Origin: Desulfosudis oleivorans | GTDB lineage: Bacteria > Desulfobacterota > Desulfobacteria > Desulfobacterales > SURF-7 | Direction of reading: 5' to 3' | Assembly (NCBI GenBank): GCA_020723325.1 | Contig: DYJD01000017.1 | Location: 1 to 64,000 of the forward strand | DNA: 64,000 bases | Part shown: positions 1 through 64,000 of the stretch, piece after piece | How positions within the stretch are numbered: position 1 is the first letter of the stretch | How the letters are laid out: every line of letters starts with the position of its first letter | Translations under genes and position numbers: made by a program | The notes under the pieces: model-generated | What the model was told of the DNA's origin: nothing | The model's input: the letters and a program-made list of their open reading frames with translations, nothing else | The model's database searches: none

Positions 1-110
1 GTGTTTTCATGATCAGGCATTTGCGGCCGGACCAAACGGATGGTCTGGGGATGGAGGCATTGGGTCGCGCAAGTCTCAAGTTCGGATTCATTCGGCTTAA
101 ATTTTGCCAT
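1..110 (-). CDS. ArsR-family metal-sensing regulator, N-terminal part only
   Basis: The reverse strand has an open frame starting ATG at 110 behind a good ribosome site (TAGGAG, then ATGAAAA) and running off the left edge. The visible 36 residues begin MAKFKPNESELETC and contain two early cysteines, a Leu-His-Pro step and a Met-Pro-Asp-His step. This layout is typical of the N-terminal arm of SmtB/CadC-type ArsR repressors, where Cys and His residues bind metal before the winged helix. The winged helix itself lies outside the window, so the family call is inference from the arm plus the operator-like palindrome just upstream. What gene it controls cannot be seen here. Confidence 0.55.
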   Translation of the reverse strand, partial: MAKFKPNESELETCATQCLHPQTIRLVRPQMPDHEN

Positions 111-132
111 TTTTCATCTCCTAAACAAATTA

Positions 133-148
133 TCATATGCTCATATGA
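133..148. promoter_or_regulatory. Palindromic operator-like site upstream of the ArsR-type gene
   Basis: A perfect inverted repeat TCATATG-ct-CATATGA lies 23 bases upstream of the minus-strand ArsR-type start, followed by a third half site (ATAT) in AT-rich DNA. ArsR/SmtB repressors usually bind AT-rich imperfect palindromes at their own promoter, so autoregulation is a fair inference. Confidence 0.5.
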
Positions 149-297
149 ACATATAATAACTTAAAAGGAACAAGTCAAGACCAAGGCGTACTCATCAACC
201 AGAATCGGAACAATATCTTTACAATTCCAATATCTATTGATAAACAAAATGATGTTGTTGTTCATTCGAGACAGTAAAAAAAGTGTGCTTCAGTCAT

Positions 298-738
298 ATG
301 CGATACCATAAACAATTTCACGGTCTCCAATATGTGCCTGCCGTTGCATTTTTATGCGGGGCGGGCTTTCTGGTTTGCGCGGTTGCCTGGAGGGATCAAA
401 CCCACGGATTCCATATGCTCGTGGCCGGCTTTTTCGCCCTGGCTGTGGGATGGGTTTTGTATAAGGCGCGCGGGCATTATCTGGAAATCACGGCCGATCG
501 GGTCACCCATCACGGATTCAAGCGCTGGTCGGTGGAAAAGAAAAACATTCTTCGGGTGGAATCCGGTAAAAAGAGCTGGGTGGAAGAATTCGACCCCTTT
601 CTCAAGATAATCATCCCAGGCGGTGAATATTCCGTTGACAACGGTTTCCTGATTCATGATCAGCGCCTTGAGGAACTGGTCCGGGCAATGCAAGGCCTTC
701 AAGGGAAGAGCGCAGTTAATAAGGGAAAAGGGCTTTGA
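298..738 (+). CDS. Small membrane protein with PH-like domain, uncharacterised
   Basis: The product is about 146 residues from the ATG at 298 (a GTG at 283 would add five). Two hydrophobic segments at roughly residues 15-35 and 40-57 form a hairpin in the membrane. A soluble C-terminal part follows with the beta-rich pattern LEITADRV..HG, then HDQRLEELVRAM, as in bacterial PH-like (YdbS/YcxB-style) proteins that follow a two-helix anchor. No ribosome site is obvious. The function is unknown. The repeat at 754 starts 16 bases after the stop. Confidence 0.5.
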   Translation: MRYHKQFHGLQYVPAVAFLCGAGFLVCAVAWRDQTHGFHMLVAGFFALAVGWVLYKARGHYLEITADRVTHHGFKRWSVEKKNILRVESGKKSWVEEFDPFLKIIIPGGEYSVDNGFLIHDQRLEELVRAMQGLQGKSAVNKGKGL

Positions 739-753
739 TAATCGTTTTAGCCG

Positions 754-779
754 TATCGCGGCTGGAAGCCGCTCCCACA
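754..779. repeat. Dispersed GC-rich palindromic repeat, copy 1
   Basis: The core GCGGCTGGAAGCCGC can fold on itself (GCGGCT / AGCCGC) and ends in TCCCACA. The same 26 bases recur at 59369-59394. Elements of this kind resemble REP-type sequences of other Proteobacteria. Confidence 0.7.
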
Positions 780-819
780 GATCATTAAGGCCACTATTTA
801 TATTCCAACCTAAATTATT

Positions 820-1308
820 TCAATTCACTTTAATTATAAAAATCATTGAACTATTTTCAACTCCTTTGAAAACATCCTCTGTTCGGAGTTTTGGTATATT
901 TCTTTCATCAAATTTTGTACCAGGGTTATCGGTAAGCTGGGGGCCATTACAAATCGCAAAATTTAATGGAAGGTCTGTTTTTTTGTCTGTTTCATCTTTT
1001 GGATTATACTTATTTGGAATCCATGGAATTATTGGCCCAATAGGCACATTGAAATTGATTTTACCTAGCCAAATATTTGCAGACTTATCTATTCTGTCCC
1101 TCTCAATTTTTTCCATTTCTCTTTTGTGCTTTTTGTTAATTTCTGCTAATTCTCTGGCCTTCACGCCTTTACAGCTTTTCTTTAAAGATTGTATTTCTAT
1201 TTCTAGGCAATGGACTGTTTCTTGGATCGATTCATTATTTTCAGCGAATACGTCTTTTTGTAATAGAAAAATAAAAATGACTACCAATATTAACACAATT
1301 CTAGTCAT
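820..1308 (-). CDS. Exported coiled-coil protein with a tail-collar-like C-terminus
   Basis: The ATG at 1308 follows a strong GGGGG ribosome site and gives 162 residues; a longer reading from 1365 is less likely. A signal peptide (MTRIVLILVVIFIFLL, cleavage near VFA-EN) is followed by a charged helical region at about residues 25-70 that looks like a coiled coil. The C-terminal half carries PIGPIIPWIP, then FAICNGPQL, and IPKL, which resembles the phage tail-collar pattern (P-x-G-x-I-x-W ... W-x-L-C-D-G ... P-D-L-R). Such domains are normally found in phage or tail-fibre proteins, not behind a signal peptide. DNA here is AT-rich compared with the main genes. The function is unknown. Confidence 0.55.
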   Translation of the reverse strand: MTRIVLILVVIFIFLLQKDVFAENNESIQETVHCLEIEIQSLKKSCKGVKARELAEINKKHKREMEKIERDRIDKSANIWLGKINFNVPIGPIIPWIPNKYNPKDETDKKTDLPLNFAICNGPQLTDNPGTKFDERNIPKLRTEDVFKGVENSSMIFIIKVN

Positions 1309-1371
1309 AGATCCCCCCTGTTGGCGCCCCAAATATTGGTGTATTCGTAAGAAGTCGCAAAACACCTTTTT

Positions 1372-1445
1372 CCGTCATTCCCGCGCAGGCGGGAATCCAG
1401 TTTTTTCGTGGAGTTCTGGACTCCCGCCTACGCGGGAGTGACAGC
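1372..1445. repeat. Inverted-repeat element (CATTCCCGCG type)
   Basis: Two hairpins in opposite orientation: TCATTCCCGC..GCGGGAATCCAG and CTGGACTCCCGCC..GCGGGAGTGACAG, joined by a short T-rich spacer. The two halves are also reverse complements of each other. This is a common type of dispersed miniature inverted repeat in environmental Proteobacteria. Confidence 0.75.
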
Positions 1446-1528
1446 GGTTGGGACTTTTTACGTGGCCATCAATATTGACCGAAAAAATTTTCTAATCGAA
1501 ATTCTTCGATTCTCAAGTTGTTTGCTTA

Positions 1529-2038
1529 TCATACCTCAACCACATGGATGGCTTCTTTTCGATTATTTTTCTTTAATAACAATACTATTTCAAATAAATA
1601 AAGAAAGGCATAAATAGATATAATTATGGCTGCTAAATAGCCCCAAATAGTTGGCTTGTAGAAGAAAAAGAAAACAAGTCCATAGATTGAATACACAGAT
1701 AAAATAATCAGTAATAGTTCCATTGTATTAAAAACAATGGCCAGCCATTTCTTTTTTCCTAATCGATTTTTTAGTAATAGAAATGGTATGGGCCAGAGAA
1801 AAATTAATGACTCAATCCATGATCCTGGCTTTGAAATAGAAACGTATTTGATTAATACCAAATAATCCTTTTCGCTTTTTATTAGTAATTTTCCTTTGGT
1901 ATCCGGATATCCCTTATAAGCCTTCGTTTCATTTAATTCATTCGGTGATGCGGTTTCTATTTTTTCACAACTTCCGATGGGAAGAAAAAGGAAAAAAGCG
2001 AGCAAAAAGCCTAAAACTATTTTTATTCTATATGTCAT
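1529..2038 (-). CDS. Hypothetical lipoprotein-like membrane protein
   Basis: The 169-residue product opens with a hydrophobic leader ending in LPIGSC, a possible lipobox with Cys 24. A short polar stretch (about residues 25-65) follows, then three hydrophobic segments at about 75-90, 100-120 and 125-155, and a basic tail. The combination of a lipobox and later membrane helices is odd, so the leader could simply be a first transmembrane helix. The gene is AT-rich and uses different codons from the large operons, which hints at acquisition. No family is recognised. Confidence 0.5.
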   Translation of the reverse strand: MTYRIKIVLGFLLAFFLFLPIGSCEKIETASPNELNETKAYKGYPDTKGKLLIKSEKDYLVLIKYVSISKPGSWIESLIFLWPIPFLLLKNRLGKKKWLAIVFNTMELLLIILSVYSIYGLVFFFFYKPTIWGYLAAIIISIYAFLYLFEIVLLLKKNNRKEAIHVVEV

Positions 2039-2245
2039 GATCTCATTATTTGAACTGTAACTTCAATGATATAAGAATAGTAAATATGGCTCAGAATCTA
2101 TTAAAATATCATTGATATCAATACTGATAAAAAAAGATTGTGTCAAGAAATTAAGCATGTTATGGATATAAACATATTTTCATATGCTAAGCAGAACAAA
2201 TCCGTCACTCAATGCTTTAAACCTGGACAATAACCATAGAGGATT

Positions 2246-2527
2246 ATGGAAAACTGGCTGGTATATCTCCTCCGATGCGTGGATGGATCATTATATTGCG
2301 GAATTACCAACGATCTCGAAAAAAGATTGGAAGCCCATAACCTGGGAAAAGGGGCACGCTATACCAGATCGCGAAGACCCGTGGAATTGGCCGGCATCAG
2401 CTTGAAAATGACAAGAAGCGACGCATTAAAACTGGAATATCGTGTCAAGAAAGTTTCCGCTGATCGGAAGCTTTCAGAACTTAAGATAGGATTGATAAAA
2501 AATGATGGACTAGGAATTCAATTATGA
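2246..2527 (+). CDS. GIY-YIG domain nuclease-like protein (YhbQ/UPF0213 type)
   Basis: The 93-residue product is a single GIY-YIG domain. The motif pair appears as VYLL and CGIT (the Y..G-I core), followed by DLEKRLEAHN and GARYTRSR, which match the small UPF0213 proteins related to the UvrC N-terminal nuclease. These proteins are proposed DNA endonucleases, but the biological role of the stand-alone form is not settled. An AGAGGA ribosome site precedes the ATG. The stop overlaps the start of the next gene (ATGA), so the two are probably translated together. Confidence 0.85.
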   Translation: MENWLVYLLRCVDGSLYCGITNDLEKRLEAHNLGKGARYTRSRRPVELAGISLKMTRSDALKLEYRVKKVSADRKLSELKIGLIKNDGLGIQL

Positions 2528-2739
2528 GCGAAAAATGTGAAATGCTTGAAAAATGCCCCTATTTCAAGATTTATAGCAATCAAAGCACAACCAAACCTGT
2601 CTGGATCAGGCTGTACTGTATGGATCTGGAAAAATCAGAGAAGTGCGAACGAAAAAAAATTAAAAAAACCGGCCGGAAGCCGCCGGACAATTTATCGCCC
2701 ATGGGGGAGTTGCTGCCGTTGCCGGAAAATGGAGAGTAG
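2524..2739 (+). CDS. Small cysteine-containing protein, uncharacterised
   Basis: The ATG overlaps the stop of the GIY-YIG gene by four bases. The 71-residue product starts MSEKCEMLEKCPYF and has a third and fourth cysteine at RLYCMDL and SEKCER. The CxxxxxCP...C...C layout suggests metal or Fe-S binding and is seen in short proteins of delta-proteobacteria, but no function is known to me. The C-terminal third is proline-rich and probably disordered. Confidence 0.55.
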   Translation: MSEKCEMLEKCPYFKIYSNQSTTKPVWIRLYCMDLEKSEKCERKKIKKTGRKPPDNLSPMGELLPLPENGE

Positions 2740-2815
2740 TCTGGAAAAAAATCGAATTAGTTGCGGAGGATCTCAGGGCTGCTGAAATATTTGAAATATC
2801 GTTTTCCAGCAAAAG

Positions 2816-2943
2816 GCTTTTTTTTCTACCACCCGCTTAGCTGAAGTGCACGAAGGACACGAAGTTTTCCCGGCTGCGCCGAAGGGGATAAGCTACTGTA
2901 ACTTCCTGGCCTTTGTGCACTTCGTGGTGAGAAAAATGTTTCT
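2816..2943 (+). repeat. Dispersed repeat (CACGAAGGACACGAAG type), copy 1
   Basis: About 128 bases whose core at 2849-2881 is identical over 33 bases to the reverse complement of a stretch at 50226-50337. Both copies begin near CTAC.ACCCGC and end TTCGTGGTGA.AAAA.TGTTTCTA. The end also carries an inverted TGTGCACTTCGTG, so the element partly folds back. Confidence 0.8.
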
Positions 2944-2949
2944 ATAATA

Positions 2950-2996
2950 AAAAATTCTGTAGGGGCGGTTCACGAACCGCCCCTACAGAATTTTTT
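2950..2996. terminator. Bidirectional hairpin terminator built on the 28-bp GTAGGGG palindrome
   Basis: A perfect 21-bp stem (2950-2970 with 2975-2995) and a CACG loop, with an A-run on one side and a T-run on the other, so it could stop transcription on both strands. The centre (2959-2986) is a copy of the 28-bp palindrome family. The stop codon TAG of the minus-strand lipoprotein gene (2983-2985) lies inside the stem. Confidence 0.8.
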
Positions 2997-3459
2997 GAAT
3001 GGCGGAGATGATATCATTGCGCCGGGCAGCAAAACGCATGACTTCGCCAGCGGATTCCACAATGATGAGATTGTCTTCCGGGTCAATGAAAACAACAATG
3101 AGATAGGCATAGTCCTTGGCACCCACCGGTGCGGCCAGTTCGAGCAGATAGCCGGGGTTGGTTCCAGCCCGGATGTCGCTCTCGCGCACAAACACATAGC
3201 CCACATTCAGCATCCTTTTCTTCAGGGCCTCTTTCCAAAAAGACAGGTCGGCTTTGGGTTCGTTGGGTTCGGTCTTGATCCGGAAGACTACTCCGTCCGG
3301 GCTGACAGCCTTCAGAGTCTTCACCGCATCATCATGGGGATAAACCGCGAAGCCGGCCGGCGTCGAGAATTGGGATTGCTTGGGCAGACAGCCGGTGAAG
3401 CAGACCAACAACATCAGGACAACAAATACATATATTCTATTAGTAGCGGTGATGATCAT
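2983..3459 (-). CDS. Small lipoprotein homologous to the C-terminal domain of the DUF4349 lipoprotein
   Basis: The 158-residue product has a signal peptide and lipobox (LVCFTGC). Its mature part shares a pattern with the C-terminal 130 residues of the 399-residue protein at 4072-5271: S.DG.VF, FW.EA.K.R, GY.LL, Y.YLIVVF and a final amphipathic helix (DIISAIQKIL). It overlaps the upstream gene by 20 bases and is the last gene of a three-gene minus-strand operon. Its TAG stop is contributed by the 28-bp palindrome, which also forms the terminator. The function is unknown; the shared domain suggests an envelope role together with the DUF4349 proteins. Confidence 0.75.
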   Translation of the reverse strand: MIITATNRIYVFVVLMLLVCFTGCLPKQSQFSTPAGFAVYPHDDAVKTLKAVSPDGVVFRIKTEPNEPKADLSFWKEALKKRMLNVGYVFVRESDIRAGTNPGYLLELAAPVGAKDYAYLIVVFIDPEDNLIIVESAGEVMRFAARRNDIISAIQKIL

Positions 3460-4075
3460 ATTGGAACACTCTCAATAAATCCGAAAGTTGGACATTGTTC
3501 AGCCAGGGAAAGGAAGAAGGTCCCTGGGCCGTTGGTGCGGAACGATCTTTAAAGGAAAATCGGATCACAACCTCGGAAAAAGCAAGGCGGTGCTCGATCA
3601 TGCGGATTTCGCCCTTCAGGATTTCGATCTCATGCACTAGGCCGGTGATTTCATTTTCCACCATCACCACGGATTCGGCCTTGGCCTCTTTCAGCACCGT
3701 AATGTACTGATCCTTGATGGCGGTTTTGGATTTGAGCAGGGCCTTTTTTTGCACAAGGCTGGTATTGACATCCTCGCTGTTAAGCTCCCGTGACAGAAGC
3801 AGCCCTTGATCCGCGGCTAGATTATGGAAGTCCTCCATAGCCGCCGAAGGGATCTTGACCTTGATGTAGTTATTATCGCGTAGTACAAAATAGCCGCCCA
3901 TGGCAGCGGCTTTTTCCACCAACAGATCCGCCGTACGTTCGGGGTCTGTGACCTTAACCAGCATGCTCGCGGAAAATACTGAGCCGGTCACGGTTTGGGC
4001 AGCCCAAGCCGAACCTATGATGGAAAGCGCTGTCAGCCAAATTGCCAGCGATTTTATGATTCGCCTGTATTTCAT
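3440..4075 (-). CDS. DUF4349-type periplasmic protein
   Basis: The 211-residue product has a cleavable signal peptide (ending SAWAAQ) and a DUF4349-like body: a SMLVKVTDPERTADLL strand-helix start, GGYFV, an IKVKIPS strand and a long helical region (about residues 110-170) rich in Lys, Glu and Val that probably forms a coiled coil, ending with VVIRFSFKDRS. DUF4349 proteins are anchored or exported proteins of unknown function. It starts inside the stop of the 399-residue gene (ATGA, 4072-4075) and overlaps the next gene, so the trio is one operon. Confidence 0.7.
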   Translation of the reverse strand: MKYRRIIKSLAIWLTALSIIGSAWAAQTVTGSVFSASMLVKVTDPERTADLLVEKAAAMGGYFVLRDNNYIKVKIPSAAMEDFHNLAADQGLLLSRELNSEDVNTSLVQKKALLKSKTAIKDQYITVLKEAKAESVVMVENEITGLVHEIEILKGEIRMIEHRLAFSEVVIRFSFKDRSAPTAQGPSSFPWLNNVQLSDLLRVFQYDHHRY

Positions 4076-5271
4076 TGGACACCTTTTGCGATTGAATCCA
4101 AGATGCTTTCACCATAGCGCTTTTCCTGCGCTTCCGAGGGGAAATAGACTTGAATCAAATGTAGGGGCGGTTCGCGATCGGCCCCTACGTGATCCGCTTT
4201 GACGCCGATGAAGTAGATATAGGGTTTCTCCGCATTTTCAACAAAGCGCAGCAAAACATAGTCACCGGCTTTTTGCTGGGAGACCGCTCCAAATTCCTGT
4301 GCCAGACGGACCTTGATGGCCTCAATCCAGAATTGAGCATCCCCTTCAGGCAGATTGTCCCGGCATAAGGCCCAAAACACCGCTCCATCCGCGCTTTCGG
4401 CAATGAAACGGTCTTTTTTATCCAGCTCCACCATCTCCTTGGGAACCGTAAAATTCAGTCGGGTCTTATCTTTCCAGGCATCCCGTTTAAATGGCGAAAG
4501 ACTTGCAATCCATTTAAACTCGGCAAGCTCTTCCGCATCGGCCCGGCCGGCCATCAACTGCCGTTCCTCCACTACTATGGTCAGCTTGGAAAAATCCGCC
4601 ATGGTGGCCAGCATGGCCTTGAGGTTTTCCAGGGTTTCCACCTGCTCGCTTAGGCGCTGGATTTCCTTTAAAAGGCGGATCTTCTCCTTCTCGTCCTTGG
4701 ACTGGCTCAGAAGTTCCACCAGGCGGTTGCGGGTCATAATGGCTGTTGCCAGGCGCAATTCCACATCTTGAAAGGATTCGGTGATGTCCCGGGCGCTCAC
4801 GGATTTTTCCAATACATCCGCCAGTTTTAAAACCGCTTTGTAGATCTCGTCGAATTTGGCCACAGGAATGCGCAGGATGATCATGTTGGATTTCAGGCTC
4901 TCCACATAGCCGCCCACTGCTTTGGCCAGCTCGGCGGCGGCATCAAGGGTTTCCTGGGGTTTGACGGAGCGGAGTTTGACAAAGCCGTCGTAGAAGACCA
5001 TACGTTGTCTGGCTGCTTCTGGGTTGAGGGGTTCTTCGGTTTCAGTGGTCTCGGCTGGAGTGGATGGTGCATAGCGGCTGGAGTAATTCCCTCCTATGGC
5101 CGCCGGCGGAGCGGCTTTTGGAGTGGCTGTCGTCGATACCATGATATCTTTCGGCACCTCCGGCGATCTGGTTTCAACTCTTTTCGCGCAGCCTGTTCCA
5201 AACAACAGGAGTATGGTGAGCCCTATCCAAACAAAATACAAATTTCGCGTCATTTCACACATACGATTCAT
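4072..5271 (-). CDS. DUF4349-type lipoprotein with an extra C-terminal domain
   Basis: The 399-residue product has a lipobox (LLFGTGC, Cys about 28), a Pro/Thr-rich linker to about residue 85, and a DUF4349-like region at about 90-245 with GGYVES, ILRIPV, the SVSARDITESF step and a coiled coil (LLKEIQRLSEQVETLENL). The last 130 residues form a second domain shared with the small lipoprotein at 2983-3459. Near the end, residues HVGADREPPL are encoded by a copy of the 28-bp palindrome (4161-4188), in frame and absent from the homologous small lipoprotein. It is the first gene of the three-gene operon. Function unknown, envelope location likely. Confidence 0.75.
   Translation of the reverse strand: MNRMCEMTRNLYFVWIGLTILLLFGTGCAKRVETRSPEVPKDIMVSTTATPKAAPPAAIGGNYSSRYAPSTPAETTETEEPLNPEAARQRMVFYDGFVKLRSVKPQETLDAAAELAKAVGGYVESLKSNMIILRIPVAKFDEIYKAVLKLADVLEKSVSARDITESFQDVELRLATAIMTRNRLVELLSQSKDEKEKIRLLKEIQRLSEQVETLENLKAMLATMADFSKLTIVVEERQLMAGRADAEELAEFKWIASLSPFKRDAWKDKTRLNFTVPKEMVELDKKDRFIAESADGAVFWALCRDNLPEGDAQFWIEAIKVRLAQEFGAVSQQKAGDYVLLRFVENAEKPYIYFIGVKADHVGADREPPLHLIQVYFPSEAQEKRYGESILDSIAKGVQ
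4161..4188. repeat. 28-bp palindrome inside a coding sequence
   Basis: Arms GTAGGGGCGGTT and .TCGGCCCCTAC around CGCG. It differs at two positions from the intergenic copies at 18309 and 30709 and is read in frame by the DUF4349 lipoprotein gene. Confidence 0.85.
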
Positions 5272-5432
5272 GGCAATGCCTTTTTCCGGCAGGTTCAGGT
5301 ACGGAAGACAAGATTTTGATTTCCCTCTTTTACTTGCATTCGGGTTTACAAATCAAGCAGTTTCTCAGGTATTTTTCCCGCAGTATTCCATCAGTTTCGA
5401 CATTCTACCCGGACTGCCGTTCTCCGGGGCCC

Positions 5433-5460
5433 GTAGGGGCGGTTCGCGAACCGCCCCTGC
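5433..5460. repeat. 28-bp GTAGGGG palindrome, intergenic copy
   Basis: Arms GTAGGGGCGGTT / AACCGCCCCTGC around CGCG. It lies in the 345-base divergent gap between the DUF4349 operon and the TetR gene. Apart from this copy and the promoter-like DNA at 5534-5599, nothing else was recognised in that gap. Confidence 0.85.
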
Positions 5461-5533
5461 CACCGTTCCCACATTCATTACAAGACAGCATGGAAATCAG
5501 AGCAAGAAAAAACAGTAAATCGGTTTTTTCCAC

Positions 5534-5599
5534 TTGCACTTAATATAAAATTGCTATATATAAAAATCAAAATTTATCGTATTTTAATATAGCAATTTT
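5534..5599 (+). promoter_or_regulatory. Putative promoter and operator of the TetR gene
   Basis: TTGCAC (5534) and TATATA (5557) are 17 bases apart, a sigma70-like arrangement. The -10 overlaps the first arm of an inverted repeat AAAATTGCTATAT (5547-5559) whose mirror ATATAGCAATTTT sits at 5587-5599, 18 bases before the TetR start. Autorepression by the TetR protein is inferred. Confidence 0.45.
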
Positions 5600-5616
5600 T
5601 AGTTTAATGGATTACC

Positions 5617-6510
5617 ATGAAAATCAGCAATGAACAAAAATCCGAGAACCGCCATAAAATCATCCGCTCGGCAGTGGAACTCATAATCCAAAACGGTTTC
5701 AAAGCCGCCACCATGCGGGAGATCGCCCGGCAGGCCGGTCTGGGGGAAGCCACCATTTACAATTATTTCCCCTCCAAGGAAAAAATCCTGTGCGGTTATT
5801 ATGAAGATCATTTTCAACTCTGCACGGAAAGGCTCAGGGCTATCAAGGATCTCAACCGCTATACTTTGCAGGAACAATTGCAGGCCCTGTTTGAAACCAG
5901 TTTGGACCTCTTTCGCCACGACCGGGAATTTGTTCAGGAGACTTTTAGGGTTCTGTTTCTTTCCCTGAGCCGTTTTTTTCAGGACGTCCAGCCCATCCGC
6001 AAAGAGTTTCTATCCATTGTGAATGATATGATCCAGGCCGCCGTGGAAGTGGATGAAATCCCGGACCAGCCCTTTCAGGAATTTTTGCAGCAGTTGTTCT
6101 GGGATCATTATATCGGCGTAGTCTTGTATTGGCTCGGGGATGATTCGGAACAATTCACCAATACCAGCGTGCTCATCGACAAGACTCTGGACTTGGCCTG
6201 TGCCGTGTTAAAATCCGGTATTCTGGGAAAATGCATGGATATTGCGGTATTTATGTTCCAGCAGCATGTCCTGAGCCGGCTTTCGGCCATCCGGGAAGGA
6301 TTGGACGCGATTCATTTGATCAAACGAGAATTTATGGCAGGGAAGAATGCAAAACGAAATTCCACAAACCAAATGGCAACGGAGCCTGGCCGGCGGCAAG
6401 ACAGCGGCCCAGGTGGGCGGGAAGGTGCTGAAATACCTCGGTCAAAAACCATTTCTGTCAGAAGAAAGCCGTCTGCGCCAAAAAGAACGTCTTCAGCGGG
6501 AAAGCGCTGA
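5617..6510 (+). CDS. TetR-family transcriptional regulator
   Basis: Residues 10-55 form a typical TetR helix-turn-helix (MREIARQAGLGEATIYNYF, SKEKIL). The rest is a helical ligand-binding domain to about residue 240 with no identifiable ligand. The frame runs on for about 55 further residues that are basic, Pro/Ser/Arg-rich and coincide with the first 164 bases of the next gene. Such a tail is unusual for TetR proteins and looks like read-through of a shadow frame, perhaps after loss of an earlier stop by a frameshift. The gene leads a probable operon with the ABC1 kinase-like and PPOX-like genes and probably regulates it. Confidence 0.85.
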   Translation: MKISNEQKSENRHKIIRSAVELIIQNGFKAATMREIARQAGLGEATIYNYFPSKEKILCGYYEDHFQLCTERLRAIKDLNRYTLQEQLQALFETSLDLFRHDREFVQETFRVLFLSLSRFFQDVQPIRKEFLSIVNDMIQAAVEVDEIPDQPFQEFLQQLFWDHYIGVVLYWLGDDSEQFTNTSVLIDKTLDLACAVLKSGILGKCMDIAVFMFQQHVLSRLSAIREGLDAIHLIKREFMAGKNAKRNSTNQMATEPGRRQDSGPGGREGAEIPRSKTISVRRKPSAPKRTSSAGKR

Positions 6511-7648
6511 AGTCCTGTTCCAAGGTCTGAGTCTATTAAAAGGCACGGCCCTGAAAATCGCTCAGACCTTGAGCATGGAGCTGGATCTGCTGCCGTCCCA
6601 ACTCCGGCGGGAACTGGAGAAATCCTACAACCAGGTGCCGCCCATCAATCGGATTCTGGTGCGCAAGCTCATTCAGAATGCCTTTGACCGGCCACCGGAA
6701 GAAGTCTTTCAGTCCTTTGAGCCGGATGCCTTTGCCGCCGCCAGTCTGGGCCAGGTGCATCGCGCCCGCACCATGGACGGTCGGGAGATTGCCGTAAAAG
6801 TACAGTATCCGGGAATCCGCACCACGATCGTCAACGACATTCAGTTGATCAAAAATCTGCTGCGCCCCCTGGACGAATATGAAATGATGGTGACGGCTCT
6901 GAAGGAGATCGAAGAGCGGTTGCTGGAAGAAATCGACTATTGCCGTGAAGCCGAACATGCCGCCTTTTTCGCACGGAATCTACGTTGCAAGGGTTTCCGG
7001 GTTCCGGAAGTTCATCCCCAATGGAGTACGGACACGATCCTCAGCACCGGCTTGGCGCCCGGACAGCCCCTGAATGAATGGACCCGGACAGAGCAGGATC
7101 AAGAGCGCAGAGACATTGTGGCACAGGCGCTGCAGGACATGTTTCTGCACAGTCTGTATGAACTGCATTGCATCCATGCCGATCCCAATCCGGGCAATTT
7201 CATCGTGGACCGGGACTTGAATATCAGCCTGATCGACTTTGGTTGTGTCAAACGTCTGGAAAAGGGATTTGTTAAAAACTACGCCAAGCTCGCCGGCGTG
7301 GCCGCTGCCGGGGATCAGGTGAGTTACATGCAAGTGCTTAAAAGCATGAATGTGCTGAAATCCAGGATGGATTCAAAAACAGAAGCGGAAATCGGCCGCC
7401 TGCTCTACCCCATCAGCTGTTGGTTCGGCCGCTTGTTTGAAAAAGAGACATTTGATTTCAAAGCCAATCAAAATTTTTTCCAGGAAGCGCGGGAACTGAC
7501 CAAACCCCTCTACCGCTACCGCAAGCATGCGGACATCAATCCCCATTTCATCTTCCTGGACCGGACCCGCTATGGCCTGCTGCGGATCTTTGAACAGCTC
7601 GGCGCCCGGGTCAAATTTCGCAATCCATATGAATGGGAGAAAGGATAA
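6347..7648 (+). CDS. ABC1/UbiB (AarF) family protein kinase-like protein
   Basis: The 433-residue product shows the atypical-kinase hallmarks in order: an N-terminal GKTAAQVGG region, the KxGQ-like motif as KIAQ with LLPSQLR, the Ala-rich loop AAASLGQVHRA, the lysine in AVKVQYPG, the ExD-like EEIDY, the catalytic loop HADPNPGNF and metal-binding LIDFG. UbiB-family proteins have ATPase or kinase-like activity linked to quinone and isoprenoid lipid handling. There is no C-terminal hydrophobic anchor. The start has an AGGGA ribosome site inside the TetR gene, and the N-terminal region matches the family, so the 164-base overlap seems real. The PPOX-like gene follows after 3 bases. Confidence 0.9.
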   Translation: MQNEIPQTKWQRSLAGGKTAAQVGGKVLKYLGQKPFLSEESRLRQKERLQRESAEVLFQGLSLLKGTALKIAQTLSMELDLLPSQLRRELEKSYNQVPPINRILVRKLIQNAFDRPPEEVFQSFEPDAFAAASLGQVHRARTMDGREIAVKVQYPGIRTTIVNDIQLIKNLLRPLDEYEMMVTALKEIEERLLEEIDYCREAEHAAFFARNLRCKGFRVPEVHPQWSTDTILSTGLAPGQPLNEWTRTEQDQERRDIVAQALQDMFLHSLYELHCIHADPNPGNFIVDRDLNISLIDFGCVKRLEKGFVKNYAKLAGVAAAGDQVSYMQVLKSMNVLKSRMDSKTEAEIGRLLYPISCWFGRLFEKETFDFKANQNFFQEARELTKPLYRYRKHADINPHFIFLDRTRYGLLRIFEQLGARVKFRNPYEWEKG

Positions 7649-7651
7649 CAA

Positions 7652-8152
7652 ATGGACATCCAAACCAATTGGAAGCAGATCCGACAAGTCGTCCAGGCCG
7701 CGGGCTTTTCGTCATTTCATTGCTCCATTGCCACGGTCAATGCGGACGGCACGCCCCACGTGACACCTATCGGATCTCTGGTGCTTGACCCCATTGAGCC
7801 CAAAGGGTTCTTTGTGGAAGAATACCCTCGCCAAATGACCGCCAACCTCACCCGCTCCAATCGCGTGAGTATTTTAGCAGTCAACAGCTCAAAATGGTTC
7901 TGGCTCAAATCCTTGTTCAAAGGCGAATTCCCATTGCCGCCGGCGGTCAGAATAAACGGAACAGCCGGCCTGCGGCGGGAAGCCACGGCGGACGAGATAG
8001 CCCTCTGGCAGAAAAAGATTCGACCTTTGCGCAGATTGAAAGGCTACTCACTACTCTGGAAAGACCTGAAGCATATCCGGGAGCTTCAATTCGATACCAT
8101 CGAGCCGGTGAATGCGGGAATCATGAGTCGCAATGCTTGGAAAAAGAAATAA
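7652..8152 (+). CDS. Pyridoxamine 5'-phosphate oxidase-like FMN-binding protein
   Basis: The 166-residue product has the split-barrel flavin reductase pattern: FHCSIATVNADGTPHVTPIG near the start, a FFVEEY strand, SNRVSILAVN, and GTAGLRR. These small FMN- or F420-type proteins bind a flavin and reduce or sense varied substrates; the substrate cannot be told from sequence. It is the last gene of the TetR-ABC1 kinase group, with a 3-base gap before its start, which suggests a common lipid or quinone-related stress role (inference). Confidence 0.8.
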   Translation: MDIQTNWKQIRQVVQAAGFSSFHCSIATVNADGTPHVTPIGSLVLDPIEPKGFFVEEYPRQMTANLTRSNRVSILAVNSSKWFWLKSLFKGEFPLPPAVRINGTAGLRREATADEIALWQKKIRPLRRLKGYSLLWKDLKHIRELQFDTIEPVNAGIMSRNAWKKK

Positions 8153-8270
8153 ACTGCTGCCCGGTCGCATTTGCTGATGAGGTTTTTATTCCACATGGGA
8201 AGTGTTCTGCTCTTTGGTGATGAATATATTGGAAATAATGCCCACCATCATCCGGCTCATACGGCTGATT

Positions 8271-8741
8271 TCATTTCTCTGGTGGGTACACACCCGCAGC
8301 CATGATGATGTTTGTGTCGGCAATCCGCAGAACATAGCTGCTTTTGGGAACCGGATCATTGGAATTGGGCTTGGGCCAATAATAATCCACCCAGCCCTCA
8401 CCCTTGTCGCGGGCCATGTTGATGAATTCCGCAAAAAACAGCTTGCCGTTCTTGTCTTTGACATTGAAAAGATTTTTACCGATCAGTTGAGGTCTTTCCG
8501 AATGGGCGATGACGAACTGCTTTTCCATGTCCATGCAGAATACATAGCTGTCCTTCCACACAAAAGGCCCGCTTTTATCATTAATGGCTTTCAAGGTTTC
8601 ATCCTGCCCCTTTTCCTTGTACATCTGAACGGCCTCTTTGCATTTGGCAATGGCTTCCTCCTTGGTGGCACCTTCCTGGGCAAATACTGAACCTGTGATC
8701 AACAAAATCATGATGCCGATAAGTGCTGCTATTTTTTTCAT
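8271..8741 (-). CDS. Periplasmic single-cache domain protein
   Basis: The 156-residue product has a signal peptide cleaved near VFAQ and a single cache-like domain: AIAKCKEAVQMYKEKG helix, FVWKDSYVFCMD, AHSERPQLIGKNLFN, then GWVDYYWPKP and AAGVYPP. Stand-alone cache proteins of this kind are secreted small-molecule sensors or binders related to the input domains of chemoreceptors. There is no output domain in the same gene. A strong AAGGAGG ribosome site precedes the start. The gene stands alone between the PPOX-like gene and dinB. Confidence 0.8.
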   Translation of the reverse strand: MKKIAALIGIMILLITGSVFAQEGATKEEAIAKCKEAVQMYKEKGQDETLKAINDKSGPFVWKDSYVFCMDMEKQFVIAHSERPQLIGKNLFNVKDKNGKLFFAEFINMARDKGEGWVDYYWPKPNSNDPVPKSSYVLRIADTNIIMAAGVYPPEK

Positions 8742-8920
8742 TGAAAACCTCCTTACAATGAAGAATGAGTTTGGTTATCGGCCCTGGCCGAAAATCTTGC
8801 TCGGATGCATGTTTCCGAACAATTCTTATATAACAGAAGTAAATGTCAGTTGGATTATTGATTTCAGGTTAGAAAAGCAGAGACTTTTTAGATGTTATCA
8901 TATCTGGTCGATATAATACG

Positions 8921-10078
8921 CTACTTTTCTTTTTCTGTCAACGTGGCTTTGGCGATCATGTGGTTGCCGAATCTTTCAGCAATGCTGTCCAGGGTATGAT
9001 CCAGCTTCTCCCATTTTTGTTCTGCTTCCCCTTGGATCAAATCCTGTTGGACCGGAGTTGCCGAGGAGACCAGATTGGAGGCGCTGATGCCGATCAAACG
9101 GACAGGTTTGGGAAGTCGGGTCTGCAACAACAACTGGACAGCGGCTGCATACAAACTCTCGGAGGATTGGGTCGGTTTTTCCAGCATGGTGCTGCGGGTG
9201 ATCTGCTTGAAATCGGCAAATTTGATCTTAAGTTGAAGGCTGCGGGCCTTTGCCCGGCCGCTGCGCAATTCCCGTCCCACCCGCTCGGCATGCATCAGTA
9301 GATGTTTTTTCAGAAGATTCAAATCAGAAGTATTTTCACCAAGGGTGTTCTCGGCACCCATGGACTTGACCGGACGAAAAGGCATAACCTCGGAATCATC
9401 CAGGCCGCGGGCCAAGGCTGTTAGTCGCAGGGCGGCTTTTCCCAGCTTGGCCTGCAATTGTTTTTCCGGAACCCGTGCCACATCCCCTAGCCTGCGAATG
9501 CCCATGGATTTCAATTGAACAAGGGTGGCCGGACCCACTCCCGGCACTTTTTCAATGGCCAGTTCATTAATGAAGGCAGCGGTTTGATCCGGAGAAATGA
9601 TGGTCAGGCCGTCCGGCTTTTGCATGTCCGAAGCGATCTTGGCCAGGAATTTGAGAGGGGCCAAGCCTATCGAACAAGTGAGTCCAATTGCAGCGCGGAT
9701 TCGCGTCTTGATGGCCAGGGCAATGGTCCTGGGATCACCCAGCAGGGTTTGGGTTCCGCGGATATCCACAAAGGCTTCATCAATACCCACTTGCTCCACC
9801 AGGGGTGAAAATTCCGCGAGAATGGTCATGACTTCCGCCGAGACCATCTGGTAGCGTTCCATGCGCACCGGCACCACGATGGCCTGGGGGCAAAGGGCCA
9901 ATGCCTGGAACATGGGCATGGCCGAACGCACGCCGTATTTGCGGGCCTCATAACTGGCCGTGCTTACCACCGCCCGTTTGGAACGGCCGCCCACGATCAC
10001 CGGCTTGCCCCGCAGGGCCGGCTGGTCCAATTGCTCCACGGCGGCGTAAAAGGCGTCCATGTCCATGTGGATGATCAT
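8921..10078 (-). CDS. dinB: DNA polymerase IV (Y family)
   Basis: The 385-residue product is a full-length Y-family polymerase. The first catalytic aspartate is in HMDMDAFYAAVEQ, the SYEARKYGVRSAMP finger motif follows, and the second acidic pair is in GIDEAFVD. A helix-hairpin-helix (VPGVGPATL..L..MGI) and the little-finger domain complete it. Pol IV performs error-prone translesion synthesis, usually under SOS or general stress control. No LexA box was recognised upstream. The ribosome site AAGGA is in the loop of a perfect hairpin just before the ATG. Confidence 0.95.
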   Translation of the reverse strand: MIIHMDMDAFYAAVEQLDQPALRGKPVIVGGRSKRAVVSTASYEARKYGVRSAMPMFQALALCPQAIVVPVRMERYQMVSAEVMTILAEFSPLVEQVGIDEAFVDIRGTQTLLGDPRTIALAIKTRIRAAIGLTCSIGLAPLKFLAKIASDMQKPDGLTIISPDQTAAFINELAIEKVPGVGPATLVQLKSMGIRRLGDVARVPEKQLQAKLGKAALRLTALARGLDDSEVMPFRPVKSMGAENTLGENTSDLNLLKKHLLMHAERVGRELRSGRAKARSLQLKIKFADFKQITRSTMLEKPTQSSESLYAAAVQLLLQTRLPKPVRLIGISASNLVSSATPVQQDLIQGEAEQKWEKLDHTLDSIAERFGNHMIAKATLTEKEK

Positions 10079-10080
10079 TA

Positions 10081-10103
10081 TGAAATTTTCCTTGAAAATT
10101 TCA
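10081..10103 (-). promoter_or_regulatory. Hairpin presenting the dinB ribosome site in its loop
   Basis: On the minus strand TGAAATTTTC and GAAAATTTCA pair around AAG. The AAGGA ribosome site spans the loop and one base pair next to it, 10 bases before the dinB ATG. Whether it affects translation is untested. Confidence 0.5.
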
Positions 10104-10172
10104 GGCTGAAGGCTATTAGACCGAAGACTGAAGGCTTAAGGATTTGACCTTCAGTCTTCAGCCTTCAGTCTC
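10104..10172. repeat. TGAAGGCTGAAG-type inverted repeat at the cysteine desulfurase gene end
   Basis: GACCGAAGACTGAAGGC and its near mirror CCTTCAGTCTTCAGCCTTCAGTC face each other. The right arm overlaps the last codons of the cysteine desulfurase gene, encoding LKAED and the TGA stop. Related copies occur at 12094, 29616 and 62181. Confidence 0.8.
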
Positions 10173-11296
10173 ATTACCGCTTTTACTACTACCTCCACGG
10201 CCCGCTCCACTTCCGCCATTGTGGTCATGCGGCCCACGCTGAAACGCAGGGTGCCCTTGGCCCATTCCAGGGGAACCTGCATGGCCTGGAGTACATGGGA
10301 GATGGTAACAGAACTGGAATGACAGGCAGCACCCGCAGAAGCAGCCACTTCCAGACCGATTTCCTCCAGAATGCGATTGGCTTCCAGGCCTTTGAAAGAA
10401 AGGCTAAGGGTATTGGGCAGTCGCTTGCGGGGATGGCCGTTCAAACGAATTTCAGAAAGGGAATTCATCAGACCTTGGTGCAGGCGGTCCCGCAGGGCCT
10501 GCAGCTCCAGTGTGCAATCAGGGAGTGTTTGGGCGGCGATTTCACAGGCCTTGCCCAGGCCGACGATTTCCAGGACATTTTCCGTTCCGGCGCGCCGGCC
10601 CATTTCCTGTCCGGCTCCGTGACAAAATTTTTCCAACATCAGGGGCTTGCGGATATAGAGGGCGCCGATGCCTTTGGGCGCATACAGCTTATGGCCGGCC
10701 AGGGTCAGCAGGTCCACTCCCAGAATCTTGACATCCACGGGAATTTTACCCATGGACTGGGCTGCATCCGTGTGCATTAAGATGGCGTGCTCACGGGCCA
10801 GGGCGGCGATTTCAGCCACCGGTTGCAGGGTGCCCACTTCATTGTTGGAGTGCATGATGGATATTAAAATCGTATCCGGGCGCAGTGCTGCTTCAACATC
10901 CGCCGGGCTCACGGTCCCGGTTTGATCCACCGGCACATAGGTGACCTCAAAACCCCGGATTTCCAGAAAACGGCAGACTTCCAGCACGGCCGGATGCTCG
11001 ACGGCACTGGTAATGATGTGACGGCCTTTAACCCGGTTGGCCCAGGCCGCTCCTTGAACGGCATGGTTGTTGGACTCCGTGCCGCCGCTGGTGAATAAGA
11101 TCTCGCCGGGTTCACAGCCCAAAAGCGCCGCCACCTTTTTCCGGGCTTCTTCCACAGCCTGTTTGGGGGCAATGCCATACCAGTGGCTGCTGGCCGGATT
11201 GCCGAATTCGCTTTCCAAAAAGGGCCGCATGGCCGCGATCACAGCCGGGTCATGGGGAGTGGTGCCGTTGTAGTCCAGGTAAATGGGGCGTGTCAT
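10151..11296 (-). CDS. Cysteine desulfurase, NifS/IscS family
   Basis: The 381-residue PLP enzyme converts cysteine to alanine and passes sulfur to Fe-S or other carriers. Visible motifs are YLDYNGTTP, FTSGGTESNN, the PLP-binding HTDAAQSMGK, the Schiff-base lysine in LAGHKLYAPKGIG, GGQE-like GAGQEMGRRAGTEN, and the catalytic cysteine in SAGAACHSS. It is alone rather than next to iscU. The last residues (RLKAED) and the stop are encoded by a dispersed repeat, so the natural C-terminus was probably altered by repeat insertion. Confidence 0.93.
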   Translation of the reverse strand: MTRPIYLDYNGTTPHDPAVIAAMRPFLESEFGNPASSHWYGIAPKQAVEEARKKVAALLGCEPGEILFTSGGTESNNHAVQGAAWANRVKGRHIITSAVEHPAVLEVCRFLEIRGFEVTYVPVDQTGTVSPADVEAALRPDTILISIMHSNNEVGTLQPVAEIAALAREHAILMHTDAAQSMGKIPVDVKILGVDLLTLAGHKLYAPKGIGALYIRKPLMLEKFCHGAGQEMGRRAGTENVLEIVGLGKACEIAAQTLPDCTLELQALRDRLHQGLMNSLSEIRLNGHPRKRLPNTLSLSFKGLEANRILEEIGLEVAASAGAACHSSSVTISHVLQAMQVPLEWAKGTLRFSVGRMTTMAEVERAVEVVVKAVMRLKAED

Positions 11297-11312
11297 GTGG
11301 TTTACCTCAAGT

Positions 11313-11482
11313 CAAATTCGAATATCGAAATCCGAAATTCGAAACAAATTCAAAATTTAAATGATCAAATAACCAAAAGAAAAAGCAGCAGCTCATTGGC
11401 TGTATTATTTGCCAATGTTGTTTTGTTTGAATTTTGGTAATTCGAATTTATTTCGTATTTCGATATTCGAATTTCGGATTTT
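11313..11482. repeat. Long AT-rich inverted-repeat element (TTCGAATATCGAAAT type)
   Basis: A left arm starting CGAATATCGAAATCCGAAAT and a right arm that is its near reverse complement (ATTTCGATATTCG..TTTCGG) flank about 80 bases. The outer arms are about 45 bases each. It fills the gap between the cysteine desulfurase start and the rhodanese stop and looks like a miniature inverted-repeat element. Confidence 0.8.
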
Positions 11483-11490
11483 TCTGCTCC

Positions 11491-12051
11491 TCAAAAAAGC
11501 CGATCCCACCAGCCAAACCGCACGGCTTCATAGTCCGGGGGCGCATAATCCCATTGGTCGCCGTACACATGGATCCGTTTGGATTCGCCGTGTTTGTCAA
11601 AAACCTTGCCGCCTTCCAGGACCCAGGCCAGCAAGCCGCCTTCAAGATTGTATACCGTCACGCCCATTCGGGCCATTTCCTCGGCAAACTTGCCGCTGCG
11701 GTAGCTGATGGTGCAATAAGCCACCACGGTGCGGTCCTTGAAACGCCCAGGATTTTCAAGAAAGAATTCCCGGGTGACGGCGCCGGGCAGCATGGAAACC
11801 GCTTGCTCCGGCTGCGTGCGCGTATCCACAAACACCGCCCGCTGGTCTTGGGCCAAGGCCATGGCATCCCTGAAGGCAATGTCTTTGACCCCCGGAAAAT
11901 CCTTTTTATAGTCAGCATACATTTTGTAGACCAGCTCTTTTTTTGCAGCCGTGCTCTGCTCCTGAGCTGTGGACACAGGCGCCACAGATGTCAGGGGCCA
12001 GCTTATCCACCCTGCCCAAAAGATAATCCAGACTCTAATGATCAAGGCCAT
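11491..12051 (-). CDS. Exported rhodanese-domain protein
   Basis: The 186-residue product has an N-terminal hydrophobic leader (about residues 1-28) and a single rhodanese domain: FVDTRTQPEQ, LPGAV, and the active-site loop CTISYRSGKFAEEM with Cys followed by an R at the loop end, then VYNLEGGLLAW. Rhodanese domains carry persulfide sulfur. Its place next to cysteine desulfurase is suggestive but the leader implies a periplasmic location. The C-terminal Trp-rich end (FGWWDRLF) precedes the inverted-repeat element by nine bases. Confidence 0.85.
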   Translation of the reverse strand: MALIIRVWIIFWAGWISWPLTSVAPVSTAQEQSTAAKKELVYKMYADYKKDFPGVKDIAFRDAMALAQDQRAVFVDTRTQPEQAVSMLPGAVTREFFLENPGRFKDRTVVAYCTISYRSGKFAEEMARMGVTVYNLEGGLLAWVLEGGKVFDKHGESKRIHVYGDQWDYAPPDYEAVRFGWWDRLF

Positions 12052-12093
12052 CCTTTATTATCCTTGCTTTGCAAAAGAAATTTTCAATCCATA

Positions 12094-12111
12094 ACCTTCA
12101 GCCTTCAGCCT
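12094..12111. repeat. CCTTCAGCCTTCAGCC repeat fragment
   Basis: A short copy of the TGAAGGCTGAAG family between the diguanylate cyclase stop and the rhodanese start. Confidence 0.6.
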
Positions 12112-12130
12112 ATCAACCTGCCCGGCAATA

Positions 12131-13138
12131 TCAATCCATCGGCAAGGCCGTCAGTTTGTTACGACCGGTCTGTTTGGCTTTATAAAGCAGTGAATCTACG
12201 AATTCCAGAAATTTTTCAGGCAACCTTGTTGAAGCCGGTGTCAGGGTGGAAATCCCGATGCTGATGGTAACGTAAAGGCTGACTGCGGATTTTGCATGTA
12301 TAATCCGCCTGCCTTCCACCTTGTTCCGGATGGTTTCCGCCACGGAGATGGCCCCTGGGAAATCCGTATTAGGCAGGATCAAAGCGAATTCCTCGCCGCC
12401 GTAACGGGCCACCAGGTCGGCCGGCCGTTTGGCTGCCAGACGGATTTCCTCGGCCACGGATTTGAGGCAATCATCACCGGCCACATGGCCATAGGCGTCA
12501 TTGTATTGTTTGAAAAAATCGATATCACACAACAGCAGGGAAAGCGGCACTTGTTCTCGCATCAGGCGTTGCCAAACTTCTTTCAAATACTCATCGAATT
12601 TGCGGCGGTTGGCAATGCCGGTCAACCCATCCTGGGAAGCCAAAAGCTCCAGCTTTTGATTGGACTCGGCCAGGGCCTCCTCCGCCCGTATGCGCTCTTC
12701 TATCTCCAACGTCAGTCGATAATTTTGTTCCTGGAGGCGCTGCTGCATGATTTGCAGGGCCAGATGGATTTCGACCCTTGCCAGGACTTCCTCCAGATAA
12801 AAAGGCTTGGTGATGTAATCCACCCCGCCGACCTGAAATCCCTTGATCTTGTTTACCTTTTCGTCCAGGGCGCTGATAAACACCACCGGGATATTTTTAG
12901 TGCGGTCGTCGGCCTTCAGGCGACGGCAGACTTCATAGCCATCCAGGCCGGGCATCATGATATCGAGTAAAACCAGACTGGGAAGATCGGTCCGGACCGC
13001 CTGCAGGGCGATTTCACCGCTCAAGGCCGGCCGCACCCGATAGCCGCGTTCCGTCAACATCTGCCGCAACACGGTGAGGTTTTCCGGAGTGTCGTCCACG
13101 ATCATAATACTGTGATGTTCAGGAATCGGATGCAACAT
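12131..13138 (-). CDS. Response regulator with GGDEF output (diguanylate cyclase)
   Basis: From the ATG at 13138, behind an AGGAGC site, the product has 335 residues; a longer frame to 13219 lies inside the kinase gene and is not needed. A receiver domain ([10 protein letters not shown], phospho-acceptor in [16 protein letters not shown]) is followed by a coiled-coil linker and a GGDEF domain with the catalytic [10 protein letters not shown]. An RPAD motif five residues earlier is an intact RxxD inhibitory site, so product feedback by c-di-GMP is likely. It overlaps the stop of the sensor kinase gene by 20 bases and is its probable partner. Confidence 0.93.
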
Positions 13139-16100
13139 GGGCTTGCTCCTGTTTTGGCGGTCCAGCCGGTTTCTTGCCATTGTCCAGCCAATCCTGCAAG
13201 GTGTCGAAGCGGTAGGCATTCACCAGCATCCGAATTGCTTCCGCCAAAGGACCGTTCAGAAGGCCGATGCGCTCAATGATCCGGATGGTCTTGTCAAAAT
13301 CCACGGCCGCAACCGCTGTTTTCAAATCCATGTTCACGTCCGGCGGCAGATCTGCCAAGGCCGACCGGATGCCTTCGTCTCCCCGGATTTCCGCGGGTGG
13401 CTTTGTGCCAGGGAGAACGCTCTGCATTGATGCCTGGTCAATAATCTCCACCGGAATATGGAAAAAAAAGCGGGAACCCTGCCCTTCCACACTCTCCAAT
13501 TTCAACTCCCCGCCCAGCATGCGCACGAATCTTTGGCTGATGGACAGCCCCAGTCCGGTCCCTTGGTGGTCATAGGCTCCGGCCGGGGTCTGGTAAAACG
13601 CATCAAAGACTTTTTGTTGCTCCGCCGCCGGAATGCCGATACCGGTATCACGGATTTCAAATCCGAGAACATGGCGAAGGTCCGCTGGATTTTCCCCGGC
13701 CGCAGACTGCATGGTCACTTCCAGGGTGATCCGGCCCTGGTGGGTGAATTTGACCGCATTGCCCAGGAGATTGATCAGGATTTGTTTGAGTTTGATGCGA
13801 TCCACCTGGATAAAGCGGGGTACCGCGGCCGCACGCTTGAATTCCAGGGCCAGACCTTTTTCCCCGGCCCGCAGACTGAACATGGCTTCCATGTCGCTCA
13901 GCACCCGATGGAGATCCGTGTTCTCATTGTTTAGGGTTGCCTTGCCGGCTTCAATCTTGGACAGTTCCAGGAGATCATTGATCAGGCTCAGAAGGTACTC
14001 GCCGCTGCGCCCGATGGTTGCCAGTTTTTCCTGTTGCTCCGGCGCAAGGTTCGCATCCCTGCTCATCAGTTCGGAAAACCCAAGAATGACATTCAACGGT
14101 GTCCGGAGTTCATGGCTCATGCTGGTAAGGAAAATACTCTTGGCCCGGCTGGCGGCTTCGGCAGCTTCCTTGGTTTGACGCAATTCCACCTCATTTTGCA
14201 TACGTTCGGTGATATCCAGTATGGAACCGATGAATTGCACGGACCGGTCGCCTTGCAACACAGGCCTGCCCCGCACCAAGGTGTAGTTATAAGAGCCGTC
14301 CGCCTGCAGATGCCGAAGCTCGATTTCAAAGGCGGTGTTGCTTTGGCCGGATTCGCGTACGGTTTTTTTCAACAAGGGCAGATCAGCCGGATGCACGCGC
14401 TTGAGATAGTCATCCAAGGATATGATTTCCTCAGCCGTGAGTCCGGCAATGCGCAGAGCCTCATCCGAATATTGAATCTCACGGGTTTCCACATTCAATT
14501 CCCAACTGCCGAGTTGGGCGATTTGCTGGGTTTCCGCCAGGCGCTGCTCGCTCCTGGCCAGTTTCTCGCCGGCTTTTTTGCGCTCACCAATATCCCGTAC
14601 AATGGAGATGATATATTCTTCACCGCCGATGAGGACCTTTTTTATACTCACTTCCACCCAGAACATACGCCCGTTTTTATCTCTTGCCCGCCATTCAAAC
14701 AACTGGGGCTCACCTCCCACAGCCCGTCTGACCAATTCCACAGCCTCCTTGAGAGTATAGGGTGTTTCATTGGCACTGAACTGGGCCAGGGAAGTACCGA
14801 TGACTTCCTCCTTGCGCTCAAAACCGAACATGGCCAGCATCTGATCATTCACATTGATGATCCGGCCGGTTTTGATGTCGTGGACAAAAATGGCATCGTT
14901 GGCGGTATTGAAAATGGAACGGTAGTTGTCTTCGGATTTTTTCAGTTCCCGGGCCATTTGCCGCAAGCGCCGGTTCCAATACAATACCATGGAAATGAGC
15001 AGCAAGGCGGAAATAAGGATCCCCCAAACCAGGGAAGCATCCACCTTGTGCTCAAAAGTCACCCGGAACCATTTGGCGTGGATCGCCTCGCGTTCCTGGG
15101 GGGGGATGGCTGCCAAGGCTTTGCCCAGCAGGGAAAGCAGCACAGTTTGCTCCTTGGGCACACCCATGGCGATTTCTAATTTGTACGGTGTCTCGCCGGA
15201 AATTTTCAGATCGGAAAAGCTTTCCCGGCTCATGATATGGCTGACAGTGGCAAGATTACCGATAAAAGCAAAGGCCTGGGATTCATCCACGGCCGTAAGA
15301 CCGGCCCTGACATCCATAACCGGCACCAACGACAACTCAGGATGCCCGGCGGACAAAAAATCATGGGCCGAATCTCCCTCCACAACCGCCACCTGTCCGC
15401 CCGACAGGGCCTCGATATTTCCGATATATGGTCCCTCCCTGTGGGTGACGATAACAATGGGAAAGGCGAGATAGGGGTCTGAGAAATCGAGCCATTCGCG
15501 GCGCTGCTTGGTGGGGTTCACCGCCGGAAGAAAGTCGATCTCTCCCTTTCTGACGGCAGTCAGCATATCCTTCCATGGCCGCGGTCCCGCTGGCTCAAAA
15601 CGCATGCCGAGTATTTCACTGATGCGTTTCAAATAGTCCCAGGTGATTCCGCCCTGGCCTTTTCCTTGGGATATGAATTCCAGCGGCGGGGCATCCATTT
15701 TATAGCCGACCTTCAATACTGGATGGACTTTGATATATGCTTTTTCCTCCTCTGTCAAAGAAAGGGGTAGTGCTCCGGCCTTCTCCACCCGGCCGAACCA
15801 CTTCTCATTCAATTGCCTGATTTCGTCCGGTCCCAGGGCCAAAAAAGCCTTGTCAAAAAGGTGTTGCAGTTCCGGCCAGTCCTTGCGCACCAGAATGTGC
15901 AGGGAGGCCGGGTTTTCCCTGGTGAATTCCACCGGACTTCCGGAAATACAAAGATTCTGATAGCCGAGTTTCTCGATTTTATACCGGGCCACGGTTTCAA
16001 AATCCGCTGTGGCGTAAACCTGCTCATTTTGTACCGCATCCAGGGCTTCTTCCAATGTCTTCACGCTCAGGACCTTTATTTCCGGATGTTCCTTCCGGAT

Positions 16101-16655
16101 AAATTCCTCAAACCACCAACCTTTGATCAGGGCAAAGGATTTTCCGTGTAGTTGCTCAAAATGATTCAGTGAAGGTTGATTCTTTAAGGTTACAAACGCC
16201 AGACGGCTGTGATGGTAGGCCATGGTGAACAAACCATGCTTTTCCCTTTCCGGGTTTTTCGCCAGGCTGTGCAGCACGTCGATTTTGTGCTGGAAAAACA
16301 ACTCCAATAATTCGTTCCAGGAATACCCGCCGATATAATCCAACCGGATTCCGATCCGCGCAGCCAACAAATTGATCAGATCAATGCTGTAACCGCTGGG
16401 CTGATCCCCGATGCGGAAATCAAAAGGCTCCCAGTCCGATTCATTGGAAACCCGAATGACCGGATGGGCTTTGATCCAAGCCTTCTCAGCAGGGGTAATT
16501 ATAAATTGCATGCGTTGATCCTCTTGCGAATCAAGTGGAGCAACGGCCGTACCGGAATCCTCGGCATGCATGTTGAATGCAGGCAGGAGGCTCAAGAACA
16601 GGATGGTGATGCCCAGCCGAATTTTATTGGAAAGGCCGAGCGGTTTCTGAAACAT
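13119..16655 (-). CDS. BvgS-like sensor histidine kinase with two periplasmic solute-binding domains
   Basis: The 1178-residue product has a signal or first membrane segment (about 10-30), two tandem SBP_bac_3 domains (about 55-290 and 305-535, each starting with a WIKAHP or YIKVHP motif), a transmembrane helix ([14 protein letters not shown]), two PAS domains with PAC motifs, a HisKA box ([11 protein letters not shown]) and a HATPase domain (N box [25 protein letters not shown]). No receiver domain is fused, but a short helical C-terminal extension is present. The following response regulator-GGDEF gene overlaps it, so ligand binding in the periplasm probably controls c-di-GMP synthesis. Confidence 0.93.
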
Positions 16656-16725
16656 TTCAATCCCTCATCCGAATTGGAACAGGGCGGCCAAGGAAATTCC
16701 TGTGTTTTGTAAATCCCCCGATCCT

Positions 16726-16759
16726 AAATTCATAATTCGTAATTCATAATTTCAAATTG
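16726..16759. repeat. AATTCATAATTC repeat at the GDPD gene end
   Basis: AATTCATAATTCGTAATTC followed by ATAATTTCAAATTG. It overlaps the last codons of the minus-strand GDPD gene and supplies its TGA stop. A related copy ends the DedA gene at 55862. Confidence 0.7.
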
Positions 16760-17501
16760 TTTTTTCCATGTATTTGGTCAGCCAGCCCGGCGAATCCGTC
16801 ATTAAGACATCCGCGCCGCATTCCAGGGCATGACCGGTTTGGCCGGGATTGTTGCAGGAATATGTCATGACAGTGCCTCCGTGCCCATGGACATAATCCG
16901 CAAATTCACGGGAAAAAACATTGATGGAGACACACAGGCCCTGCAAATGGGCAGGGTAACTCCGGGAAGGAAACTCCTTCACTTCAACATCCTCGAGATT
17001 CAATACATAATTGAGCCCCGGCGCTTTTTGGGCACAATAGGCGAGCAGGTCGGCGTCAAAGGACAGGATGGCATGGCTGTCCCTGTTTTCAGCAGGCACA
17101 TGTTCATGGAGCAATTGGACAACCAGATCCGCCAGGCGCTCCGAACGGTTGCTGCGCTTATCAGCCGGATAGGATTTGATTTCAATAAACAAACGTTTGT
17201 CCTGGCCGTAGGTGGCCAATAGTTCTGCAACGGTCAATAACGGCTCGCCGGCAAAGGACGGACCGAACCACTTGCCCCAATCCATCCGGGCAAGGGTTTC
17301 ATACGCATAGGCCGCAACCGGAAATTTCTGGCCGTTGATTCTGCGCAGGGTTTCATCATGAAACACCACCGGCACATGATCTCTGGTAAGCTGCACATCA
17401 AATTCAAAACCATGAATCGGATATAAGGCGGCTGCTTTAAATGCAGCGCGGGTATTCTCCGGCGCCTCGTCCATGGCACCACGATGGGCGATCAACAGCA
17501 T
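16752..17501 (-). CDS. Glycerophosphodiester phosphodiesterase
   Basis: The 249-residue product is a cytoplasmic GDPD of the UgpQ type, hydrolysing glycerophosphodiesters to glycerol 3-phosphate and an alcohol. The catalytic start AHRGAMDEAPENT, the metal-binding E and D in FEFDVQLTRD, the second histidine in VVFHDETL and FIEIKSY are all present. There is no signal peptide. It follows the 17520-18215 gene with an 18-base gap, so both may be cotranscribed. The stop codon is within a dispersed AATTC-rich repeat. Confidence 0.92.
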   Translation of the reverse strand: MLLIAHRGAMDEAPENTRAAFKAAALYPIHGFEFDVQLTRDHVPVVFHDETLRRINGQKFPVAAYAYETLARMDWGKWFGPSFAGEPLLTVAELLATYGQDKRLFIEIKSYPADKRSNRSERLADLVVQLLHEHVPAENRDSHAILSFDADLLAYCAQKAPGLNYVLNLEDVEVKEFPSRSYPAHLQGLCVSINVFSREFADYVHGHGGTVMTYSCNNPGQTGHALECGADVLMTDSPGWLTKYMEKTI

Positions 17502-17519
17502 GGAAGTTCTCCTTTACAA

Positions 17520-18215
17520 TCAATCTCGATTAAATAGATATTCGATGGAATTGAGGCCGTCGCCGATTTCAACCGCCAGCATCTGGGCCAAGGCGTTCAG
17601 GATGATGATGGCGTTTTTATCCGCATCCTTCTTGGGTACGTTCTCAGTGCGTTTGAGAATCCCATGATTCACTTGCTGGACCCTGGCATAGTGCTGATCC
17701 AACTGGGTGAGCTCCAGATCGGGAATCCTGCCTTTTCGATATTCAAAATATTGGCGCAGCAGATAGATGGAGGTGGACCGGAAAATAGTTTCATCCAGGG
17801 TTGAAAAAGGCAGATGAAAACGCGCCATGGGTTTAAAAAAATTCATGATCGGACAATTGCTGGTGGCCATGATGATGCCGAGAATGGAGAACAGCCCCTC
17901 CTGGATGGCGGCCTGTTTCAGATAGGTTCTTTCCGGCGTGGTGCACATGACCATGCAATGGTCTGAGGAAATGGCATCCTTGAATTCATTCAGCAACTCG
18001 GCAATGTTTACGGCAATGGGACAATCCGGATGGGTTGCTTTGGCCAGGGTGCAACAGGCGCATTGGTGGTATTCAAGCCTGGTCCACTCCGGTTTTTGCC
18101 GCATTTCCGGCCGTACAAGCTTAATGGTGCCCGGATCAAGAGAAAGCACGAATTTTTTAACACTGCCGTCGTTGAACCGGAATTGATATTGAATATGATA
18201 AAGCTGATCAGCCAT
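17520..18215 (-). CDS. Uncharacterised cytoplasmic protein with a Cys cluster
   Basis: The ATG at 18215 behind AGAGAGGG gives 231 residues; a frame start at 18251 is less likely. The N-terminus (YHIQYQFRFNDGS, FVLSLDPGTI) is beta-rich and is followed by CACCTLAKATHPDCP, a CxCC...C set that could bind a metal, and later by CMVMC and a helical C-terminal half. I do not recognise a characterised family; similar proteins seem to occur as hypothetical proteins in delta-proteobacteria. It precedes the GDPD gene. Confidence 0.65.
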   Translation of the reverse strand: MADQLYHIQYQFRFNDGSVKKFVLSLDPGTIKLVRPEMRQKPEWTRLEYHQCACCTLAKATHPDCPIAVNIAELLNEFKDAISSDHCMVMCTTPERTYLKQAAIQEGLFSILGIIMATSNCPIMNFFKPMARFHLPFSTLDETIFRSTSIYLLRQYFEYRKGRIPDLELTQLDQHYARVQQVNHGILKRTENVPKKDADKNAIIILNALAQMLAVEIGDGLNSIEYLFNRD

Positions 18216-18308
18216 GCGCCCTCTCTTTGCCGTTTCGGCACTGTTATCCATTTATATGAAAATCTGCCTAAAGTGTCAACGGGACAGCTCGGGGCATCCC
18301 GCCGATGG

Positions 18309-18336
18309 GTAGGGGCGGTTCGCGAACCGCCCCTAC
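18309..18336. repeat. 28-bp GTAGGGG palindrome, intergenic copy
   Basis: Perfect arms GTAGGGGCGGTT / AACCGCCCCTAC around CGCG. Flanks GCCGATGG and GGCA.GGCAAGG resemble those of the copy at 30709, so the unit is longer than the palindrome. Confidence 0.9.
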
Positions 18337-18351
18337 GGCACGGCAAGGTAT

Positions 18352-18433
18352 TCTATCATTTTTATAAATGACAGCGCGCAGCGCTATCACAACTTTAGTC
18401 ACTTTAGCGCACTTTAGCGCACTTAAAACTTTT
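18352..18433. repeat. ACTTTAGTCACTTTAG repeat after the VWA gene
   Basis: TCAT, AAATGACAGCGCGCAGCGCT, then tandem ACTTTAG(T/C)(C/G)CAC units and ACTTAAAAC. It begins directly after the TAG stop of the minus-strand VWA gene and is homologous to 22300-22390 after the ABC transporter binding-protein gene. Confidence 0.75.
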
Positions 18434-18434
18434 T

Positions 18435-19808
18435 CTACAGTATCAGTTCCTCGATAAACGCCGCCAACTGCCTAAGGTTCTGACAGGGCCGGACTTCATG
18501 ACAATAGGCCATATAGGTGCGCATCTCGCTGTCGCCGTCGCTCCAGAAACGTTCCGGCTCCGGATTCAGCCAGATCACCCGCCGGCATTTGCTGCGCATT
18601 TCAGCCAGGATATGCTCCCTGGGACTGAAATAATTGGAGCGGCCGTCGCCCACAATTATCAGGGTGGTTTTTTTATTCAGGATGGGCAGGTATTCTTTTT
18701 GAAAACGGGTGAGCATCTCGCCGTAGTCGGTCAGGGCATGATAATTGATGCCGGTTTCCGTCAGCACCCTTTCAATGGCCTCGTTCACATCGTATTTTTT
18801 AAATATTGTGGTTATCTCGGCCAGTTCAGACACAAAAATAAAACTATTCACCTGGCTGAAACAGTCCTGCAGGGAATAGATCATGTTCAGCATGAAACGG
18901 GAGGCGGCCCAGACCGAGCCGGAAACATCGCAAATGGTGACGATGCGGCCCTTGCGCGGCGGCCGTTTTTTATATACCACCTCAATGGGAACCCCCTGGT
19001 AGCGGCCGGCCCGTCTGAGGGTTTTTTTCACATCCAGAATCCCCCGGGTCTTTTTGGTCCATCTGCGGGTCACCATGTCTTTCAGTTTGCGCACAAGCTG
19101 GCCGATGATCTCGCGCATTTCCTCGGTTTCCTTACGGGTCAGGGAAGAAAAAAATTTTTCTCCCAATCCCTGTCCGGCCGGCTCGTTGGTTTTCACTTTT
19201 TTCAGACCATCGTTCTGCGGTTTTTTTTCATCCGTCAGCATGGCATGACCGGTCTCAAGACGGCGCTGAAAATAGGCTTTCAACTGTTGATCCGCCTGCC
19301 CCCCCTGCCCTTCAATCAACTGCATGATGCGCCCGCGCATCTGATTCAGCTTGAGCATGACTTCCAGGCGGCCGGACAATACCGCCAAATTGGATTTGAC
19401 GACTTTGGAGGTTTCCCGCTCCTGGGTCTGAATCTGTTGCAGTAATTCCATGAAGGCAATGGGCTCGCCATCCAGGAAATCCATTACTGCCTGGGATAAG
19501 GGGTCATGTTCGGTAGTCTCGCGCAGGACCGACAGTATTTCCCGGCGCTGGTCCGGTTGCACGGTTTGTTGATCCGCCCCGGTTTCTTCCGGGTTCAATT
19601 GATGAAAAAAAAGGCTGTAAAGCCGGTCAAAATGCGGCTGGTTCCTGCGGCTCTTGATGAAATTGGTTTTCAGGGCGGTCTTGAACTGGGGCTCTTCCAG
19701 GGGGTTCACCAGATTGAGATGGCGAACGCAATCCAGGACTTCCGAGGTGGAAACCTTCAAACCCGAGGCCCGGCAAAACGCTGCGAATTTCAGAATCAGA
19801 TTGACCAT
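18435..19808 (-). CDS. VWA-domain protein, CoxE-like
   Basis: The 457-residue product has a helical N-terminal part (about 1-250) and a von Willebrand A domain with the metal site DVSGSVWAASRF (DxSxS), the conserved THR-like LTDYGEM and IIVGDGRSN. Such proteins pair with MoxR-type ATPases and act as metal-insertion or complex-assembly chaperones. The MoxR gene lies 19 bases upstream on the same strand, which fits. No cox-type hydrogenase or dehydrogenase substrate is encoded nearby, so the client is unknown. Confidence 0.88.
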   Translation of the reverse strand: MVNLILKFAAFCRASGLKVSTSEVLDCVRHLNLVNPLEEPQFKTALKTNFIKSRRNQPHFDRLYSLFFHQLNPEETGADQQTVQPDQRREILSVLRETTEHDPLSQAVMDFLDGEPIAFMELLQQIQTQERETSKVVKSNLAVLSGRLEVMLKLNQMRGRIMQLIEGQGGQADQQLKAYFQRRLETGHAMLTDEKKPQNDGLKKVKTNEPAGQGLGEKFFSSLTRKETEEMREIIGQLVRKLKDMVTRRWTKKTRGILDVKKTLRRAGRYQGVPIEVVYKKRPPRKGRIVTICDVSGSVWAASRFMLNMIYSLQDCFSQVNSFIFVSELAEITTIFKKYDVNEAIERVLTETGINYHALTDYGEMLTRFQKEYLPILNKKTTLIIVGDGRSNYFSPREHILAEMRSKCRRVIWLNPEPERFWSDGDSEMRTYMAYCHEVRPCQNLRQLAAFIEELIL

Positions 19809-19827
19809 GGGTAAGGACCTGAGGTGA

Positions 19828-20733
19828 CTACACCAGTTTGGACAGGGATTTTTTCACCAGTTCCGTATCCGCCCGGTATTTACAGATAACATTCAAGGTG
19901 TCGGCCAGGGCTTCCTGGGAAATTTCCTCGATCTCAAGGGCCATCAGGGATCTGGCCCAATCCAGGGTTTCTGAAATGGAAGGTCTTTTTTTCAAATCCA
20001 GGTTGCGGATGCGGATGATGGTATCCACCAGCTTTTGCGCCAGGGCCGTATCAATGCCGGGAATCTTCATGGTGACGATACGGGCTTCCAGGTCCCGGTC
20101 AGGATAGTCGATATATAAATGGATGCAACGTCTTTTCAGGGCGTCGCTCATGTCCCGGTAATTGTTGGAAGTCAGCACCACAAAGGGGATGTGGACGGCC
20201 TTGCGGGTGCCCAGTTCCGGAATGGATACCTGGAAGTCGCTCAATAATTCCAGTAAAAAGGCTTCGAATTCCGGATCGGATTTATCCACTTCGTCAATGA
20301 GCAGAACCACCGGATCAGCGGAACTGATGGCTGTGAGCAAGGGCCGGGTTTGGATAAAACGTTCTGAAAAAAAGGCGTCATCCTGTTCGGCGATCTTGTC
20401 CACGGCCTCGGCCAATGAGGCTGCCTCGGAAATCACATCCTGGATTTTCTCCTTGACGATCTGGGTGTACAAGAGCTGCTTGGCATATTCCCATTCGTAC
20501 AAGGCCTTGGCCTCATCCAGGCCTTCATAGCATTGCAGCCGGATCAGTTTGCGGTTAAAGGTCTTGGCAATGGCTTTGGCGAGCTCGGTTTTACCGACCC
20601 CGGCCGGCCCTTCCACCAGCAATGGTTTTTGGGTGGCGCCTGCCAGAAAAACCACGGTGGCGACTTCCTTGGAAGCCAGATAGTCTGCCGCCGCAAGGCA
20701 GGTTTGGACATCCTCCACATTTTTAAATCCCAT
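19828..20733 (-). CDS. MoxR-family AAA+ ATPase
   Basis: The 301-residue product has Walker A GPAGVGKTEL, Walker B LLIDEVDKSDPE, sensor 1 (VLTSNNYRDM), an arginine-finger stretch (LKRRCIHLYIDYP) and sensor 2 region. MoxR ATPases remodel or activate enzyme complexes with a VWA partner, here the gene at 18435-19808. The two form a minus-strand pair with the ATPase first. Confidence 0.92.
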   Translation of the reverse strand: MGFKNVEDVQTCLAAADYLASKEVATVVFLAGATQKPLLVEGPAGVGKTELAKAIAKTFNRKLIRLQCYEGLDEAKALYEWEYAKQLLYTQIVKEKIQDVISEAASLAEAVDKIAEQDDAFFSERFIQTRPLLTAISSADPVVLLIDEVDKSDPEFEAFLLELLSDFQVSIPELGTRKAVHIPFVVLTSNNYRDMSDALKRRCIHLYIDYPDRDLEARIVTMKIPGIDTALAQKLVDTIIRIRNLDLKKRPSISETLDWARSLMALEIEEISQEALADTLNVICKYRADTELVKKSLSKLV

Positions 20734-20977
20734 GTGCCTGCATACTCCTTTAGTGGTGATCCCAACGGATTTTGCGTTTCACCATCACCCTATCCCGGAA
20801 AAGGTTCAAGATCAAATGGAAAAACCCTTTCCGGATTGTTTTGTTTATAAATCTGAAATAAGCAATGAAATCAAAAACCATTTTGCTTGACCTCTGATCG
20901 CCGATCTTTTATTAACGGACTGGGCATGGATTGAGAACTGTTCATGGGCCACAATACTAGAAGGCATCAGGGCAATC

Positions 20978-21080
20978 GCATTTGGTTTTCGGGGTCGGGG
21001 TCGCTATCGGTATCGGGGTCGAATTATATTTTTCGATTCCGATACCGACCCCGATACCAACCCCGAACAAAACCACATGC
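20978..21080. repeat. Long hairpin built from GGTATC/GGGGTC hexamers
   Basis: Left arm GCATTTGGTTTTCGGGGTCG continues with GGTATCGGGGTCG, and the right arm is its near mirror ending AAAACCACATGC, with about 8 bases of loop. The arms are about 46 bases. It sits in the divergent gap (20734-21126) between moxR and the zinc-ribbon gene; the rest of that gap shows nothing recognised. Confidence 0.75.
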
Positions 21081-21126
21081 AATCCTACTGCAAGGCATAG
21101 AAGATAAACGAAAAAGGAACGAAACC

Positions 21127-21276
21127 ATGCGCAAGTCCGAGCCGGTTGAGGTAAAATGCCCCAAATGCCATCGAACCGAAATTATCTACCTGCCCAAGGA
21201 AGAAGTGCCCTTATGCCCGGTCTGTAAAATCCGCATGGTAATCAATGAACTCTTGGATGAAGGCAAGTCTTATTGA
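21127..21276 (+). CDS. Small zinc-ribbon protein
   Basis: The ATG at 21127 follows an AAGGAAC ribosome site and gives 49 residues. Two CxxC pairs, KCPKCHR and LCPVCKI, are 23 residues apart and form a zinc ribbon or rubredoxin-like knuckle. The longer reading frame from 20944 runs through the hairpin repeat and is rejected. A regulatory or RNA-binding role is possible but unsupported. Confidence 0.65.
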   Translation: MRKSEPVEVKCPKCHRTEIIYLPKEEVPLCPVCKIRMVINELLDEGKSY

Positions 21277-21342
21277 ATGGATTTCCATGGAATCATGGCT
21301 GTCAGGTATGGATGAACTGTTGATTATTTTAAGGAGGGTTCA

Positions 21343-22254
21343 ATGAAAAAGCGATGGAGTGGGATGGGTCTGTTGATTTCGTTCTGGTTGGTTTCAGCCT
21401 TGTTCATGAGCTGTGCGCCGGATCAAAACAAATCACAAATGGATGAACAGTCTGTTGAAAAGGCAGTGGAAAAGGCCTTAAGCAAAAAACCGGCGGCCTC
21501 CACCCGCATGGATCTAACCAATCAATCCACCCTGGAAGCCATCATAAAGCGCGGCGAGTTGCGGGTGGGTTTTGAAGCCGGCTACATGCCCTTTGAAATG
21601 GCGGACAAGAAAGGCCAATTCGTGGGTTTTGACATTGACCTGGCCGAGGAAATGGCCAAGGCCATGGGCGTGAAACTGACCCTGGTGAATACCGCCTGGG
21701 ACGGCATCATTCCGGCTTTGATCACCGACAAATTCGATATCATCATGAGCGGCATGACCGTTACCCAGGAACGTAATCTGAAGGTGAATTTTGCCGATCC
21801 GTACATCGTCGTAGGCCAGACCATTCTCTTGAATCCCAAGCATAAAGACAAGGTGAAATCCTATAAAGATCTCAACGCGGCCGCTTTCACGGTTACTTCC
21901 AAACTGGGCACCACCGGCGAGCAGGCAGTGAAAAAACATATTCCCAACTGTACCTACAAATCCTTTGAAGCCGAAAGCGAAGCCATGCTGGAAGTGGTAA
22001 CCGGCAAGGCCGATGCCTATGTGTACGACAAGCCCAATTGCGTGGTCTTCATGGCCGAACAAGGCGCGGACAAACTCATCTTCCTGGATGAGCCCTTCAC
22101 CTATGAGCCCCTGGCCTGGGCCATCCGCAAAGGTGATCCGGATTTTCTCAACTGGCTGAATCATTTCCTGCGCCAGTATAAAAACGACGGCCGCTATGAT
22201 ACCTTGTACAACAAATGGATTCTGAGCACGGATTGGTATCAGAATGTAAAATAA
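21343..22254 (+). CDS. Polar amino acid ABC transporter, substrate-binding protein
   Basis: The 303-residue product has a signal peptide ending near SCAPD (possible lipoprotein Cys, weak lipobox), a short Lys/Glu-rich linker and an SBP_bac_3 domain from about residue 60: LRVGFEAGYMPFEM, GFDIDLAEEMAK, the PALITDKFDIIMSGMT hinge, and LNWLNHFLRQ near the end. The family binds amino acids and hands them to the permease. It is the first gene of an operon with the permease and ATPase. A repeat element begins directly after its stop. Confidence 0.9.
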   Translation: MKKRWSGMGLLISFWLVSALFMSCAPDQNKSQMDEQSVEKAVEKALSKKPAASTRMDLTNQSTLEAIIKRGELRVGFEAGYMPFEMADKKGQFVGFDIDLAEEMAKAMGVKLTLVNTAWDGIIPALITDKFDIIMSGMTVTQERNLKVNFADPYIVVGQTILLNPKHKDKVKSYKDLNAAAFTVTSKLGTTGEQAVKKHIPNCTYKSFEAESEAMLEVVTGKADAYVYDKPNCVVFMAEQGADKLIFLDEPFTYEPLAWAIRKGDPDFLNWLNHFLRQYKNDGRYDTLYNKWILSTDWYQNVK

Positions 22255-22390
22255 AAAAAGTTATAAGTGACTAAAGTGAGACTAAAGTGAGCTAAAGTTA
22301 AGGACTTTACGTCATTTTAAATAATGGAGCGCAGCGACTCCTCAACTTTAGTCACTTAAAACTTTAGTCACTTAAAACTTATCTTAAAAC
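22255..22390. repeat. ACTAAAGTGAG inverted repeat inside the ABC transporter operon
   Basis: Direct units AGTGACTAAAGTGAGACTAA on the left and the mirrored AACTTTAGTCACTTAAAAC units on the right. It starts at the base after the binding-protein stop codon and fills the gap to the permease gene. Homologous to 18352-18433. Confidence 0.75.
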
Positions 22391-22415
22391 CTTCCTTTCC
22401 CTGGATTGAACTTAT

Positions 22416-23441
22416 ATGCCCTTTGCCTCTGTTCGTGCGCTTCAAGGCCTGAAAAGTAAAGCCCGTCGCAACTACTTCCTATCGGTTTTGCTTTTTTGTG
22501 GTATCATGCTCGGCTCTATCTGGCTCTTGTACTATGCCACGCTGCAGATCGATTATGTCTGGCGCTGGTACCGCATTCCCCAATATTTTCTGTTCCATGA
22601 CAAAACCGAAATCAAGTCCCAGACCAGGGGAAAAGTGGAAAGCGTCCACCGGGAAGGCGCCGAGATCGTGGTGCGCATCAAGGAAAAGGATAGCAAGACA
22701 GAGACCTATCGACTACCGGATAAGGACGTCAGGGTTACCCAGGGCGAAATGATATATCCCGGCGATATCCTGGCCACCCACTCGGAATGGAAAGCCGGCA
22801 TCCTGATGCAGGGTTTGTGGATCACCCTGGAAGTCAGTTTCATCGCCATCATCATCGGCATCGTGCTGGGTCTGTTTGCCGGTCTGGCCAGGATCTCGGA
22901 CAATCCAGCCCTGAAATGGACCACCATCACCTATATCGAATTGATCCGGGGTTCGCCCTTGCTGGTCCAGATTTTTATCTGGTATTTTGTGCTGGGCACC
23001 CTGATTAATACCCTTTTGGCCAAACACGGCATTTCCAAAATTCCGGACCTGTGGTTCGGGGTGCTGGCCTTGGCCGGCTTTGTGGGCGCCTATGTGGCGG
23101 AAATCGTGCGGGCCGGCATCCAGTCCATCCACCGGGGCCAAAGCGAGGCGTCCCGCTCCCTGGGCATGACCTATGTTCAGAGCATGATTCATATCATTCT
23201 GCCCCAGGCTTTCCGGCGCATCATCCCACCTTTGGCCGGCCAGTTCATCAGCCTGATCAAGGACTCTTCCCTGCTGGGCATCATCGCCATCCGCGAGCTG
23301 GCCAAGGCCACCCGGGAAGTGGTCACCACCAGCCTGCAACCCTTTGAACTATATTTTGTTTGTGCTTTGCTCTATCTGGCGCTCACTTTCACCCTGTCCA
23401 TGTTGTTGCAGTATCTTGAAAGGAGGATGCTCAACCAGTGA
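22416..23441 (+). CDS. Amino acid ABC transporter permease with a soluble insert
   Basis: The 341-residue product belongs to the HisM/GlnP family. After the first membrane helix (about 22-42) comes a non-membrane stretch (about 55-125) with [19 protein letters not shown], and PGDILATH that looks like a small beta-domain, not found in standard permeases. The remaining helices hold the EAA loop ([16 protein letters not shown]). Only its substrate specificity is open; the insert may contact the binding protein (inference). It overlaps the ATPase start by four bases. Confidence 0.88.
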
Positions 23442-24169
23442 TTGAGGTTCGCAATCTTTATAAAACCTTTCGGGCGCCCCATGAGGTTCGCGCCCTGGTG
23501 GATGTCTCCTGTAGGATAAATGCCGGTGAAGTCGTTGTGGTGATCGGCCCCTCCGGTTCCGGTAAAAGCACCCTGCTGCGCTGCCTGAATCATCTGGAAT
23601 CAGCAGATAAGGGCCATATCATCATCGACGGCGTGGATCTGCTCCACCCCAAAACAAATATCAACGCGGTCCGGGCCGAAGTGGGTATGGTCTTCCAGTC
23701 CTTCAACTTGTTCCCCCACAAATCCGTGCTGGCCAACATCACCCTGGCCCAACGGGTGGTGCGCAAACGCTCCAAAAAAGAGGCGGAAGACAAGGCCATG
23801 GCCCTGCTTAAAAAAGTCGGAATTGCCGACAAAACCAATGCCTATCCGGATCAGCTTTCCGGCGGCCAGCAGCAGCGGGTGGCCATTGCCCGGGCCCTGG
23901 CCATGGACCCGAAAATCATGCTGTTCGACGAGCCCACTTCCGCCCTGGACCCGGAAATGATCGGTGAAGTGCTGGATGTCATGAAGACCCTGGCCAAGGA
24001 AGGCATGACCATGGTGGTGGTCACCCATGAAATGGGCTTTGCCCGGGAAGTGGCCGACCGCATAATTTTCATGGACCAAGGCGCCATTCTGGAAGACGGC
24101 CCGCCCGAGCATTTCTTTACCAGCCCCACCCATGACCGCACCAAATTGTTTCTCAGCCAAATTCTGTAG
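23438..24169 (+). CDS. Polar amino acid ABC transporter, ATP-binding protein
   Basis: The 243-residue product starts at a GTG overlapping the permease stop. It has Walker [10 protein letters not shown], the Q loop [11 protein letters not shown], signature LSGGQQQR, Walker [13 protein letters not shown] and the switch histidine in VVTHEMGF, all as in GlnQ/HisP proteins. It energises the permease of the same operon. Confidence 0.95.
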
Positions 24170-24252
24170 CAATGCAAATGTTGACTAAAAGAATATAAGT
24201 CAATATACTCGGGCTGTTCTCAAGACATGATCCCAAATCGTGAGCTGCCTAC

Positions 24253-27576
<3,324 letters not shown>

Positions 27577-27611
27577 CCCCCAGTCAAGCAACCACGAGCA
27601 CGAAAAAACGG

Positions 27612-28001
27612 TCAGGTCTCTTTATCTGATTTTCCTAAATCCTTGCCCTTTTCTCCGCCCTTCAAATTCTTGATGGTATCAATGATCCCGGGAATGGATT
27701 CGATCAGACCCTCGAATTTCCCGGGCTTGGTGGGCAGGAAGGACACTTTGTCCTCCTGGATGATGATGAAGCCGATGGGATCCACCCTGGCGCCGCCGGC
27801 GCCGCCGCCGGAAAAATTTTCCGAATCGCGCGCATGGCCTTCTTCCGTGCCCCCAACGCCGAATCCCACCATGATCCGGGACACAGGCACTACTTTTTTA
27901 TCTCCCAGAATAATGGGTTTGCCCACCACCGTCTCAGTGGAGGAAATCTTATGGAGTTGTTCCATTATGGCGGCAAGGGTGTCTTTTAATTTGGTAGACA
28001 T
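27612..28001 (-). CDS. GerW/YtfJ-family protein (sporulation-type name)
   Basis: The 129-residue product fits the YtfJ (GerW) family: VGKPIILGDKKVVPVSRIMVG, then GGGGxGGARVDPIGF and VSFLPTKPG with a Gly-rich middle. In Bacillus the family protects germinating spores, yet this organism is most likely a non-sporulating Gram-negative, where the role is unknown. The gene sits two bases after a DUF2953-like gene, the same neighbour as ytfI-ytfJ in Bacillus. Confidence 0.85.
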   Translation of the reverse strand: MSTKLKDTLAAIMEQLHKISSTETVVGKPIILGDKKVVPVSRIMVGFGVGGTEEGHARDSENFSGGGAGGARVDPIGFIIIQEDKVSFLPTKPGKFEGLIESIPGIIDTIKNLKGGEKGKDLGKSDKET

Positions 28002-28003
28002 TT

Positions 28004-28588
28004 TCAGCTCCTCTTTGTCAGTTTTCGATACATTCTGATCAATTTCATTTTAGGCAGGCGCCCAAACAGCCACATGGTTTCCATGAGGAAACCATAGATT
28101 TGAAAACCGGCTTCGATCTTCATGCGGCCCTGGGGCGTCAGAGTTGTGAAATCCGGATGAAAAATCAGTGCACATTTTTTTCCCAGGGCCGGTTTTGCTG
28201 ACGCCAGCAGGCCGGTCAGCAGTCCGGTAATGTCAGGGGCTCCCAGGCCGCCTTGGAGGGAAATTCTGGCAAAATGATATTTCCGTTCCAGCATTCCCTT
28301 GAGGAATTGCAGGCAGACGCCCGATACCTGATAAACAGTTACCAAATCTTCCTTTAAAATCCTCCAATAATTACTTTTGGTTTTTGCTTGGACGGCATTG
28401 GCTGTTCGGCTTGGTTTCCGGCTGCTTTTCCACGAATGTGAAATAGTAAACGGATAGAAGCGGATGACCAAGGGCCCGCTGGAAACGGATTCCGAACAAT
28501 ATTGAAAGGAAATTCCCACAGGGATAAAAAGCATATAAATGATAAGCAGCAGAAAAATGCCTGATATGATGACGGCAAGCATATGCAT
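28004..28588 (-). CDS. DUF2953-like membrane protein
   Basis: From ATG 28588 the product is 194 residues; a TTG at 28672 would add 28. It has an N-terminal hydrophobic helix (HMLAVIISGIFLLLI), a beta-like LVIRFYPF stretch, a helical middle and a C-terminal ARISLQGGLGAPDITG segment with LTGLLAS. DUF2953 proteins resemble Bacillus YtfI. It lies directly upstream of the YtfJ-like gene on the same strand. Confidence 0.7.
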   Translation of the reverse strand: MHMLAVIISGIFLLLIIYMLFIPVGISFQYCSESVSSGPLVIRFYPFTISHSWKSSRKPSRTANAVQAKTKSNYWRILKEDLVTVYQVSGVCLQFLKGMLERKYHFARISLQGGLGAPDITGLLTGLLASAKPALGKKCALIFHPDFTTLTPQGRMKIEAGFQIYGFLMETMWLFGRLPKMKLIRMYRKLTKRS

Positions 28589-28918
28589 GAATTTATCGCC
28601 TCTGGATCTGTAGGAAGCAAGCAGCTTTAGCCGAAATGTTCTGAATATGCCTTGAACAGGGTCCGGTGTCAAGATTCATCGCTATCATCTCCGCTGAGTT
28701 AAAATAATTTATATAAAATTATGTGGCAATTTATCGAAAATTGTTATAATGGAGTCATAATTCCTTCCGAAATTACAGTTTTTCCTCCCGTTAATGATTA
28801 AACAGCATTGACCTTCAAAAAAAGTATGCACCTTCTCTGGAAGAAGGCGCTATTGGTAATCGTATGAGAGGATAAGCATATTCTTTTACTAACATTATCC
28901 AATTTCAAAGGAGGGCCG

Positions 28919-29593
28919 ATGAAAAAAACTATGGTTTTTTTATGCTTCATGTTGCTGGCATTTGGAATTCCGGTTGAGTGCCGGGCCACATTGCTGCATC
29001 TGACAGACCTTGACGAAAATGTTGTATTTGACACGGTTTCCGGACAATATTGGCTTTGGGATGTCAATCAATTTGTAGGAAAAACTTATGAGCAACAACT
29101 TGAATCCATCGAAACCGAATATAATCAGAAGGAGTATTTTGGTTTGTCGGGCTGGCATATGGCCACGTTGGATGAAATGAATCTTTTATGGAACAATACA
29201 ACCGAAGAAACCGAAGAAGAATTAAGGAATTATGAATTATGGAATAATTTTAATAAAACATATGCCTATGAAAGTACCACGATGAAGTATTACGAAATAT
29301 ATGCTCGCTACGACAATACATCTCCTGACGGCGAATTGGTTGATATAGCGTGTGTTGGGAAGATATATTACTATACTGGTTTGGGGGAGCCGGGAACGAG
29401 TTGGACGAAACCTAAGTACTATGTCACAGATTTGGGAGAATATTCAGAAGCACACGATTTATCAGCTAATTGGCTTGGTGCCTGGGTAACAACGACACCA
29501 CCTCCTCAGCCGGTGCCGGAGCCGACCACCATGCTTTTATTCGGTCTAAGCCTCCTGGGCATAACAGGCTATCGGAAATTTTTTTTAAAGTAA
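28919..29593 (+). CDS. PEP-CTERM exosortase substrate protein
   Basis: The 224-residue product has a signal peptide (about 1-23), a mature part that begins LLHLTDLDENVVFDTVSGQYWLW and contains GWHMATLDEMN, a pattern seen in surface proteins with a DUF1566-like fold, and a C-terminal sorting signal: VPEPTTM, a hydrophobic helix and a basic tail (YRKFFLK). PEP-CTERM proteins are processed by an exosortase and exported to the surface; no exosortase gene is in the window. AAGGAGGG precedes the ATG. Confidence 0.85.
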   Translation: MKKTMVFLCFMLLAFGIPVECRATLLHLTDLDENVVFDTVSGQYWLWDVNQFVGKTYEQQLESIETEYNQKEYFGLSGWHMATLDEMNLLWNNTTEETEEELRNYELWNNFNKTYAYESTTMKYYEIYARYDNTSPDGELVDIACVGKIYYYTGLGEPGTSWTKPKYYVTDLGEYSEAHDLSANWLGAWVTTTPPPQPVPEPTTMLLFGLSLLGITGYRKFFLK

Positions 29594-29615
29594 AAAGCAA
29601 TTGCGCAGGTAGTGA

Positions 29616-29690
29616 GACTGAAGGCTGAAAGCATAATTTAAGCGTGGATATGGTCCATTTGAATTTAGCAAAAGCCTTCAGCCTTCGGTC
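29616..29690. repeat. GACTGAAGGCTGAA inverted repeat
   Basis: GACTGAAGGCTGAA (29616) and its mirror GCCTTCAGCCTTCGGTC (29674-29690) flank a 44-base spacer between two convergent genes. Same family as 10104-10172. Confidence 0.75.
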
Positions 29691-29721
29691 TTACTTTACC
29701 TGATTGCTACCCCCTGCCCTG

Positions 29722-30360
29722 CTAAAAAATTGCGGAAACACTGATCATGAGCTTATAAGGTTCGATTTCCTTTTCGCTTCTTCTGACTCTTCCGTCCGAA
29801 TAAGTGAATTTTTCAAATTCGATTTTAGATGTGTCATAGCTGATCTCCAGACCAACACCCACCATCCGTTTCCGTAAAAATTCCACACCAACGGCACCAA
29901 ACAAGCCGGGGGTAACGCTCTCCACATATCCACCGCCGGCAATATGATACATCAGCCCGCCTTTGACATAGGGGGAAATATCCTGGGTGGGCAAAAAAGT
30001 GTATCCGATGCAGCCGTTGATGGGCACATCGTAGAAATCAGCGTCCTCATCGTCCCCTCTGCGGGAGGATTTGTCCATTATTATAAAGGCAAGTGGTCCA
30101 AGGCCTCCACCCACGGTCATGCCGTTATCCAAAAGCAGATAGGGCTGAAAGGAAACCCCCACCGGCCAATAGGTGCTGGTGTCGACGGAATAACCTTGTG
30201 CTTCCAGATTGTCTTCATGCAGATCCACCACATCCGAATAACCGGTCATGGCGGTGAGCCCCACCGGAAAGCGCCAATCATTTGCCTGGGCTGAATTGCC
30301 GATAAACAAAGTGAGATAAAGCATGAAGAGACCAAAATAAAATCCGGGCTTCTTTTGCAT
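29722..30360 (-). CDS. Outer-membrane beta-barrel protein, OmpW-like size
   Basis: The ATG at 30360 gives 212 residues. A signal peptide ending near SAQA-ND is followed by alternating amphipathic strands (WPVGVSFQPYLLLDNG, MTVGGGLGPLAF, GCIGYTF, KGGLMYHIAGG, GLFGAVGVEF, VGVGLEISYDTSK) and a C-terminal aromatic residue (SAIF) typical of barrels inserted by BAM. It is probably a small porin-like or lipid-uptake barrel; the cargo is unknown. Confidence 0.7.
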   Translation of the reverse strand: MQKKPGFYFGLFMLYLTLFIGNSAQANDWRFPVGLTAMTGYSDVVDLHEDNLEAQGYSVDTSTYWPVGVSFQPYLLLDNGMTVGGGLGPLAFIIMDKSSRRGDDEDADFYDVPINGCIGYTFLPTQDISPYVKGGLMYHIAGGGYVESVTPGLFGAVGVEFLRKRMVGVGLEISYDTSKIEFEKFTYSDGRVRRSEKEIEPYKLMISVSAIF

Positions 30361-30611
30361 GGCAAGATATACCTTTCCCTGTTGAATAGATAGATTGTTC
30401 GACACCAAATCGTAAAATATTCGCGAGCAAACTGCTATCTGAAATCGGATATGGTGTCAAGATGTAAGACCTGAAGGCCCAGGGTAATCGCATGTAAACT
30501 TGGCGCGGAATGTGCAGCCATTAATTGCCAATATTTCACCCAGCGAATACTATTGCTCGCCAAGATAAAGCGATTCGTGAGTGTTTGGGTTTTGTCTCTG
30601 CCATCCAACCT

Positions 30612-30853
30612 CTCGGGGTCGGGGTCGGTATCGGAATCGGTATCGAGTTTTTTCTTTTCCCCCAAAGGCAATTCGCCAACGGGACGGAACGGTGTGCCCT
30701 GCCGATGTGCAGGGGCGGTTCGCGAACCGCCCCTACGGAAAGGCCATGGTGTTGAGTCTTGGGGTCAACATGGGAAAAGCCCTGGTTTTTCGGGGGCGGG
30801 GTCTCCCAAATTATTTTTTCGATACCGATGCCGATACCGACCCCGACCCCGAG
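30612..30853. repeat. Hexamer palindrome pair enclosing another repeat
   Basis: Arms 30612-30647 and 30820-30853 are GGGGTC/GGTATC hexamer arrays that mirror each other with one mismatch. They enclose a 28-bp GTAGGGG palindrome (30709-30736), so one repeat family is nested in another. This is part of the gene-free stretch 30361-31096. Confidence 0.8.
30709..30736. repeat. 28-bp GTAGGGG palindrome, nested copy
   Basis: Arms GCAGGGGCGGTT / AACCGCCCCTAC around CGCG, with flanks like the copy at 18309. Confidence 0.9.
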
Positions 30854-30858
30854 ATTGC

Positions 30859-30970
30859 ATCTCTCATCCCCCATCCCTCATCCCTCATCCCTCATCCCTC
30901 ATCCCTCATCCCCCATCCCCCATCTCCAATTTCAAATCTCAAATCTCAAATCTCAAATCCCGCATCCCCC
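30859..30970. repeat. Tandem heptads CTCATCC and CTCAAAT
   Basis: About eight to nine units of CTCATCC-like heptads (30862-30925) followed by four to five units of CTCAAAT (30932-30959). The units have seven bases, so length change would alter frame, but no gene covers them. It lies just upstream of secDF, which has a TTGACA-like -35 at 30994 but no good -10. Confidence 0.75.
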
Positions 30971-31096
30971 ACCAAAACAACCCGCAAAATTTATTGACAT
31001 GACGGGCTTTTTGCAGTACCGATAGACGCTTTCTTATTTGCATAAACTGTTGTTTATACCATTAACGGAATTAAGGAAAAGTGAGAAATCAGCCCC

Positions 31097-33706
31097 ATGA
31101 TGAAATCGGTTCGTAACAAGATCTTGTTTATCGGCTTTTTGACCCTGCTTGCCATTCTGGCCTTTCTTCCTTCGGTGACCGGACCCTTACCCACCACGGT
31201 GGGCAAGTTTCTGTCCCAAAATGGGGTACGCCTGGGGCTGGATTTACAGGGCGGCGTGCATTTGATCCTGAAAGTGAATCTGGCGCGGATGATTCAAAAT
31301 CAACTGGAAGTTGCCGCCACGGATCTGCGCTCCGCCTTTCGCAACAAGCATGTGGCTGCCGGCCGCCTGGAAGTCCAAAAGGGCAACCAACTGCGCATCA
31401 ATCTGCGGGAGTCCTCAGCCCTGGAACCGGCCAAGGCCGTGCTGGCCGATGACTTCCCCCATCTGGCCGTAGTCTCCTCCAATATTACCGATGCCGAATC
31501 CTATCTCGATGTGGCCATAAAAGAATCCGAAGCCAAGGAACTCCAAAGCAACGCCGTGGCCCAAAGCCTGGAAGTAATCCGCAACCGCATTGATCAGTTC
31601 GGCGTGGCCGAGCCGGTCATCGTCAAACAGGGCGAGGATGAAATCGTGGTGCAATTGCCGGGCATCAAGGACGCCCAGCGGGCCATTGAATTGATCGGCC
31701 GGACAGCCCAGTTGCAGTTCAAACTGGTCCAAATGGACGCAACGGAAAACCTGGGCAGTCTCATTGACGATGCCATCCGTTCCGGTGTATTGAAAGCCAA
31801 TTACAATCATGGCGACTTGAACCGTGCTTTAAAAGGGAAAATCCCTGCTGACTGTGAAGTCTATATCCAGAAAACCGTTAAAACCGACACCGGCCGGGTG
31901 AGCAAATCCCCCATCCTGTTGAAAAAGGAAACCGTTATGACCGGTGAGGCGCTTAAGACCGCCCGCATGGAAATCGGCGGCCGCTACAACGAGCCCCTCA
32001 TCGATCTGACCTTCAACAGTCGCGGCGCCCTGCAATTCGAACGCATCACCGAGGCCAACACCAACCGGCAATTAGCCATTATATTAGATGATGTGGTCCA
32101 ATCCGCCCCGGTAATCCGGGAACGAATTTCCGGCGGCAAAGCCCAAATCACCGGTTCCTTTACCACGGATGAAGCCACGGATCTGGCCATCGCCCTGCGG
32201 GCCGGGGCCCTGCCGGCACCGGTGGACATTATCCAGAACCTCACCGTGGGTCCCTCCCTGGGGGAGGATTCTATTAAAAAAGGGGTGGCCTCGGCTGTGC
32301 TGGGCTTTGTCCTGGTGGTGGTGTTCATGGTCGTCTACTACCGCTTGTCCGGCATCATTGCCAATTTCGCCCTGGTCTTGAACCTGATCCTGATGCTGGG
32401 GGTCCTCTCCATCTTTAATGCCACCCTGACCCTGCCCGGCATTGCCGGCATTGTTTTGTCCATCGGCATGGCCGTGGATTCCAACGTGCTGATATTCGAA
32501 CGCATGCGCGAGGAGTTCGCCTTGCAGAAACCCATCTGGTCCGGTGTGGACGGCGGTTACAGCAAGGCCCTGTGGACCATCATCGATTCCCATGTGACCA
32601 CCCTGATCACCGCCTTTGCCCTGTTCCTTTTCGGCACCGGGCCCATCAAGGGTTTTGCGGTCACCCTGAGCGTAGGCGTCATTCTGAACCTCTTCACCGC
32701 CTTGTACGGCACCAAGACGGTTTATGAATACATGAAGATCAAACGCCAGATCAAGGAACTGCGCTTCTTACAAATTATCAAGAATCCCAAGATCGATTTT
32801 ATCAAATTGCGCCATGCGGCCTTTATTTTTTCCGGCTGCCTATCCATCCTCGGATTGGTGGCTTTTGTACAGATCGAGCGCGGCAAGGCCAACCTGGGCG
32901 TTGACTTTGCCGGCGGCACCCTGCTGCAAGTAAAAGCGGAGACGCCTTTTAATCTTGCGGATGTGCGCGCTTCCCTGAGCCGTAACAATCTGGCGGATTA
33001 TGAGCTGCAGGATGTGCCCAATGAAAACATCCTCATCGTGCGGGTGAAAAAGACCGAACTCACCGTGGGTCAGATTTCCGAGAACATCATAAAAATCCTC
33101 GCCAAGGAAATGCCCGGCACTGTATTCCATTTGCAAAGCAAGGCCGAGATCGGCGCCTCGGTGAGCAAGGCCCTGAAAAACGCCGCCCTGATCGCCATTT
33201 TCATTTCCCTGGCCGGCATCATCATTTATCTGGCCTGGCGTTTTGATTTCCGCTTTGGGGTGGCCGCGGCCGTGGCCACCTTCCACGACGTTCTGGCCGT
33301 ACTCGGCGTTTTTTATCTCCTGGACAAGGAAATCACCTTACTGGTGATCACCGCCTTGTTGACCCTGGCCGGTTATTCCCTGACCGATACCGTGGTGGTG
33401 TTTGATCGCATCCGCGAAAACATGACCCGCAAAGGCAAAATGGATTTGGGCGACCTGATCAATCTCAGCGTCAACGAAGTCTTAAGCCGCACCATTATCA
33501 CTTCCAGCACGGTTTTCCTGGTGGTGGTGGCCTTGTGGGCTCTGGGTGGAATTCTGCTGCGGGATTTTGCCATGGCCCTGACCATGGGGGTGGTGATCGG
33601 AACCTATTCCTCCATTTTTGTCGCCAGCACCCTGGTTTATATCTGGCCCGGCTCGCGCCGGTCTCCGGTCAAAGCCGTTGCCGCCGGCAGCAAGGCCAAT
33701 GGATAA
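31097..33706 (+). CDS. secDF: Fused SecD-SecF protein translocase subunit
   Basis: The 869-residue product joins SecD (about 1-535) and SecF (about 545-860). SecD part: RLGLDLQGGVHLIL, the periplasmic P1 region, PAPVDIIQNLTVGPSLG and the six-helix RND core with VDSNVLIFERMREE. SecF part: NLGVDFAGGTLLQV and TDTVVVFDRIREN. The complex uses the proton gradient to help complete secretion after SecYEG. Most bacteria of this lineage have separate secD and secF genes, so the fusion is mildly notable. Starts at ATG 31097; DedA follows after 6 bases. Confidence 0.95.
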   Translation: MMKSVRNKILFIGFLTLLAILAFLPSVTGPLPTTVGKFLSQNGVRLGLDLQGGVHLILKVNLARMIQNQLEVAATDLRSAFRNKHVAAGRLEVQKGNQLRINLRESSALEPAKAVLADDFPHLAVVSSNITDAESYLDVAIKESEAKELQSNAVAQSLEVIRNRIDQFGVAEPVIVKQGEDEIVVQLPGIKDAQRAIELIGRTAQLQFKLVQMDATENLGSLIDDAIRSGVLKANYNHGDLNRALKGKIPADCEVYIQKTVKTDTGRVSKSPILLKKETVMTGEALKTARMEIGGRYNEPLIDLTFNSRGALQFERITEANTNRQLAIILDDVVQSAPVIRERISGGKAQITGSFTTDEATDLAIALRAGALPAPVDIIQNLTVGPSLGEDSIKKGVASAVLGFVLVVVFMVVYYRLSGIIANFALVLNLILMLGVLSIFNATLTLPGIAGIVLSIGMAVDSNVLIFERMREEFALQKPIWSGVDGGYSKALWTIIDSHVTTLITAFALFLFGTGPIKGFAVTLSVGVILNLFTALYGTKTVYEYMKIKRQIKELRFLQIIKNPKIDFIKLRHAAFIFSGCLSILGLVAFVQIERGKANLGVDFAGGTLLQVKAETPFNLADVRASLSRNNLADYELQDVPNENILIVRVKKTELTVGQISENIIKILAKEMPGTVFHLQSKAEIGASVSKALKNAALIAIFISLAGIIIYLAWRFDFRFGVAAAVATFHDVLAVLGVFYLLDKEITLLVITALLTLAGYSLTDTVVVFDRIRENMTRKGKMDLGDLINLSVNEVLSRTIITSSTVFLVVVALWALGGILLRDFAMALTMGVVIGTYSSIFVASTLVYIWPGSRRSPVKAVAAGSKANG

Positions 33707-33712
33707 AAAACC

Positions 33713-34378
33713 ATGGAAACCCTATCGAATTTCATTCACCTATTTTTGGAGTTGGACAAGGTCCTGGGGGATGTCACCACCCGTTACGGCACCCTCACCT
33801 ATGTGATCCTGTTTGCCATTATTTTTTGTGAAACCGGCCTAGTGGTGACGCCCATTTTGCCTGGTGATTCCCTGCTGTTCGCGGCCGGCGCCATTGCTTC
33901 CCTGGGGGGCCTGGATATTTGGCTGTTGATTCTGCTGTTAATCATCGCCGCCGTTGCCGGTGACACGGTCAACTATTGGGTGGGGCATTGGATCGGGCCC
34001 CGGGCCTTTACCGGCGAGCTCCGCTTCTTAAAAAAGGAATACCTGGATCGTACCCATGCTTTTTATGAAAAGCACGGTGGCAAAACCATTATTCTGGCGC
34101 GTTTCGTTCCCATTGTCCGCACCTTCGCCCCCTTTGTAGCCGGCATCGGCGCCATGAACTATACCAAGTTTATCGTTTATAATATTACGGGCGGCATTGC
34201 CTGGGTGATATCATTGACCCTGGCCGGTTACTATTTCGGCAATATCGAGATTGTCAAACGCAACTTCGAGATCGTCATCCTGGCCATAGTTTTCATTTCC
34301 GTCCTGCCCATCCTGTTTGAGGCGATAAAAGGATATAGATCGCCAGGGCCCAAGGATGCCAAACGGGTTGAAAATTAA
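33713..34378 (+). CDS. DedA-family membrane protein
   Basis: The 221-residue product is a DedA (SNARE-associated/VTT) protein with four to six hydrophobic segments. The family signatures are ETGLVV with PGDSLLFAAG and RFVPIVRTFAPFVAG. DedA proteins are proton-dependent flippases or transporters needed for envelope integrity and polyprenyl phosphate recycling. The short 6-base gap to secDF suggests cotranscription. Confidence 0.92.
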   Translation: METLSNFIHLFLELDKVLGDVTTRYGTLTYVILFAIIFCETGLVVTPILPGDSLLFAAGAIASLGGLDIWLLILLLIIAAVAGDTVNYWVGHWIGPRAFTGELRFLKKEYLDRTHAFYEKHGGKTIILARFVPIVRTFAPFVAGIGAMNYTKFIVYNITGGIAWVISLTLAGYYFGNIEIVKRNFEIVILAIVFISVLPILFEAIKGYRSPGPKDAKRVEN

Positions 34379-34447
34379 GGGCTAATGATGATGAAATGCA
34401 ATGTTTTATTCAATACTTATCAGCTAGTAAAAAAAAATGAAAATCTA

Positions 34448-34476
34448 TTGACAATCCGGATTTTTCCAATTATAGT
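34448..34476 (+). promoter_or_regulatory. Consensus sigma70-type promoter of the complex I operon
   Basis: TTGACA (34448-34453) and TATAGT (34471-34476) are separated by exactly 17 bases, upstream of nuoA with a leader of about 285 bases. Confidence 0.7.
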
Positions 34477-34482
34477 TTGCCT

Positions 34483-34768
34483 TCTTTTTGGGGCTGAAAC
34501 CCCCTGCTGAGGCAGGGAACCCATAACGAAATTGAATGGAAAAATTTTCTTTTCTCATGGTAGAAAAGAAACGGGAATTGAAACAGTTTGCTGCAAACAC
34601 TTTCGTTTCACTTCAGCCATGGAGTGATGCGAAGCTTGGGTCTGCAAATCGAATCGGAATACCGCTTTTCAACGCATATTCCTGGTAAATATTTTCCCGT
34701 AACATTCATTGATTGTCGATAACTCGGTTGTTGATGTTAATCCACGTCCAAAGGCGGGGAGGAAGTAG
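34483..34768 (+). other. Structured leader of the complex I operon
   Basis: The untranslated stretch between promoter and nuoA has stacked palindromes: GGGG-ctgaaa-CCCC (34490-34503), CCCTGC-tgag-GCAGGG (34502-34517, overlapping), and GAAACG...CGTTTC enclosing GTTTG-ctg-CAAAC (34568-34609). The two G/C helices share bases, so they could be alternative folds, but no known riboswitch motif was recognised. Confidence 0.4.
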
Positions 34769-35149
34769 ATGCAGTTCGACTGGCTTAATTTGGCGATCAT
34801 CGTATGTTTGGTAGCCGGTACAGGTTTTGCGGCAGGCCCCCTTATCATTTCGCTGCTGTTGTCTCCCAAAAGCAAGGGCGGTGATCTGGCTTTGCCCTAT
34901 GAATGCGGCATCGTACCCCACGGCGTGGCCCGGGTGCGCTTCGGCATCAATTATTACTTCTATGCCCTGCTGTTCTTATCCTTCGACGTCGACGTGCTTT
35001 ACCTTTTCCCGGTAGCTTCCGTATATGTTCAAAGCAAGGGCTGGTGGGTCTTTTTGGAATTTCTGATTTTCCTGGGCCCCCTCGGATTGGCGGTAATTTA
35101 TTTTTGGCGGAAGGGAGTTTTCCATTGGCCCCGAAAGATCAAAGTCTGA
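34769..35149 (+). CDS. nuoA: NADH-quinone oxidoreductase subunit A
   Basis: The 126-residue product has three membrane helices and the conserved loop [12 protein letters not shown] before [24 protein letters not shown], as in all NuoA proteins. It contributes to the quinone-site region of complex I in the membrane arm. A GGGGAGGAAG ribosome site precedes the ATG. It overlaps nuoB by 25 bases and opens the operon. Confidence 0.95.
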
Positions 35150-35655
35150 TCCCGGCGGTTTGTGACAGCGATCCCCCGATCCTGGCCATAAAGCCGGTAC
35201 AACAAATCATCGACCTATGCCGTTCCATGTCGTTGTGGCCCATGACCTTCGGTCTGGCCTGCTGCGCCATCGAGATGATGGCCGTCGGCATGGCACGCTT
35301 CGATATCTCCAGATTCGGCGCCGAAGTTTTCCGGCCCTCGCCGCGGCAGTCCGACCTCATGATCGTGGCCGGCACCGTATCCAAAAAGATGGCCCCCGCG
35401 GTTGTACGTCTCTACGAGCAAATGCCGGCCCCCAAATGGGTTCTGGCCCTGGGTAATTGCGCCATCTCCGGCGGTCCCTTCTACTTCCCCGGCCAATACG
35501 CCATCGTGGAAGGCGTGGATCGGATTATTCCGGTGGATGTATATGTTCCCGGTTGCCCGCCCCGCCCCGAGGCCCTTTTGGAAGGCATTTTCACACTTCA
35601 GCAAAAAATCACCGGCAAACGATGGTGGCCGGAACCAAAGGAAGATAAGGCATGA
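35125..35655 (+). CDS. nuoB: NADH-quinone oxidoreductase subunit B
   Basis: The 176-residue product carries the N2 cluster ligands in LACCAIEM (CC pair), the GNCAISG cysteine and [10 protein letters not shown]2 is the last Fe-S cluster and reduces quinone. The only in-frame start consistent with family length is TTG at 35125, 9 bases after AGGGAG and inside nuoA. The longer upstream frame in the same phase is the shadow of nuoA. It overlaps nuoC by four bases. Confidence 0.95.
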
Positions 35656-36149
35656 GCACTACGGGTTCAACAAATCCGCAAGGCTTGGATGGCATCAAGG
35701 CCTGGTGCCGGGTGGACGGAGACTACGCCAAAAGCGGGTCTGCAGCCGTTTTTTTCATCGACGCCGGTGCGTTGCTGCAGGCAACCGCGAGCCTGAAAGC
35801 GGCTGGGTATTATCTGGAGGATGTCTGCGGCGTGGATGTTCGCGAAGGCATCATGCTGGTCTATCATTTTGACCGCTTTGACCGCCCCCACCGCATCACC
35901 TTGCGCATGATCGTGCCCCATGACCGTAAAGAAGCACCCTCCATTGTTTCCATTTTCAGCGGCGCGGACTGGCATGAACGCGAGACCTTTGATTTTTACG
36001 GGGTGGTCTTCACCGGCCACCCGAATTTAAAACCGTTGCTGTTACCGGATGATCTGGGTTTTCACCCGTTACTGAAAGAACAGGAAGACCAACGCAAGTC
36101 GATTCATCAACTATTGCCCATTGAGATGGTGATAGATCATGGCGCTTGA
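35652..36149 (+). CDS. nuoC: NADH-quinone oxidoreductase subunit C
   Basis: The 165-residue product is the 30-kDa hydrophilic subunit: [16 protein letters not shown], the signature [20 protein letters not shown] and the HPLLKEQ tail. It binds NuoD and NuoB in the Q module. It is not fused to NuoD, which lies 3.9 kb further on after NuoG, an unusual split of the C and D pair. Confidence 0.93.
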
Positions 36150-36235
36150 TTAAACCCTGATTTGCCGAGGGCGAATAACGGCCGGCCCGTCAACCGCGGC
36201 CCGGTGGACACTTAACCCCTCAGAGAGGGAGATTT

Positions 36236-36709
36236 ATGAACAAATACTTTATCAACCAGGACAAAAATCGTTGCATCGCATGTTTGAGCTGTGAGGTCTA
36301 CTGCGAAAAAAACAAGAACATCCCTGAAGAAGACCGGGCCAGACTCTGCCAGATCGTGATCGTGGACAAGCAGAAAACTGCCAGCCTGCCCCGGGACGCC
36401 TATATTTATATGGGATGTTTTCATTGTGAAACGCCTTATTGCGTTGCCGCTTGCCCCACCTCGGCCATGAAGAAACGGGACAAGGACGGTATCGTTTATG
36501 TGGAGGCGGACAAATGTGTGGGCTGCAAAGCCTGCATGGTGGCCTGCCCCTGGGGCGCGGTCCAGTGGGATCCAAAAACCAGCAAGGTTCAAAAATGCGA
36601 TTTGTGCAAGGACCGCCTGGATGAAGGCCTGAAACCCGTTTGCGTGACCATCTGCACCACGGGCTGTCTGTCTTTGGGCGAACTTCAACCCAGCGAGAAC
36701 GAAGGGTAA
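36236..36709 (+). CDS. HycB/HydN-type polyferredoxin in the complex I operon
   Basis: The 157-residue product has four 4Fe-4S cysteine sets: CIACLSCEVYC, CFHCETPYCVAACP, CVGCKACMVACP and CDLCKDRLD with CVTICTTGC, as in the electron-transfer subunits of formate hydrogenlyase, carbon monoxide dehydrogenase and DMSO reductase. It has no signal peptide. Standard bacterial complex I has no such subunit. Placed between nuoC and nuoE in a shared operon, it may bring electrons from another donor, such as a ferredoxin or formate enzyme, or bridge to the NuoEFG module (inference). Confidence 0.9.
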   Translation: MNKYFINQDKNRCIACLSCEVYCEKNKNIPEEDRARLCQIVIVDKQKTASLPRDAYIYMGCFHCETPYCVAACPTSAMKKRDKDGIVYVEADKCVGCKACMVACPWGAVQWDPKTSKVQKCDLCKDRLDEGLKPVCVTICTTGCLSLGELQPSENEG

Positions 36710-36778
36710 CATAACGCTGCGATCACCCGGAGCACCCGTATCCGGTTTTTCGCAATAAGCAAGGAGGAATGAAGGCCA

Positions 36779-37276
36779 ATGGCTGGAATCGAAAGCAAAT
36801 GCACTGAGCCGGAAATTGATTATAATGTCCTGAACAGCATTATCGTGGACCGTTATAATCAAAACAGGGAAAATCTGATTATGATGATGCAGGCCATCCA
36901 GAAGCAGTACCGTTACCTGCCGATTACGGCCTTGCGTTATCTGTCGGACAAAGTCCAGGTCCCGCTCATCAAAATTTTTGAGATCGCAACGTTTTATGCC
37001 TCCTTCAGCCTGAAACCCAAGGGCAAGAACATCATCAACATCTGCACAGGCACGGCCTGCCATCTCAAAGGCACCGGTAAAATGGTGGAGCATATCACCT
37101 CCAAAGTCGGCATCAAATCCGGCGAGACCACCCCGGACATGCTGCTGACCATGGACAACGTCAACTGTGTGGGAGCATGCGCTGTGGCGCCGGTGATCGT
37201 ATTCAATGAAAAATATTACCCGGAAGCCGACCTGTCTGTGATCAACACCTTACTGGACCAAGCCAAGTCGGAATAG
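36779..37276 (+). CDS. nuoE: NADH-quinone oxidoreductase subunit E
   Basis: The 165-residue product has the thioredoxin-like 2Fe-2S domain with ligands in CTGTACHLKG and NCVGACA, and the N-terminal helical domain with LRYLSDKVQVPL and FYASF. It forms cluster N1a and pairs with NuoF. The start follows AAGGAGGAATG-type sequence upstream with an ATG at 36779. Confidence 0.95.
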   Translation: MAGIESKCTEPEIDYNVLNSIIVDRYNQNRENLIMMMQAIQKQYRYLPITALRYLSDKVQVPLIKIFEIATFYASFSLKPKGKNIINICTGTACHLKGTGKMVEHITSKVGIKSGETTPDMLLTMDNVNCVGACAVAPVIVFNEKYYPEADLSVINTLLDQAKSE

Positions 37277-37288
37277 TGGAGAAACGTT

Positions 37289-39181
37289 ATGCAACAACTT
37301 AAACAAGCGGCGGAATCAAACGTCAATACTCCGAGAATCACAAGTCCCAAGGCGTTGGAAGACTATCGCGCTTCCCTGGCTTCAAAGTACGGTCACGATG
37401 TTCCCACGGTCATCATTTGCTGCGGCACGGGCTGCCGTCCCAGCAACGCCGTGGAAGTGGCCGAGCTGTTGGAAAAAGGATTGGCCGAAGCCGATTTTCA
37501 AGGTAAAATCGTGCCCCATGTCAAAGCCACCGGCTGTCATGGTTTCTGCTCCCGGGGCCCCATCGTGGAACTGGAACCCCAGGGCATTTTCTACCAGAAA
37601 GTCAAACCCAAGGATGTTCCGGAGATCATCGAAAAAACCATCAAAGGCGGCGAGTTGATCAAACATCTGCAGTACAAAGACGCCTCCAAGAAGGTTTTTA
37701 CCCATACCAACGAAATCCCCTTTTATGCCAAACAATCCCGGCTGGTACTCAAGAACATCGGCAAGATCAATCCCTTTGACATTGACGACGCCATTGCCAC
37801 CGGCACTTACGGCGCCCTGGCCAAGGCCCTTTCCAGCATGACCCCCGGTCAGATCATCGAGGAAGTCAAGACCTCCTTTATCAAGGGCCGCGGCGGTGCC
37901 GGTTTTCCCACCGGCATCAAATGGGAGTCCTGCGCCAGTCAGATCGGTAATCGCTACATCATCTGCAATGCCGATGAAGGTGATCCTGGTGCTTTCATGG
38001 ACCGCTCCCTGCTGGAAGGCGATCCCCATCGCATATTAGAAGGTATGGCCATTGCCGCCAAAGCCATCGGCTCCAATCGCGGCTACATTTATGTGCGCCT
38101 GGAATATCCCCTGGCCATCCAGACCCTGACCCAGGCCATTCAGCAGGCGGAAGCCATGGGCCTTTTGGGCGACAATATCATGGGCACCGGCTTCAATTTC
38201 AAGGTCTCCCTGTCCATGGGCGCCGGCGCCTTTGTGTGCGGCGAATCCTCGGCTCTCATGTCCTCCCTGGAAGGCAAGGTCGGCCGGCCTAGACCCAAAT
38301 ACATCCGTTCCGTAGAAAAAGGATTCCGGGATTCTCCTTCCAACCTGAACAATGTGGAGACCTACGCCAATATCCCGGACATCATCCTCAAGGGCGGCGA
38401 ATGGTATAAATCCATCGGCACCAAGGAATCCACCGGCACCAAGGTCTTTTCTCTGACCGGCAATGTTCACAACATCGGTCTGGTGGAAGTACCCATGGGT
38501 GTTCCCCTGCGGGAGATCATTTTCGACATCGGCGGCGGCGTGCCCAAGAAACGCGCCTTTAAGGCGGTTCAGACCGGCGGTCCTTCCGGTGGTTGCATAC
38601 CTGCGCAGCATCTCGATATCCCGGTCAGCTTTGAAAGTCTGGACCAGGTCGGCTCCATCATGGGCTCCGGCGGCATGATCGTCATGGACGAAAACATTTG
38701 TATGGTGGAAGTGGCCCGTTATTTCACCCACTTCCTGGTGGAAGAATCCTGCGGCCAATGCACCCCCTGCCGTGAAGGCCTGATCCGTATGGAGGAAATT
38801 CTGGAACGTATCACCCATGGTGAAGGCCGGGAAGAAGATCCTGATACCCTGGAGGAGATCGGGAAATTCGTCACCAATTTCTCCCTCTGCGGCCTGGGAA
38901 CGTCCGCGGCCAATCCGGTGCTGTCCACCATCCGGCATTTCCGAGAGGAATACGAAACCCATATCCGCCATAAAAAATGCCCGGCCGGTGTTTGCAAGCC
39001 CTTGTACAGTCTGAAGATCGACGAGGAAAAATGCGTGGGCTGCGGCATCTGCAAAAAACGTTGCCCGGTCAACGCCATCACCGGCGATAAAAAGAAACCC
39101 CATGTACTGGAAATCGAGAAATGCATCAAGTGCATGGAATGCCATAAAAACTGTGATTTCGCCGCCGTGATAGTATTGTAA
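37289..39181 (+). CDS. nuoF: NuoF-like subunit with extra N- and C-terminal Fe-S domains
   Basis: The 630-residue product is longer than NuoF of E. coli (about 445). It has an N-terminal thioredoxin-like 2Fe-2S domain (GCRPSNA and CHGFC, about 25-115), the FMN/NADH core (GRGGAGFPTG and CNADEGDPGAF), an SLBB domain, the N3 cluster ESCGQCTPCREG with CGLG and two 4Fe-4S motifs at the C-terminus (CVGCGICKKRCP and CIKCMECHKNC). This arrangement matches HydB/HndC of electron-bifurcating hydrogenases. It oxidises NADH and feeds the wire through the HoxU-like subunit. Confidence 0.93.
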   Translation: MQQLKQAAESNVNTPRITSPKALEDYRASLASKYGHDVPTVIICCGTGCRPSNAVEVAELLEKGLAEADFQGKIVPHVKATGCHGFCSRGPIVELEPQGIFYQKVKPKDVPEIIEKTIKGGELIKHLQYKDASKKVFTHTNEIPFYAKQSRLVLKNIGKINPFDIDDAIATGTYGALAKALSSMTPGQIIEEVKTSFIKGRGGAGFPTGIKWESCASQIGNRYIICNADEGDPGAFMDRSLLEGDPHRILEGMAIAAKAIGSNRGYIYVRLEYPLAIQTLTQAIQQAEAMGLLGDNIMGTGFNFKVSLSMGAGAFVCGESSALMSSLEGKVGRPRPKYIRSVEKGFRDSPSNLNNVETYANIPDIILKGGEWYKSIGTKESTGTKVFSLTGNVHNIGLVEVPMGVPLREIIFDIGGGVPKKRAFKAVQTGGPSGGCIPAQHLDIPVSFESLDQVGSIMGSGGMIVMDENICMVEVARYFTHFLVEESCGQCTPCREGLIRMEEILERITHGEGREEDPDTLEEIGKFVTNFSLCGLGTSAANPVLSTIRHFREEYETHIRHKKCPAGVCKPLYSLKIDEEKCVGCGICKKRCPVNAITGDKKKPHVLEIEKCIKCMECHKNCDFAAVIVL

Positions 39182-39258
39182 ACCCTGATCGGCGACCGGT
39201 TGAATCGATTCAGGTTTATGTTAAAGGTTAACACATAACCGCCGGAAATGAGTGACTG

Positions 39259-40038
39259 ATGAAAACACTTAAAATTAAAATCGACGGAAAAGAAGTGACG
39301 GCCAAACCGGATCAAACTATTCTGGAACTGGCCACGGAAAACGGAATTTATATTCCGACCCTTTGTCACAGCCCGGCGTTAGAGCCGGCTGCCATGTGCC
39401 GCCTGTGCATGGTGGAATTATATGAAGGCCGACGCAAGAAATTCGTCACCGCCTGCAACTTCCCCTTGCGCCGGGATGTGGAGATCAAAACCGACACACC
39501 GGACATCCGCCAGGGCCGCAAGCTCATCATTGAGCTGCTCATGGCCCGTTGCGCCGACTCGCCATTGCTGCAAGGCCTTGCCAAGGAATACGGTGCCAAC
39601 GTGCAACGTTTTTCCGACCTGAAAGACGACTGCGTCATGTGCGGTCTGTGCGCCCGGGTATGTGAAAAAGTCGGCGGCAAGACCCTGACCCTGAGCGGTC
39701 GCGGCGTGGAAATCCATGTCAACACGGCTTTCAGCGAGGCTTCCGAGTTCTGTATCGGTTGCGGCTCCTGCGTTCAGATCTGCCCGGTGAATTCCATTGT
39801 CATGGAAGATGTTGCCGGCGAGCGTATTCTGAAGATCCATGGCCGCGAAGCGGCCCGGGTCAAGCTGGTGCATTGTGAAATGTGCAACAAGCATTTCGGC
39901 CCGGTCATCGATCTCACGAAAGTCATGTCCAAATTCGATAAAGGCGCCATTCCGCCGTCCAATGCAAACATTTGTCCGGACTGCGCACGGATTAAACTGG
40001 CCAAAAGGATTGCCGGTCGCTACTATGACACCATCTGA
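39259..40038 (+). CDS. Short NuoG/HoxU-like Fe-S subunit lacking the N5 site
   Basis: The 259-residue product keeps the N-terminal 2Fe-2S domain (LCHSPALEP, CRLC and TACN) and two 4Fe-4S sets (CVMCGLCARVC and CIGCGSCVQICP). A final CEMC and CPDC pair looks like a small zinc or Fe-S knuckle. The His-x3-Cys-x2-Cys-x5-Cys motif that binds cluster N5 is replaced by MARCADSPLLQ, and the molybdopterin-oxidoreductase-like domain of NuoG is absent. It is similar in size to HoxU. Electron transfer to NuoI may therefore need a different route. Confidence 0.85.
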   Translation: MKTLKIKIDGKEVTAKPDQTILELATENGIYIPTLCHSPALEPAAMCRLCMVELYEGRRKKFVTACNFPLRRDVEIKTDTPDIRQGRKLIIELLMARCADSPLLQGLAKEYGANVQRFSDLKDDCVMCGLCARVCEKVGGKTLTLSGRGVEIHVNTAFSEASEFCIGCGSCVQICPVNSIVMEDVAGERILKIHGREAARVKLVHCEMCNKHFGPVIDLTKVMSKFDKGAIPPSNANICPDCARIKLAKRIAGRYYDTI

Positions 40039-41203
40039 TAACACGACGATGCAAAACATTCTGAGCGGCGATTATTATACCAATAATTTCACGCTCAGTC
40101 CCGCTGCCGAAGGTGATACCCTGGTGCTCAACCTGGGTCCCCAGCACCCCTCCACCCACGGTGTTTTGCGGGTGGTGGTGGAACTGGACGGCGAGTATAT
40201 TCTCAAGGCCGAACCGGTGCTGGGATACATCCACCGCATGCATGAAAAAATGGGTGAAGTCAAAACCTATGCCCAGTACCTGCCCAACATGGGCCGGGTG
40301 GATTATCTGCATGCCCTGGCCTGGAACTGGGCCTATGTGGCGGCGGTGGAAAAACTTGCGGGTGTAGCAGTGCCCTTGCGGGCCGAGTACATCCGGGTGA
40401 TCACCTGTGAACTGAACCGTATCTCCTCCCATCTGCTGTGGTGGGGAGCCTATCTTCTGGATCTGGGCGCTTTTACTCCCATCCTCTATGCCTTTGCCGA
40501 TCGCGAAAAGATCATGGATATTCTGCAGATCGTCACCGGCTCGCGCTTGACCTATTGTTATTACCGTTTCGGCGGTGTTTCGGCCGACATCACTCCGGAT
40601 TTCATCGATATGACCCGGGAGTTTGTGGGCTATATGCGAGATCGCCTGCCCATGTATAAAACCTTTGTTACCGAAAACATGATCCTGCGCGGTCGTTGCG
40701 TGGATATCGGTGTACTGTCAAAGGAAATGGCTGTCCGTTACGGCGCCACCGGGCCGGTATTGCGCGGCTCCGGTGTGGCCCATGACACCCGCAAAATCGA
40801 GCCCTATTCCATTTACGACCGTTTTGATTTTGATATTCCCGTGGGCAAAAACGGCGACGCCATGGACCGTTATGATGTGCGCATCGCCGAGATCCAAGAA
40901 AGCCTGCGGATCATTGAGCAAGCCCTGGCTACCCTGCCGGCCGGCGATTATCTGAATCCGGATGTTCCGGAGCGCATCACCCCGCCCAAGGGCGAAGTCT
41001 ACTTTGCGGTGGAAGGCGCCCGAGGGAAAATCGGCATTTATATTGTCAGCGACGGCGGGATAAAACCCTATCGCTTGAAGCTGCGCGCCCCGGGTTTTTC
41101 CAATCTCCATCTGTTTGCCGAGCTGTCCCAGGGAACCATACTAGCCGACGCCGTATCCATTCTCGGTAGTCTGGACCTTGTTATTCCGGAGATCGATCGA
41201 TGA
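40025..41203 (+). CDS. nuoD: NADH-quinone oxidoreductase subunit D
   Basis: From the ATG at 40025, 14 bases inside the nuoG-like gene, the product has 392 residues (a second ATG at 40049 is possible). The family motifs LGPQHPSTHGVLR, ELNRISSHLLWWG, GRCVDIGVLS and GDYLNPDVP are present. NuoD, related to the large subunit of NiFe hydrogenases, forms the quinone pocket with NuoB. No separate ribosome site is visible; translation is likely coupled. Confidence 0.94.
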   Translation: MTPSDNTTMQNILSGDYYTNNFTLSPAAEGDTLVLNLGPQHPSTHGVLRVVVELDGEYILKAEPVLGYIHRMHEKMGEVKTYAQYLPNMGRVDYLHALAWNWAYVAAVEKLAGVAVPLRAEYIRVITCELNRISSHLLWWGAYLLDLGAFTPILYAFADREKIMDILQIVTGSRLTYCYYRFGGVSADITPDFIDMTREFVGYMRDRLPMYKTFVTENMILRGRCVDIGVLSKEMAVRYGATGPVLRGSGVAHDTRKIEPYSIYDRFDFDIPVGKNGDAMDRYDVRIAEIQESLRIIEQALATLPAGDYLNPDVPERITPPKGEVYFAVEGARGKIGIYIVSDGGIKPYRLKLRAPGFSNLHLFAELSQGTILADAVSILGSLDLVIPEIDR

Positions 41204-42189
41204 TGTCCCAATTGTTATCCTATCTATCCCTGCCGCTGGTGCACCTGATTCTATCCCTGGTGGTGATTCTCGCCTTCCTGGGTGTGAACGGCATTGTACT
41301 GATCTACGTGGAACGGAAAGTGGCCGGCTTTATCCAGCGCCGCCCCGGACCTTATGAAGTCGGGCCTTGGGGGCTGCTGCAACCCCTGGCCGACGCCCTA
41401 AAGCTCCTGAGCAAACAACTGGTCACCCCCATGGGTGCCGACAAGATCCTGTTCTGGGCCGCTCCCATCCTGTCCTTTGCACCGGTGGTGATCTGCTTTA
41501 TGCCCATGCCGGTCAGTCCCATGTTCACAGGCATGGAAATGAACCTGGGCCTGATTCTGATTCTGGCCTTCACCAGCTTGAACGTTTTGGCCCTGTGTCT
41601 AGCGGGATGGTCTTCCAACAACAAATACTCCCTTTTGGGCGCGGCCCGGGCCGTATCCCAATCCGTGGCCTATGAAATCCCACTGTTGATCACGGTGCTG
41701 GCCATTGCCTTCCAGACCGGCTCCCTGAACCTTTCGGAAATCGTGGCCTCCCAGACCAAGGGAATTTGGTCCTGGAATATCTTTGTTCAGCCCATAGCCT
41801 TTATCATTTATATCATCGCCGTCACCGCCGAGACCAACCGGGCACCCTTTGACCTGCCGGAAGCGGAAAGCGAACTGACCGCCGGCTTTCACACGGAATA
41901 CGCCGGCATGCATTTCGGCCTGTTCTTCCTGGCGGAATATTCCTACATGATCGTGGTCTGCGCCGTGGCCACTGTTCTGTTCCTGGGCGGCTGGCACGGG
42001 CCTTTCCTGTCCGGACCCTTCTGGTTCATTCTCAAAACCTATGCGCTGATCCTGGTGCTGATGTGGTTCCGCTGGACCTTCCCGCGGGTGCGCTTTGATC
42101 AGCTTTTGAATATATGTTGGAAATGGCTTATCCCGCTTTCTTTGATCAATCTGGTATTAACGGCCCTGTTGGTGAAAATCGTCCGATGA
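41200..42189 (+). CDS. nuoH: NADH-quinone oxidoreductase subunit H
   Basis: The 329-residue product has eight membrane helices with the first quinone-site motif YVERKVAGFIQRRPGP and EIPL, the charged loop AETNRAPFDLPEAESEL and GFHTEY typical of NuoH. It links the quinone pocket to the membrane arm. ATG overlaps the nuoD stop. Confidence 0.95.
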   Translation: MMSQLLSYLSLPLVHLILSLVVILAFLGVNGIVLIYVERKVAGFIQRRPGPYEVGPWGLLQPLADALKLLSKQLVTPMGADKILFWAAPILSFAPVVICFMPMPVSPMFTGMEMNLGLILILAFTSLNVLALCLAGWSSNNKYSLLGAARAVSQSVAYEIPLLITVLAIAFQTGSLNLSEIVASQTKGIWSWNIFVQPIAFIIYIIAVTAETNRAPFDLPEAESELTAGFHTEYAGMHFGLFFLAEYSYMIVVCAVATVLFLGGWHGPFLSGPFWFILKTYALILVLMWFRWTFPRVRFDQLLNICWKWLIPLSLINLVLTALLVKIVR

Positions 42190-42767
42190 AGATAATGACT
42201 AATTACAGCAATGCGATCAAAGGGCTTTTGGGCCTTTTAAAAGGCTTGAAAATCACCGGCGTTGAATTTTTCAAGCCCCAGCTAACCATTCACTATCCGC
42301 GCAAGGAAGTGACCAACCTGGCAACCTATCGGGGGCATATTGACCTGGTGGCCAAGGAGGACGCTCCCCTTGAACCCAAATGCATCATCTGCGGAAAATG
42401 CGCCGAGGTCTGCCCTTCAGCCTGCATCAGCATGGAGATGCATGTCAAAGGCGAGCAATCCTTTGCTAGCCCCGCTGAATGCCGCACCATCACCGTGGGC
42501 CATGGCATCGAGATCCCCTTTTCCGGCCTGCGCCTTCCGCCCGCAGAAGTCATCGAGCGTGAACTGGATTCGTTCAACCTGGACTACAATTACTGCAGCC
42601 TCTGCGGTCTGTGCGTTCAGATCTGCCCAGTGGGCTCCCTGACCTTTTCCAAGGATTCCTATCTGGCCGGCACGGCCCGGAAAAATTTCGAATTCGACCT
42701 GTTGCAACGACTGCGGGAACGCTCCCGCCGTTCTTCCCAAACAACCACCGCACAGGAAAAGAGGTAA
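42186..42767 (+). CDS. nuoI: NADH-quinone oxidoreductase subunit I
   Basis: The 193-residue product has the paired 4Fe-4S motifs of NuoI, CIICGKCAEVCP and CSLCGLCVQICP, ligating N6a and N6b. The region before has the FKPQLTIHYP helix. The ATG at 42186 overlaps the nuoH stop; the earlier frame is its shadow. Confidence 0.95.
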   Translation: MKIMTNYSNAIKGLLGLLKGLKITGVEFFKPQLTIHYPRKEVTNLATYRGHIDLVAKEDAPLEPKCIICGKCAEVCPSACISMEMHVKGEQSFASPAECRTITVGHGIEIPFSGLRLPPAEVIERELDSFNLDYNYCSLCGLCVQICPVGSLTFSKDSYLAGTARKNFEFDLLQRLRERSRRSSQTTTAQEKR

Positions 42768-43294
42768 TGAGCATGATGGAATATCTAGCCTATGCGGCCT
42801 TTGGATTATACCTGTTTCTGATCGTGGCCGGCGGACTTGCGGCGGTTTTATCCAAAAACCTGATCCGTTCCCTGGTGGGCCTGATCATGACCCTTTTCGG
42901 CGTGGCCGGCATGTACTTTTTAATGTCCGCCCCGTTCATCGCCCTGATGCAGATCCTGATCTACGTGGGCGCCGTGAGCGTGTTGATCTTTTTCGCCATT
43001 ATGCTGACCCGCGCTCCCGGCGGAGAATCCGGGATTGAAGGCAGCACTCCCAAGGCCCTGAAACGCGGCCTGCTGGCTTTGGCCACCGCCCTCATGCCCG
43101 CAGTGATTTTGGGCGCCATCATTATCCGGAAGACGCCGGAAACCCTGCCGCTGAAACCGGAAACCGCCCTCACCGTGCTGGGTGAATTTCTCACCGGTCC
43201 CTTTGCCTTGTCCTTTGAACTGATTTCCGTCGTACTGTTTGTTGCCATGGCTGGCGCTGTGCTGCTCGGTTTTGAAAGGAGAAAATCAGAATGA
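42767..43294 (+). CDS. nuoJ: NADH-quinone oxidoreductase subunit J
   Basis: The 175-residue product has five hydrophobic segments and the NuoJ motif LMSAPFIALMQILIYVGAVSVLIFF. The ATG at 42767 overlaps the nuoI stop (TAATG) behind AGGAAAAGAGG. It helps form the first proton path in the membrane arm. Confidence 0.93.
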   Translation: MSMMEYLAYAAFGLYLFLIVAGGLAAVLSKNLIRSLVGLIMTLFGVAGMYFLMSAPFIALMQILIYVGAVSVLIFFAIMLTRAPGGESGIEGSTPKALKRGLLALATALMPAVILGAIIIRKTPETLPLKPETALTVLGEFLTGPFALSFELISVVLFVAMAGAVLLGFERRKSE

Positions 43295-43599
43295 GCCCTT
43301 TGGTTTGGTATCACTTGACCGCCCTGCTCTTGTTGAGCTTTGGTCTGTTCGGGCTTACGTCCAGGAAGACCCTGGTCGGCATGCTCATTTCCGTTGAACT
43401 GATGTTGAACGGCGCCGGCTTGGCCCTGGTGGCCAGCACGCGGCTTACCGCAGCCCTGGACGCCGTCGGCCAACTGGGTGCTTTGCTCGTTATGGGGCTG
43501 GCAGCCGCCGAGGCTACCCTGGTTTTGGCAATCATCCTGGTGGTGTTCAAACGCTTGGGAACCACCGATAGCGAAGCGGTTTCCTTTCTGAGGGGGTAG
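43291..43599 (+). CDS. nuoK: NADH-quinone oxidoreductase subunit K
   Basis: The 102-residue product has three helices with the essential Glu residues in SVELMLNG and AAAEATLVLA. It overlaps nuoJ by four bases. Confidence 0.95.
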   Translation: MSPLVWYHLTALLLLSFGLFGLTSRKTLVGMLISVELMLNGAGLALVASTRLTAALDAVGQLGALLVMGLAAAEATLVLAIILVVFKRLGTTDSEAVSFLRG

Positions 43600-43605
43600 A
43601 AGAAA

Positions 43606-45084
43606 ATGATTGAAAGGGCCGATCTGCTCATACCGATTCTGATCACCGGCTTATCGCCGCTGTTTGTTTATCTTTTCCGTAAAAACATCAACCAGCGGGA
43701 AGGCGCCTCCTTTGCCGCTGGTATTGCCACCTTTGCTTATATACTGACCTTTGTACCCACCGTACTTTCCGGGAAAGTCGCGATTTACACCCTATTTACG
43801 ATTCTGCCGGGCATGGAAGTCAAGTTCTGCATGGACGGCCTGGGAATTATTTTCGCCCTGGTGGCCTCCTTTCTGTGGATCCTGGCCACTTCTTACAACA
43901 TCGGCTACATGCGCTCCCTGGACGAGCATGCCCAGACCCGCTATTACTTCTGTTTTGCGGTGGCCATTTTCGGCGCCGTGGGCGTGGCCATGAGCGCCAA
44001 TATTTTCACCCTTTATCTGTTTTATGAAGTCATCACCGTCTTTACTTACCCCTTGGTGGCCCATCATCAGGATGAAGAAGCTTATCACGGGGCGCGCAAA
44101 TACCTTGTCTACCTCATGGGCACTTCCAAACTTTTCCTGCTGCCGGCCATGGTGCTGACCTATGTGTTGTGCGGCACGTTGGACTTCAATCTCAAGGATA
44201 TCGCCCACGGTATCTTCCCGGCCACGGCCAATCCGGTGCTGGTGCAGATTACTTACGCCCTGTTCGTGGCTGGTCTGGCCAAAGCCGCCATCATGCCTTT
44301 TCATAACTGGCTGCCTTCGGCCATGGTGGCGCCCACGCCGGTTTCCGCCTTGCTGCATGCCGTGGCGGTGGTGAAGGCGGGCGTGTTTTCCGTGTGCCGG
44401 GTGCTGCTGTCCGGCTTTGGTGTGGATGCCATGACCAATCTTTATCTGGGTACACCCACGGCCGTCTTTGCCGGGATCACCATCGTGGTGGCCTCGGTTA
44501 TCGCCCTGACCAAGGATGATCTCAAGGCCCGGCTGGCTTACTCCACGGTCAGTCAGCTTTCCTATGTAGTCCTGGGCGTGACCCTGCTGGCGCCCTTGGC
44601 GGTCACCGGCGGTATTGCCCATATCGCCCACCATGCTTTCAGCAAGATCACCCTGTTCTTCGGCGCCGGCGCCATTTATGTGGCTTCCCATCAGAAAAAA
44701 ATTCCGGCCATGGCTGGTTTGGGCCGGCGCATGCCCTGGACCTTCGGCGCTTTTGCCGTGGCTTCCCTGTCCATGATCGGTGTGCCGCCGGTCTGCGGCT
44801 TTGTGAGCAAATGGTACATGATCAACGGTGCCGTCACCTCCGGCCAGTATGTTTTCATGGGTGTTTTCCTGGCCAGCACCATTCTGAATGCGGCCTATTT
44901 CACGCCCATCATTTACAAAGCGTTTTTTGACGCCCCGGCGCCGGGTGTGGACATCGAACATTATTCCGAAGCCCCCCTATCCATGGTGATTCCCTTGTGC
45001 TTCACCTCGGTCATGTCCGTGGTGCTGGGTCTGTATCCGGATATCTTTATGCGCTTCATCCAAGTGTTCATGGCGGTCAAATAA
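43606..45084 (+). CDS. MrpD/NuoL-like antiporter subunit, first of four
   Basis: The 492-residue product is an antiporter-like subunit with about 14 membrane helices. The TM5 Glu is in YEVITVFTY, the TM7 Lys in AGLAKAAIMPFHNW, the TM8 Lys in VVKAGVF and the TM12 Lys in GFVSKWYMI. It ends without the lateral helix of NuoL, so it resembles MrpD more than standard NuoL. Present between nuoK and three more antiporter-like genes, it probably is a pump module of the same complex. Confidence 0.85.
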   Translation: MIERADLLIPILITGLSPLFVYLFRKNINQREGASFAAGIATFAYILTFVPTVLSGKVAIYTLFTILPGMEVKFCMDGLGIIFALVASFLWILATSYNIGYMRSLDEHAQTRYYFCFAVAIFGAVGVAMSANIFTLYLFYEVITVFTYPLVAHHQDEEAYHGARKYLVYLMGTSKLFLLPAMVLTYVLCGTLDFNLKDIAHGIFPATANPVLVQITYALFVAGLAKAAIMPFHNWLPSAMVAPTPVSALLHAVAVVKAGVFSVCRVLLSGFGVDAMTNLYLGTPTAVFAGITIVVASVIALTKDDLKARLAYSTVSQLSYVVLGVTLLAPLAVTGGIAHIAHHAFSKITLFFGAGAIYVASHQKKIPAMAGLGRRMPWTFGAFAVASLSMIGVPPVCGFVSKWYMINGAVTSGQYVFMGVFLASTILNAAYFTPIIYKAFFDAPAPGVDIEHYSEAPLSMVIPLCFTSVMSVVLGLYPDIFMRFIQVFMAVK

Positions 45085-45096
45085 AGGAAAAAGCCG

Positions 45097-45384
45097 ATGA
45101 GTAGTGAAACCAACAATACAGCAAATGAAATACCGGAAAGCAAGACGGCAAAGATGCTGAAATATTTTTTCTTTGCGGTCCTGATCGCCCTTGTGGGTTT
45201 GAACGTGTTTATCCTGCCCCATCATCCGCATTTCGGCCCGGAAAAATACCCTGGGTTCTGGGCTTTGTTCGGCTGCGGCATAGCCATTGCCCTGGCCAAG
45301 GTGGCCAAAGGCGCTGCCCACACCTTTTTGGGCAAGGATGAGGATTTTTATACCAAGAAAGAAAATACGGGAATAACGTCATGA
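45097..45384 (+). CDS. Small two-helix membrane protein in the complex I operon
   Basis: The 95-residue product has two hydrophobic segments (about 25-45 and 55-75), with HHPHFGPEKYPGFW in the loop and a charged C-terminus with FLGKDEDFYTKK. The histidine-rich loop is notable. It starts behind AAAGGAAAAAGCCG and its stop overlaps the next gene by four bases. No family is known to me; its place between two antiporter-like genes suggests an accessory subunit. Confidence 0.75.
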   Translation: MSSETNNTANEIPESKTAKMLKYFFFAVLIALVGLNVFILPHHPHFGPEKYPGFWALFGCGIAIALAKVAKGAAHTFLGKDEDFYTKKENTGITS

Positions 45385-47147
45385 ACGGTTTCTGGCATCC
45401 ATCGCTCTTCTTCTTCACTTGCGGTCTCCTGGTCTGGCTTCTACCCGGCCGAATCGGTCGCTGGCTACCGCCCATTGCAGCGGCCCTGGCCATTGCCAGT
45501 GTTTTCACCATGCCCGCCGGTGAATTCGCTAAACTGCAATACCTGAATCTGAATCTATTCATGGGCCGGGTGGATTCCCTGTCCCTGGTGTTCGCCAATG
45601 TTTTCGCGGTGCAGGCCTTGATCGGTTTCATCTATGCCCTGCATGTGGAAGACCGCTGGCAGCTCATGGCCGCCTGCATGTACATCACCGGCGCCTTTGG
45701 CTGCGTCTTTGCCGGTGATTACGCCACTCTGTTCATCTTCTGGGAAATGATGAGCGTGGCCTCCACCTTCCTGATCTGGTTGCGGCGCATGCCGGCCTCC
45801 ACCAACGCCGGTATCCGTTATTTCCTGTTCCACATCCTGGGCGGCTTGTTCCTGCTGGCCGGATTGTTGCTGCGCTACAAAGCCACCCAGTCTTTCGCCT
45901 TCCTACCGGTGACCCCGGCGGAAGCCCATTTTTATGACTACCTGATCCTGATCGGTTTCTGCGTGAACGCTGCCGTGATCCCCCTGCATGCCTGGCTGCC
46001 GGATGCTTATCCTGAAGCCACCGTGGCCGGCGCGGTTTTCATGAGCGCTTTCACCACCAAAACCGCGGTATATGTTCTGGCCCGGGCCTTTGCCGGGTTC
46101 GAAATCCTGGCGATCATGGGCACCCTCATGACCCTCTTCGGCGTGTTTTACGCGACCATTGAAAACAATGCCCGTAGGATTCTGTCCTATCACATTGTTT
46201 CCCAGGTGGGCTACATGGTGGCCGGCATCGGGGTGGGCACCAGCATGACCATCAACGGCGCCTGCGCCCATGCCTATGCCCATATCCTCTATAAAGGCCT
46301 GTTGTTCATGGGCGCGGGTACTTTGCTGTACGCGGCCGGCACCGCCAAACTTTCCGAATTGGGCGGCTTGTACAAACGCCTGCCCCTGGTGTTCTTCGGC
46401 TACATGGTGGGGGCTGTGAGCATCTCCGGGTTCCCGCTCTTCAATGGCTTTATCAGCAAGACCATGACCATTGCCGGCACAGCCGAGGCCCATCATACCT
46501 GGCTGGCGGTGGGTATGGAAATCGCCGCGGTGGGTACCTTCCTGTCCGTGGGCATCAAGCTGCCCTATTTCGCCTTCTTCGGCACGCCGGACAAGCAGCA
46601 GCCCTTGAACCGCATTCCGGTCAACATGTATGTGGCCATGGGCATTGCGAGCTTCCTGTGCTTCCTCATCGGTATTCAGCCGCACCTCTTGTACAAGCTG
46701 TTGCCCTTTGAGGTGGATTACACGCCCTACACAGCCTGGCATGTATTGCAATCCATGCTGCTGCTGTGCTTCACCGGTCTCGGGTTCTACATCATGCGCA
46801 ACAAGCTCAAACCCGAAGCCAAACTCAATCTGGATTTCGACTATGTGTACCGCGCGGTGGGCAAGCTGGTGGTGATCATTGCCAAATGGCCCATTGCCGC
46901 TTTTGACAATTTCTGGAGCGAATTTTATGCCAAAGCCGGTTTGGCCGGAATGCTGCTTTCCGCCAGAATCAGCGCCTGGTTCGATAAAGCCGCCATCGAC
47001 GGAGTGGTCGACGGGCTGGCAATCACGGTAAGAAACATCGGACGTTCCGCAACTGTGGTACAGAGCGGCAAACTGCAGGATTATATATCCGCGGCCATGC
47101 TCATCGGCGCAGTTGTGTTTGCGGCTGTTTGGTTTGTCACGAGTTAA
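45381..47147 (+). CDS. nuoL: NuoL-like antiporter subunit with a C-terminal amphipathic arm
   Basis: The 588-residue product keeps the TM5 Glu (FIFWEMMSVAS), the TM8 Lys (AFTTKTAVYV) and TM12 Lys (FISKTMT), but the TM7 lysine position reads FCVNAAVIPLHAW, so Asn replaces Lys. After the last antiporter helices it has a long segment (about 470-570) with IDGVVDGLA and LQDYISAAMLIG that matches the lateral-helix end of bacterial NuoL. That tail makes it the better NuoL of the two. Gene name by position and tail only. Confidence 0.85.
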   Translation: MNGFWHPSLFFFTCGLLVWLLPGRIGRWLPPIAAALAIASVFTMPAGEFAKLQYLNLNLFMGRVDSLSLVFANVFAVQALIGFIYALHVEDRWQLMAACMYITGAFGCVFAGDYATLFIFWEMMSVASTFLIWLRRMPASTNAGIRYFLFHILGGLFLLAGLLLRYKATQSFAFLPVTPAEAHFYDYLILIGFCVNAAVIPLHAWLPDAYPEATVAGAVFMSAFTTKTAVYVLARAFAGFEILAIMGTLMTLFGVFYATIENNARRILSYHIVSQVGYMVAGIGVGTSMTINGACAHAYAHILYKGLLFMGAGTLLYAAGTAKLSELGGLYKRLPLVFFGYMVGAVSISGFPLFNGFISKTMTIAGTAEAHHTWLAVGMEIAAVGTFLSVGIKLPYFAFFGTPDKQQPLNRIPVNMYVAMGIASFLCFLIGIQPHLLYKLLPFEVDYTPYTAWHVLQSMLLLCFTGLGFYIMRNKLKPEAKLNLDFDYVYRAVGKLVVIIAKWPIAAFDNFWSEFYAKAGLAGMLLSARISAWFDKAAIDGVVDGLAITVRNIGRSATVVQSGKLQDYISAAMLIGAVVFAAVWFVTS

Positions 47148-47159
47148 TTTGGAGTCACC

Positions 47160-48737
47160 ATGATGGAAAGTTCCTGGCCGATATTGACGATACTGATTTT
47201 TTTCCCCCTGCTCGCGTGCCTTGCCCTGGTTTTTGTAAAAACCGATCATGGGGCTCGGGTCCTGACTTTGGCTGCCGGCATCATTGAATTGCTCCTGGCG
47301 ATGCCCCTGTTGCATTTTGACCTGGCCTCCGGTGGCTACCAGTTTGTTGAAAAAAAGGACTGGATGCCGGATTGGGGTCTTTCCTATTATCTCGGCATCG
47401 ACGGCATCAGCTTTCTGATGGTGCTGCTCACCGTGGCGCTTTTGCCTTTGTGCGTGCTCTGTTCCTGGACCTATATCAGCAAACGGGTCAAGGAATTTCA
47501 TATCAGCCTGCTGCTCATGGTGGCGGCCTGCGTGGGCGTCTTCAGCGCCCTGGATTTCATCCTGTTCTATATCTTCTGGGAAGCCATGCTGGTGCCCATG
47601 TTCCTGCTCATCGCGGTCTGGGGCGGTCCTGACCGGCGTTACGCCTCCCTAAAATTCTTCCTGTACACCCTGGCCGGCTCCACCCTGCTCTTAGTGGCCA
47701 TCATCGCCCTGTACTGGACGGGCCATACCTTTTCCATTCCGGAACTGGCCCAGAAAAACTATTCCTTCAATTTCCAGATCTGGGTCTTTTTGGCCATGGC
47801 CATTGCCTTTGCCATCAAAGTGCCCATGTTTCCGTTCCATACCTGGTTGCCGGCGGCCCACGTGGAAGCCCCCACGGCCGGCAGCGTGCTCCTGGCCTCG
47901 GTGCTGCTGAAAATGGGCGCCTATGGTTTCCTGCGGCTCTGCCTGCCCCTGACGCCCCAGGCCAGTGTGTATTTCGCCCCCATGATGATTTTCATCTCCA
48001 TTTGTTCCATTCTATACGGCGGCTTTGTGGCCCTGGGACAGAAGGACATGAAAAAACTCATTGCCTATTCGTCCGTGGCCCACATGGGCTTTGTGACCAT
48101 GGGTATCTTTCTTTTCTCCCTGCGGGGCATTGAAGGCGCCCTGATGGTCATGCTGAACCACGGCATTACCACCGGTGGGCTGTTTATGTTGGTGGGCGCC
48201 ATTTATGAGCGCAGCCACAGCCGCGAAATCTCCGAAAACCTGGGTTTGGGCAAATACTTGCCGGCCTATATGTTCTTTTTCGGCCTGTTCGCCCTTTCCT
48301 CCCTGGGTTTTCCCGGCACCAACAGTTTTGTGGGCGAAGCCCTGGTGCTCATCGGCGTTTTTGCCAAGAACGGCTGGGTGGGCGCGGCCATTATCCCCGG
48401 CGTCATGTTGGGGGCGGCTTACATGCTGCGGCTGACCCAGAAATTGGCCTGGGGCGAGCCCCCCAGCGCCAAAGGCAAAAGCTGGAAAGACTTGAATTTC
48501 CGGGAATGGGCTTATTTCACGCCCCTGGCGGTATTTGTGTTCTATATCGGCCTGGCGCCGGGCCTGACCCTGCGGGCCATTGATCCGACCTTGAAGGAAT
48601 TGCTGCATACTTTTTCGGCCAAAACCGCCCGGAAAGCCGTCACCATGGTGATGGAACCGGAAAAAGGCCTGGCCGGACAGAATTTTGAAACCAAACTTCA
48701 ACCAGCAGTGGATGAGCGTATAGGAGAAAGTCGGTGA
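47160..48737 (+). CDS. nuoM: NADH-quinone oxidoreductase subunit M
   Basis: The 525-residue product is a canonical NuoM. TM5 Glu in FWEAMLVPM, TM7 Lys in AFAIKVPMFPFHTWLP, TM8 Lys in VLLKMGAYGF and the NuoM-specific TM12 Glu in FVGEALVLIG are all present. It pumps one proton per cycle and lies between NuoL and NuoN in the membrane arm. Confidence 0.95.
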   Translation: MMESSWPILTILIFFPLLACLALVFVKTDHGARVLTLAAGIIELLLAMPLLHFDLASGGYQFVEKKDWMPDWGLSYYLGIDGISFLMVLLTVALLPLCVLCSWTYISKRVKEFHISLLLMVAACVGVFSALDFILFYIFWEAMLVPMFLLIAVWGGPDRRYASLKFFLYTLAGSTLLLVAIIALYWTGHTFSIPELAQKNYSFNFQIWVFLAMAIAFAIKVPMFPFHTWLPAAHVEAPTAGSVLLASVLLKMGAYGFLRLCLPLTPQASVYFAPMMIFISICSILYGGFVALGQKDMKKLIAYSSVAHMGFVTMGIFLFSLRGIEGALMVMLNHGITTGGLFMLVGAIYERSHSREISENLGLGKYLPAYMFFFGLFALSSLGFPGTNSFVGEALVLIGVFAKNGWVGAAIIPGVMLGAAYMLRLTQKLAWGEPPSAKGKSWKDLNFREWAYFTPLAVFVFYIGLAPGLTLRAIDPTLKELLHTFSAKTARKAVTMVMEPEKGLAGQNFETKLQPAVDERIGESR

Positions 48738-50152
48738 TTCAACAGATTTCACAATTATTGCCCGAATTGTGGCAGATAGCGGTGGTTTTGGTCCTTTTTC
48801 TGGAAACCATTGGCAAACCCGCGAATGATGCTGCCAAACCCAAATGGTTGCCCCTGGCTGCCGCGGCCGGCATCTTTGTCGCCGTCTTCAGCCTGAAGGC
48901 CGACGGCCTGCTTTTTTTCAAAGCGTATCAAGTGGATTCCCTGTCCCAGTTTTTCAAACTGGCTGTGCTGGTGGGTTTTTTCATTGTGGTGCTTAATGCC
49001 GACCCCCTGCCGACGGTGGAATCGGAAAAACGCTCCGATTATTTCCTGTTCTTGGCTTTAAGCGCCCTGGGTCTCATGTTTCTTGCCAGCACCGTGGAAC
49101 TTATCGCCGTGTACATGGCCCTTGAAATATCATCCTACAGCCTGTATGCCTTGATTCCCCTGCGCGGTAAAGACCAGCGGGCCGCTGAGGCCGGGATCAA
49201 ATATGTGCTCTTCGGTGCCGCGGCCACAGCCGTGTCCCTGTACGGCTTGTCTTACATTCTGGCCACCCAGCACAGCACCTATCTGGAAGTTCTGGCAGCC
49301 GCTGATTGGACCTGGACCCATTCGCCCCTGGCCGTCATCGGTCTGACCCTTTTCCTGGCCGGTTTCTTTTACAAACTGGCCTTGTTCCCCTTTCACTTTT
49401 GGTGCCCGGATGTGTATGACGGCACAGGCAACGAAACCGCCGCTTACGTGGCCACCCTGCCCAAACTGGGGGCTGTGGTAATCATGATTCGGCTGGTGGC
49501 CATGCTCAAGCCTGAAAACGGGATCATCACCATCATCGCTGTCCTGGGCGCCTGCTCCATGACCTTCGGCAACCTTTCCGCTCTCATTCAAAAGGACCTC
49601 AAGCGCATGCTGGGTTTTTCCAGCGTATCCCATGCCGGCTATATCATGGTGGGTCTCTCCGCCGTGTCTGCCAAGGGCCTGGCCGCCGCTGGCTATTACA
49701 GCCTGGTCTATGTGCTGATGAACCTGGCCTGTTTCTGGGTCATCTGCCGCCTGGCCACCGACGGCCGCAACATCACTTTGGATGACCTGAACGGCCTGTA
49801 CAAACGCGCGCCCGGCTTGGCATTCATCATGGCCGTGGGCGCCTTTGCCCTGGTGGGCCTGCCCCCCACCGCCGGCTTCATGGGCAAGTTCTTCCTCTTG
49901 ACCTCGGCCTGGAACCGCGGCCACGACTGGCTGGTGATCATCGCCTGCCTGAACACCGCCATTTCCATTTACTACTATCTGAATATCGTGCGCCACGCTT
50001 ATACTGCCGAAGCCGAAGAACCCCTGCCCGCCCCCAAACCCGGCAGCGCCCTCTGGGGCGGAGTTCTGGCCACCCTGCTGCTGATCCTGGGCGCCTTTCC
50101 CGGGCCGGTATTCCACTATGCCGAGGTGGCCGGGAAATTGCTCATACCCTGA
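48734..50152 (+). CDS. nuoN: NADH-quinone oxidoreductase subunit N
   Basis: The 472-residue product starts at GTG overlapping the nuoM stop. TM5 Glu in MALEISSYSL, TM7 Lys in FFYKLALFPFHFWCPDV, TM8 Lys in LPKLGAV and TM12 Lys in GFMGKFFLL are present. It is the last gene of the operon, and the stop is followed by an intrinsic terminator. Confidence 0.95.
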   Translation: MIQQISQLLPELWQIAVVLVLFLETIGKPANDAAKPKWLPLAAAAGIFVAVFSLKADGLLFFKAYQVDSLSQFFKLAVLVGFFIVVLNADPLPTVESEKRSDYFLFLALSALGLMFLASTVELIAVYMALEISSYSLYALIPLRGKDQRAAEAGIKYVLFGAAATAVSLYGLSYILATQHSTYLEVLAAADWTWTHSPLAVIGLTLFLAGFFYKLALFPFHFWCPDVYDGTGNETAAYVATLPKLGAVVIMIRLVAMLKPENGIITIIAVLGACSMTFGNLSALIQKDLKRMLGFSSVSHAGYIMVGLSAVSAKGLAAAGYYSLVYVLMNLACFWVICRLATDGRNITLDDLNGLYKRAPGLAFIMAVGAFALVGLPPTAGFMGKFFLLTSAWNRGHDWLVIIACLNTAISIYYYLNIVRHAYTAEAEEPLPAPKPGSALWGGVLATLLLILGAFPGPVFHYAEVAGKLLIP

Positions 50153-50180
50153 GTTTTACTAGAATAATTTCGAGTTCATG

Positions 50181-50210
50181 AAAAGCCATGGCCGTTACCA
50201 TGGCTTTTTA
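50181..50210 (+). terminator. Intrinsic terminator of the complex I operon
   Basis: AAAAGCCATGG-CCGTTA-CCATGGCTTTT forms an 11-bp stem followed by TTTTT, 28 bases after the nuoN stop. Confidence 0.8.
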
Positions 50211-50225
50211 ATTTCGTTGGGAACT

Positions 50226-50337
50226 AGAAACATTTTTTTCACCACGAAAGACACGAAGAAAAATTACCCTTTGCCGGCGCAGCCGGGAAAACTTCGTGTC
50301 CTTCGTGTACTTCCGCGCAGCGGGTAGTAGAAAAGCG
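50226..50337 (-). repeat. Dispersed repeat (CACGAAGGACACGAAG type), copy 2
   Basis: Inverted copy of 2816-2943, with a 33-base identical core. It fills part of the gene-poor gap between nuoN and the solute-binding gene (50153-50762). Confidence 0.8.
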
Positions 50338-50407
50338 GTATAGAGAAAATGAGGGATGAGGAATACATTAAAATATTGAGTACGTTAATAGCTTTTTAAC
50401 GCAAGAT

Positions 50408-50635
50408 TCAGGGTATATAAAATAAAACCAAGTCCCTGACTATCCCGGAAATCATAAACGATCTGAAAATTGACTTTTCTTCCGTATTTATTGTCCATTG
50501 CAAAAACTCACGTCCATTTTGCAAGCCAAAATGATTTAAAAATCTTAAATATCGGGGGGAGTTGATTTGCCAGCCATCCGGAATAAACGCAAGGGTTGGA
50601 TAATCTGCATGTTCTTTCAAGGGGTGAACCGCCAA
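50408..50635 (-). CDS. Short hypothetical ORF, possible gene remnant
   Basis: A 75-residue frame (MAVHPLKEHADYPTL) with no recognised family and no clear ribosome site. It is the only candidate gene in the 610-base gap apart from the terminator and repeat. Composition (NSPRYLRFLNHFGLQNG) looks protein-like, so it may be the remains of a gene rather than a functional one. Confidence 0.3.
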   Translation of the reverse strand: MAVHPLKEHADYPTLAFIPDGWQINSPRYLRFLNHFGLQNGREFLQWTINTEEKSIFRSFMISGIVRDLVLFYIP

Positions 50636-50762
50636 GTCAAGGTAACCGGATTCCTGGGCAACCCCATGCTAATATTCTCTTCCATATTGACAGAAATGAG
50701 GTATATTCATAGAAGATGTCAGCACTAACGATGATCAAAATTGAATACTGATTTGATAAAAT

Positions 50763-51506
50763 ATGAATCGCACCATTTTTATATTGTTCGTTTTAATTGC
50801 AGGCAGCCTGGATTCCGGAATCTGCTTGCCTGAAGAAATCCGGACCATTGCCGTCCAAACCGAAGAATGGAAGGATTGCACGGAAAAAAAAGGCAGCGGC
50901 CTATATTTTGATCTGATCCGGGAGATTTATGAGCCGCTGGGAATCCGAATGAAATACGAGATCGTGCCGTATAAGCGATCCATTGCCTCCGTTACCCACA
51001 GTAAGGTGGACATGGCGGTGGGGGCCTATCCTTCCGAAGTCAAGGATGTGATCTATCCCAAATGGCATTTTTTTGTGGATGATGTCAGTGTCGTGTTTAT
51101 GAAAAAAAATCACGCCGGCTGGCATGGCGAAGAAAGCTTGAGAGACAAACGTCTGGGATGGCTGCTGGGCTATTCCTACAATAAATATATCAAAGTGCCG
51201 CTGAAATCCGTTTTTGAAACCTCCAAGCAAAAAACCGCTTTTGACATGCTGACAAATGATCGTTTGGATTATTTTGTGGGTCCGGCGATCATGATCGAAC
51301 CGGAACTGGATCGCAATCGTTTTGAAATGAAATTTTTAAAATGGATCAAAATGTACACCGTTTTTCAGAATTCCACCCGGGGCGCTCTGCTGTCCAAGAT
51401 ATGGGATAGCCGTTTTGAAAAATTATTCAAGGCCGGCAGAATCAAGGAGCTTTTTACAAGATACGACATGATGAAATACTACCAATATGAAGATGCAACG
51501 CCATGA
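50763..51506 (+). CDS. Periplasmic solute-binding-like protein (SBP_bac_3 type)
   Basis: The 247-residue product has a signal peptide (about 1-20) and a short SBP_bac_3 fold: GSGLYFDLIREIYEPLGI, IVPYKRSIASV, VDMAVGAYPSEV and NDRLDYFVGP. Family members bind small molecules. The predicted mature protein has no partner permease nearby; instead its stop overlaps the start of an ABC-F ATPase gene by four bases, an odd partner. Confidence 0.75.
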   Translation: MNRTIFILFVLIAGSLDSGICLPEEIRTIAVQTEEWKDCTEKKGSGLYFDLIREIYEPLGIRMKYEIVPYKRSIASVTHSKVDMAVGAYPSEVKDVIYPKWHFFVDDVSVVFMKKNHAGWHGEESLRDKRLGWLLGYSYNKYIKVPLKSVFETSKQKTAFDMLTNDRLDYFVGPAIMIEPELDRNRFEMKFLKWIKMYTVFQNSTRGALLSKIWDSRFEKLFKAGRIKELFTRYDMMKYYQYEDATP

Positions 51507-53122
51507 TTCATCTTACCAATATCAGCAAGCAACATGGCACCCAAATCCTATTTCGTAGTGCCAGCCTACAAATCCTTCCCGGAACAAGAACCGGCCTGGT
51601 GGGCCCTAACGGTGCCGGTAAAACCACGGTCTTTCGCCTGATTAACGGTGAAGAAAATGCTGATGAAGGCGAAATCACCTGTGCTGCTAAAACCAGGATC
51701 GGCTATTTTTCCCAGAATGTTGGTGAAATGGTAGGTCGATCCGCCCTTGGGGAGGTGATGTCGGCTGTCAAAGACCTTGTCGACCTGGGAGAGCAAATCC
51801 GGGACATGGAAGCTGCCATGGCAAGTCCCATGTCCGATGAGGCCATGGCCGCGCTGCTTGCGCGCTATGGCGATGCGGTGGAGCGTTTTGAACACGGCGG
51901 CGGCTATGATCTGGAATCCAGGGCCCAGGCCGTTTTGACCGGTCTGGGCATTCCACCTGCAGATCATGACCGGCCGGTGGAGTCCTTCAGCGGCGGCTGG
52001 AAGATGCGCATTGCCCTGGCTAAAATCCTTACCCAAAATCCGGATGTCTTATTACTGGACGAACCCACCAACCATTTGGATATGGAATCCATATTATGGA
52101 TCGAAGATTGGCTTGCCGAAGAATTTAAAGGCGCTCTGCTCATGACCTGCCATGATCATGATTTCATGAACCGGATTGTTTCCCGTATAATTGAGGTCAG
52201 CAACCAGACCTTCACCACCTATAGCGGCAATTACGATTTCTATTTGCGGGAACGGGAAATCCGCAGGGAGCAACTGCTGGCCAGCTATCGCCGGCAGCAG
52301 GAAATGCTGGCCAAGGAAGAGGAATTCATTGCCCGTTTCGCGGCCAGAGCCTCCCATGCCTCCCAGGTCCAGTCCAGGATAAAAAAACTTGAAAAAATCG
52401 AACGTATCGTGGTGCCGCCTGAACAGCGCACCATCCGCTTTGCCTTTCCGGACCCGCCGCGCTCCGGCGAAGACGTAATCCTGCTGAAGGCGCTTGCCAA
52501 AACCTGGCACCTGTCCGACGGGGCTGTAAAATCCGTATTCGGGGGAGTCTCCGGCATGATACGGCGCCGGGAAAAAATCGCCGTGGTGGGGGTCAACGGC
52601 GCCGGCAAATCCACTTTTCTCAAGGTTCTCTCAGGCCAGACCGAACCGTCCGGCGGTGAGGTGGTGATGGGGGCCAATGTGCAGGTGGGTTATTTCAGTC
52701 AGCTTTCCATGGATATCCTAGATCCGGGAAAGACTGTCTTTGACACTCTTCAGGATGCCATGCCCCACGCCAATATCGGTGTGGTCCGCAATCTGTGCGC
52801 TGCTTTTCTATTCCAGGGAGATGACGTTTACAAACGCATCGACAAACTCTCCGGCGGCGAAAAAAGCCGCGTGGTCCTGGCCATGCTTCTGACCCAGCCG
52901 GTGAATCTTCTGATCCTGGATGAGCCCACCAACCATCTGGACATCCAGTCCCGGGAAATTCTGCTGGAAGCCTTGCAGGATTTCGCCGGGACCTTGATTC
53001 TCGTGAGTCATGACCGGCATTTTCTGCGTTCCCTGGTGAACCGGGTTTTTGAAATCGATCATGGCCAAATGCTGATTTATGAAGGCGGCTATGATTATTA
53101 TTTGAGTAAAACCAGCCAATAG
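51503..53122 (+). CDS. ABC-F family ATPase (ribosome-associated type)
   Basis: The 539-residue product has two nucleotide-binding domains: Walker A GPNGAGKTTV and GVNGAGKSTF, signatures SFSGGWKMR and LSGGEKSR, and two LDEPTNHLD boxes, separated by a charged P-site tRNA-interacting linker (FYLREREIRREQLL ... YRRQQEML). No membrane segments are present. ABC-F proteins act on stalled ribosomes and can give antibiotic tolerance. Overlap with the upstream solute-binding gene implies cotranslation. Confidence 0.92.
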   Translation: MIHLTNISKQHGTQILFRSASLQILPGTRTGLVGPNGAGKTTVFRLINGEENADEGEITCAAKTRIGYFSQNVGEMVGRSALGEVMSAVKDLVDLGEQIRDMEAAMASPMSDEAMAALLARYGDAVERFEHGGGYDLESRAQAVLTGLGIPPADHDRPVESFSGGWKMRIALAKILTQNPDVLLLDEPTNHLDMESILWIEDWLAEEFKGALLMTCHDHDFMNRIVSRIIEVSNQTFTTYSGNYDFYLREREIRREQLLASYRRQQEMLAKEEEFIARFAARASHASQVQSRIKKLEKIERIVVPPEQRTIRFAFPDPPRSGEDVILLKALAKTWHLSDGAVKSVFGGVSGMIRRREKIAVVGVNGAGKSTFLKVLSGQTEPSGGEVVMGANVQVGYFSQLSMDILDPGKTVFDTLQDAMPHANIGVVRNLCAAFLFQGDDVYKRIDKLSGGEKSRVVLAMLLTQPVNLLILDEPTNHLDIQSREILLEALQDFAGTLILVSHDRHFLRSLVNRVFEIDHGQMLIYEGGYDYYLSKTSQ

Positions 53123-53224
53123 CGATAAAAAATATAAAACAGCAAGATTGTACAATACTTGATTCTCAGACTTGATTATTCTCCATTCTGAAAGCAAAAA
53201 ATAAATTGCAAAGGAGAATTTTCA

Positions 53225-53617
53225 ATGTCTTCAACAGAAATAGCAACAATCATTGCCCATGGATGCGTCCATTATACAGACCACACCGAAAACCTCGCGA
53301 CGATGGAATGGGTGCCGCATCCCGCCTACAAAGGGGTTTGCCTGAAACACATCATCAAAGGCAAGGAGACAAATGGTCTTTTCAGTTCGCATCTGGTCAA
53401 AATCGACCCCAACTGCCGTTTGGAAACCCATTACCATGAGCATCAATTGGAGCTTCATGAGATCATCCAAGGCCGTGGCTCCTTTCACCTATTGGATCAA
53501 CAGCACGAGTATCAGGCAGGGAAAATGGCGATTATCCCCATGGGAACACGTCACATGGTCCAGGCCGGTGCTACTGGTCTGGTGCTTATGGCCAAATTTT
53601 TTCCGGCTCTGCTATAA
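53225..53617 (+). CDS. Cupin-domain protein
   Basis: The 130-residue product is a single cupin with metal ligands in THYHEHQLELHE (two His and a Glu) and RHMVQ (third His) around GRGSFHLLD and IPMGTRH. Small stand-alone cupins of this type are sugar or small-ligand binding or isomerase-like. AGGAGAATTTTC precedes the ATG. The AraC-type regulator gene follows after 29 bases, so it may be regulated by or sense the same compound. Confidence 0.8.
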   Translation: MSSTEIATIIAHGCVHYTDHTENLATMEWVPHPAYKGVCLKHIIKGKETNGLFSSHLVKIDPNCRLETHYHEHQLELHEIIQGRGSFHLLDQQHEYQAGKMAIIPMGTRHMVQAGATGLVLMAKFFPALL

Positions 53618-53646
53618 TACCCCGTGGATTGAAAAGGAATGAGGGA

Positions 53647-54510
53647 ATGAAGCGTCGAGACGAAAGCATACATTCCTTCCATCCCCTTTACATGCCAGGA
53701 TTGGAAGTCATAGAGGGACGAAATATCCACAATGAATTCCGCCGTCACCTTCATCAGACCTATATCATCGGCATGGTCACCCAAGGTCGACGCAGGATTA
53801 CTCAAATGCAAAACACAGTCACTGTAGTGGAGAGGGAAATCTTTATCCTAAATCCAGGTCAAGTGCATTCCTGCGGGTCTGATAATCCCTTGGGACATTC
53901 CTATAAGATTATCAGCGTCTCTGCCCAGGCCATGCAGACCATCGCCTCCCAGCTTTCCGAAAAACAGGAAAATGCGCCCAATTTCAAAAATATCCGGTAC
54001 AATGACAAAGAATTGGTTCTTATGTTCGAGAGTCTATTGAAGACCCTGGAAGCACCGGAATCGGATATGCAATGTGAAACCGAAGTGATCGCCTTTCTCG
54101 CCCATTTACTGCTCCATTTTTCCGAATTCCCGCCGTCTGTCCAGTGCATGGAAAAAACAAGAGCGTCAGTGGAAAAGGTTTGCCGCTATATTAAGCAAAA
54201 TTATGGAAAAAATCTGGCACTCAAAGATCTCGCCGAGGTCGCCTGCTTGAGTCCGTTTCATTTTCAACGGGAGTTTACGCGCCACATGGGAATCACCCCC
54301 CATGAGTATTTGCAGGATTTTCGAATCTCCCAGGCCAAAAAGAGACTGTTGCAATCTGAAAATCTTGCGGATATAGCAATCCAATCAGGCTTTGCGGATC
54401 AAAGCCATTTTTCTCGAACCTTCAAAAAAACCGTTGGAATATCACCGGGGCGATACTACCTTCTCAATAGAGACGGGAAGAAGAGGTCTATCCATGGCCC
54501 ACATAAATAA
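53647..54510 (+). CDS. AraC-family regulator with an N-terminal cupin
   Basis: The ATG at 53647 behind GGAATGAGGG gives 287 residues; an upstream TTG reading is less likely. The N-terminal AraC_binding cupin (about 25-165) has FILNPGQVHSCGS, and the C-terminal HTH_18 (about 190-280) has LALKDLAEVACLSPFHFQRE and IAIQSGFADQSHFSRTFKK, the two helix-turn-helix units. It overlaps the following Fe-S gene by 17 bases. Ligand unknown. Confidence 0.9.
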   Translation: MKRRDESIHSFHPLYMPGLEVIEGRNIHNEFRRHLHQTYIIGMVTQGRRRITQMQNTVTVVEREIFILNPGQVHSCGSDNPLGHSYKIISVSAQAMQTIASQLSEKQENAPNFKNIRYNDKELVLMFESLLKTLEAPESDMQCETEVIAFLAHLLLHFSEFPPSVQCMEKTRASVEKVCRYIKQNYGKNLALKDLAEVACLSPFHFQREFTRHMGITPHEYLQDFRISQAKKRLLQSENLADIAIQSGFADQSHFSRTFKKTVGISPGRYYLLNRDGKKRSIHGPHK

Positions 54511-55783
54511 ATCCGGAGCCTATCACTCCCTGGTGGCCCGGCTCAACCGTTCCCCCCAGGGAGCCCCGCCGTCGGAGCTTCTGTATAACATTTTACAAAT
54601 GCTCTATAGTGAAGAAGATGCCCGATATGCGGCCCTGCTGCCCATCCGGCCCTTTTCATTGAAAAGAGCAGCCAGGCTCTGGCTGTTGTCTGAAAAAAAA
54701 GCCCAAGGGATTTTAAACAGCCTGGCCGGCCGCGGTTTATTGCTGGACATTGAAATCAACGGCCGGCCGCTCTACCTGATGCCGCCCCCCATGGCCGGCT
54801 TTTTTGAATTCTCCATGATGCGGGTGAGAAACGACCTGGATCAAAAAAAACTGGCAGAACTCCTCTATCAGTATCTTAACGTAGAGGAGGATTTTGTAAA
54901 GGCCCTGTTTACCCAAGGCGTGACCCGTCTCGGACGTATTTTTGTGCACGAGCCGGCCTTGCCGGAGGACCACGGTTTGCATGTTCTGGATTATGAAAGA
55001 AGCTCGCATATCATCAGAACCGCCGGTCACATCTGTGTCAGTCTGTGTTATTGCCGCCATAAAATGCAGCATTTGCATCGGGCCTGCAATGCCCCCCTGA
55101 ATATCTGCATGACCCTCAACCAGACCGGCGCGTCCTTGATCAAACACGGCATCGGCCGGAAAGTTGATGCTGCCGAAGCCTTGGATTTGCTGCAACAAGC
55201 CCATGCATTCAATCTAGTCCAATTCGGTGAAAATGTCCGCGAGCAGGTGAATTTTATTTGCCATTGCTGCGGCTGCTGTTGCGAAGCCCTGCTGGCTGCC
55301 AAACGTTTTGGGCATAGCCGGCCGGTGCATACCACCCGTTTTCTGCCGCAAATACATCTGGACAAATGCACCGGCTGTGGGAAATGCGCAATTGCCTGTC
55401 CGATTCAAGTCATTGAATTGATCCGGCCGGATAATGGAAACAGAAAAAAAAAACAGGCCCGGGTCCAGGAAGATCTTTGTTTGGGATGCGGAATCTGCGT
55501 GCGAAACTGCGGTGAAAAGGCATTACGGCTAAAGGAACGCCGGCAGCGGGTCATCCCTTCCCTGAACAGCGCCCATAATGTTGTCCGCATGGCGGTGGAG
55601 CGCGGCAAACTGCAGAATTTCATTTTCGACAGCCAGGCCCTCTTTCATCATCGCGCCATGGCCGTCATTCTGGGAGTTCTGCTCAAACTGCCGCCGTTGC
55701 AACAGGCCCTGGCCAAGCAGCAGATCAATTCGCGTTATCTTGAGTATATTATTTCAAAAACCGGGATGACGGAAAGGGGCTGA
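54494..55783 (+). CDS. 4Fe-4S dicluster protein with extra cysteine motifs
   Basis: The ATG at 54494 (site AGAGG) gives 429 residues. The N-terminal 110 residues resemble a winged-helix domain (SLKRAARLWLLSEKKAQGIL). The middle has CVSLCYCRHKMQH, CNAPLNIC and then CHCCGCCCEALLAA, and a C-terminal ferredoxin domain holds CTGCGKCAIACP and CLGCGICVRNCG. The organisation resembles large ferredoxin-like oxidoreductase subunits of anaerobes. The CHCCGCCC run has six Cys in eight residues. Role unknown; it is cotranscribed with the AraC regulator. Confidence 0.82.
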   Translation: MAHINKSGAYHSLVARLNRSPQGAPPSELLYNILQMLYSEEDARYAALLPIRPFSLKRAARLWLLSEKKAQGILNSLAGRGLLLDIEINGRPLYLMPPPMAGFFEFSMMRVRNDLDQKKLAELLYQYLNVEEDFVKALFTQGVTRLGRIFVHEPALPEDHGLHVLDYERSSHIIRTAGHICVSLCYCRHKMQHLHRACNAPLNICMTLNQTGASLIKHGIGRKVDAAEALDLLQQAHAFNLVQFGENVREQVNFICHCCGCCCEALLAAKRFGHSRPVHTTRFLPQIHLDKCTGCGKCAIACPIQVIELIRPDNGNRKKKQARVQEDLCLGCGICVRNCGEKALRLKERRQRVIPSLNSAHNVVRMAVERGKLQNFIFDSQALFHHRAMAVILGVLLKLPPLQQALAKQQINSRYLEYIISKTGMTERG

Positions 55784-55841
55784 GGTGCGAGTACGAGTAG
55801 GGTTTGAATGATACCCTATAAAAAAAATAGGCAGAATACCA

Positions 55842-55868
55842 CAATTCATAATTCCTAATTCCTAATTG
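55842..55868. repeat. AATTCATAATTCCTAATTCC repeat at the DedA gene end
   Basis: AT-rich unit like 16726-16759. The TAG stop of the minus-strand DedA gene (55862-55864) lies in it, so the last residues KNN are next to repeat sequence. Confidence 0.65.
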
Positions 55869-56497
55869 TTTTTAGCCCGCTCTGCCCGTTTTCTGAAATA
55901 ATAGCGCAAAAAAAGAAACGATACCCAGCTTAGAATGAGCAATACGATAATGGTCTGGGAATTTTTTACAATCCGGATGACCTTATGGATGTATTCTCCC
56001 CAATACCAGGCTGAGTATACCCAAACCGGAACGCTGATGAGGGCTGCCAGACCGTCATACACCAGAAACAAGCGGAATTCCACTCCAAGAGAGCCGCCGG
56101 TAAAAAAGATGGGCGATCGCAGTCCGGGCAAAAACCGGGCAATAAAAAAAATCTTATTGCCGTATTTGCGCAAATAATTGCCGGCGGCATCGGCTTTTTT
56201 CTCCGTGATGATCCGCTTAAAGAATTTGGACTTCAACAAACGGTTGCCGAAATGGGCACCCAGCATAAACATGGATATGTCGCCGATGAGAACCCCACCC
56301 ATGCCAATCAGGGTCATGACATGGACATTCAACAAGCCCTCATAAGCTAAATACCCGCCGGTGATCAAGGCAATGTCTTCCGGAATGGGAATGCCGAAGC
56401 CGCATAAAAGCAGAATGCCGAAAAGAAGCAGGTAAACGGAGATCGGGTTCAGGGTTAGTAGAAAGGCAACGCCGCTGTTGAATTTATCGGAAGTCAT
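55862..56497 (-). CDS. DedA-family membrane protein
   Basis: The 211-residue product has the DedA signatures FGIPIPEDIALITGG and RFLPGLRSPIFFTGG in a multi-helix protein with a basic C-terminus. It is a second DedA homologue in the window (33713-34378), with low visible similarity between them. It is probably a lipid-carrier or small-molecule transporter needed for envelope homeostasis. Its stop codon lies in a dispersed repeat. Confidence 0.92.
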   Translation of the reverse strand: MTSDKFNSGVAFLLTLNPISVYLLLFGILLLCGFGIPIPEDIALITGGYLAYEGLLNVHVMTLIGMGGVLIGDISMFMLGAHFGNRLLKSKFFKRIITEKKADAAGNYLRKYGNKIFFIARFLPGLRSPIFFTGGSLGVEFRLFLVYDGLAALISVPVWVYSAWYWGEYIHKVIRIVKNSQTIIVLLILSWVSFLFLRYYFRKRAERAKNN

Positions 56498-56537
56498 ATG
56501 AAATTATAAAACACCATTATTCCAGGTCGTTTGTTTT

Positions 56538-57614
56538 TCATGGTTCCAAAATTCCAGTGAGATGAATAACGGTTTCAAAGCCATAGCCCAACAAAGCCGT
56601 GATCGGCAAGGTCAATACCCAGGCCCAGAGAATACGCTGGACAATTCCCCATTTGACGGCGCTGAAACGCTTGGTGGCCCCTACTCCCATGATGGAAGTG
56701 GAAATGATATGCGTGGTGGAAAGCGGAATGCCGAAATGGGAAGCAATCTGAATCACCGTGGCAGCGGTTGTCTCGGCGGCAAAACCATGGATGGGCTGCA
56801 ACCGCACCATCTTATGTCCCAGGGTCTTGATGATGCGCCAACCGCCGGCAGCGGTTCCCACTGCCATGGTCAAGGCACAAAGGATTTTCACCCATAAATG
56901 AATCTCAAACTGATCGTTACGCAAAAAATGGAGCCAATGCGGCAAGGAGTCGAACAGCCGGCCCTGGGTGGCGGTAAACAAGGTCAGGGCCATGATTCCC
57001 ATGGTTTTTTGGGCATCGTTGGTGCCGTGGCTGATCCCCATGAGGGCGGCGCTCAGCAGTTGGAGCTTGTTGAAAAAGGTATTCACAAGACGCGGATTGG
57101 CTTTGCGTAAAACCAGAATCAAAAAACCCATCAATAAAAAACCGGCGATGGCGCCCAAAACCGGCGAAATCACCATGGGCAGGATGACTTTCGGCAACAG
57201 CCCTTCGAACTTATGGGTTTGCGGATTAACTACCGACCATTTGATCACGGACCAGTTGTTGTGGGCTGCGGAAAGTGTTGAACCGCACAATCCGCCGATC
57301 AGGGCATGACTGGAACTGGAAGGCAAACCAAAATACCAGGTGAAAATCCCCCAGATTACAGCTCCGATCAATGCACATAAAATCGAGTTCAAGGTGACGA
57401 ATTGGGGGTCCAGCAGGCCCTTTCCGATGGTGGTGGCCACGGCAGTGCCCCAAAGCGCACCAAGCAGGTTGCAGATTGCTGCCAGCAAGACGGCCTGGCG
57501 CGGCATCAGCACTTTGGTGGAAACCACTGTGGCGATGGAATTGGCAGTATCGTGAAATCCGTTGATGTACTCGAATATCAGGGCGGTTATCATTACACAG
57601 AAGACCAGGGTCAC
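56538..57614 (-). CDS. Inorganic phosphate transporter, Pit family
   Basis: The 358-residue product has the Pit signature GFHDTANSIATVVSTKVL, the repeat ISHGTNDAQKTMGIM and about ten hydrophobic segments, and moves phosphate with a cation. The DUF47 gene is just upstream in the same direction with a 35-base gap, the usual regulator arrangement. No Pho box was seen. Confidence 0.95.
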   Translation of the reverse strand: MTLVFCVMITALIFEYINGFHDTANSIATVVSTKVLMPRQAVLLAAICNLLGALWGTAVATTIGKGLLDPQFVTLNSILCALIGAVIWGIFTWYFGLPSSSSHALIGGLCGSTLSAAHNNWSVIKWSVVNPQTHKFEGLLPKVILPMVISPVLGAIAGFLLMGFLILVLRKANPRLVNTFFNKLQLLSAALMGISHGTNDAQKTMGIMALTLFTATQGRLFDSLPHWLHFLRNDQFEIHLWVKILCALTMAVGTAAGGWRIIKTLGHKMVRLQPIHGFAAETTAATVIQIASHFGIPLSTTHIISTSIMGVGATKRFSAVKWGIVQRILWAWVLTLPITALLGYGFETVIHLTGILEP

Positions 57615-57649
57615 GGTTTTTCCTTTTCGAATAGCGCTGGTTTTTTTGC

Positions 57650-58285
57650 TTAGGAATTTTTCAAGACGATTCTGAATATAACGCTGCCGGCATTGCGAAA
57701 AAGGTCGATGGCTCTTTCCAGCAGATCATAGAGATCTTTTAAAATAAAAATATTGAGTGGTTCTTTGCCGTGTCGTTGAACCAATTCCCAGGTCATTTCC
57801 AGCAAAAGCTTATCGCCGTCCGCCTCCAGGGACAAAAGCCGTTCATTCTGGCTTTTGATGATTTCAAGCTTGGGGTTGCGGCGCAGGGATTTAATCATTT
57901 GGGTCAAGGTTTCAGCCTGAAGCTCCAGGATTTCGATTTGAAATACAAATGATTCCCGGGTGGGCATGCAGCTTTGAAAAAGGCTTAATCTCTCTGTGAA
58001 TTTCTCCAAATTTTTCGGTATTTTATATAGAGCAAAAGAAAGCGACTCAACATCTTCGCGCTCTAAAGGGGTTATAAAGGTCTTGCACAACTCCTCGGTG
58101 ATCTCTTGGGCGATCTTGGTTTCATTCCGTCTGCTTTTATAAAATTTTTCCGTGGCAGAGTCGGAATTGGGGGCTGTTACCAGTTCCGCCAAGGCCACGA
58201 CGCTTTTTTGAACCTCGTCGGCGCTGGCCTCCAACAGATCGAAAATTTTTTCATCTTTGGTTAAAAACCGCTGCAAAGAGATCAT
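57650..58285 (-). CDS. DUF47-family protein (PhoU-like), Pit accessory
   Basis: The ATG at 58285 behind GGAAAGGATGG gives 211 residues. A helical bundle with ASADEVQKSVVALAELV, SRRNETKIAQEITEELC and FVTPLEREDVESL-like TPLEREDVESLSFAL matches DUF47, related to PhoU. These proteins modulate Pit-type transport. It precedes and probably cotranscribes with the phosphate transporter. Confidence 0.9.
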   Translation of the reverse strand: MISLQRFLTKDEKIFDLLEASADEVQKSVVALAELVTAPNSDSATEKFYKSRRNETKIAQEITEELCKTFITPLEREDVESLSFALYKIPKNLEKFTERLSLFQSCMPTRESFVFQIEILELQAETLTQMIKSLRRNPKLEIIKSQNERLLSLEADGDKLLLEMTWELVQRHGKEPLNIFILKDLYDLLERAIDLFRNAGSVIFRIVLKNS

Positions 58286-58532
58286 TTTCCATCCTTTCCT
58301 TTTTCTGTGGCTGAAACTTTTTTTTGCACACCTATATACCAAATTATTTTTGTTTTACAATCTTCATTTTCAATCTTCAGATAAATCCATTTTCAGAAGC
58401 ACAGCCATTTACCAGATGCGCGATTGATTTTCAATTGCTTTATCCGGAAAAACGACACAGTGGGAAAAAAAGGTAACTGGGTATGAAAAAATCGTATTCT
58501 CAATGAGAAAATTGTGAATGCACGATAGCAAG

Positions 58533-58546
58533 AATGCGTACGCATT
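58533..58546. promoter_or_regulatory. Palindromic upstream site near a sigma54-type promoter
   Basis: AATGCGTACGCATT is a perfect 14-base palindrome 164 bases upstream of the -24 element. An activator-binding site is a fair inference. The surrounding gap 58286-58813 holds this, the promoter below and nothing else recognised. Confidence 0.5.
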
Positions 58547-58709
58547 ATACCCAATGCGACTTTGGGGCAGCCATCAATGCATAATCCTGGAAGTTCTTTC
58601 CAGAAAAGCATAGGCACAGGCAACTACAGATATTTTATCCTTTTTCACCCCTTGTTATTTCTGTTCTGCCCGGATGATTTTTGCCCCGTCATCTAAATGG
58701 GGAAATTTA

Positions 58710-58725
58710 TGGCATGGGCCTTGCT
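58710..58725 (+). promoter_or_regulatory. Sigma54-type -24/-12 promoter of the VPLPA-CTERM gene
   Basis: TGGCATGGGCCTTGCT matches the RpoN pattern TGGCAY-N5-TTGCW at every invariant base. The downstream gene starts 88 bases later. Confidence 0.75.
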
Positions 58726-58813
58726 GTCCTGCCAATGAATTCGGCTCTGATCCGATAAACACATCTCAGCAACCTTTTTCGTAATTATATTAAAACCATC
58801 AAAGGGAGGTAAA

Positions 58814-59272
58814 ATGAGGAAAAAAATTATGAAAACATGTAACCAAATGTTGTTCATCGCCGCGCTGGTCTTATTGCTGGGGTCTGCATCCCAGGCCGCC
58901 GTGATTTTTGAAACCACCGACTATATCAGTGGAAGGGAAGGAAAAAAATACGAATTCCATTCCCCCCAGGGGCATAATAATTCTATCGTTACCCTGACGG
59001 ATTTGTCCTGGGGTCCGCTGGACTTTGATTTTATCGGTCTATCCGTTTCAACTTCCACCCAAACCTTGGGGCATTTGACAAATCCAGGCAGTTTTTCCTT
59101 CAACATCCTTCCCGATACCACCTATTTTTGCAATGTATTCGGTATCGGCGGCGGTGAATTCGACACTGGTTTGTACGGTGTTCAGGTTACGGCAGCACCG
59201 GTTCCGGCAGCTCTAGGACTGTTTGCTTCCGGGCTGATTGCCTTGGTGGCTATTAAAAGAAGATCAGCTTAA
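58814..59272 (+). CDS. VPLPA-CTERM-like exosortase substrate
   Basis: The 152-residue product has a signal peptide (about 1-28, ending ASQAA), a short beta-rich mature domain (DYISGREGKKYEFHS, FDFIGLSVSTS) and a C-terminal signal PVPAALGLFASGLIALVA with a basic KRRSA end. This is the VPxxA-type variant of PEP-CTERM. GGGAGGTAAA precedes the ATG. Sigma54 control of such proteins together with exosortase systems is known in PEP-CTERM bacteria. A terminator follows. Confidence 0.8.
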   Translation: MRKKIMKTCNQMLFIAALVLLLGSASQAAVIFETTDYISGREGKKYEFHSPQGHNNSIVTLTDLSWGPLDFDFIGLSVSTSTQTLGHLTNPGSFSFNILPDTTYFCNVFGIGGGEFDTGLYGVQVTAAPVPAALGLFASGLIALVAIKRRSA

Positions 59273-59291
59273 TTCGCAATACAATTCTATG

Positions 59292-59330
59292 AAAGCAGAG
59301 GTTCTCGCTTGGAGACTCTGCTTTTCTTTT
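59292..59330 (+). terminator. Intrinsic terminator after the VPLPA-CTERM gene
   Basis: AAAGCAGAG and CTCTGCTTT (59292-59300 and 59316-59324) form a 9-bp stem around a 15-base loop, followed by TTCTTTTTAATTTTTTT. Confidence 0.7.
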
Positions 59331-59368
59331 TAATTTTTTTTTATTGACCTTGATCGTCTCTTGGCCCT

Positions 59369-59423
59369 TATCGCGGCTGGAAGCCGCTCCCACAATGGGA
59401 GGGGCGGAAGCCTATCCCACAAT
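59369..59423. repeat. GCGGCTGGAAGCCGC repeat, copy 2 plus a degenerate copy
   Basis: Bases 59369-59394 match 754-779 exactly; a degenerate second unit (GGGGCGGAAGCC and ATCCCACA) follows directly. The gap 59273-59600 otherwise holds nothing recognised. Confidence 0.75.
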
Positions 59424-59600
59424 TTGGGGTGGCCGGAACGATGATCAAGGTTTTTTTATTTTCGGCATATTGAAGTTTTTAAATAAATCGTTATAATTTG
59501 GTATTAAAAAAAAGCTGATGATTTCAGCTCTATCTTCAATTCCAATTCATTGCAGACTTTGTAAAGGCCGCTCCGCAAACCAAACAGAGATTGGAATGCC

Positions 59601-61781
59601 ATGAACAAACAAGCATATTCAACCGACCTAATGACCATTGGCAAACAGGCTTTGGAATACACTGAAGATGCTTTTCAGCGCACCATTTTATTCTGGGACA
59701 TCCTGCGACAACGAGGCAACATCTACTTCGATCACCTGATCAGCGGGCAACCCCCGGTGCTGGTATTCAAATATGAAATCATCATATCCGGGAAATCCTT
59801 GGCGCGACCAGTAAATTATGACCTGGCCCAGATTATCGACCATCGCGCCGGCGGCTCTGAAAAACGCATCCTTACCGACGAAAACAGACAATACCCCAAG
59901 GTCAGGGCCAATCGCACCGAAACCCATCCAAAGCGGCCCATTGTCATTATCGATCCCAGGGCCGGCCACGGCCCTGGGATCGGCGGCTCCAAACGGAATT
60001 CGGAAATCGGAATGGCTCTGGATGCCGGCCACCCGGTTTACTTCATTCTTTTCCACACTTACCCGCAACCGGATCAAACCTTGGCCGATGTGGTCAATGC
60101 CGAAATCGCCTTTTTGTCGGAAATCCGCAGGCGCCATCCGGAAACGGAAAAACCGGCGGTTATTGGGAACTGCCAGGGCGGCTGGGCCGCCGCCCTGCTA
60201 GGGGCTTCCAGGCCTGATATCGTCGGGCCGCTGGTATTAAACGGCTCTCCCTTGTCCTACTGGGCCGGAGTGGAGGGCAAAAATCCCATGCGCTACCGCG
60301 GCGGCTTGAACGGAGGCACCTGGACAGCCAGTTTATGGAGTGATTTGGGCGGCGGTCTTTTTGACGGTGCCAATCTGGTGGCTGGTTTTGAGGAACTCAA
60401 TCCGGCCAATACACTGTGGACCAAGCAATACAATCTATATAAAAATGTAGATACGGAAGAAAAACGCTTTCTGGATTTTGAAAAATGGTGGGGCGGCTTT
60501 TTCTATATGACTGCAGAAGAAATTCATTTTATCGTGGAAAGCCTGTTCGTGGGCAACCGCCTGGAACAGGGCTTGCTGGAGCTGGATAAGCATCAAAAAA
60601 TCAGCTTAAAAAACATCCACGACCCAATTCTGGTTTTCGCCTCTTCAGGAGATAACATCACCCCGCCCCAGCAGGCTTTGAACTGGATCCTGAAGGTCTG
60701 GAAATCCGTGGAGGAAATCAAACAACATCAACAAGTGATCGTATATCTGCTGCATGAAACCATCGGCCATCTGGGCATTTTCGTTTCCGGTCAGGTTTCC
60801 AAAAAGGAACATAAGGAAATCATCGGCAGCATTGATCTGATCGAATATTTAGCCCCAGGTTTGTACGAGATGGTCATTGCCCCCGGAGATTCACAGGATG
60901 AATACCGGGTTCAATTCGAAGAAAGGGATTTTAAAGATATCTTACAATTGGACGACCATTTGGACGACGAGGATTTTCGCATTGTCGCGGCTGTATCGGA
61001 ACGTTTGGATGCTTGCTATGGCTGCCATATCCGGCCATTGCTCAAGCCCTGGATCAATGAACTCTCGGCAGAGTTCATCCGCCAAACGCATCCCTTGCGT
61101 ATGTCCAGGTATTTATTTTCCGACCTGAATCCCTTTCTGGTGCAGCTTCAGTCCTGGGTTCCGGTTGTGAAGGAAAGCCGCAAAGCAGCGGCACCGGACA
61201 ATCCCTTTGCGCTTTTTGAAACCTTCTGTGCCGATATGATGACCACTTGCCTGAACCTGTACCGGGATCTGCGGGATCAAACCCAGGAATTCATCTTTTA
61301 CAGCATTTACCGCAATCCCTGGCTGGAATTCTTTTTCAGCAGCGAGCTGGCCGCTAAAATAGAAGAAGACCAAAAAGAGTATCAAGATAAAAAAGATAAA
61401 TTTTGGCAACAGCACATTGAAAAAGGAGGATTTCTAGAAGGCGTATTGCGGATCATGATCGCCATGACCAATGCCGACCATATCTATGAAAAAAAAGAAT
61501 TGAACACCATCCGCAATATCATCATCGGTCACAATATCCTTACCAAAACCACGGAAGTTCAACTAAAAAGCAAAATCCGGGAACAAATGCGTCTGCTGCA
61601 AATCGACCGTGAAAAAGCCATTGCAGTCTTGCCCAGCCTGATCCGATCGCCGGAAAACCGCCTGACGGCCATTGCCGTGGCCAATGCCTTGATTTCCGAA
61701 GACGATGCGCCCAATCAGGAGGGGAAAGGATTGCTGGAACACATCACCGCATTGCTGGAAGACCGCAAGACTTTATATTGA
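59601..61781 (+). CDS. DUF3141 protein (PHA synthase-like hydrolase with TerB-like C-terminus)
   Basis: The 726-residue product has an alpha/beta-hydrolase core at about 50-430: IDPRAGHGPGIGG, the nucleophile elbow GNCQGGW with a cysteine as in PHA synthase (GxCxG), an aspartate in SSGDNITPP and the likely catalytic His in TIGHLGIF. The C-terminal 130 residues (LRIMIAMTNADHIYEKKELNT and ALISEDD) resemble the TerB tellurite-resistance helical fold. DUF3141 proteins are uncharacterised. It may act on polyhydroxyalkanoate or another acyl polymer (inference). The short 61788 gene follows after 6 bases. Confidence 0.85.
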   Translation: MNKQAYSTDLMTIGKQALEYTEDAFQRTILFWDILRQRGNIYFDHLISGQPPVLVFKYEIIISGKSLARPVNYDLAQIIDHRAGGSEKRILTDENRQYPKVRANRTETHPKRPIVIIDPRAGHGPGIGGSKRNSEIGMALDAGHPVYFILFHTYPQPDQTLADVVNAEIAFLSEIRRRHPETEKPAVIGNCQGGWAAALLGASRPDIVGPLVLNGSPLSYWAGVEGKNPMRYRGGLNGGTWTASLWSDLGGGLFDGANLVAGFEELNPANTLWTKQYNLYKNVDTEEKRFLDFEKWWGGFFYMTAEEIHFIVESLFVGNRLEQGLLELDKHQKISLKNIHDPILVFASSGDNITPPQQALNWILKVWKSVEEIKQHQQVIVYLLHETIGHLGIFVSGQVSKKEHKEIIGSIDLIEYLAPGLYEMVIAPGDSQDEYRVQFEERDFKDILQLDDHLDDEDFRIVAAVSERLDACYGCHIRPLLKPWINELSAEFIRQTHPLRMSRYLFSDLNPFLVQLQSWVPVVKESRKAAAPDNPFALFETFCADMMTTCLNLYRDLRDQTQEFIFYSIYRNPWLEFFFSSELAAKIEEDQKEYQDKKDKFWQQHIEKGGFLEGVLRIMIAMTNADHIYEKKELNTIRNIIIGHNILTKTTEVQLKSKIREQMRLLQIDREKAIAVLPSLIRSPENRLTAIAVANALISEDDAPNQEGKGLLEHITALLEDRKTLY

Positions 61782-61787
61782 ACTGAA

Positions 61788-62204
61788 ATGAACAGAAAAA
61801 TGACAACACCCAGCTTGAGCAAAACCATCCCACTAGCCAATGGTCAATCCCTCGAGATATTAGATGCTTCTCGCAAAGTGGCCGGAGATGCCTGGCTGGT
61901 GAAAATCATCTTTAGAATGGAAGTGGCCGTCAACGACCTTACCTTTTCAGAAACAGGCACAAAAAAGATCAAGCCATCCGAAATAAAAGCGGCACTAGGA
62001 CCGTCGGTTGTTCTTGAAGTGATCCGTGAAAGAAACTTCATTCATGAAACAGTCAAGGATGCAACCGCTGAAAATCTTGTAAACGATTACCTGCGACATA
62101 TCCTTGACTATATCTCAAAGGCAGATTTTCCGGAAAAATTCGTCATCCGGAAATTTATGGAATTCATAACTGCTCAGGAGTTAAGGCTGAAGGCTGAAGC
62201 CTGA
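61788..62204 (+). CDS. Small hypothetical protein downstream of DUF3141
   Basis: The 138-residue product has a strand-rich first half (SKTIPLANGQSLEI, AWLVKIIFRMEVAV) and a helical second half (KAALGPSVVLEVIRERNFIHE, NDYLRHILDYISKAD). No signal or membrane segments. I do not recognise it; its close neighbour DUF3141 suggests a partner. The last residues RLKAEA and the stop are encoded by the TGAAGGCTGAAG repeat at 62181-62204. Confidence 0.65.
   Translation: MNRKMTTPSLSKTIPLANGQSLEILDASRKVAGDAWLVKIIFRMEVAVNDLTFSETGTKKIKPSEIKAALGPSVVLEVIRERNFIHETVKDATAENLVNDYLRHILDYISKADFPEKFVIRKFMEFITAQELRLKAEA
62181..62204. repeat. GGCTGAAGGCTGAAGCC repeat copy at a gene end
   Basis: Repeat unit in frame with the 61788-62204 gene; its TGA is the stop. 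Compare RLKAED at the end of the cysteine desulfurase. Confidence 0.7.
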
Positions 62205-62242
62205 AAGGGATGTTCCTTTGATATTCTGTCTCCTGCCCCCGA

Positions 62243-62797
62243 TTACTTCCCTACCATATGAATCAAACGCTGGGCGGTTTCACCCTCTTCCCGCCAATAC
62301 CAGCAGGTATTGATCATGAATTGCTTCATCAATTCCGGTGAGAAGTCACCGGACATGGGACGTTGGGCCAGAAAAGACCAGTAGCCGTGCATGGCCGCCG
62401 GCGCCATGGCCTGCAGCAATGTGGCCATATGCTGGCAACCATCCTTGCCGCCCAGGGCCTCCTTGATCTTGCGATTGATTCCTCCGGCAATGGCGGTCCC
62501 CTGAAATGCTTGAAGATGCTTCAAGGTTTCATCACATTCCCGGGAAGGGACCGTAATCAGCTCCCCCTCGATTTCAGCAATGACCAGGAACAAGCTCTCC
62601 ACCCGCATGCGCACTACAATGTGATGGAACTCCCCGGGCCGGCATTTTTCCCCGAAAAGGTCATAATGGGGTTGCCAAAGATGGTCTTTTAATACCCCCT
62701 CCACAATCACACTTTGCGGATCATCACAGGCATAGGTGCAGACTTCCATGTTCCGACTATGAATTTTTTCGGTTTTTCTACAGCTCAATTGCGACAT
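62243..62797 (-). CDS. DUF2889-like hypothetical protein
   Basis: The ATG at 62797 behind AAGGAGGGG gives 184 residues. RNMEVCTYACDDPQSVIVEGVLKD and ESLFLVIAEIEGELI fit the DUF2889 pattern, followed by a Cys-rich GGKDGCQHMATLLQAM helix. No signal peptide or membrane segment. DUF2889 proteins have no known function. Confidence 0.65.
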   Translation of the reverse strand: MSQLSCRKTEKIHSRNMEVCTYACDDPQSVIVEGVLKDHLWQPHYDLFGEKCRPGEFHHIVVRMRVESLFLVIAEIEGELITVPSRECDETLKHLQAFQGTAIAGGINRKIKEALGGKDGCQHMATLLQAMAPAAMHGYWSFLAQRPMSGDFSPELMKQFMINTCWYWREEGETAQRLIHMVGK

Positions 62798-63115
62798 GGG
62801 CCGACCCCTCCTTATTCCTCTTTCCGGCATTACCCGGTTTTGATATTCCGTCTTGTGTTTCGTATAAATAGCGTGCTCATGATCTATGATTTGGACTTAG
62901 GCCCGTCCTAGATATAATCTAAATTTCTTAAAGTCAATGCGGAAATTCGGCGATGAAAGGATCAAAAATATCCGCTGCCGCAATCAAGATCAGGGAATTC
63001 AAATGCGGGACAAATTTGTACTTGCCATAAATCGTTGGTTTTCGTAATAACGGAATCAAGGAACGACCTTCGGCAGACTTTGGATGTGTCACCACCCATG
63101 GGAAAGGAGTGCGGC
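62798..63115. other. Gene-free gap
   Basis: This 318-base stretch between two divergent genes shows no convincing gene, repeat or RNA. It probably holds the two promoters, which were not resolved. Confidence 0.6.
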
Positions 63116-63544
63116 ATGGCAAAAGAGCGTATCATCGGCGCATGGAAATTGGTCCAATTCGAGCTTTCCGACCCCAACGGCAACCATATTTATCCTTTTG
63201 GAAAGGAATGTATCGGTTTTGCCGTTTTTGACAAGAGCGGCCACATGTCGGTTCAAATCATGCACCCCCAGCGCCCGGTTTTCAAAACCGATTTGCCCAC
63301 GGCCGAGGAGATCCATGCCGCCTACTCCACCTTCACCGGCTATTGCGGTGAATATGAAGTGAACGAAGCAGAGGGCTCCTTGACCACCAAAGTAAAAGTA
63401 GCCTTGGATCCCCGTTGGGTGGGGACGGATCAACTAAGATACTTTCAGTTGGACGGCAATCGCATGACCCTGCTGACTCCCCTGCTGGAAGTAGCCGGGA
63501 TCAAATTCAAAGCCAAACTGGACTGGCAAAAGATCGAGCAATAA
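63116..63544 (+). CDS. Lipocalin-like domain protein
   Basis: The ATG at 63116 with AAAGGAGTG upstream gives 142 residues. IIGAWKLVQFELSDPNGN, GHMSVQIMHPQRP, FTGYCGEYEVNEAEG and the final LDWQKIE match the Lipocalin_5-type family of small beta-barrel proteins, which have no signal peptide here. The ligand is unknown. It is divergent from the DUF2889 gene. Confidence 0.82.
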   Translation: MAKERIIGAWKLVQFELSDPNGNHIYPFGKECIGFAVFDKSGHMSVQIMHPQRPVFKTDLPTAEEIHAAYSTFTGYCGEYEVNEAEGSLTTKVKVALDPRWVGTDQLRYFQLDGNRMTLLTPLLEVAGIKFKAKLDWQKIEQ

Positions 63545-63552
63545 ATCCGTGT

Positions 63553-64000
63553 TTAGTATTTGATCCGGGCATAATAGGTCTTGCGGGAAGCGGCCATGGC
63601 CTCCTGCAGAGTCAGAATGCCTTTTTCCGCCAGCAGTGGAATCATTTTCAAAAACAATTTGGCCGTGGCAACAGCATCCCCCATGGCCGTATGCCGGCCC
63701 ACAATGGCTACTCCCAGACGTTCGGCAATGGCTTCCAGGGTATGATCCTCTTGGGCTGGATGGATCACCGCCGAGAGCAGCAGGGTGTCGAGCACCGGAT
63801 TGGTGAAACGGATGCCGGTGGATTCCTCCTTGACCTGGAGCATGCGCATATCAAAGGCGGCGTTGTGGGCCACCAGGATCGTATCCGCGGCAAAGCGTTG
63901 AAAGCGCGGCAGCACTTTATCGATGCTTGGATGATCTTTCAGCATCTCTGCCTGAATACCGTGAATGCGAAGGGATGACGACGAAATCGTCCTTTTGGGG
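63553..64000 (-). CDS. DnaQ-like 3'-5' exonuclease, cut by the window edge
   Basis: The frame on the minus strand is open through the right edge; an ATG at 63945 is probably internal, because upstream residues SSLRIHGIQAE match the normal epsilon/DnaQ sequence. Motifs ExoII (AHNAAFDMRML) and ExoIII (HTAMGDAVATAKLF) are present, and ExoI must lie outside. It has RNase T/epsilon-type nuclease activity by family. Whether it is a stand-alone or fused protein cannot be seen. Confidence 0.85.
   Translation of the reverse strand, partial: PKRTISSSSLRIHGIQAEMLKDHPSIDKVLPRFQRFAADTILVAHNAAFDMRMLQVKEESTGIRFTNPVLDTLLLSAVIHPAQEDHTLEAIAERLGVAIVGRHTAMGDAVATAKLFLKMIPLLAEKGILTLQEAMAASRKTYYARIKY

Follow-up and report, generated by a model that had tools for sequence, protein, structure and literature searches.

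A NuoG-like subunit without the N5 ligands, encoded with a bifurcating-type NuoF and a DmsB/HycB-like ferredoxin subunit in a complex I operon

The nuo operon and its short G subunit

The stretch of DNA analyzed here, 64,000 nucleotides long and referred to below as the window, encodes on its forward strand a nuo operon of 17 genes in the order A-B-C-Fd-E-F-G-D-H-I-J-K-X1-X2-X3-M-N. NuoA (34769–35149), NuoC (35652–36149), NuoH (41200–42189), NuoJ (42764–43294), and NuoK (43291–43599) were assigned from operon position and conservation. The conserved part of NuoB with the N2 cysteines (35218–35655) was recognized by cysteine conservation, NuoD (40049–41203) by its conservation and the retained GPQHPSTHG motif, and NuoI (42186–42767) by the ligands for N6a and N6b, whose eight Cys residues are present in 12 of 12 sequences. 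The membrane arm continues with X1 (43606–45084), an MrpD-like antiporter subunit that matches PRK08375 over the cut-off; X2 (45097–45384), a protein of 95 amino acids for which domain and family searches returned no family over the cut-off; X3 (45381–47147), an antiporter-like subunit that matches PRK12668 over the cut-off and whose alignment with the NuoL model reaches the C-terminus; and NuoM (47160–48737) and NuoN (48734–50152), both assigned by family search. Positions 43606–48737 (X1, X2, X3, and NuoM) and 48734–50152 (NuoN) thereby hold four antiporter-like subunits rather than the usual three, with the MrpD-like X1 and X3, flanking X2, in the place of NuoL. The same X1-X2-X3-M-N arm is present in many relatives that lack E-F-G, and a complex I with four antiporters has been described before (Chadwick 2018, cited in PMC7419157).

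Between nuoC and nuoD lie the four genes of an Fd-E-F-G cassette, the last of which (39259–40038) encodes a short NuoG-like protein of 259 amino acids that was characterized by motif, domain, fold, and copy comparisons. Searched with Pfam at E 0.1, it matched Fer2_4 and 4Fe-4S ferredoxin domains, and neither the N5 domain (NADH-G_4Fe-4S_3) nor a molybdopterin domain was found; against TIGR01973, the model for canonical NuoG, it scores 75 bits where the cut-off is 470. The Fer2_4 match covers the [2Fe-2S] site at the N1b (A1) position (Cys36, 47, 50, and 66; 39364–39456), and two CxxCxxCxxxC sites, corresponding to A2 (N4) and A4, follow at Cys125–135 and Cys165–175 (39631–39783). A pair of CxxC motifs at the C-terminus (Cys206, 209, 239, and 242; 39874–39984) is likely a metal site; it is conserved, is also present in 9mqx_A, and aligns to HycF. 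At the position of the N5 (A3) ligands the translation reads MARCADSPLLQ (residues 95–105; 39541–39573), with no His-Cys3 motif by reading, pattern scan, or alignment. All 17 cysteines of the protein, those of the [2Fe-2S] and CxxCxxCxxxC sites among them, are conserved in 15 of the 15 copies found, the window counted, so the gene is under constraint.

The pattern H-x3-C-x2-C-x5-C was found in none of these 15 copies (the window by reading and the 14 other loci by pattern), and all 12 length-filtered G proteins from other nuo loci were positive, as were nine canonical NuoG proteins from the same genomes (see below). In a profile alignment, the HydA-type subunits 8a6t_A and 7t2r_A carry the His-Cys3 loop where the stretch in window G is shorter. 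A sequence-only reading of this region had claimed that the subunit lacks both the N5 ligands and a molybdopterin domain and had named alignment with the HydA family as a check; both claims are borne out by this alignment, by the scan with its controls, and by the length and domain content of the protein. The second CxxCxxCxxxC site, the C-terminal CxxC pair, and the bifurcating type of NuoF described below go beyond that reading. In total, 141 G matches were scanned with the pattern H.{3}C.{2}C.{5}C, and use was made of the 14 matches of the tight clade, the 12 from nuo loci, and 51 others with a long F nearby, 46 of which were N5-negative and five positive (L012, two in L013, L014, and L057). 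Because the pattern misses HoxU-like proteins with NHxCxxC spacing (e.g., at L023 and L030), the 23 matches scored as negative with a short F nearby are no evidence of N5 absence.

The best PDB sequence match of window G was 9mqx_A (E 1.4e-43, 34% identity), from an entry described as an electron-bifurcating tungstopyranopterin aldehyde oxidoreductase, and the same chain was the best Foldseek match (TM 0.82/0.86) of the predicted structure (mean pLDDT 86.7). This comparison used the G model only, the predicted structure of Fd (pLDDT 41.5) being set aside. In the stretch aligned to window G, 9mqx_A likewise lacks N5. As described in excerpts of Schut et al. (2022, PMC9304861), Type 2 Bfu enzymes have A subunits without clusters A3 and A5 in which electrons travel via A4, and A subunits without N5 are a normal class with characterized members. 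Alignment with HydA and with the A subunit of HydABCSL suggests that A3 corresponds to N5. By cysteines and motifs, A1, A2, and A4 are present and A3 and A5 absent in 15 of 15 copies, which is the Type 2 BfuA inventory; A5 was judged absent because no [Fe-S] motif of a known type remains beyond the C-terminal CxxC pair. From its sequence, window G is categorized as a class match to Type 2 BfuA and not as a decayed NuoG. Cys98, in the RC of the MARCADSPLLQ stretch, is invariant in 15 of 15 copies and present in many other Type 2 A subunits; it was considered as a substitute ligand and rejected, and is not required for the Type 2 class, because some members read ARA, ARS, or similar.

The other genes of the cassette are of matching type. 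NuoE (36779–37276) is a [2Fe-2S] thioredoxin-like protein by domain and family searches, equivalent to BfuC. NuoF (37289–39181, 630 amino acids), assigned from domains, PDB matches, and cysteine conservation, consists of an N-terminal [2Fe-2S] domain, an FMN/NADH domain, the N3 site, and a C-terminal domain with two [4Fe-4S] sites. It matches bifurcating HydB/BfuB subunits over nearly its full length (8a6t_B, E 8e-231; 9mqx_B, E 1.5e-223), and 24 of its cysteines recur in all 13 sequences compared, that of the window among them. NuoF thus has the BfuB domain set and NuoE is a thioredoxin-like BfuC, which together make up a BfuBC core; excerpts of Schut et al. (PMC9304861) give clusters B2–B5 as absent from non-bifurcating homologues and BfuB as the ferredoxin-binding subunit of Bfu enzymes. 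On these sequence features the window NuoF is categorized as the bifurcating HydB/BfuB type.

The first gene of the cassette (36236–36709) encodes a DmsB/HycB-like ferredoxin subunit (Fd) with four [4Fe-4S] motifs, identified by domain, family, and profile matches (Fer4_11 in Pfam; DmsB/NrfC/HycB family) and proposed below as a bridge from A4 to NuoI. Every copy aligned (12 complete and one truncated at the end of a contig) retains the 16 cluster cysteines; for L117 and L119 the count used the copy that lies between nuoC and nuoE. At these two loci a second Fd paralogue (43–49% identity) is encoded downstream of nuoN, at orthologous places (L117:19153–19500 and L119:19074–19493). Window Fd and 9mqx_E belong to the same broad family (E 1.3e-13 by phmmer and 1e-21 by profile); DMSO-reductase-type and NrfC subunits match window Fd better than 9mqx_E does, and HycB of formate hydrogenlyase (PDB 7z0s) is matched as well.

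Occurrence and origin of the Fd-E-F-G cassette

Relatives of window G were identified in 291 genomes of the order and 395 genomes of the phylum, both of which are samples of larger groups. The order sample yielded at least 12 places in 11 genomes (56–65% identity, nearly full length) and the phylum sample added copies in G377 and G405, giving at least 15 copies in 14 genomes among the matches listed, the window included. All 15 lie in nuo operons. Wherever the contig reaches, the 17-gene order is that of the window, and it is complete in eight fetched loci besides the window; the cassette lies between nuoC and nuoD in all 12 copies for which both ends are seen (the window counted), across five family labels. 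A scan of a collection of named genomes (73 relatives, exact short patterns) returned no close full-length copy of window G, the best match being 46% over residues 4–186 in a Desulfonema limicola metagenome-assembled genome.

Other relatives of window G (P0001) are either fusion proteins of about 1090 amino acids or short A subunits, and no nuo operon was found in the 46 regions fetched around them (L123–L130, L159–L176, and L217–L236; some on short contigs). The fusion, encoded at L124 (9252–12515) and in many other members of the order beside E and F genes, joins an N5-less BfuA-like part to a pyridine nucleotide-disulfide oxidoreductase domain and further ferredoxin domains. A gene of the Fd family stands directly before E in seven of these 46 regions (L130, L219–L223, and L225). 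The other 39, several of which are short or cut by contig ends, have no Fd directly before E, so an N5-less G is not always accompanied by an Fd. At L220 (2588–9217) and L225 (4633–7315), a molybdopterin oxidoreductase and a DmsB-like protein are encoded together with an E-F-G cassette; the Pfam run for this pair covered L220, where Fd follows the molybdopterin oxidoreductase gene. These two clusters are candidate molybdoenzyme-Bfu systems.

A search with NuoD gave a match in at least 226 of 297 sampled genomes, and 40 nuo regions were read for comparison, picked by hand from the ranked NuoD list (nearest first, then spread) rather than at random. Both nuoC and nuoD are visible in 51 nuo loci. 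E-F-G lies between them in 11, each of which also has Fd there, and Fd is in that place in none of the remaining 40. Anywhere in those 40 loci, Fd was found only at L177 and L179, directly after nuoI in clusters without E-F-G, and matches to E, F, or G elsewhere in the stretch occur at L195, L201, L204, L212, and L213. The L177 (8908–13662, minus strand) and L179 (6272–11012, plus strand) loci are small nuoA-B-C-D-H-I-Fd clusters whose fetched stretches gave no match to J, K, or an antiporter, and at L177 nuoA is flanked by a divergently oriented molybdopterin oxidoreductase gene; by gene content, they could encode an antiporter-less quinone complex resembling formate hydrogenlyase.

In a tree built from NuoD, NuoB, and NuoH of 62 loci, in which 13 of the 15 copies were usable, the N5-less clade is monophyletic (support 0.999) and nests within complexes without E-F-G (node support 1.0), most of which have the same X1-X2-X3-M-N arm. 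In the stretch read, E-F-G is missing from the nearest relatives of the complex, and so is Fd from all but two of them; the sister placement of L177 and L179 is weakly supported (0.309). In the F tree the tight clade groups with L159 (0.842, a modest value) and in the Fd tree with the cassette Fds (0.825, likewise modest), and since F and Fd have different nearest relatives, the cassette may be a mosaic. Taken together, the gene orders and trees suggest that a complex I without an NADH module at this place probably acquired the Fd-E-F-G cassette by insertion between nuoC and nuoD, and that the N5 gap probably arose through the insertion of a ready-made N5-less module and not by loss in place. 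As one clade and one insertion event are involved, the association of Fd with N5 absence in nuo operons is without independent replicates. The sequence-only reading had described a gap in the standard wire; N5 is indeed absent, but not as a unique gap in an NADH-only complex I.

In addition to this complex, nine of the 14 genomes (that of the window among them) have a NuoG that scores over the TIGR01973 cut-off. These canonical proteins have the N5 motif in nine of nine cases and a CxxCxxCxxxC site in none. At their loci the match to NuoF stops at residue 564–573 of 630, before the C-terminal cluster domain, and no match to Fd was found in the nine stretches fetched (L241 and L242 being cut by contig ends). 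DsrA is present over the cut-off in all 14 genomes, and this one gene, dsrA, points to probable sulfate-reducing hosts. RnfC scores over the cut-off in two of the 14 (G174 and G190), sub-threshold RnfC matches of more than 100 bits occur in G153, G127, and G045, and no RnfC-like match above 50 bits was found in nine, again including the window's own genome. Because only these nine are without such a match, a role in place of Rnf would not be general, and we suggest a ferredoxin- and NADH-coupled pump replacing Rnf for some of these bacteria only.

A possible route for electrons and its alternatives

We consider it reasonably probable that G is the A subunit of an inserted Bfu-type (HydABC-like) input head on a proton-pumping, menaquinone-reducing complex I, with Fd as the bridge between the two. 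The missing N5, the A4 ligands, the BfuB type of NuoF, the conserved operon, and the tree position are read from the sequences, and from them we infer the subunit contacts, direction, confurcation, quinone type, and stoichiometry of the complex. NADH and reduced ferredoxin would be oxidized together (confurcated) at the NuoE-NuoF core, electrons would pass from N3 to N1b and N4 (B1-A1-A2), and they would exit G via the second [4Fe-4S] cluster, A4, in place of N5. From there they would cross the four clusters of the DmsB/HycB-like Fd to NuoI (N6a and N6b) and continue through N2 to menaquinone, powering the membrane arm with its four antiporter-like subunits. A path from A4 through Fd to N6a would thereby replace the path from N4 through N5 to N6a.

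The role given to Fd draws on two kinds of evidence. Its family occurs before E, beside Type 2 A-subunit genes, and after nuoI, and therefore on either side of the proposed bridge; and in 9mqx, according to excerpts of PMC13328260, the cluster wires formed by WorSL terminate at the WorABC plug. It is because of this adjacency to both Type 2 A genes and nuoI, together with the WorSL parallel, that the path through Fd is proposed, and Fd is probably the bridge from A4 to NuoI. A HycB-like protein spanning the gap was among the ideas of the sequence-only reading, and the gene-neighbor contexts of Fd make it the best-supported route, the contacts of Fd with G and with NuoI being predicted from these contexts. 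The proposal in its most specific form, an NADH-plus-ferredoxin:menaquinone pump that uses A4 and a plug-in DmsB-type wire, carries an inserted confurcating head, substitutes for Rnf in some of these bacteria, and stands beside a normal NADH complex I in most, is put forward as tentative.

An alternative that we regard as unlikely is that E-F-G and Fd make up a soluble bifurcating enzyme of their own, or dock only transiently, and that the membrane complex takes ferredoxin electrons at NuoI. In close relatives the genes of the membrane and Q modules are retained although the stretch read shows neither E-F-G nor Fd, so that the core is probably able to function by itself; E-F-G cassettes with Fd also occur outside nuo operons, and a Desulfurivibrio nuo cluster without NuoEFG is on record (PMC12142623, in excerpt). 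What argues for a joint complex is the placement of the cassette between nuoC and nuoD in 12 of 12 fully seen copies with five family labels, and the finding that the window operon includes no gene for a molybdoenzyme or other third-substrate enzyme. The same finding, as regards a molybdoenzyme, bears on a second alternative, in which A4 contacts NuoI directly and Fd serves as a lateral entry point for a different donor, such as a cytoplasmic molybdoenzyme. Such a role would fit the Fd that accompanies a molybdopterin oxidoreductase gene at L220 and at L177, as well as the 39 of 46 non-nuo regions without Fd directly before E; among the 40 loci without E-F-G between nuoC and nuoD, however, Fd was found only in L177 and L179, after nuoI, and we judge this alternative quite improbable. 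That N5 decayed in a non-functional module, or that the gap is spanned by the clusters at the C-terminus of NuoF, as the sequence-only reading had also offered, is very hard to credit: the missing ligands themselves are all that favors decay, which was rejected because every other cysteine is retained in 15 of 15 copies and because N5-less A subunits are a functional class with characterized members (excerpts of PMC9304861; 9mqx), and the NuoF sites are an unlikely bridge because in bifurcating relatives they are part of the conserved core of BfuB, the subunit said to bind ferredoxin.

If the cassette does form a confurcating head on complex I, the input end of complex I would be exchangeable down to its cluster wire, with N5 bypassed by a borrowed electron-transfer subunit. 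The operon would then show, in nature, the addition of a confurcating module to a pump that already existed and had no NADH module. This would bear on how NADH-linked complex I evolved, and the operon would offer RnfC-negative, Dsr-containing bacteria a route to couple the oxidation of ferredoxin and NADH to menaquinone and a proton gradient. A direct comparison is possible in the nine genomes that have this complex alongside an N5-containing NuoG.

Comparison with known systems

In formate hydrogenlyase, a HycB-type cluster protein occurs together with a NuoI-like subunit, the donor is a molybdoenzyme, and the acceptor is a hydrogenase. Window Fd matches HycB and the C-terminal part of G matches HycF of that enzyme (PDB 7z0s), whereas its molybdoenzyme donor and hydrogenase acceptor set it apart from the window complex. 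The nearest relatives by NuoD, NuoB, and NuoH are complexes I of the same phylum (L178, L180, and others), which share the order of nuoA-D, H-K, X1-X3, M, and N but show neither E-F-G nor Fd in the stretch read. Mbh-Bfu of Dehalococcoides, as outlined in excerpts of PMC9304861, likewise combines a Type 2 A subunit with a membrane complex predicted to pump protons, but one with a NiFe-hydrogenase and not linked to quinone. Wor-Bfu (WorABCSL, PDB 9mqx, Acetomicrobium mobile) shares the N5-less Type 2 A subunit and the BfuBC core, and a polyferredoxin subunit feeds the module there, which may be compared with window Fd; it differs in being an aldehyde oxidoreductase without complex I or a proton pump.

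Closest in overall plan is Nuo-Bfu, a predicted 14-subunit confurcating complex I found, for example, in Geobacter sulfurreducens and categorized as Type 3 with A3 (Schut et al. 2022, PMC9304861, in excerpt). In both Nuo-Bfu and the window, a BfuABC module replaces the NADH module inside the nuo gene cluster, and both are predicted to oxidize NADH and ferredoxin together and to reduce menaquinone. As far as the excerpts of that paper go, the published complex contains A3, whereas the window complex is without it and so falls outside the Type 3 definition; the 14 published subunits come with no mention of an extra ferredoxin subunit, whereas the window adds the DmsB-like Fd; and three antiporter-like subunits stand against four in the window. 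In the literature searched, the term Nuo-Bfu appeared only in PMC9304861. Two of the nuo loci, L201 and L204, fit Type 3 Nuo-Bfu, with a long NuoF upstream of nuoA and a G that has N5 and two ferredoxin sites; neither locus gave a match to Fd. Close relatives of the L201 G (63–65% identity) occur in at least three more of the 297 genomes (G447, the source of L204, G471, and G494). Weaker matches at E 1e-90 extend to at least 148 of the 297, the L201 genome counted, and by their length and in-frame TGA these look like formate dehydrogenases.

The sequence-only reading had raised a possible new wiring of a respiratory complex. This is partly supported, by the absence of A3 and the added Fd, but a confurcating complex I of the Nuo-Bfu kind had already been predicted (PMC9304861, in excerpt); judged by sequence, the window complex departs from it in the lack of A3, the added Fd, and the membrane arm. 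On these comparisons, the head would work like Wor-Bfu and the base like complex I.
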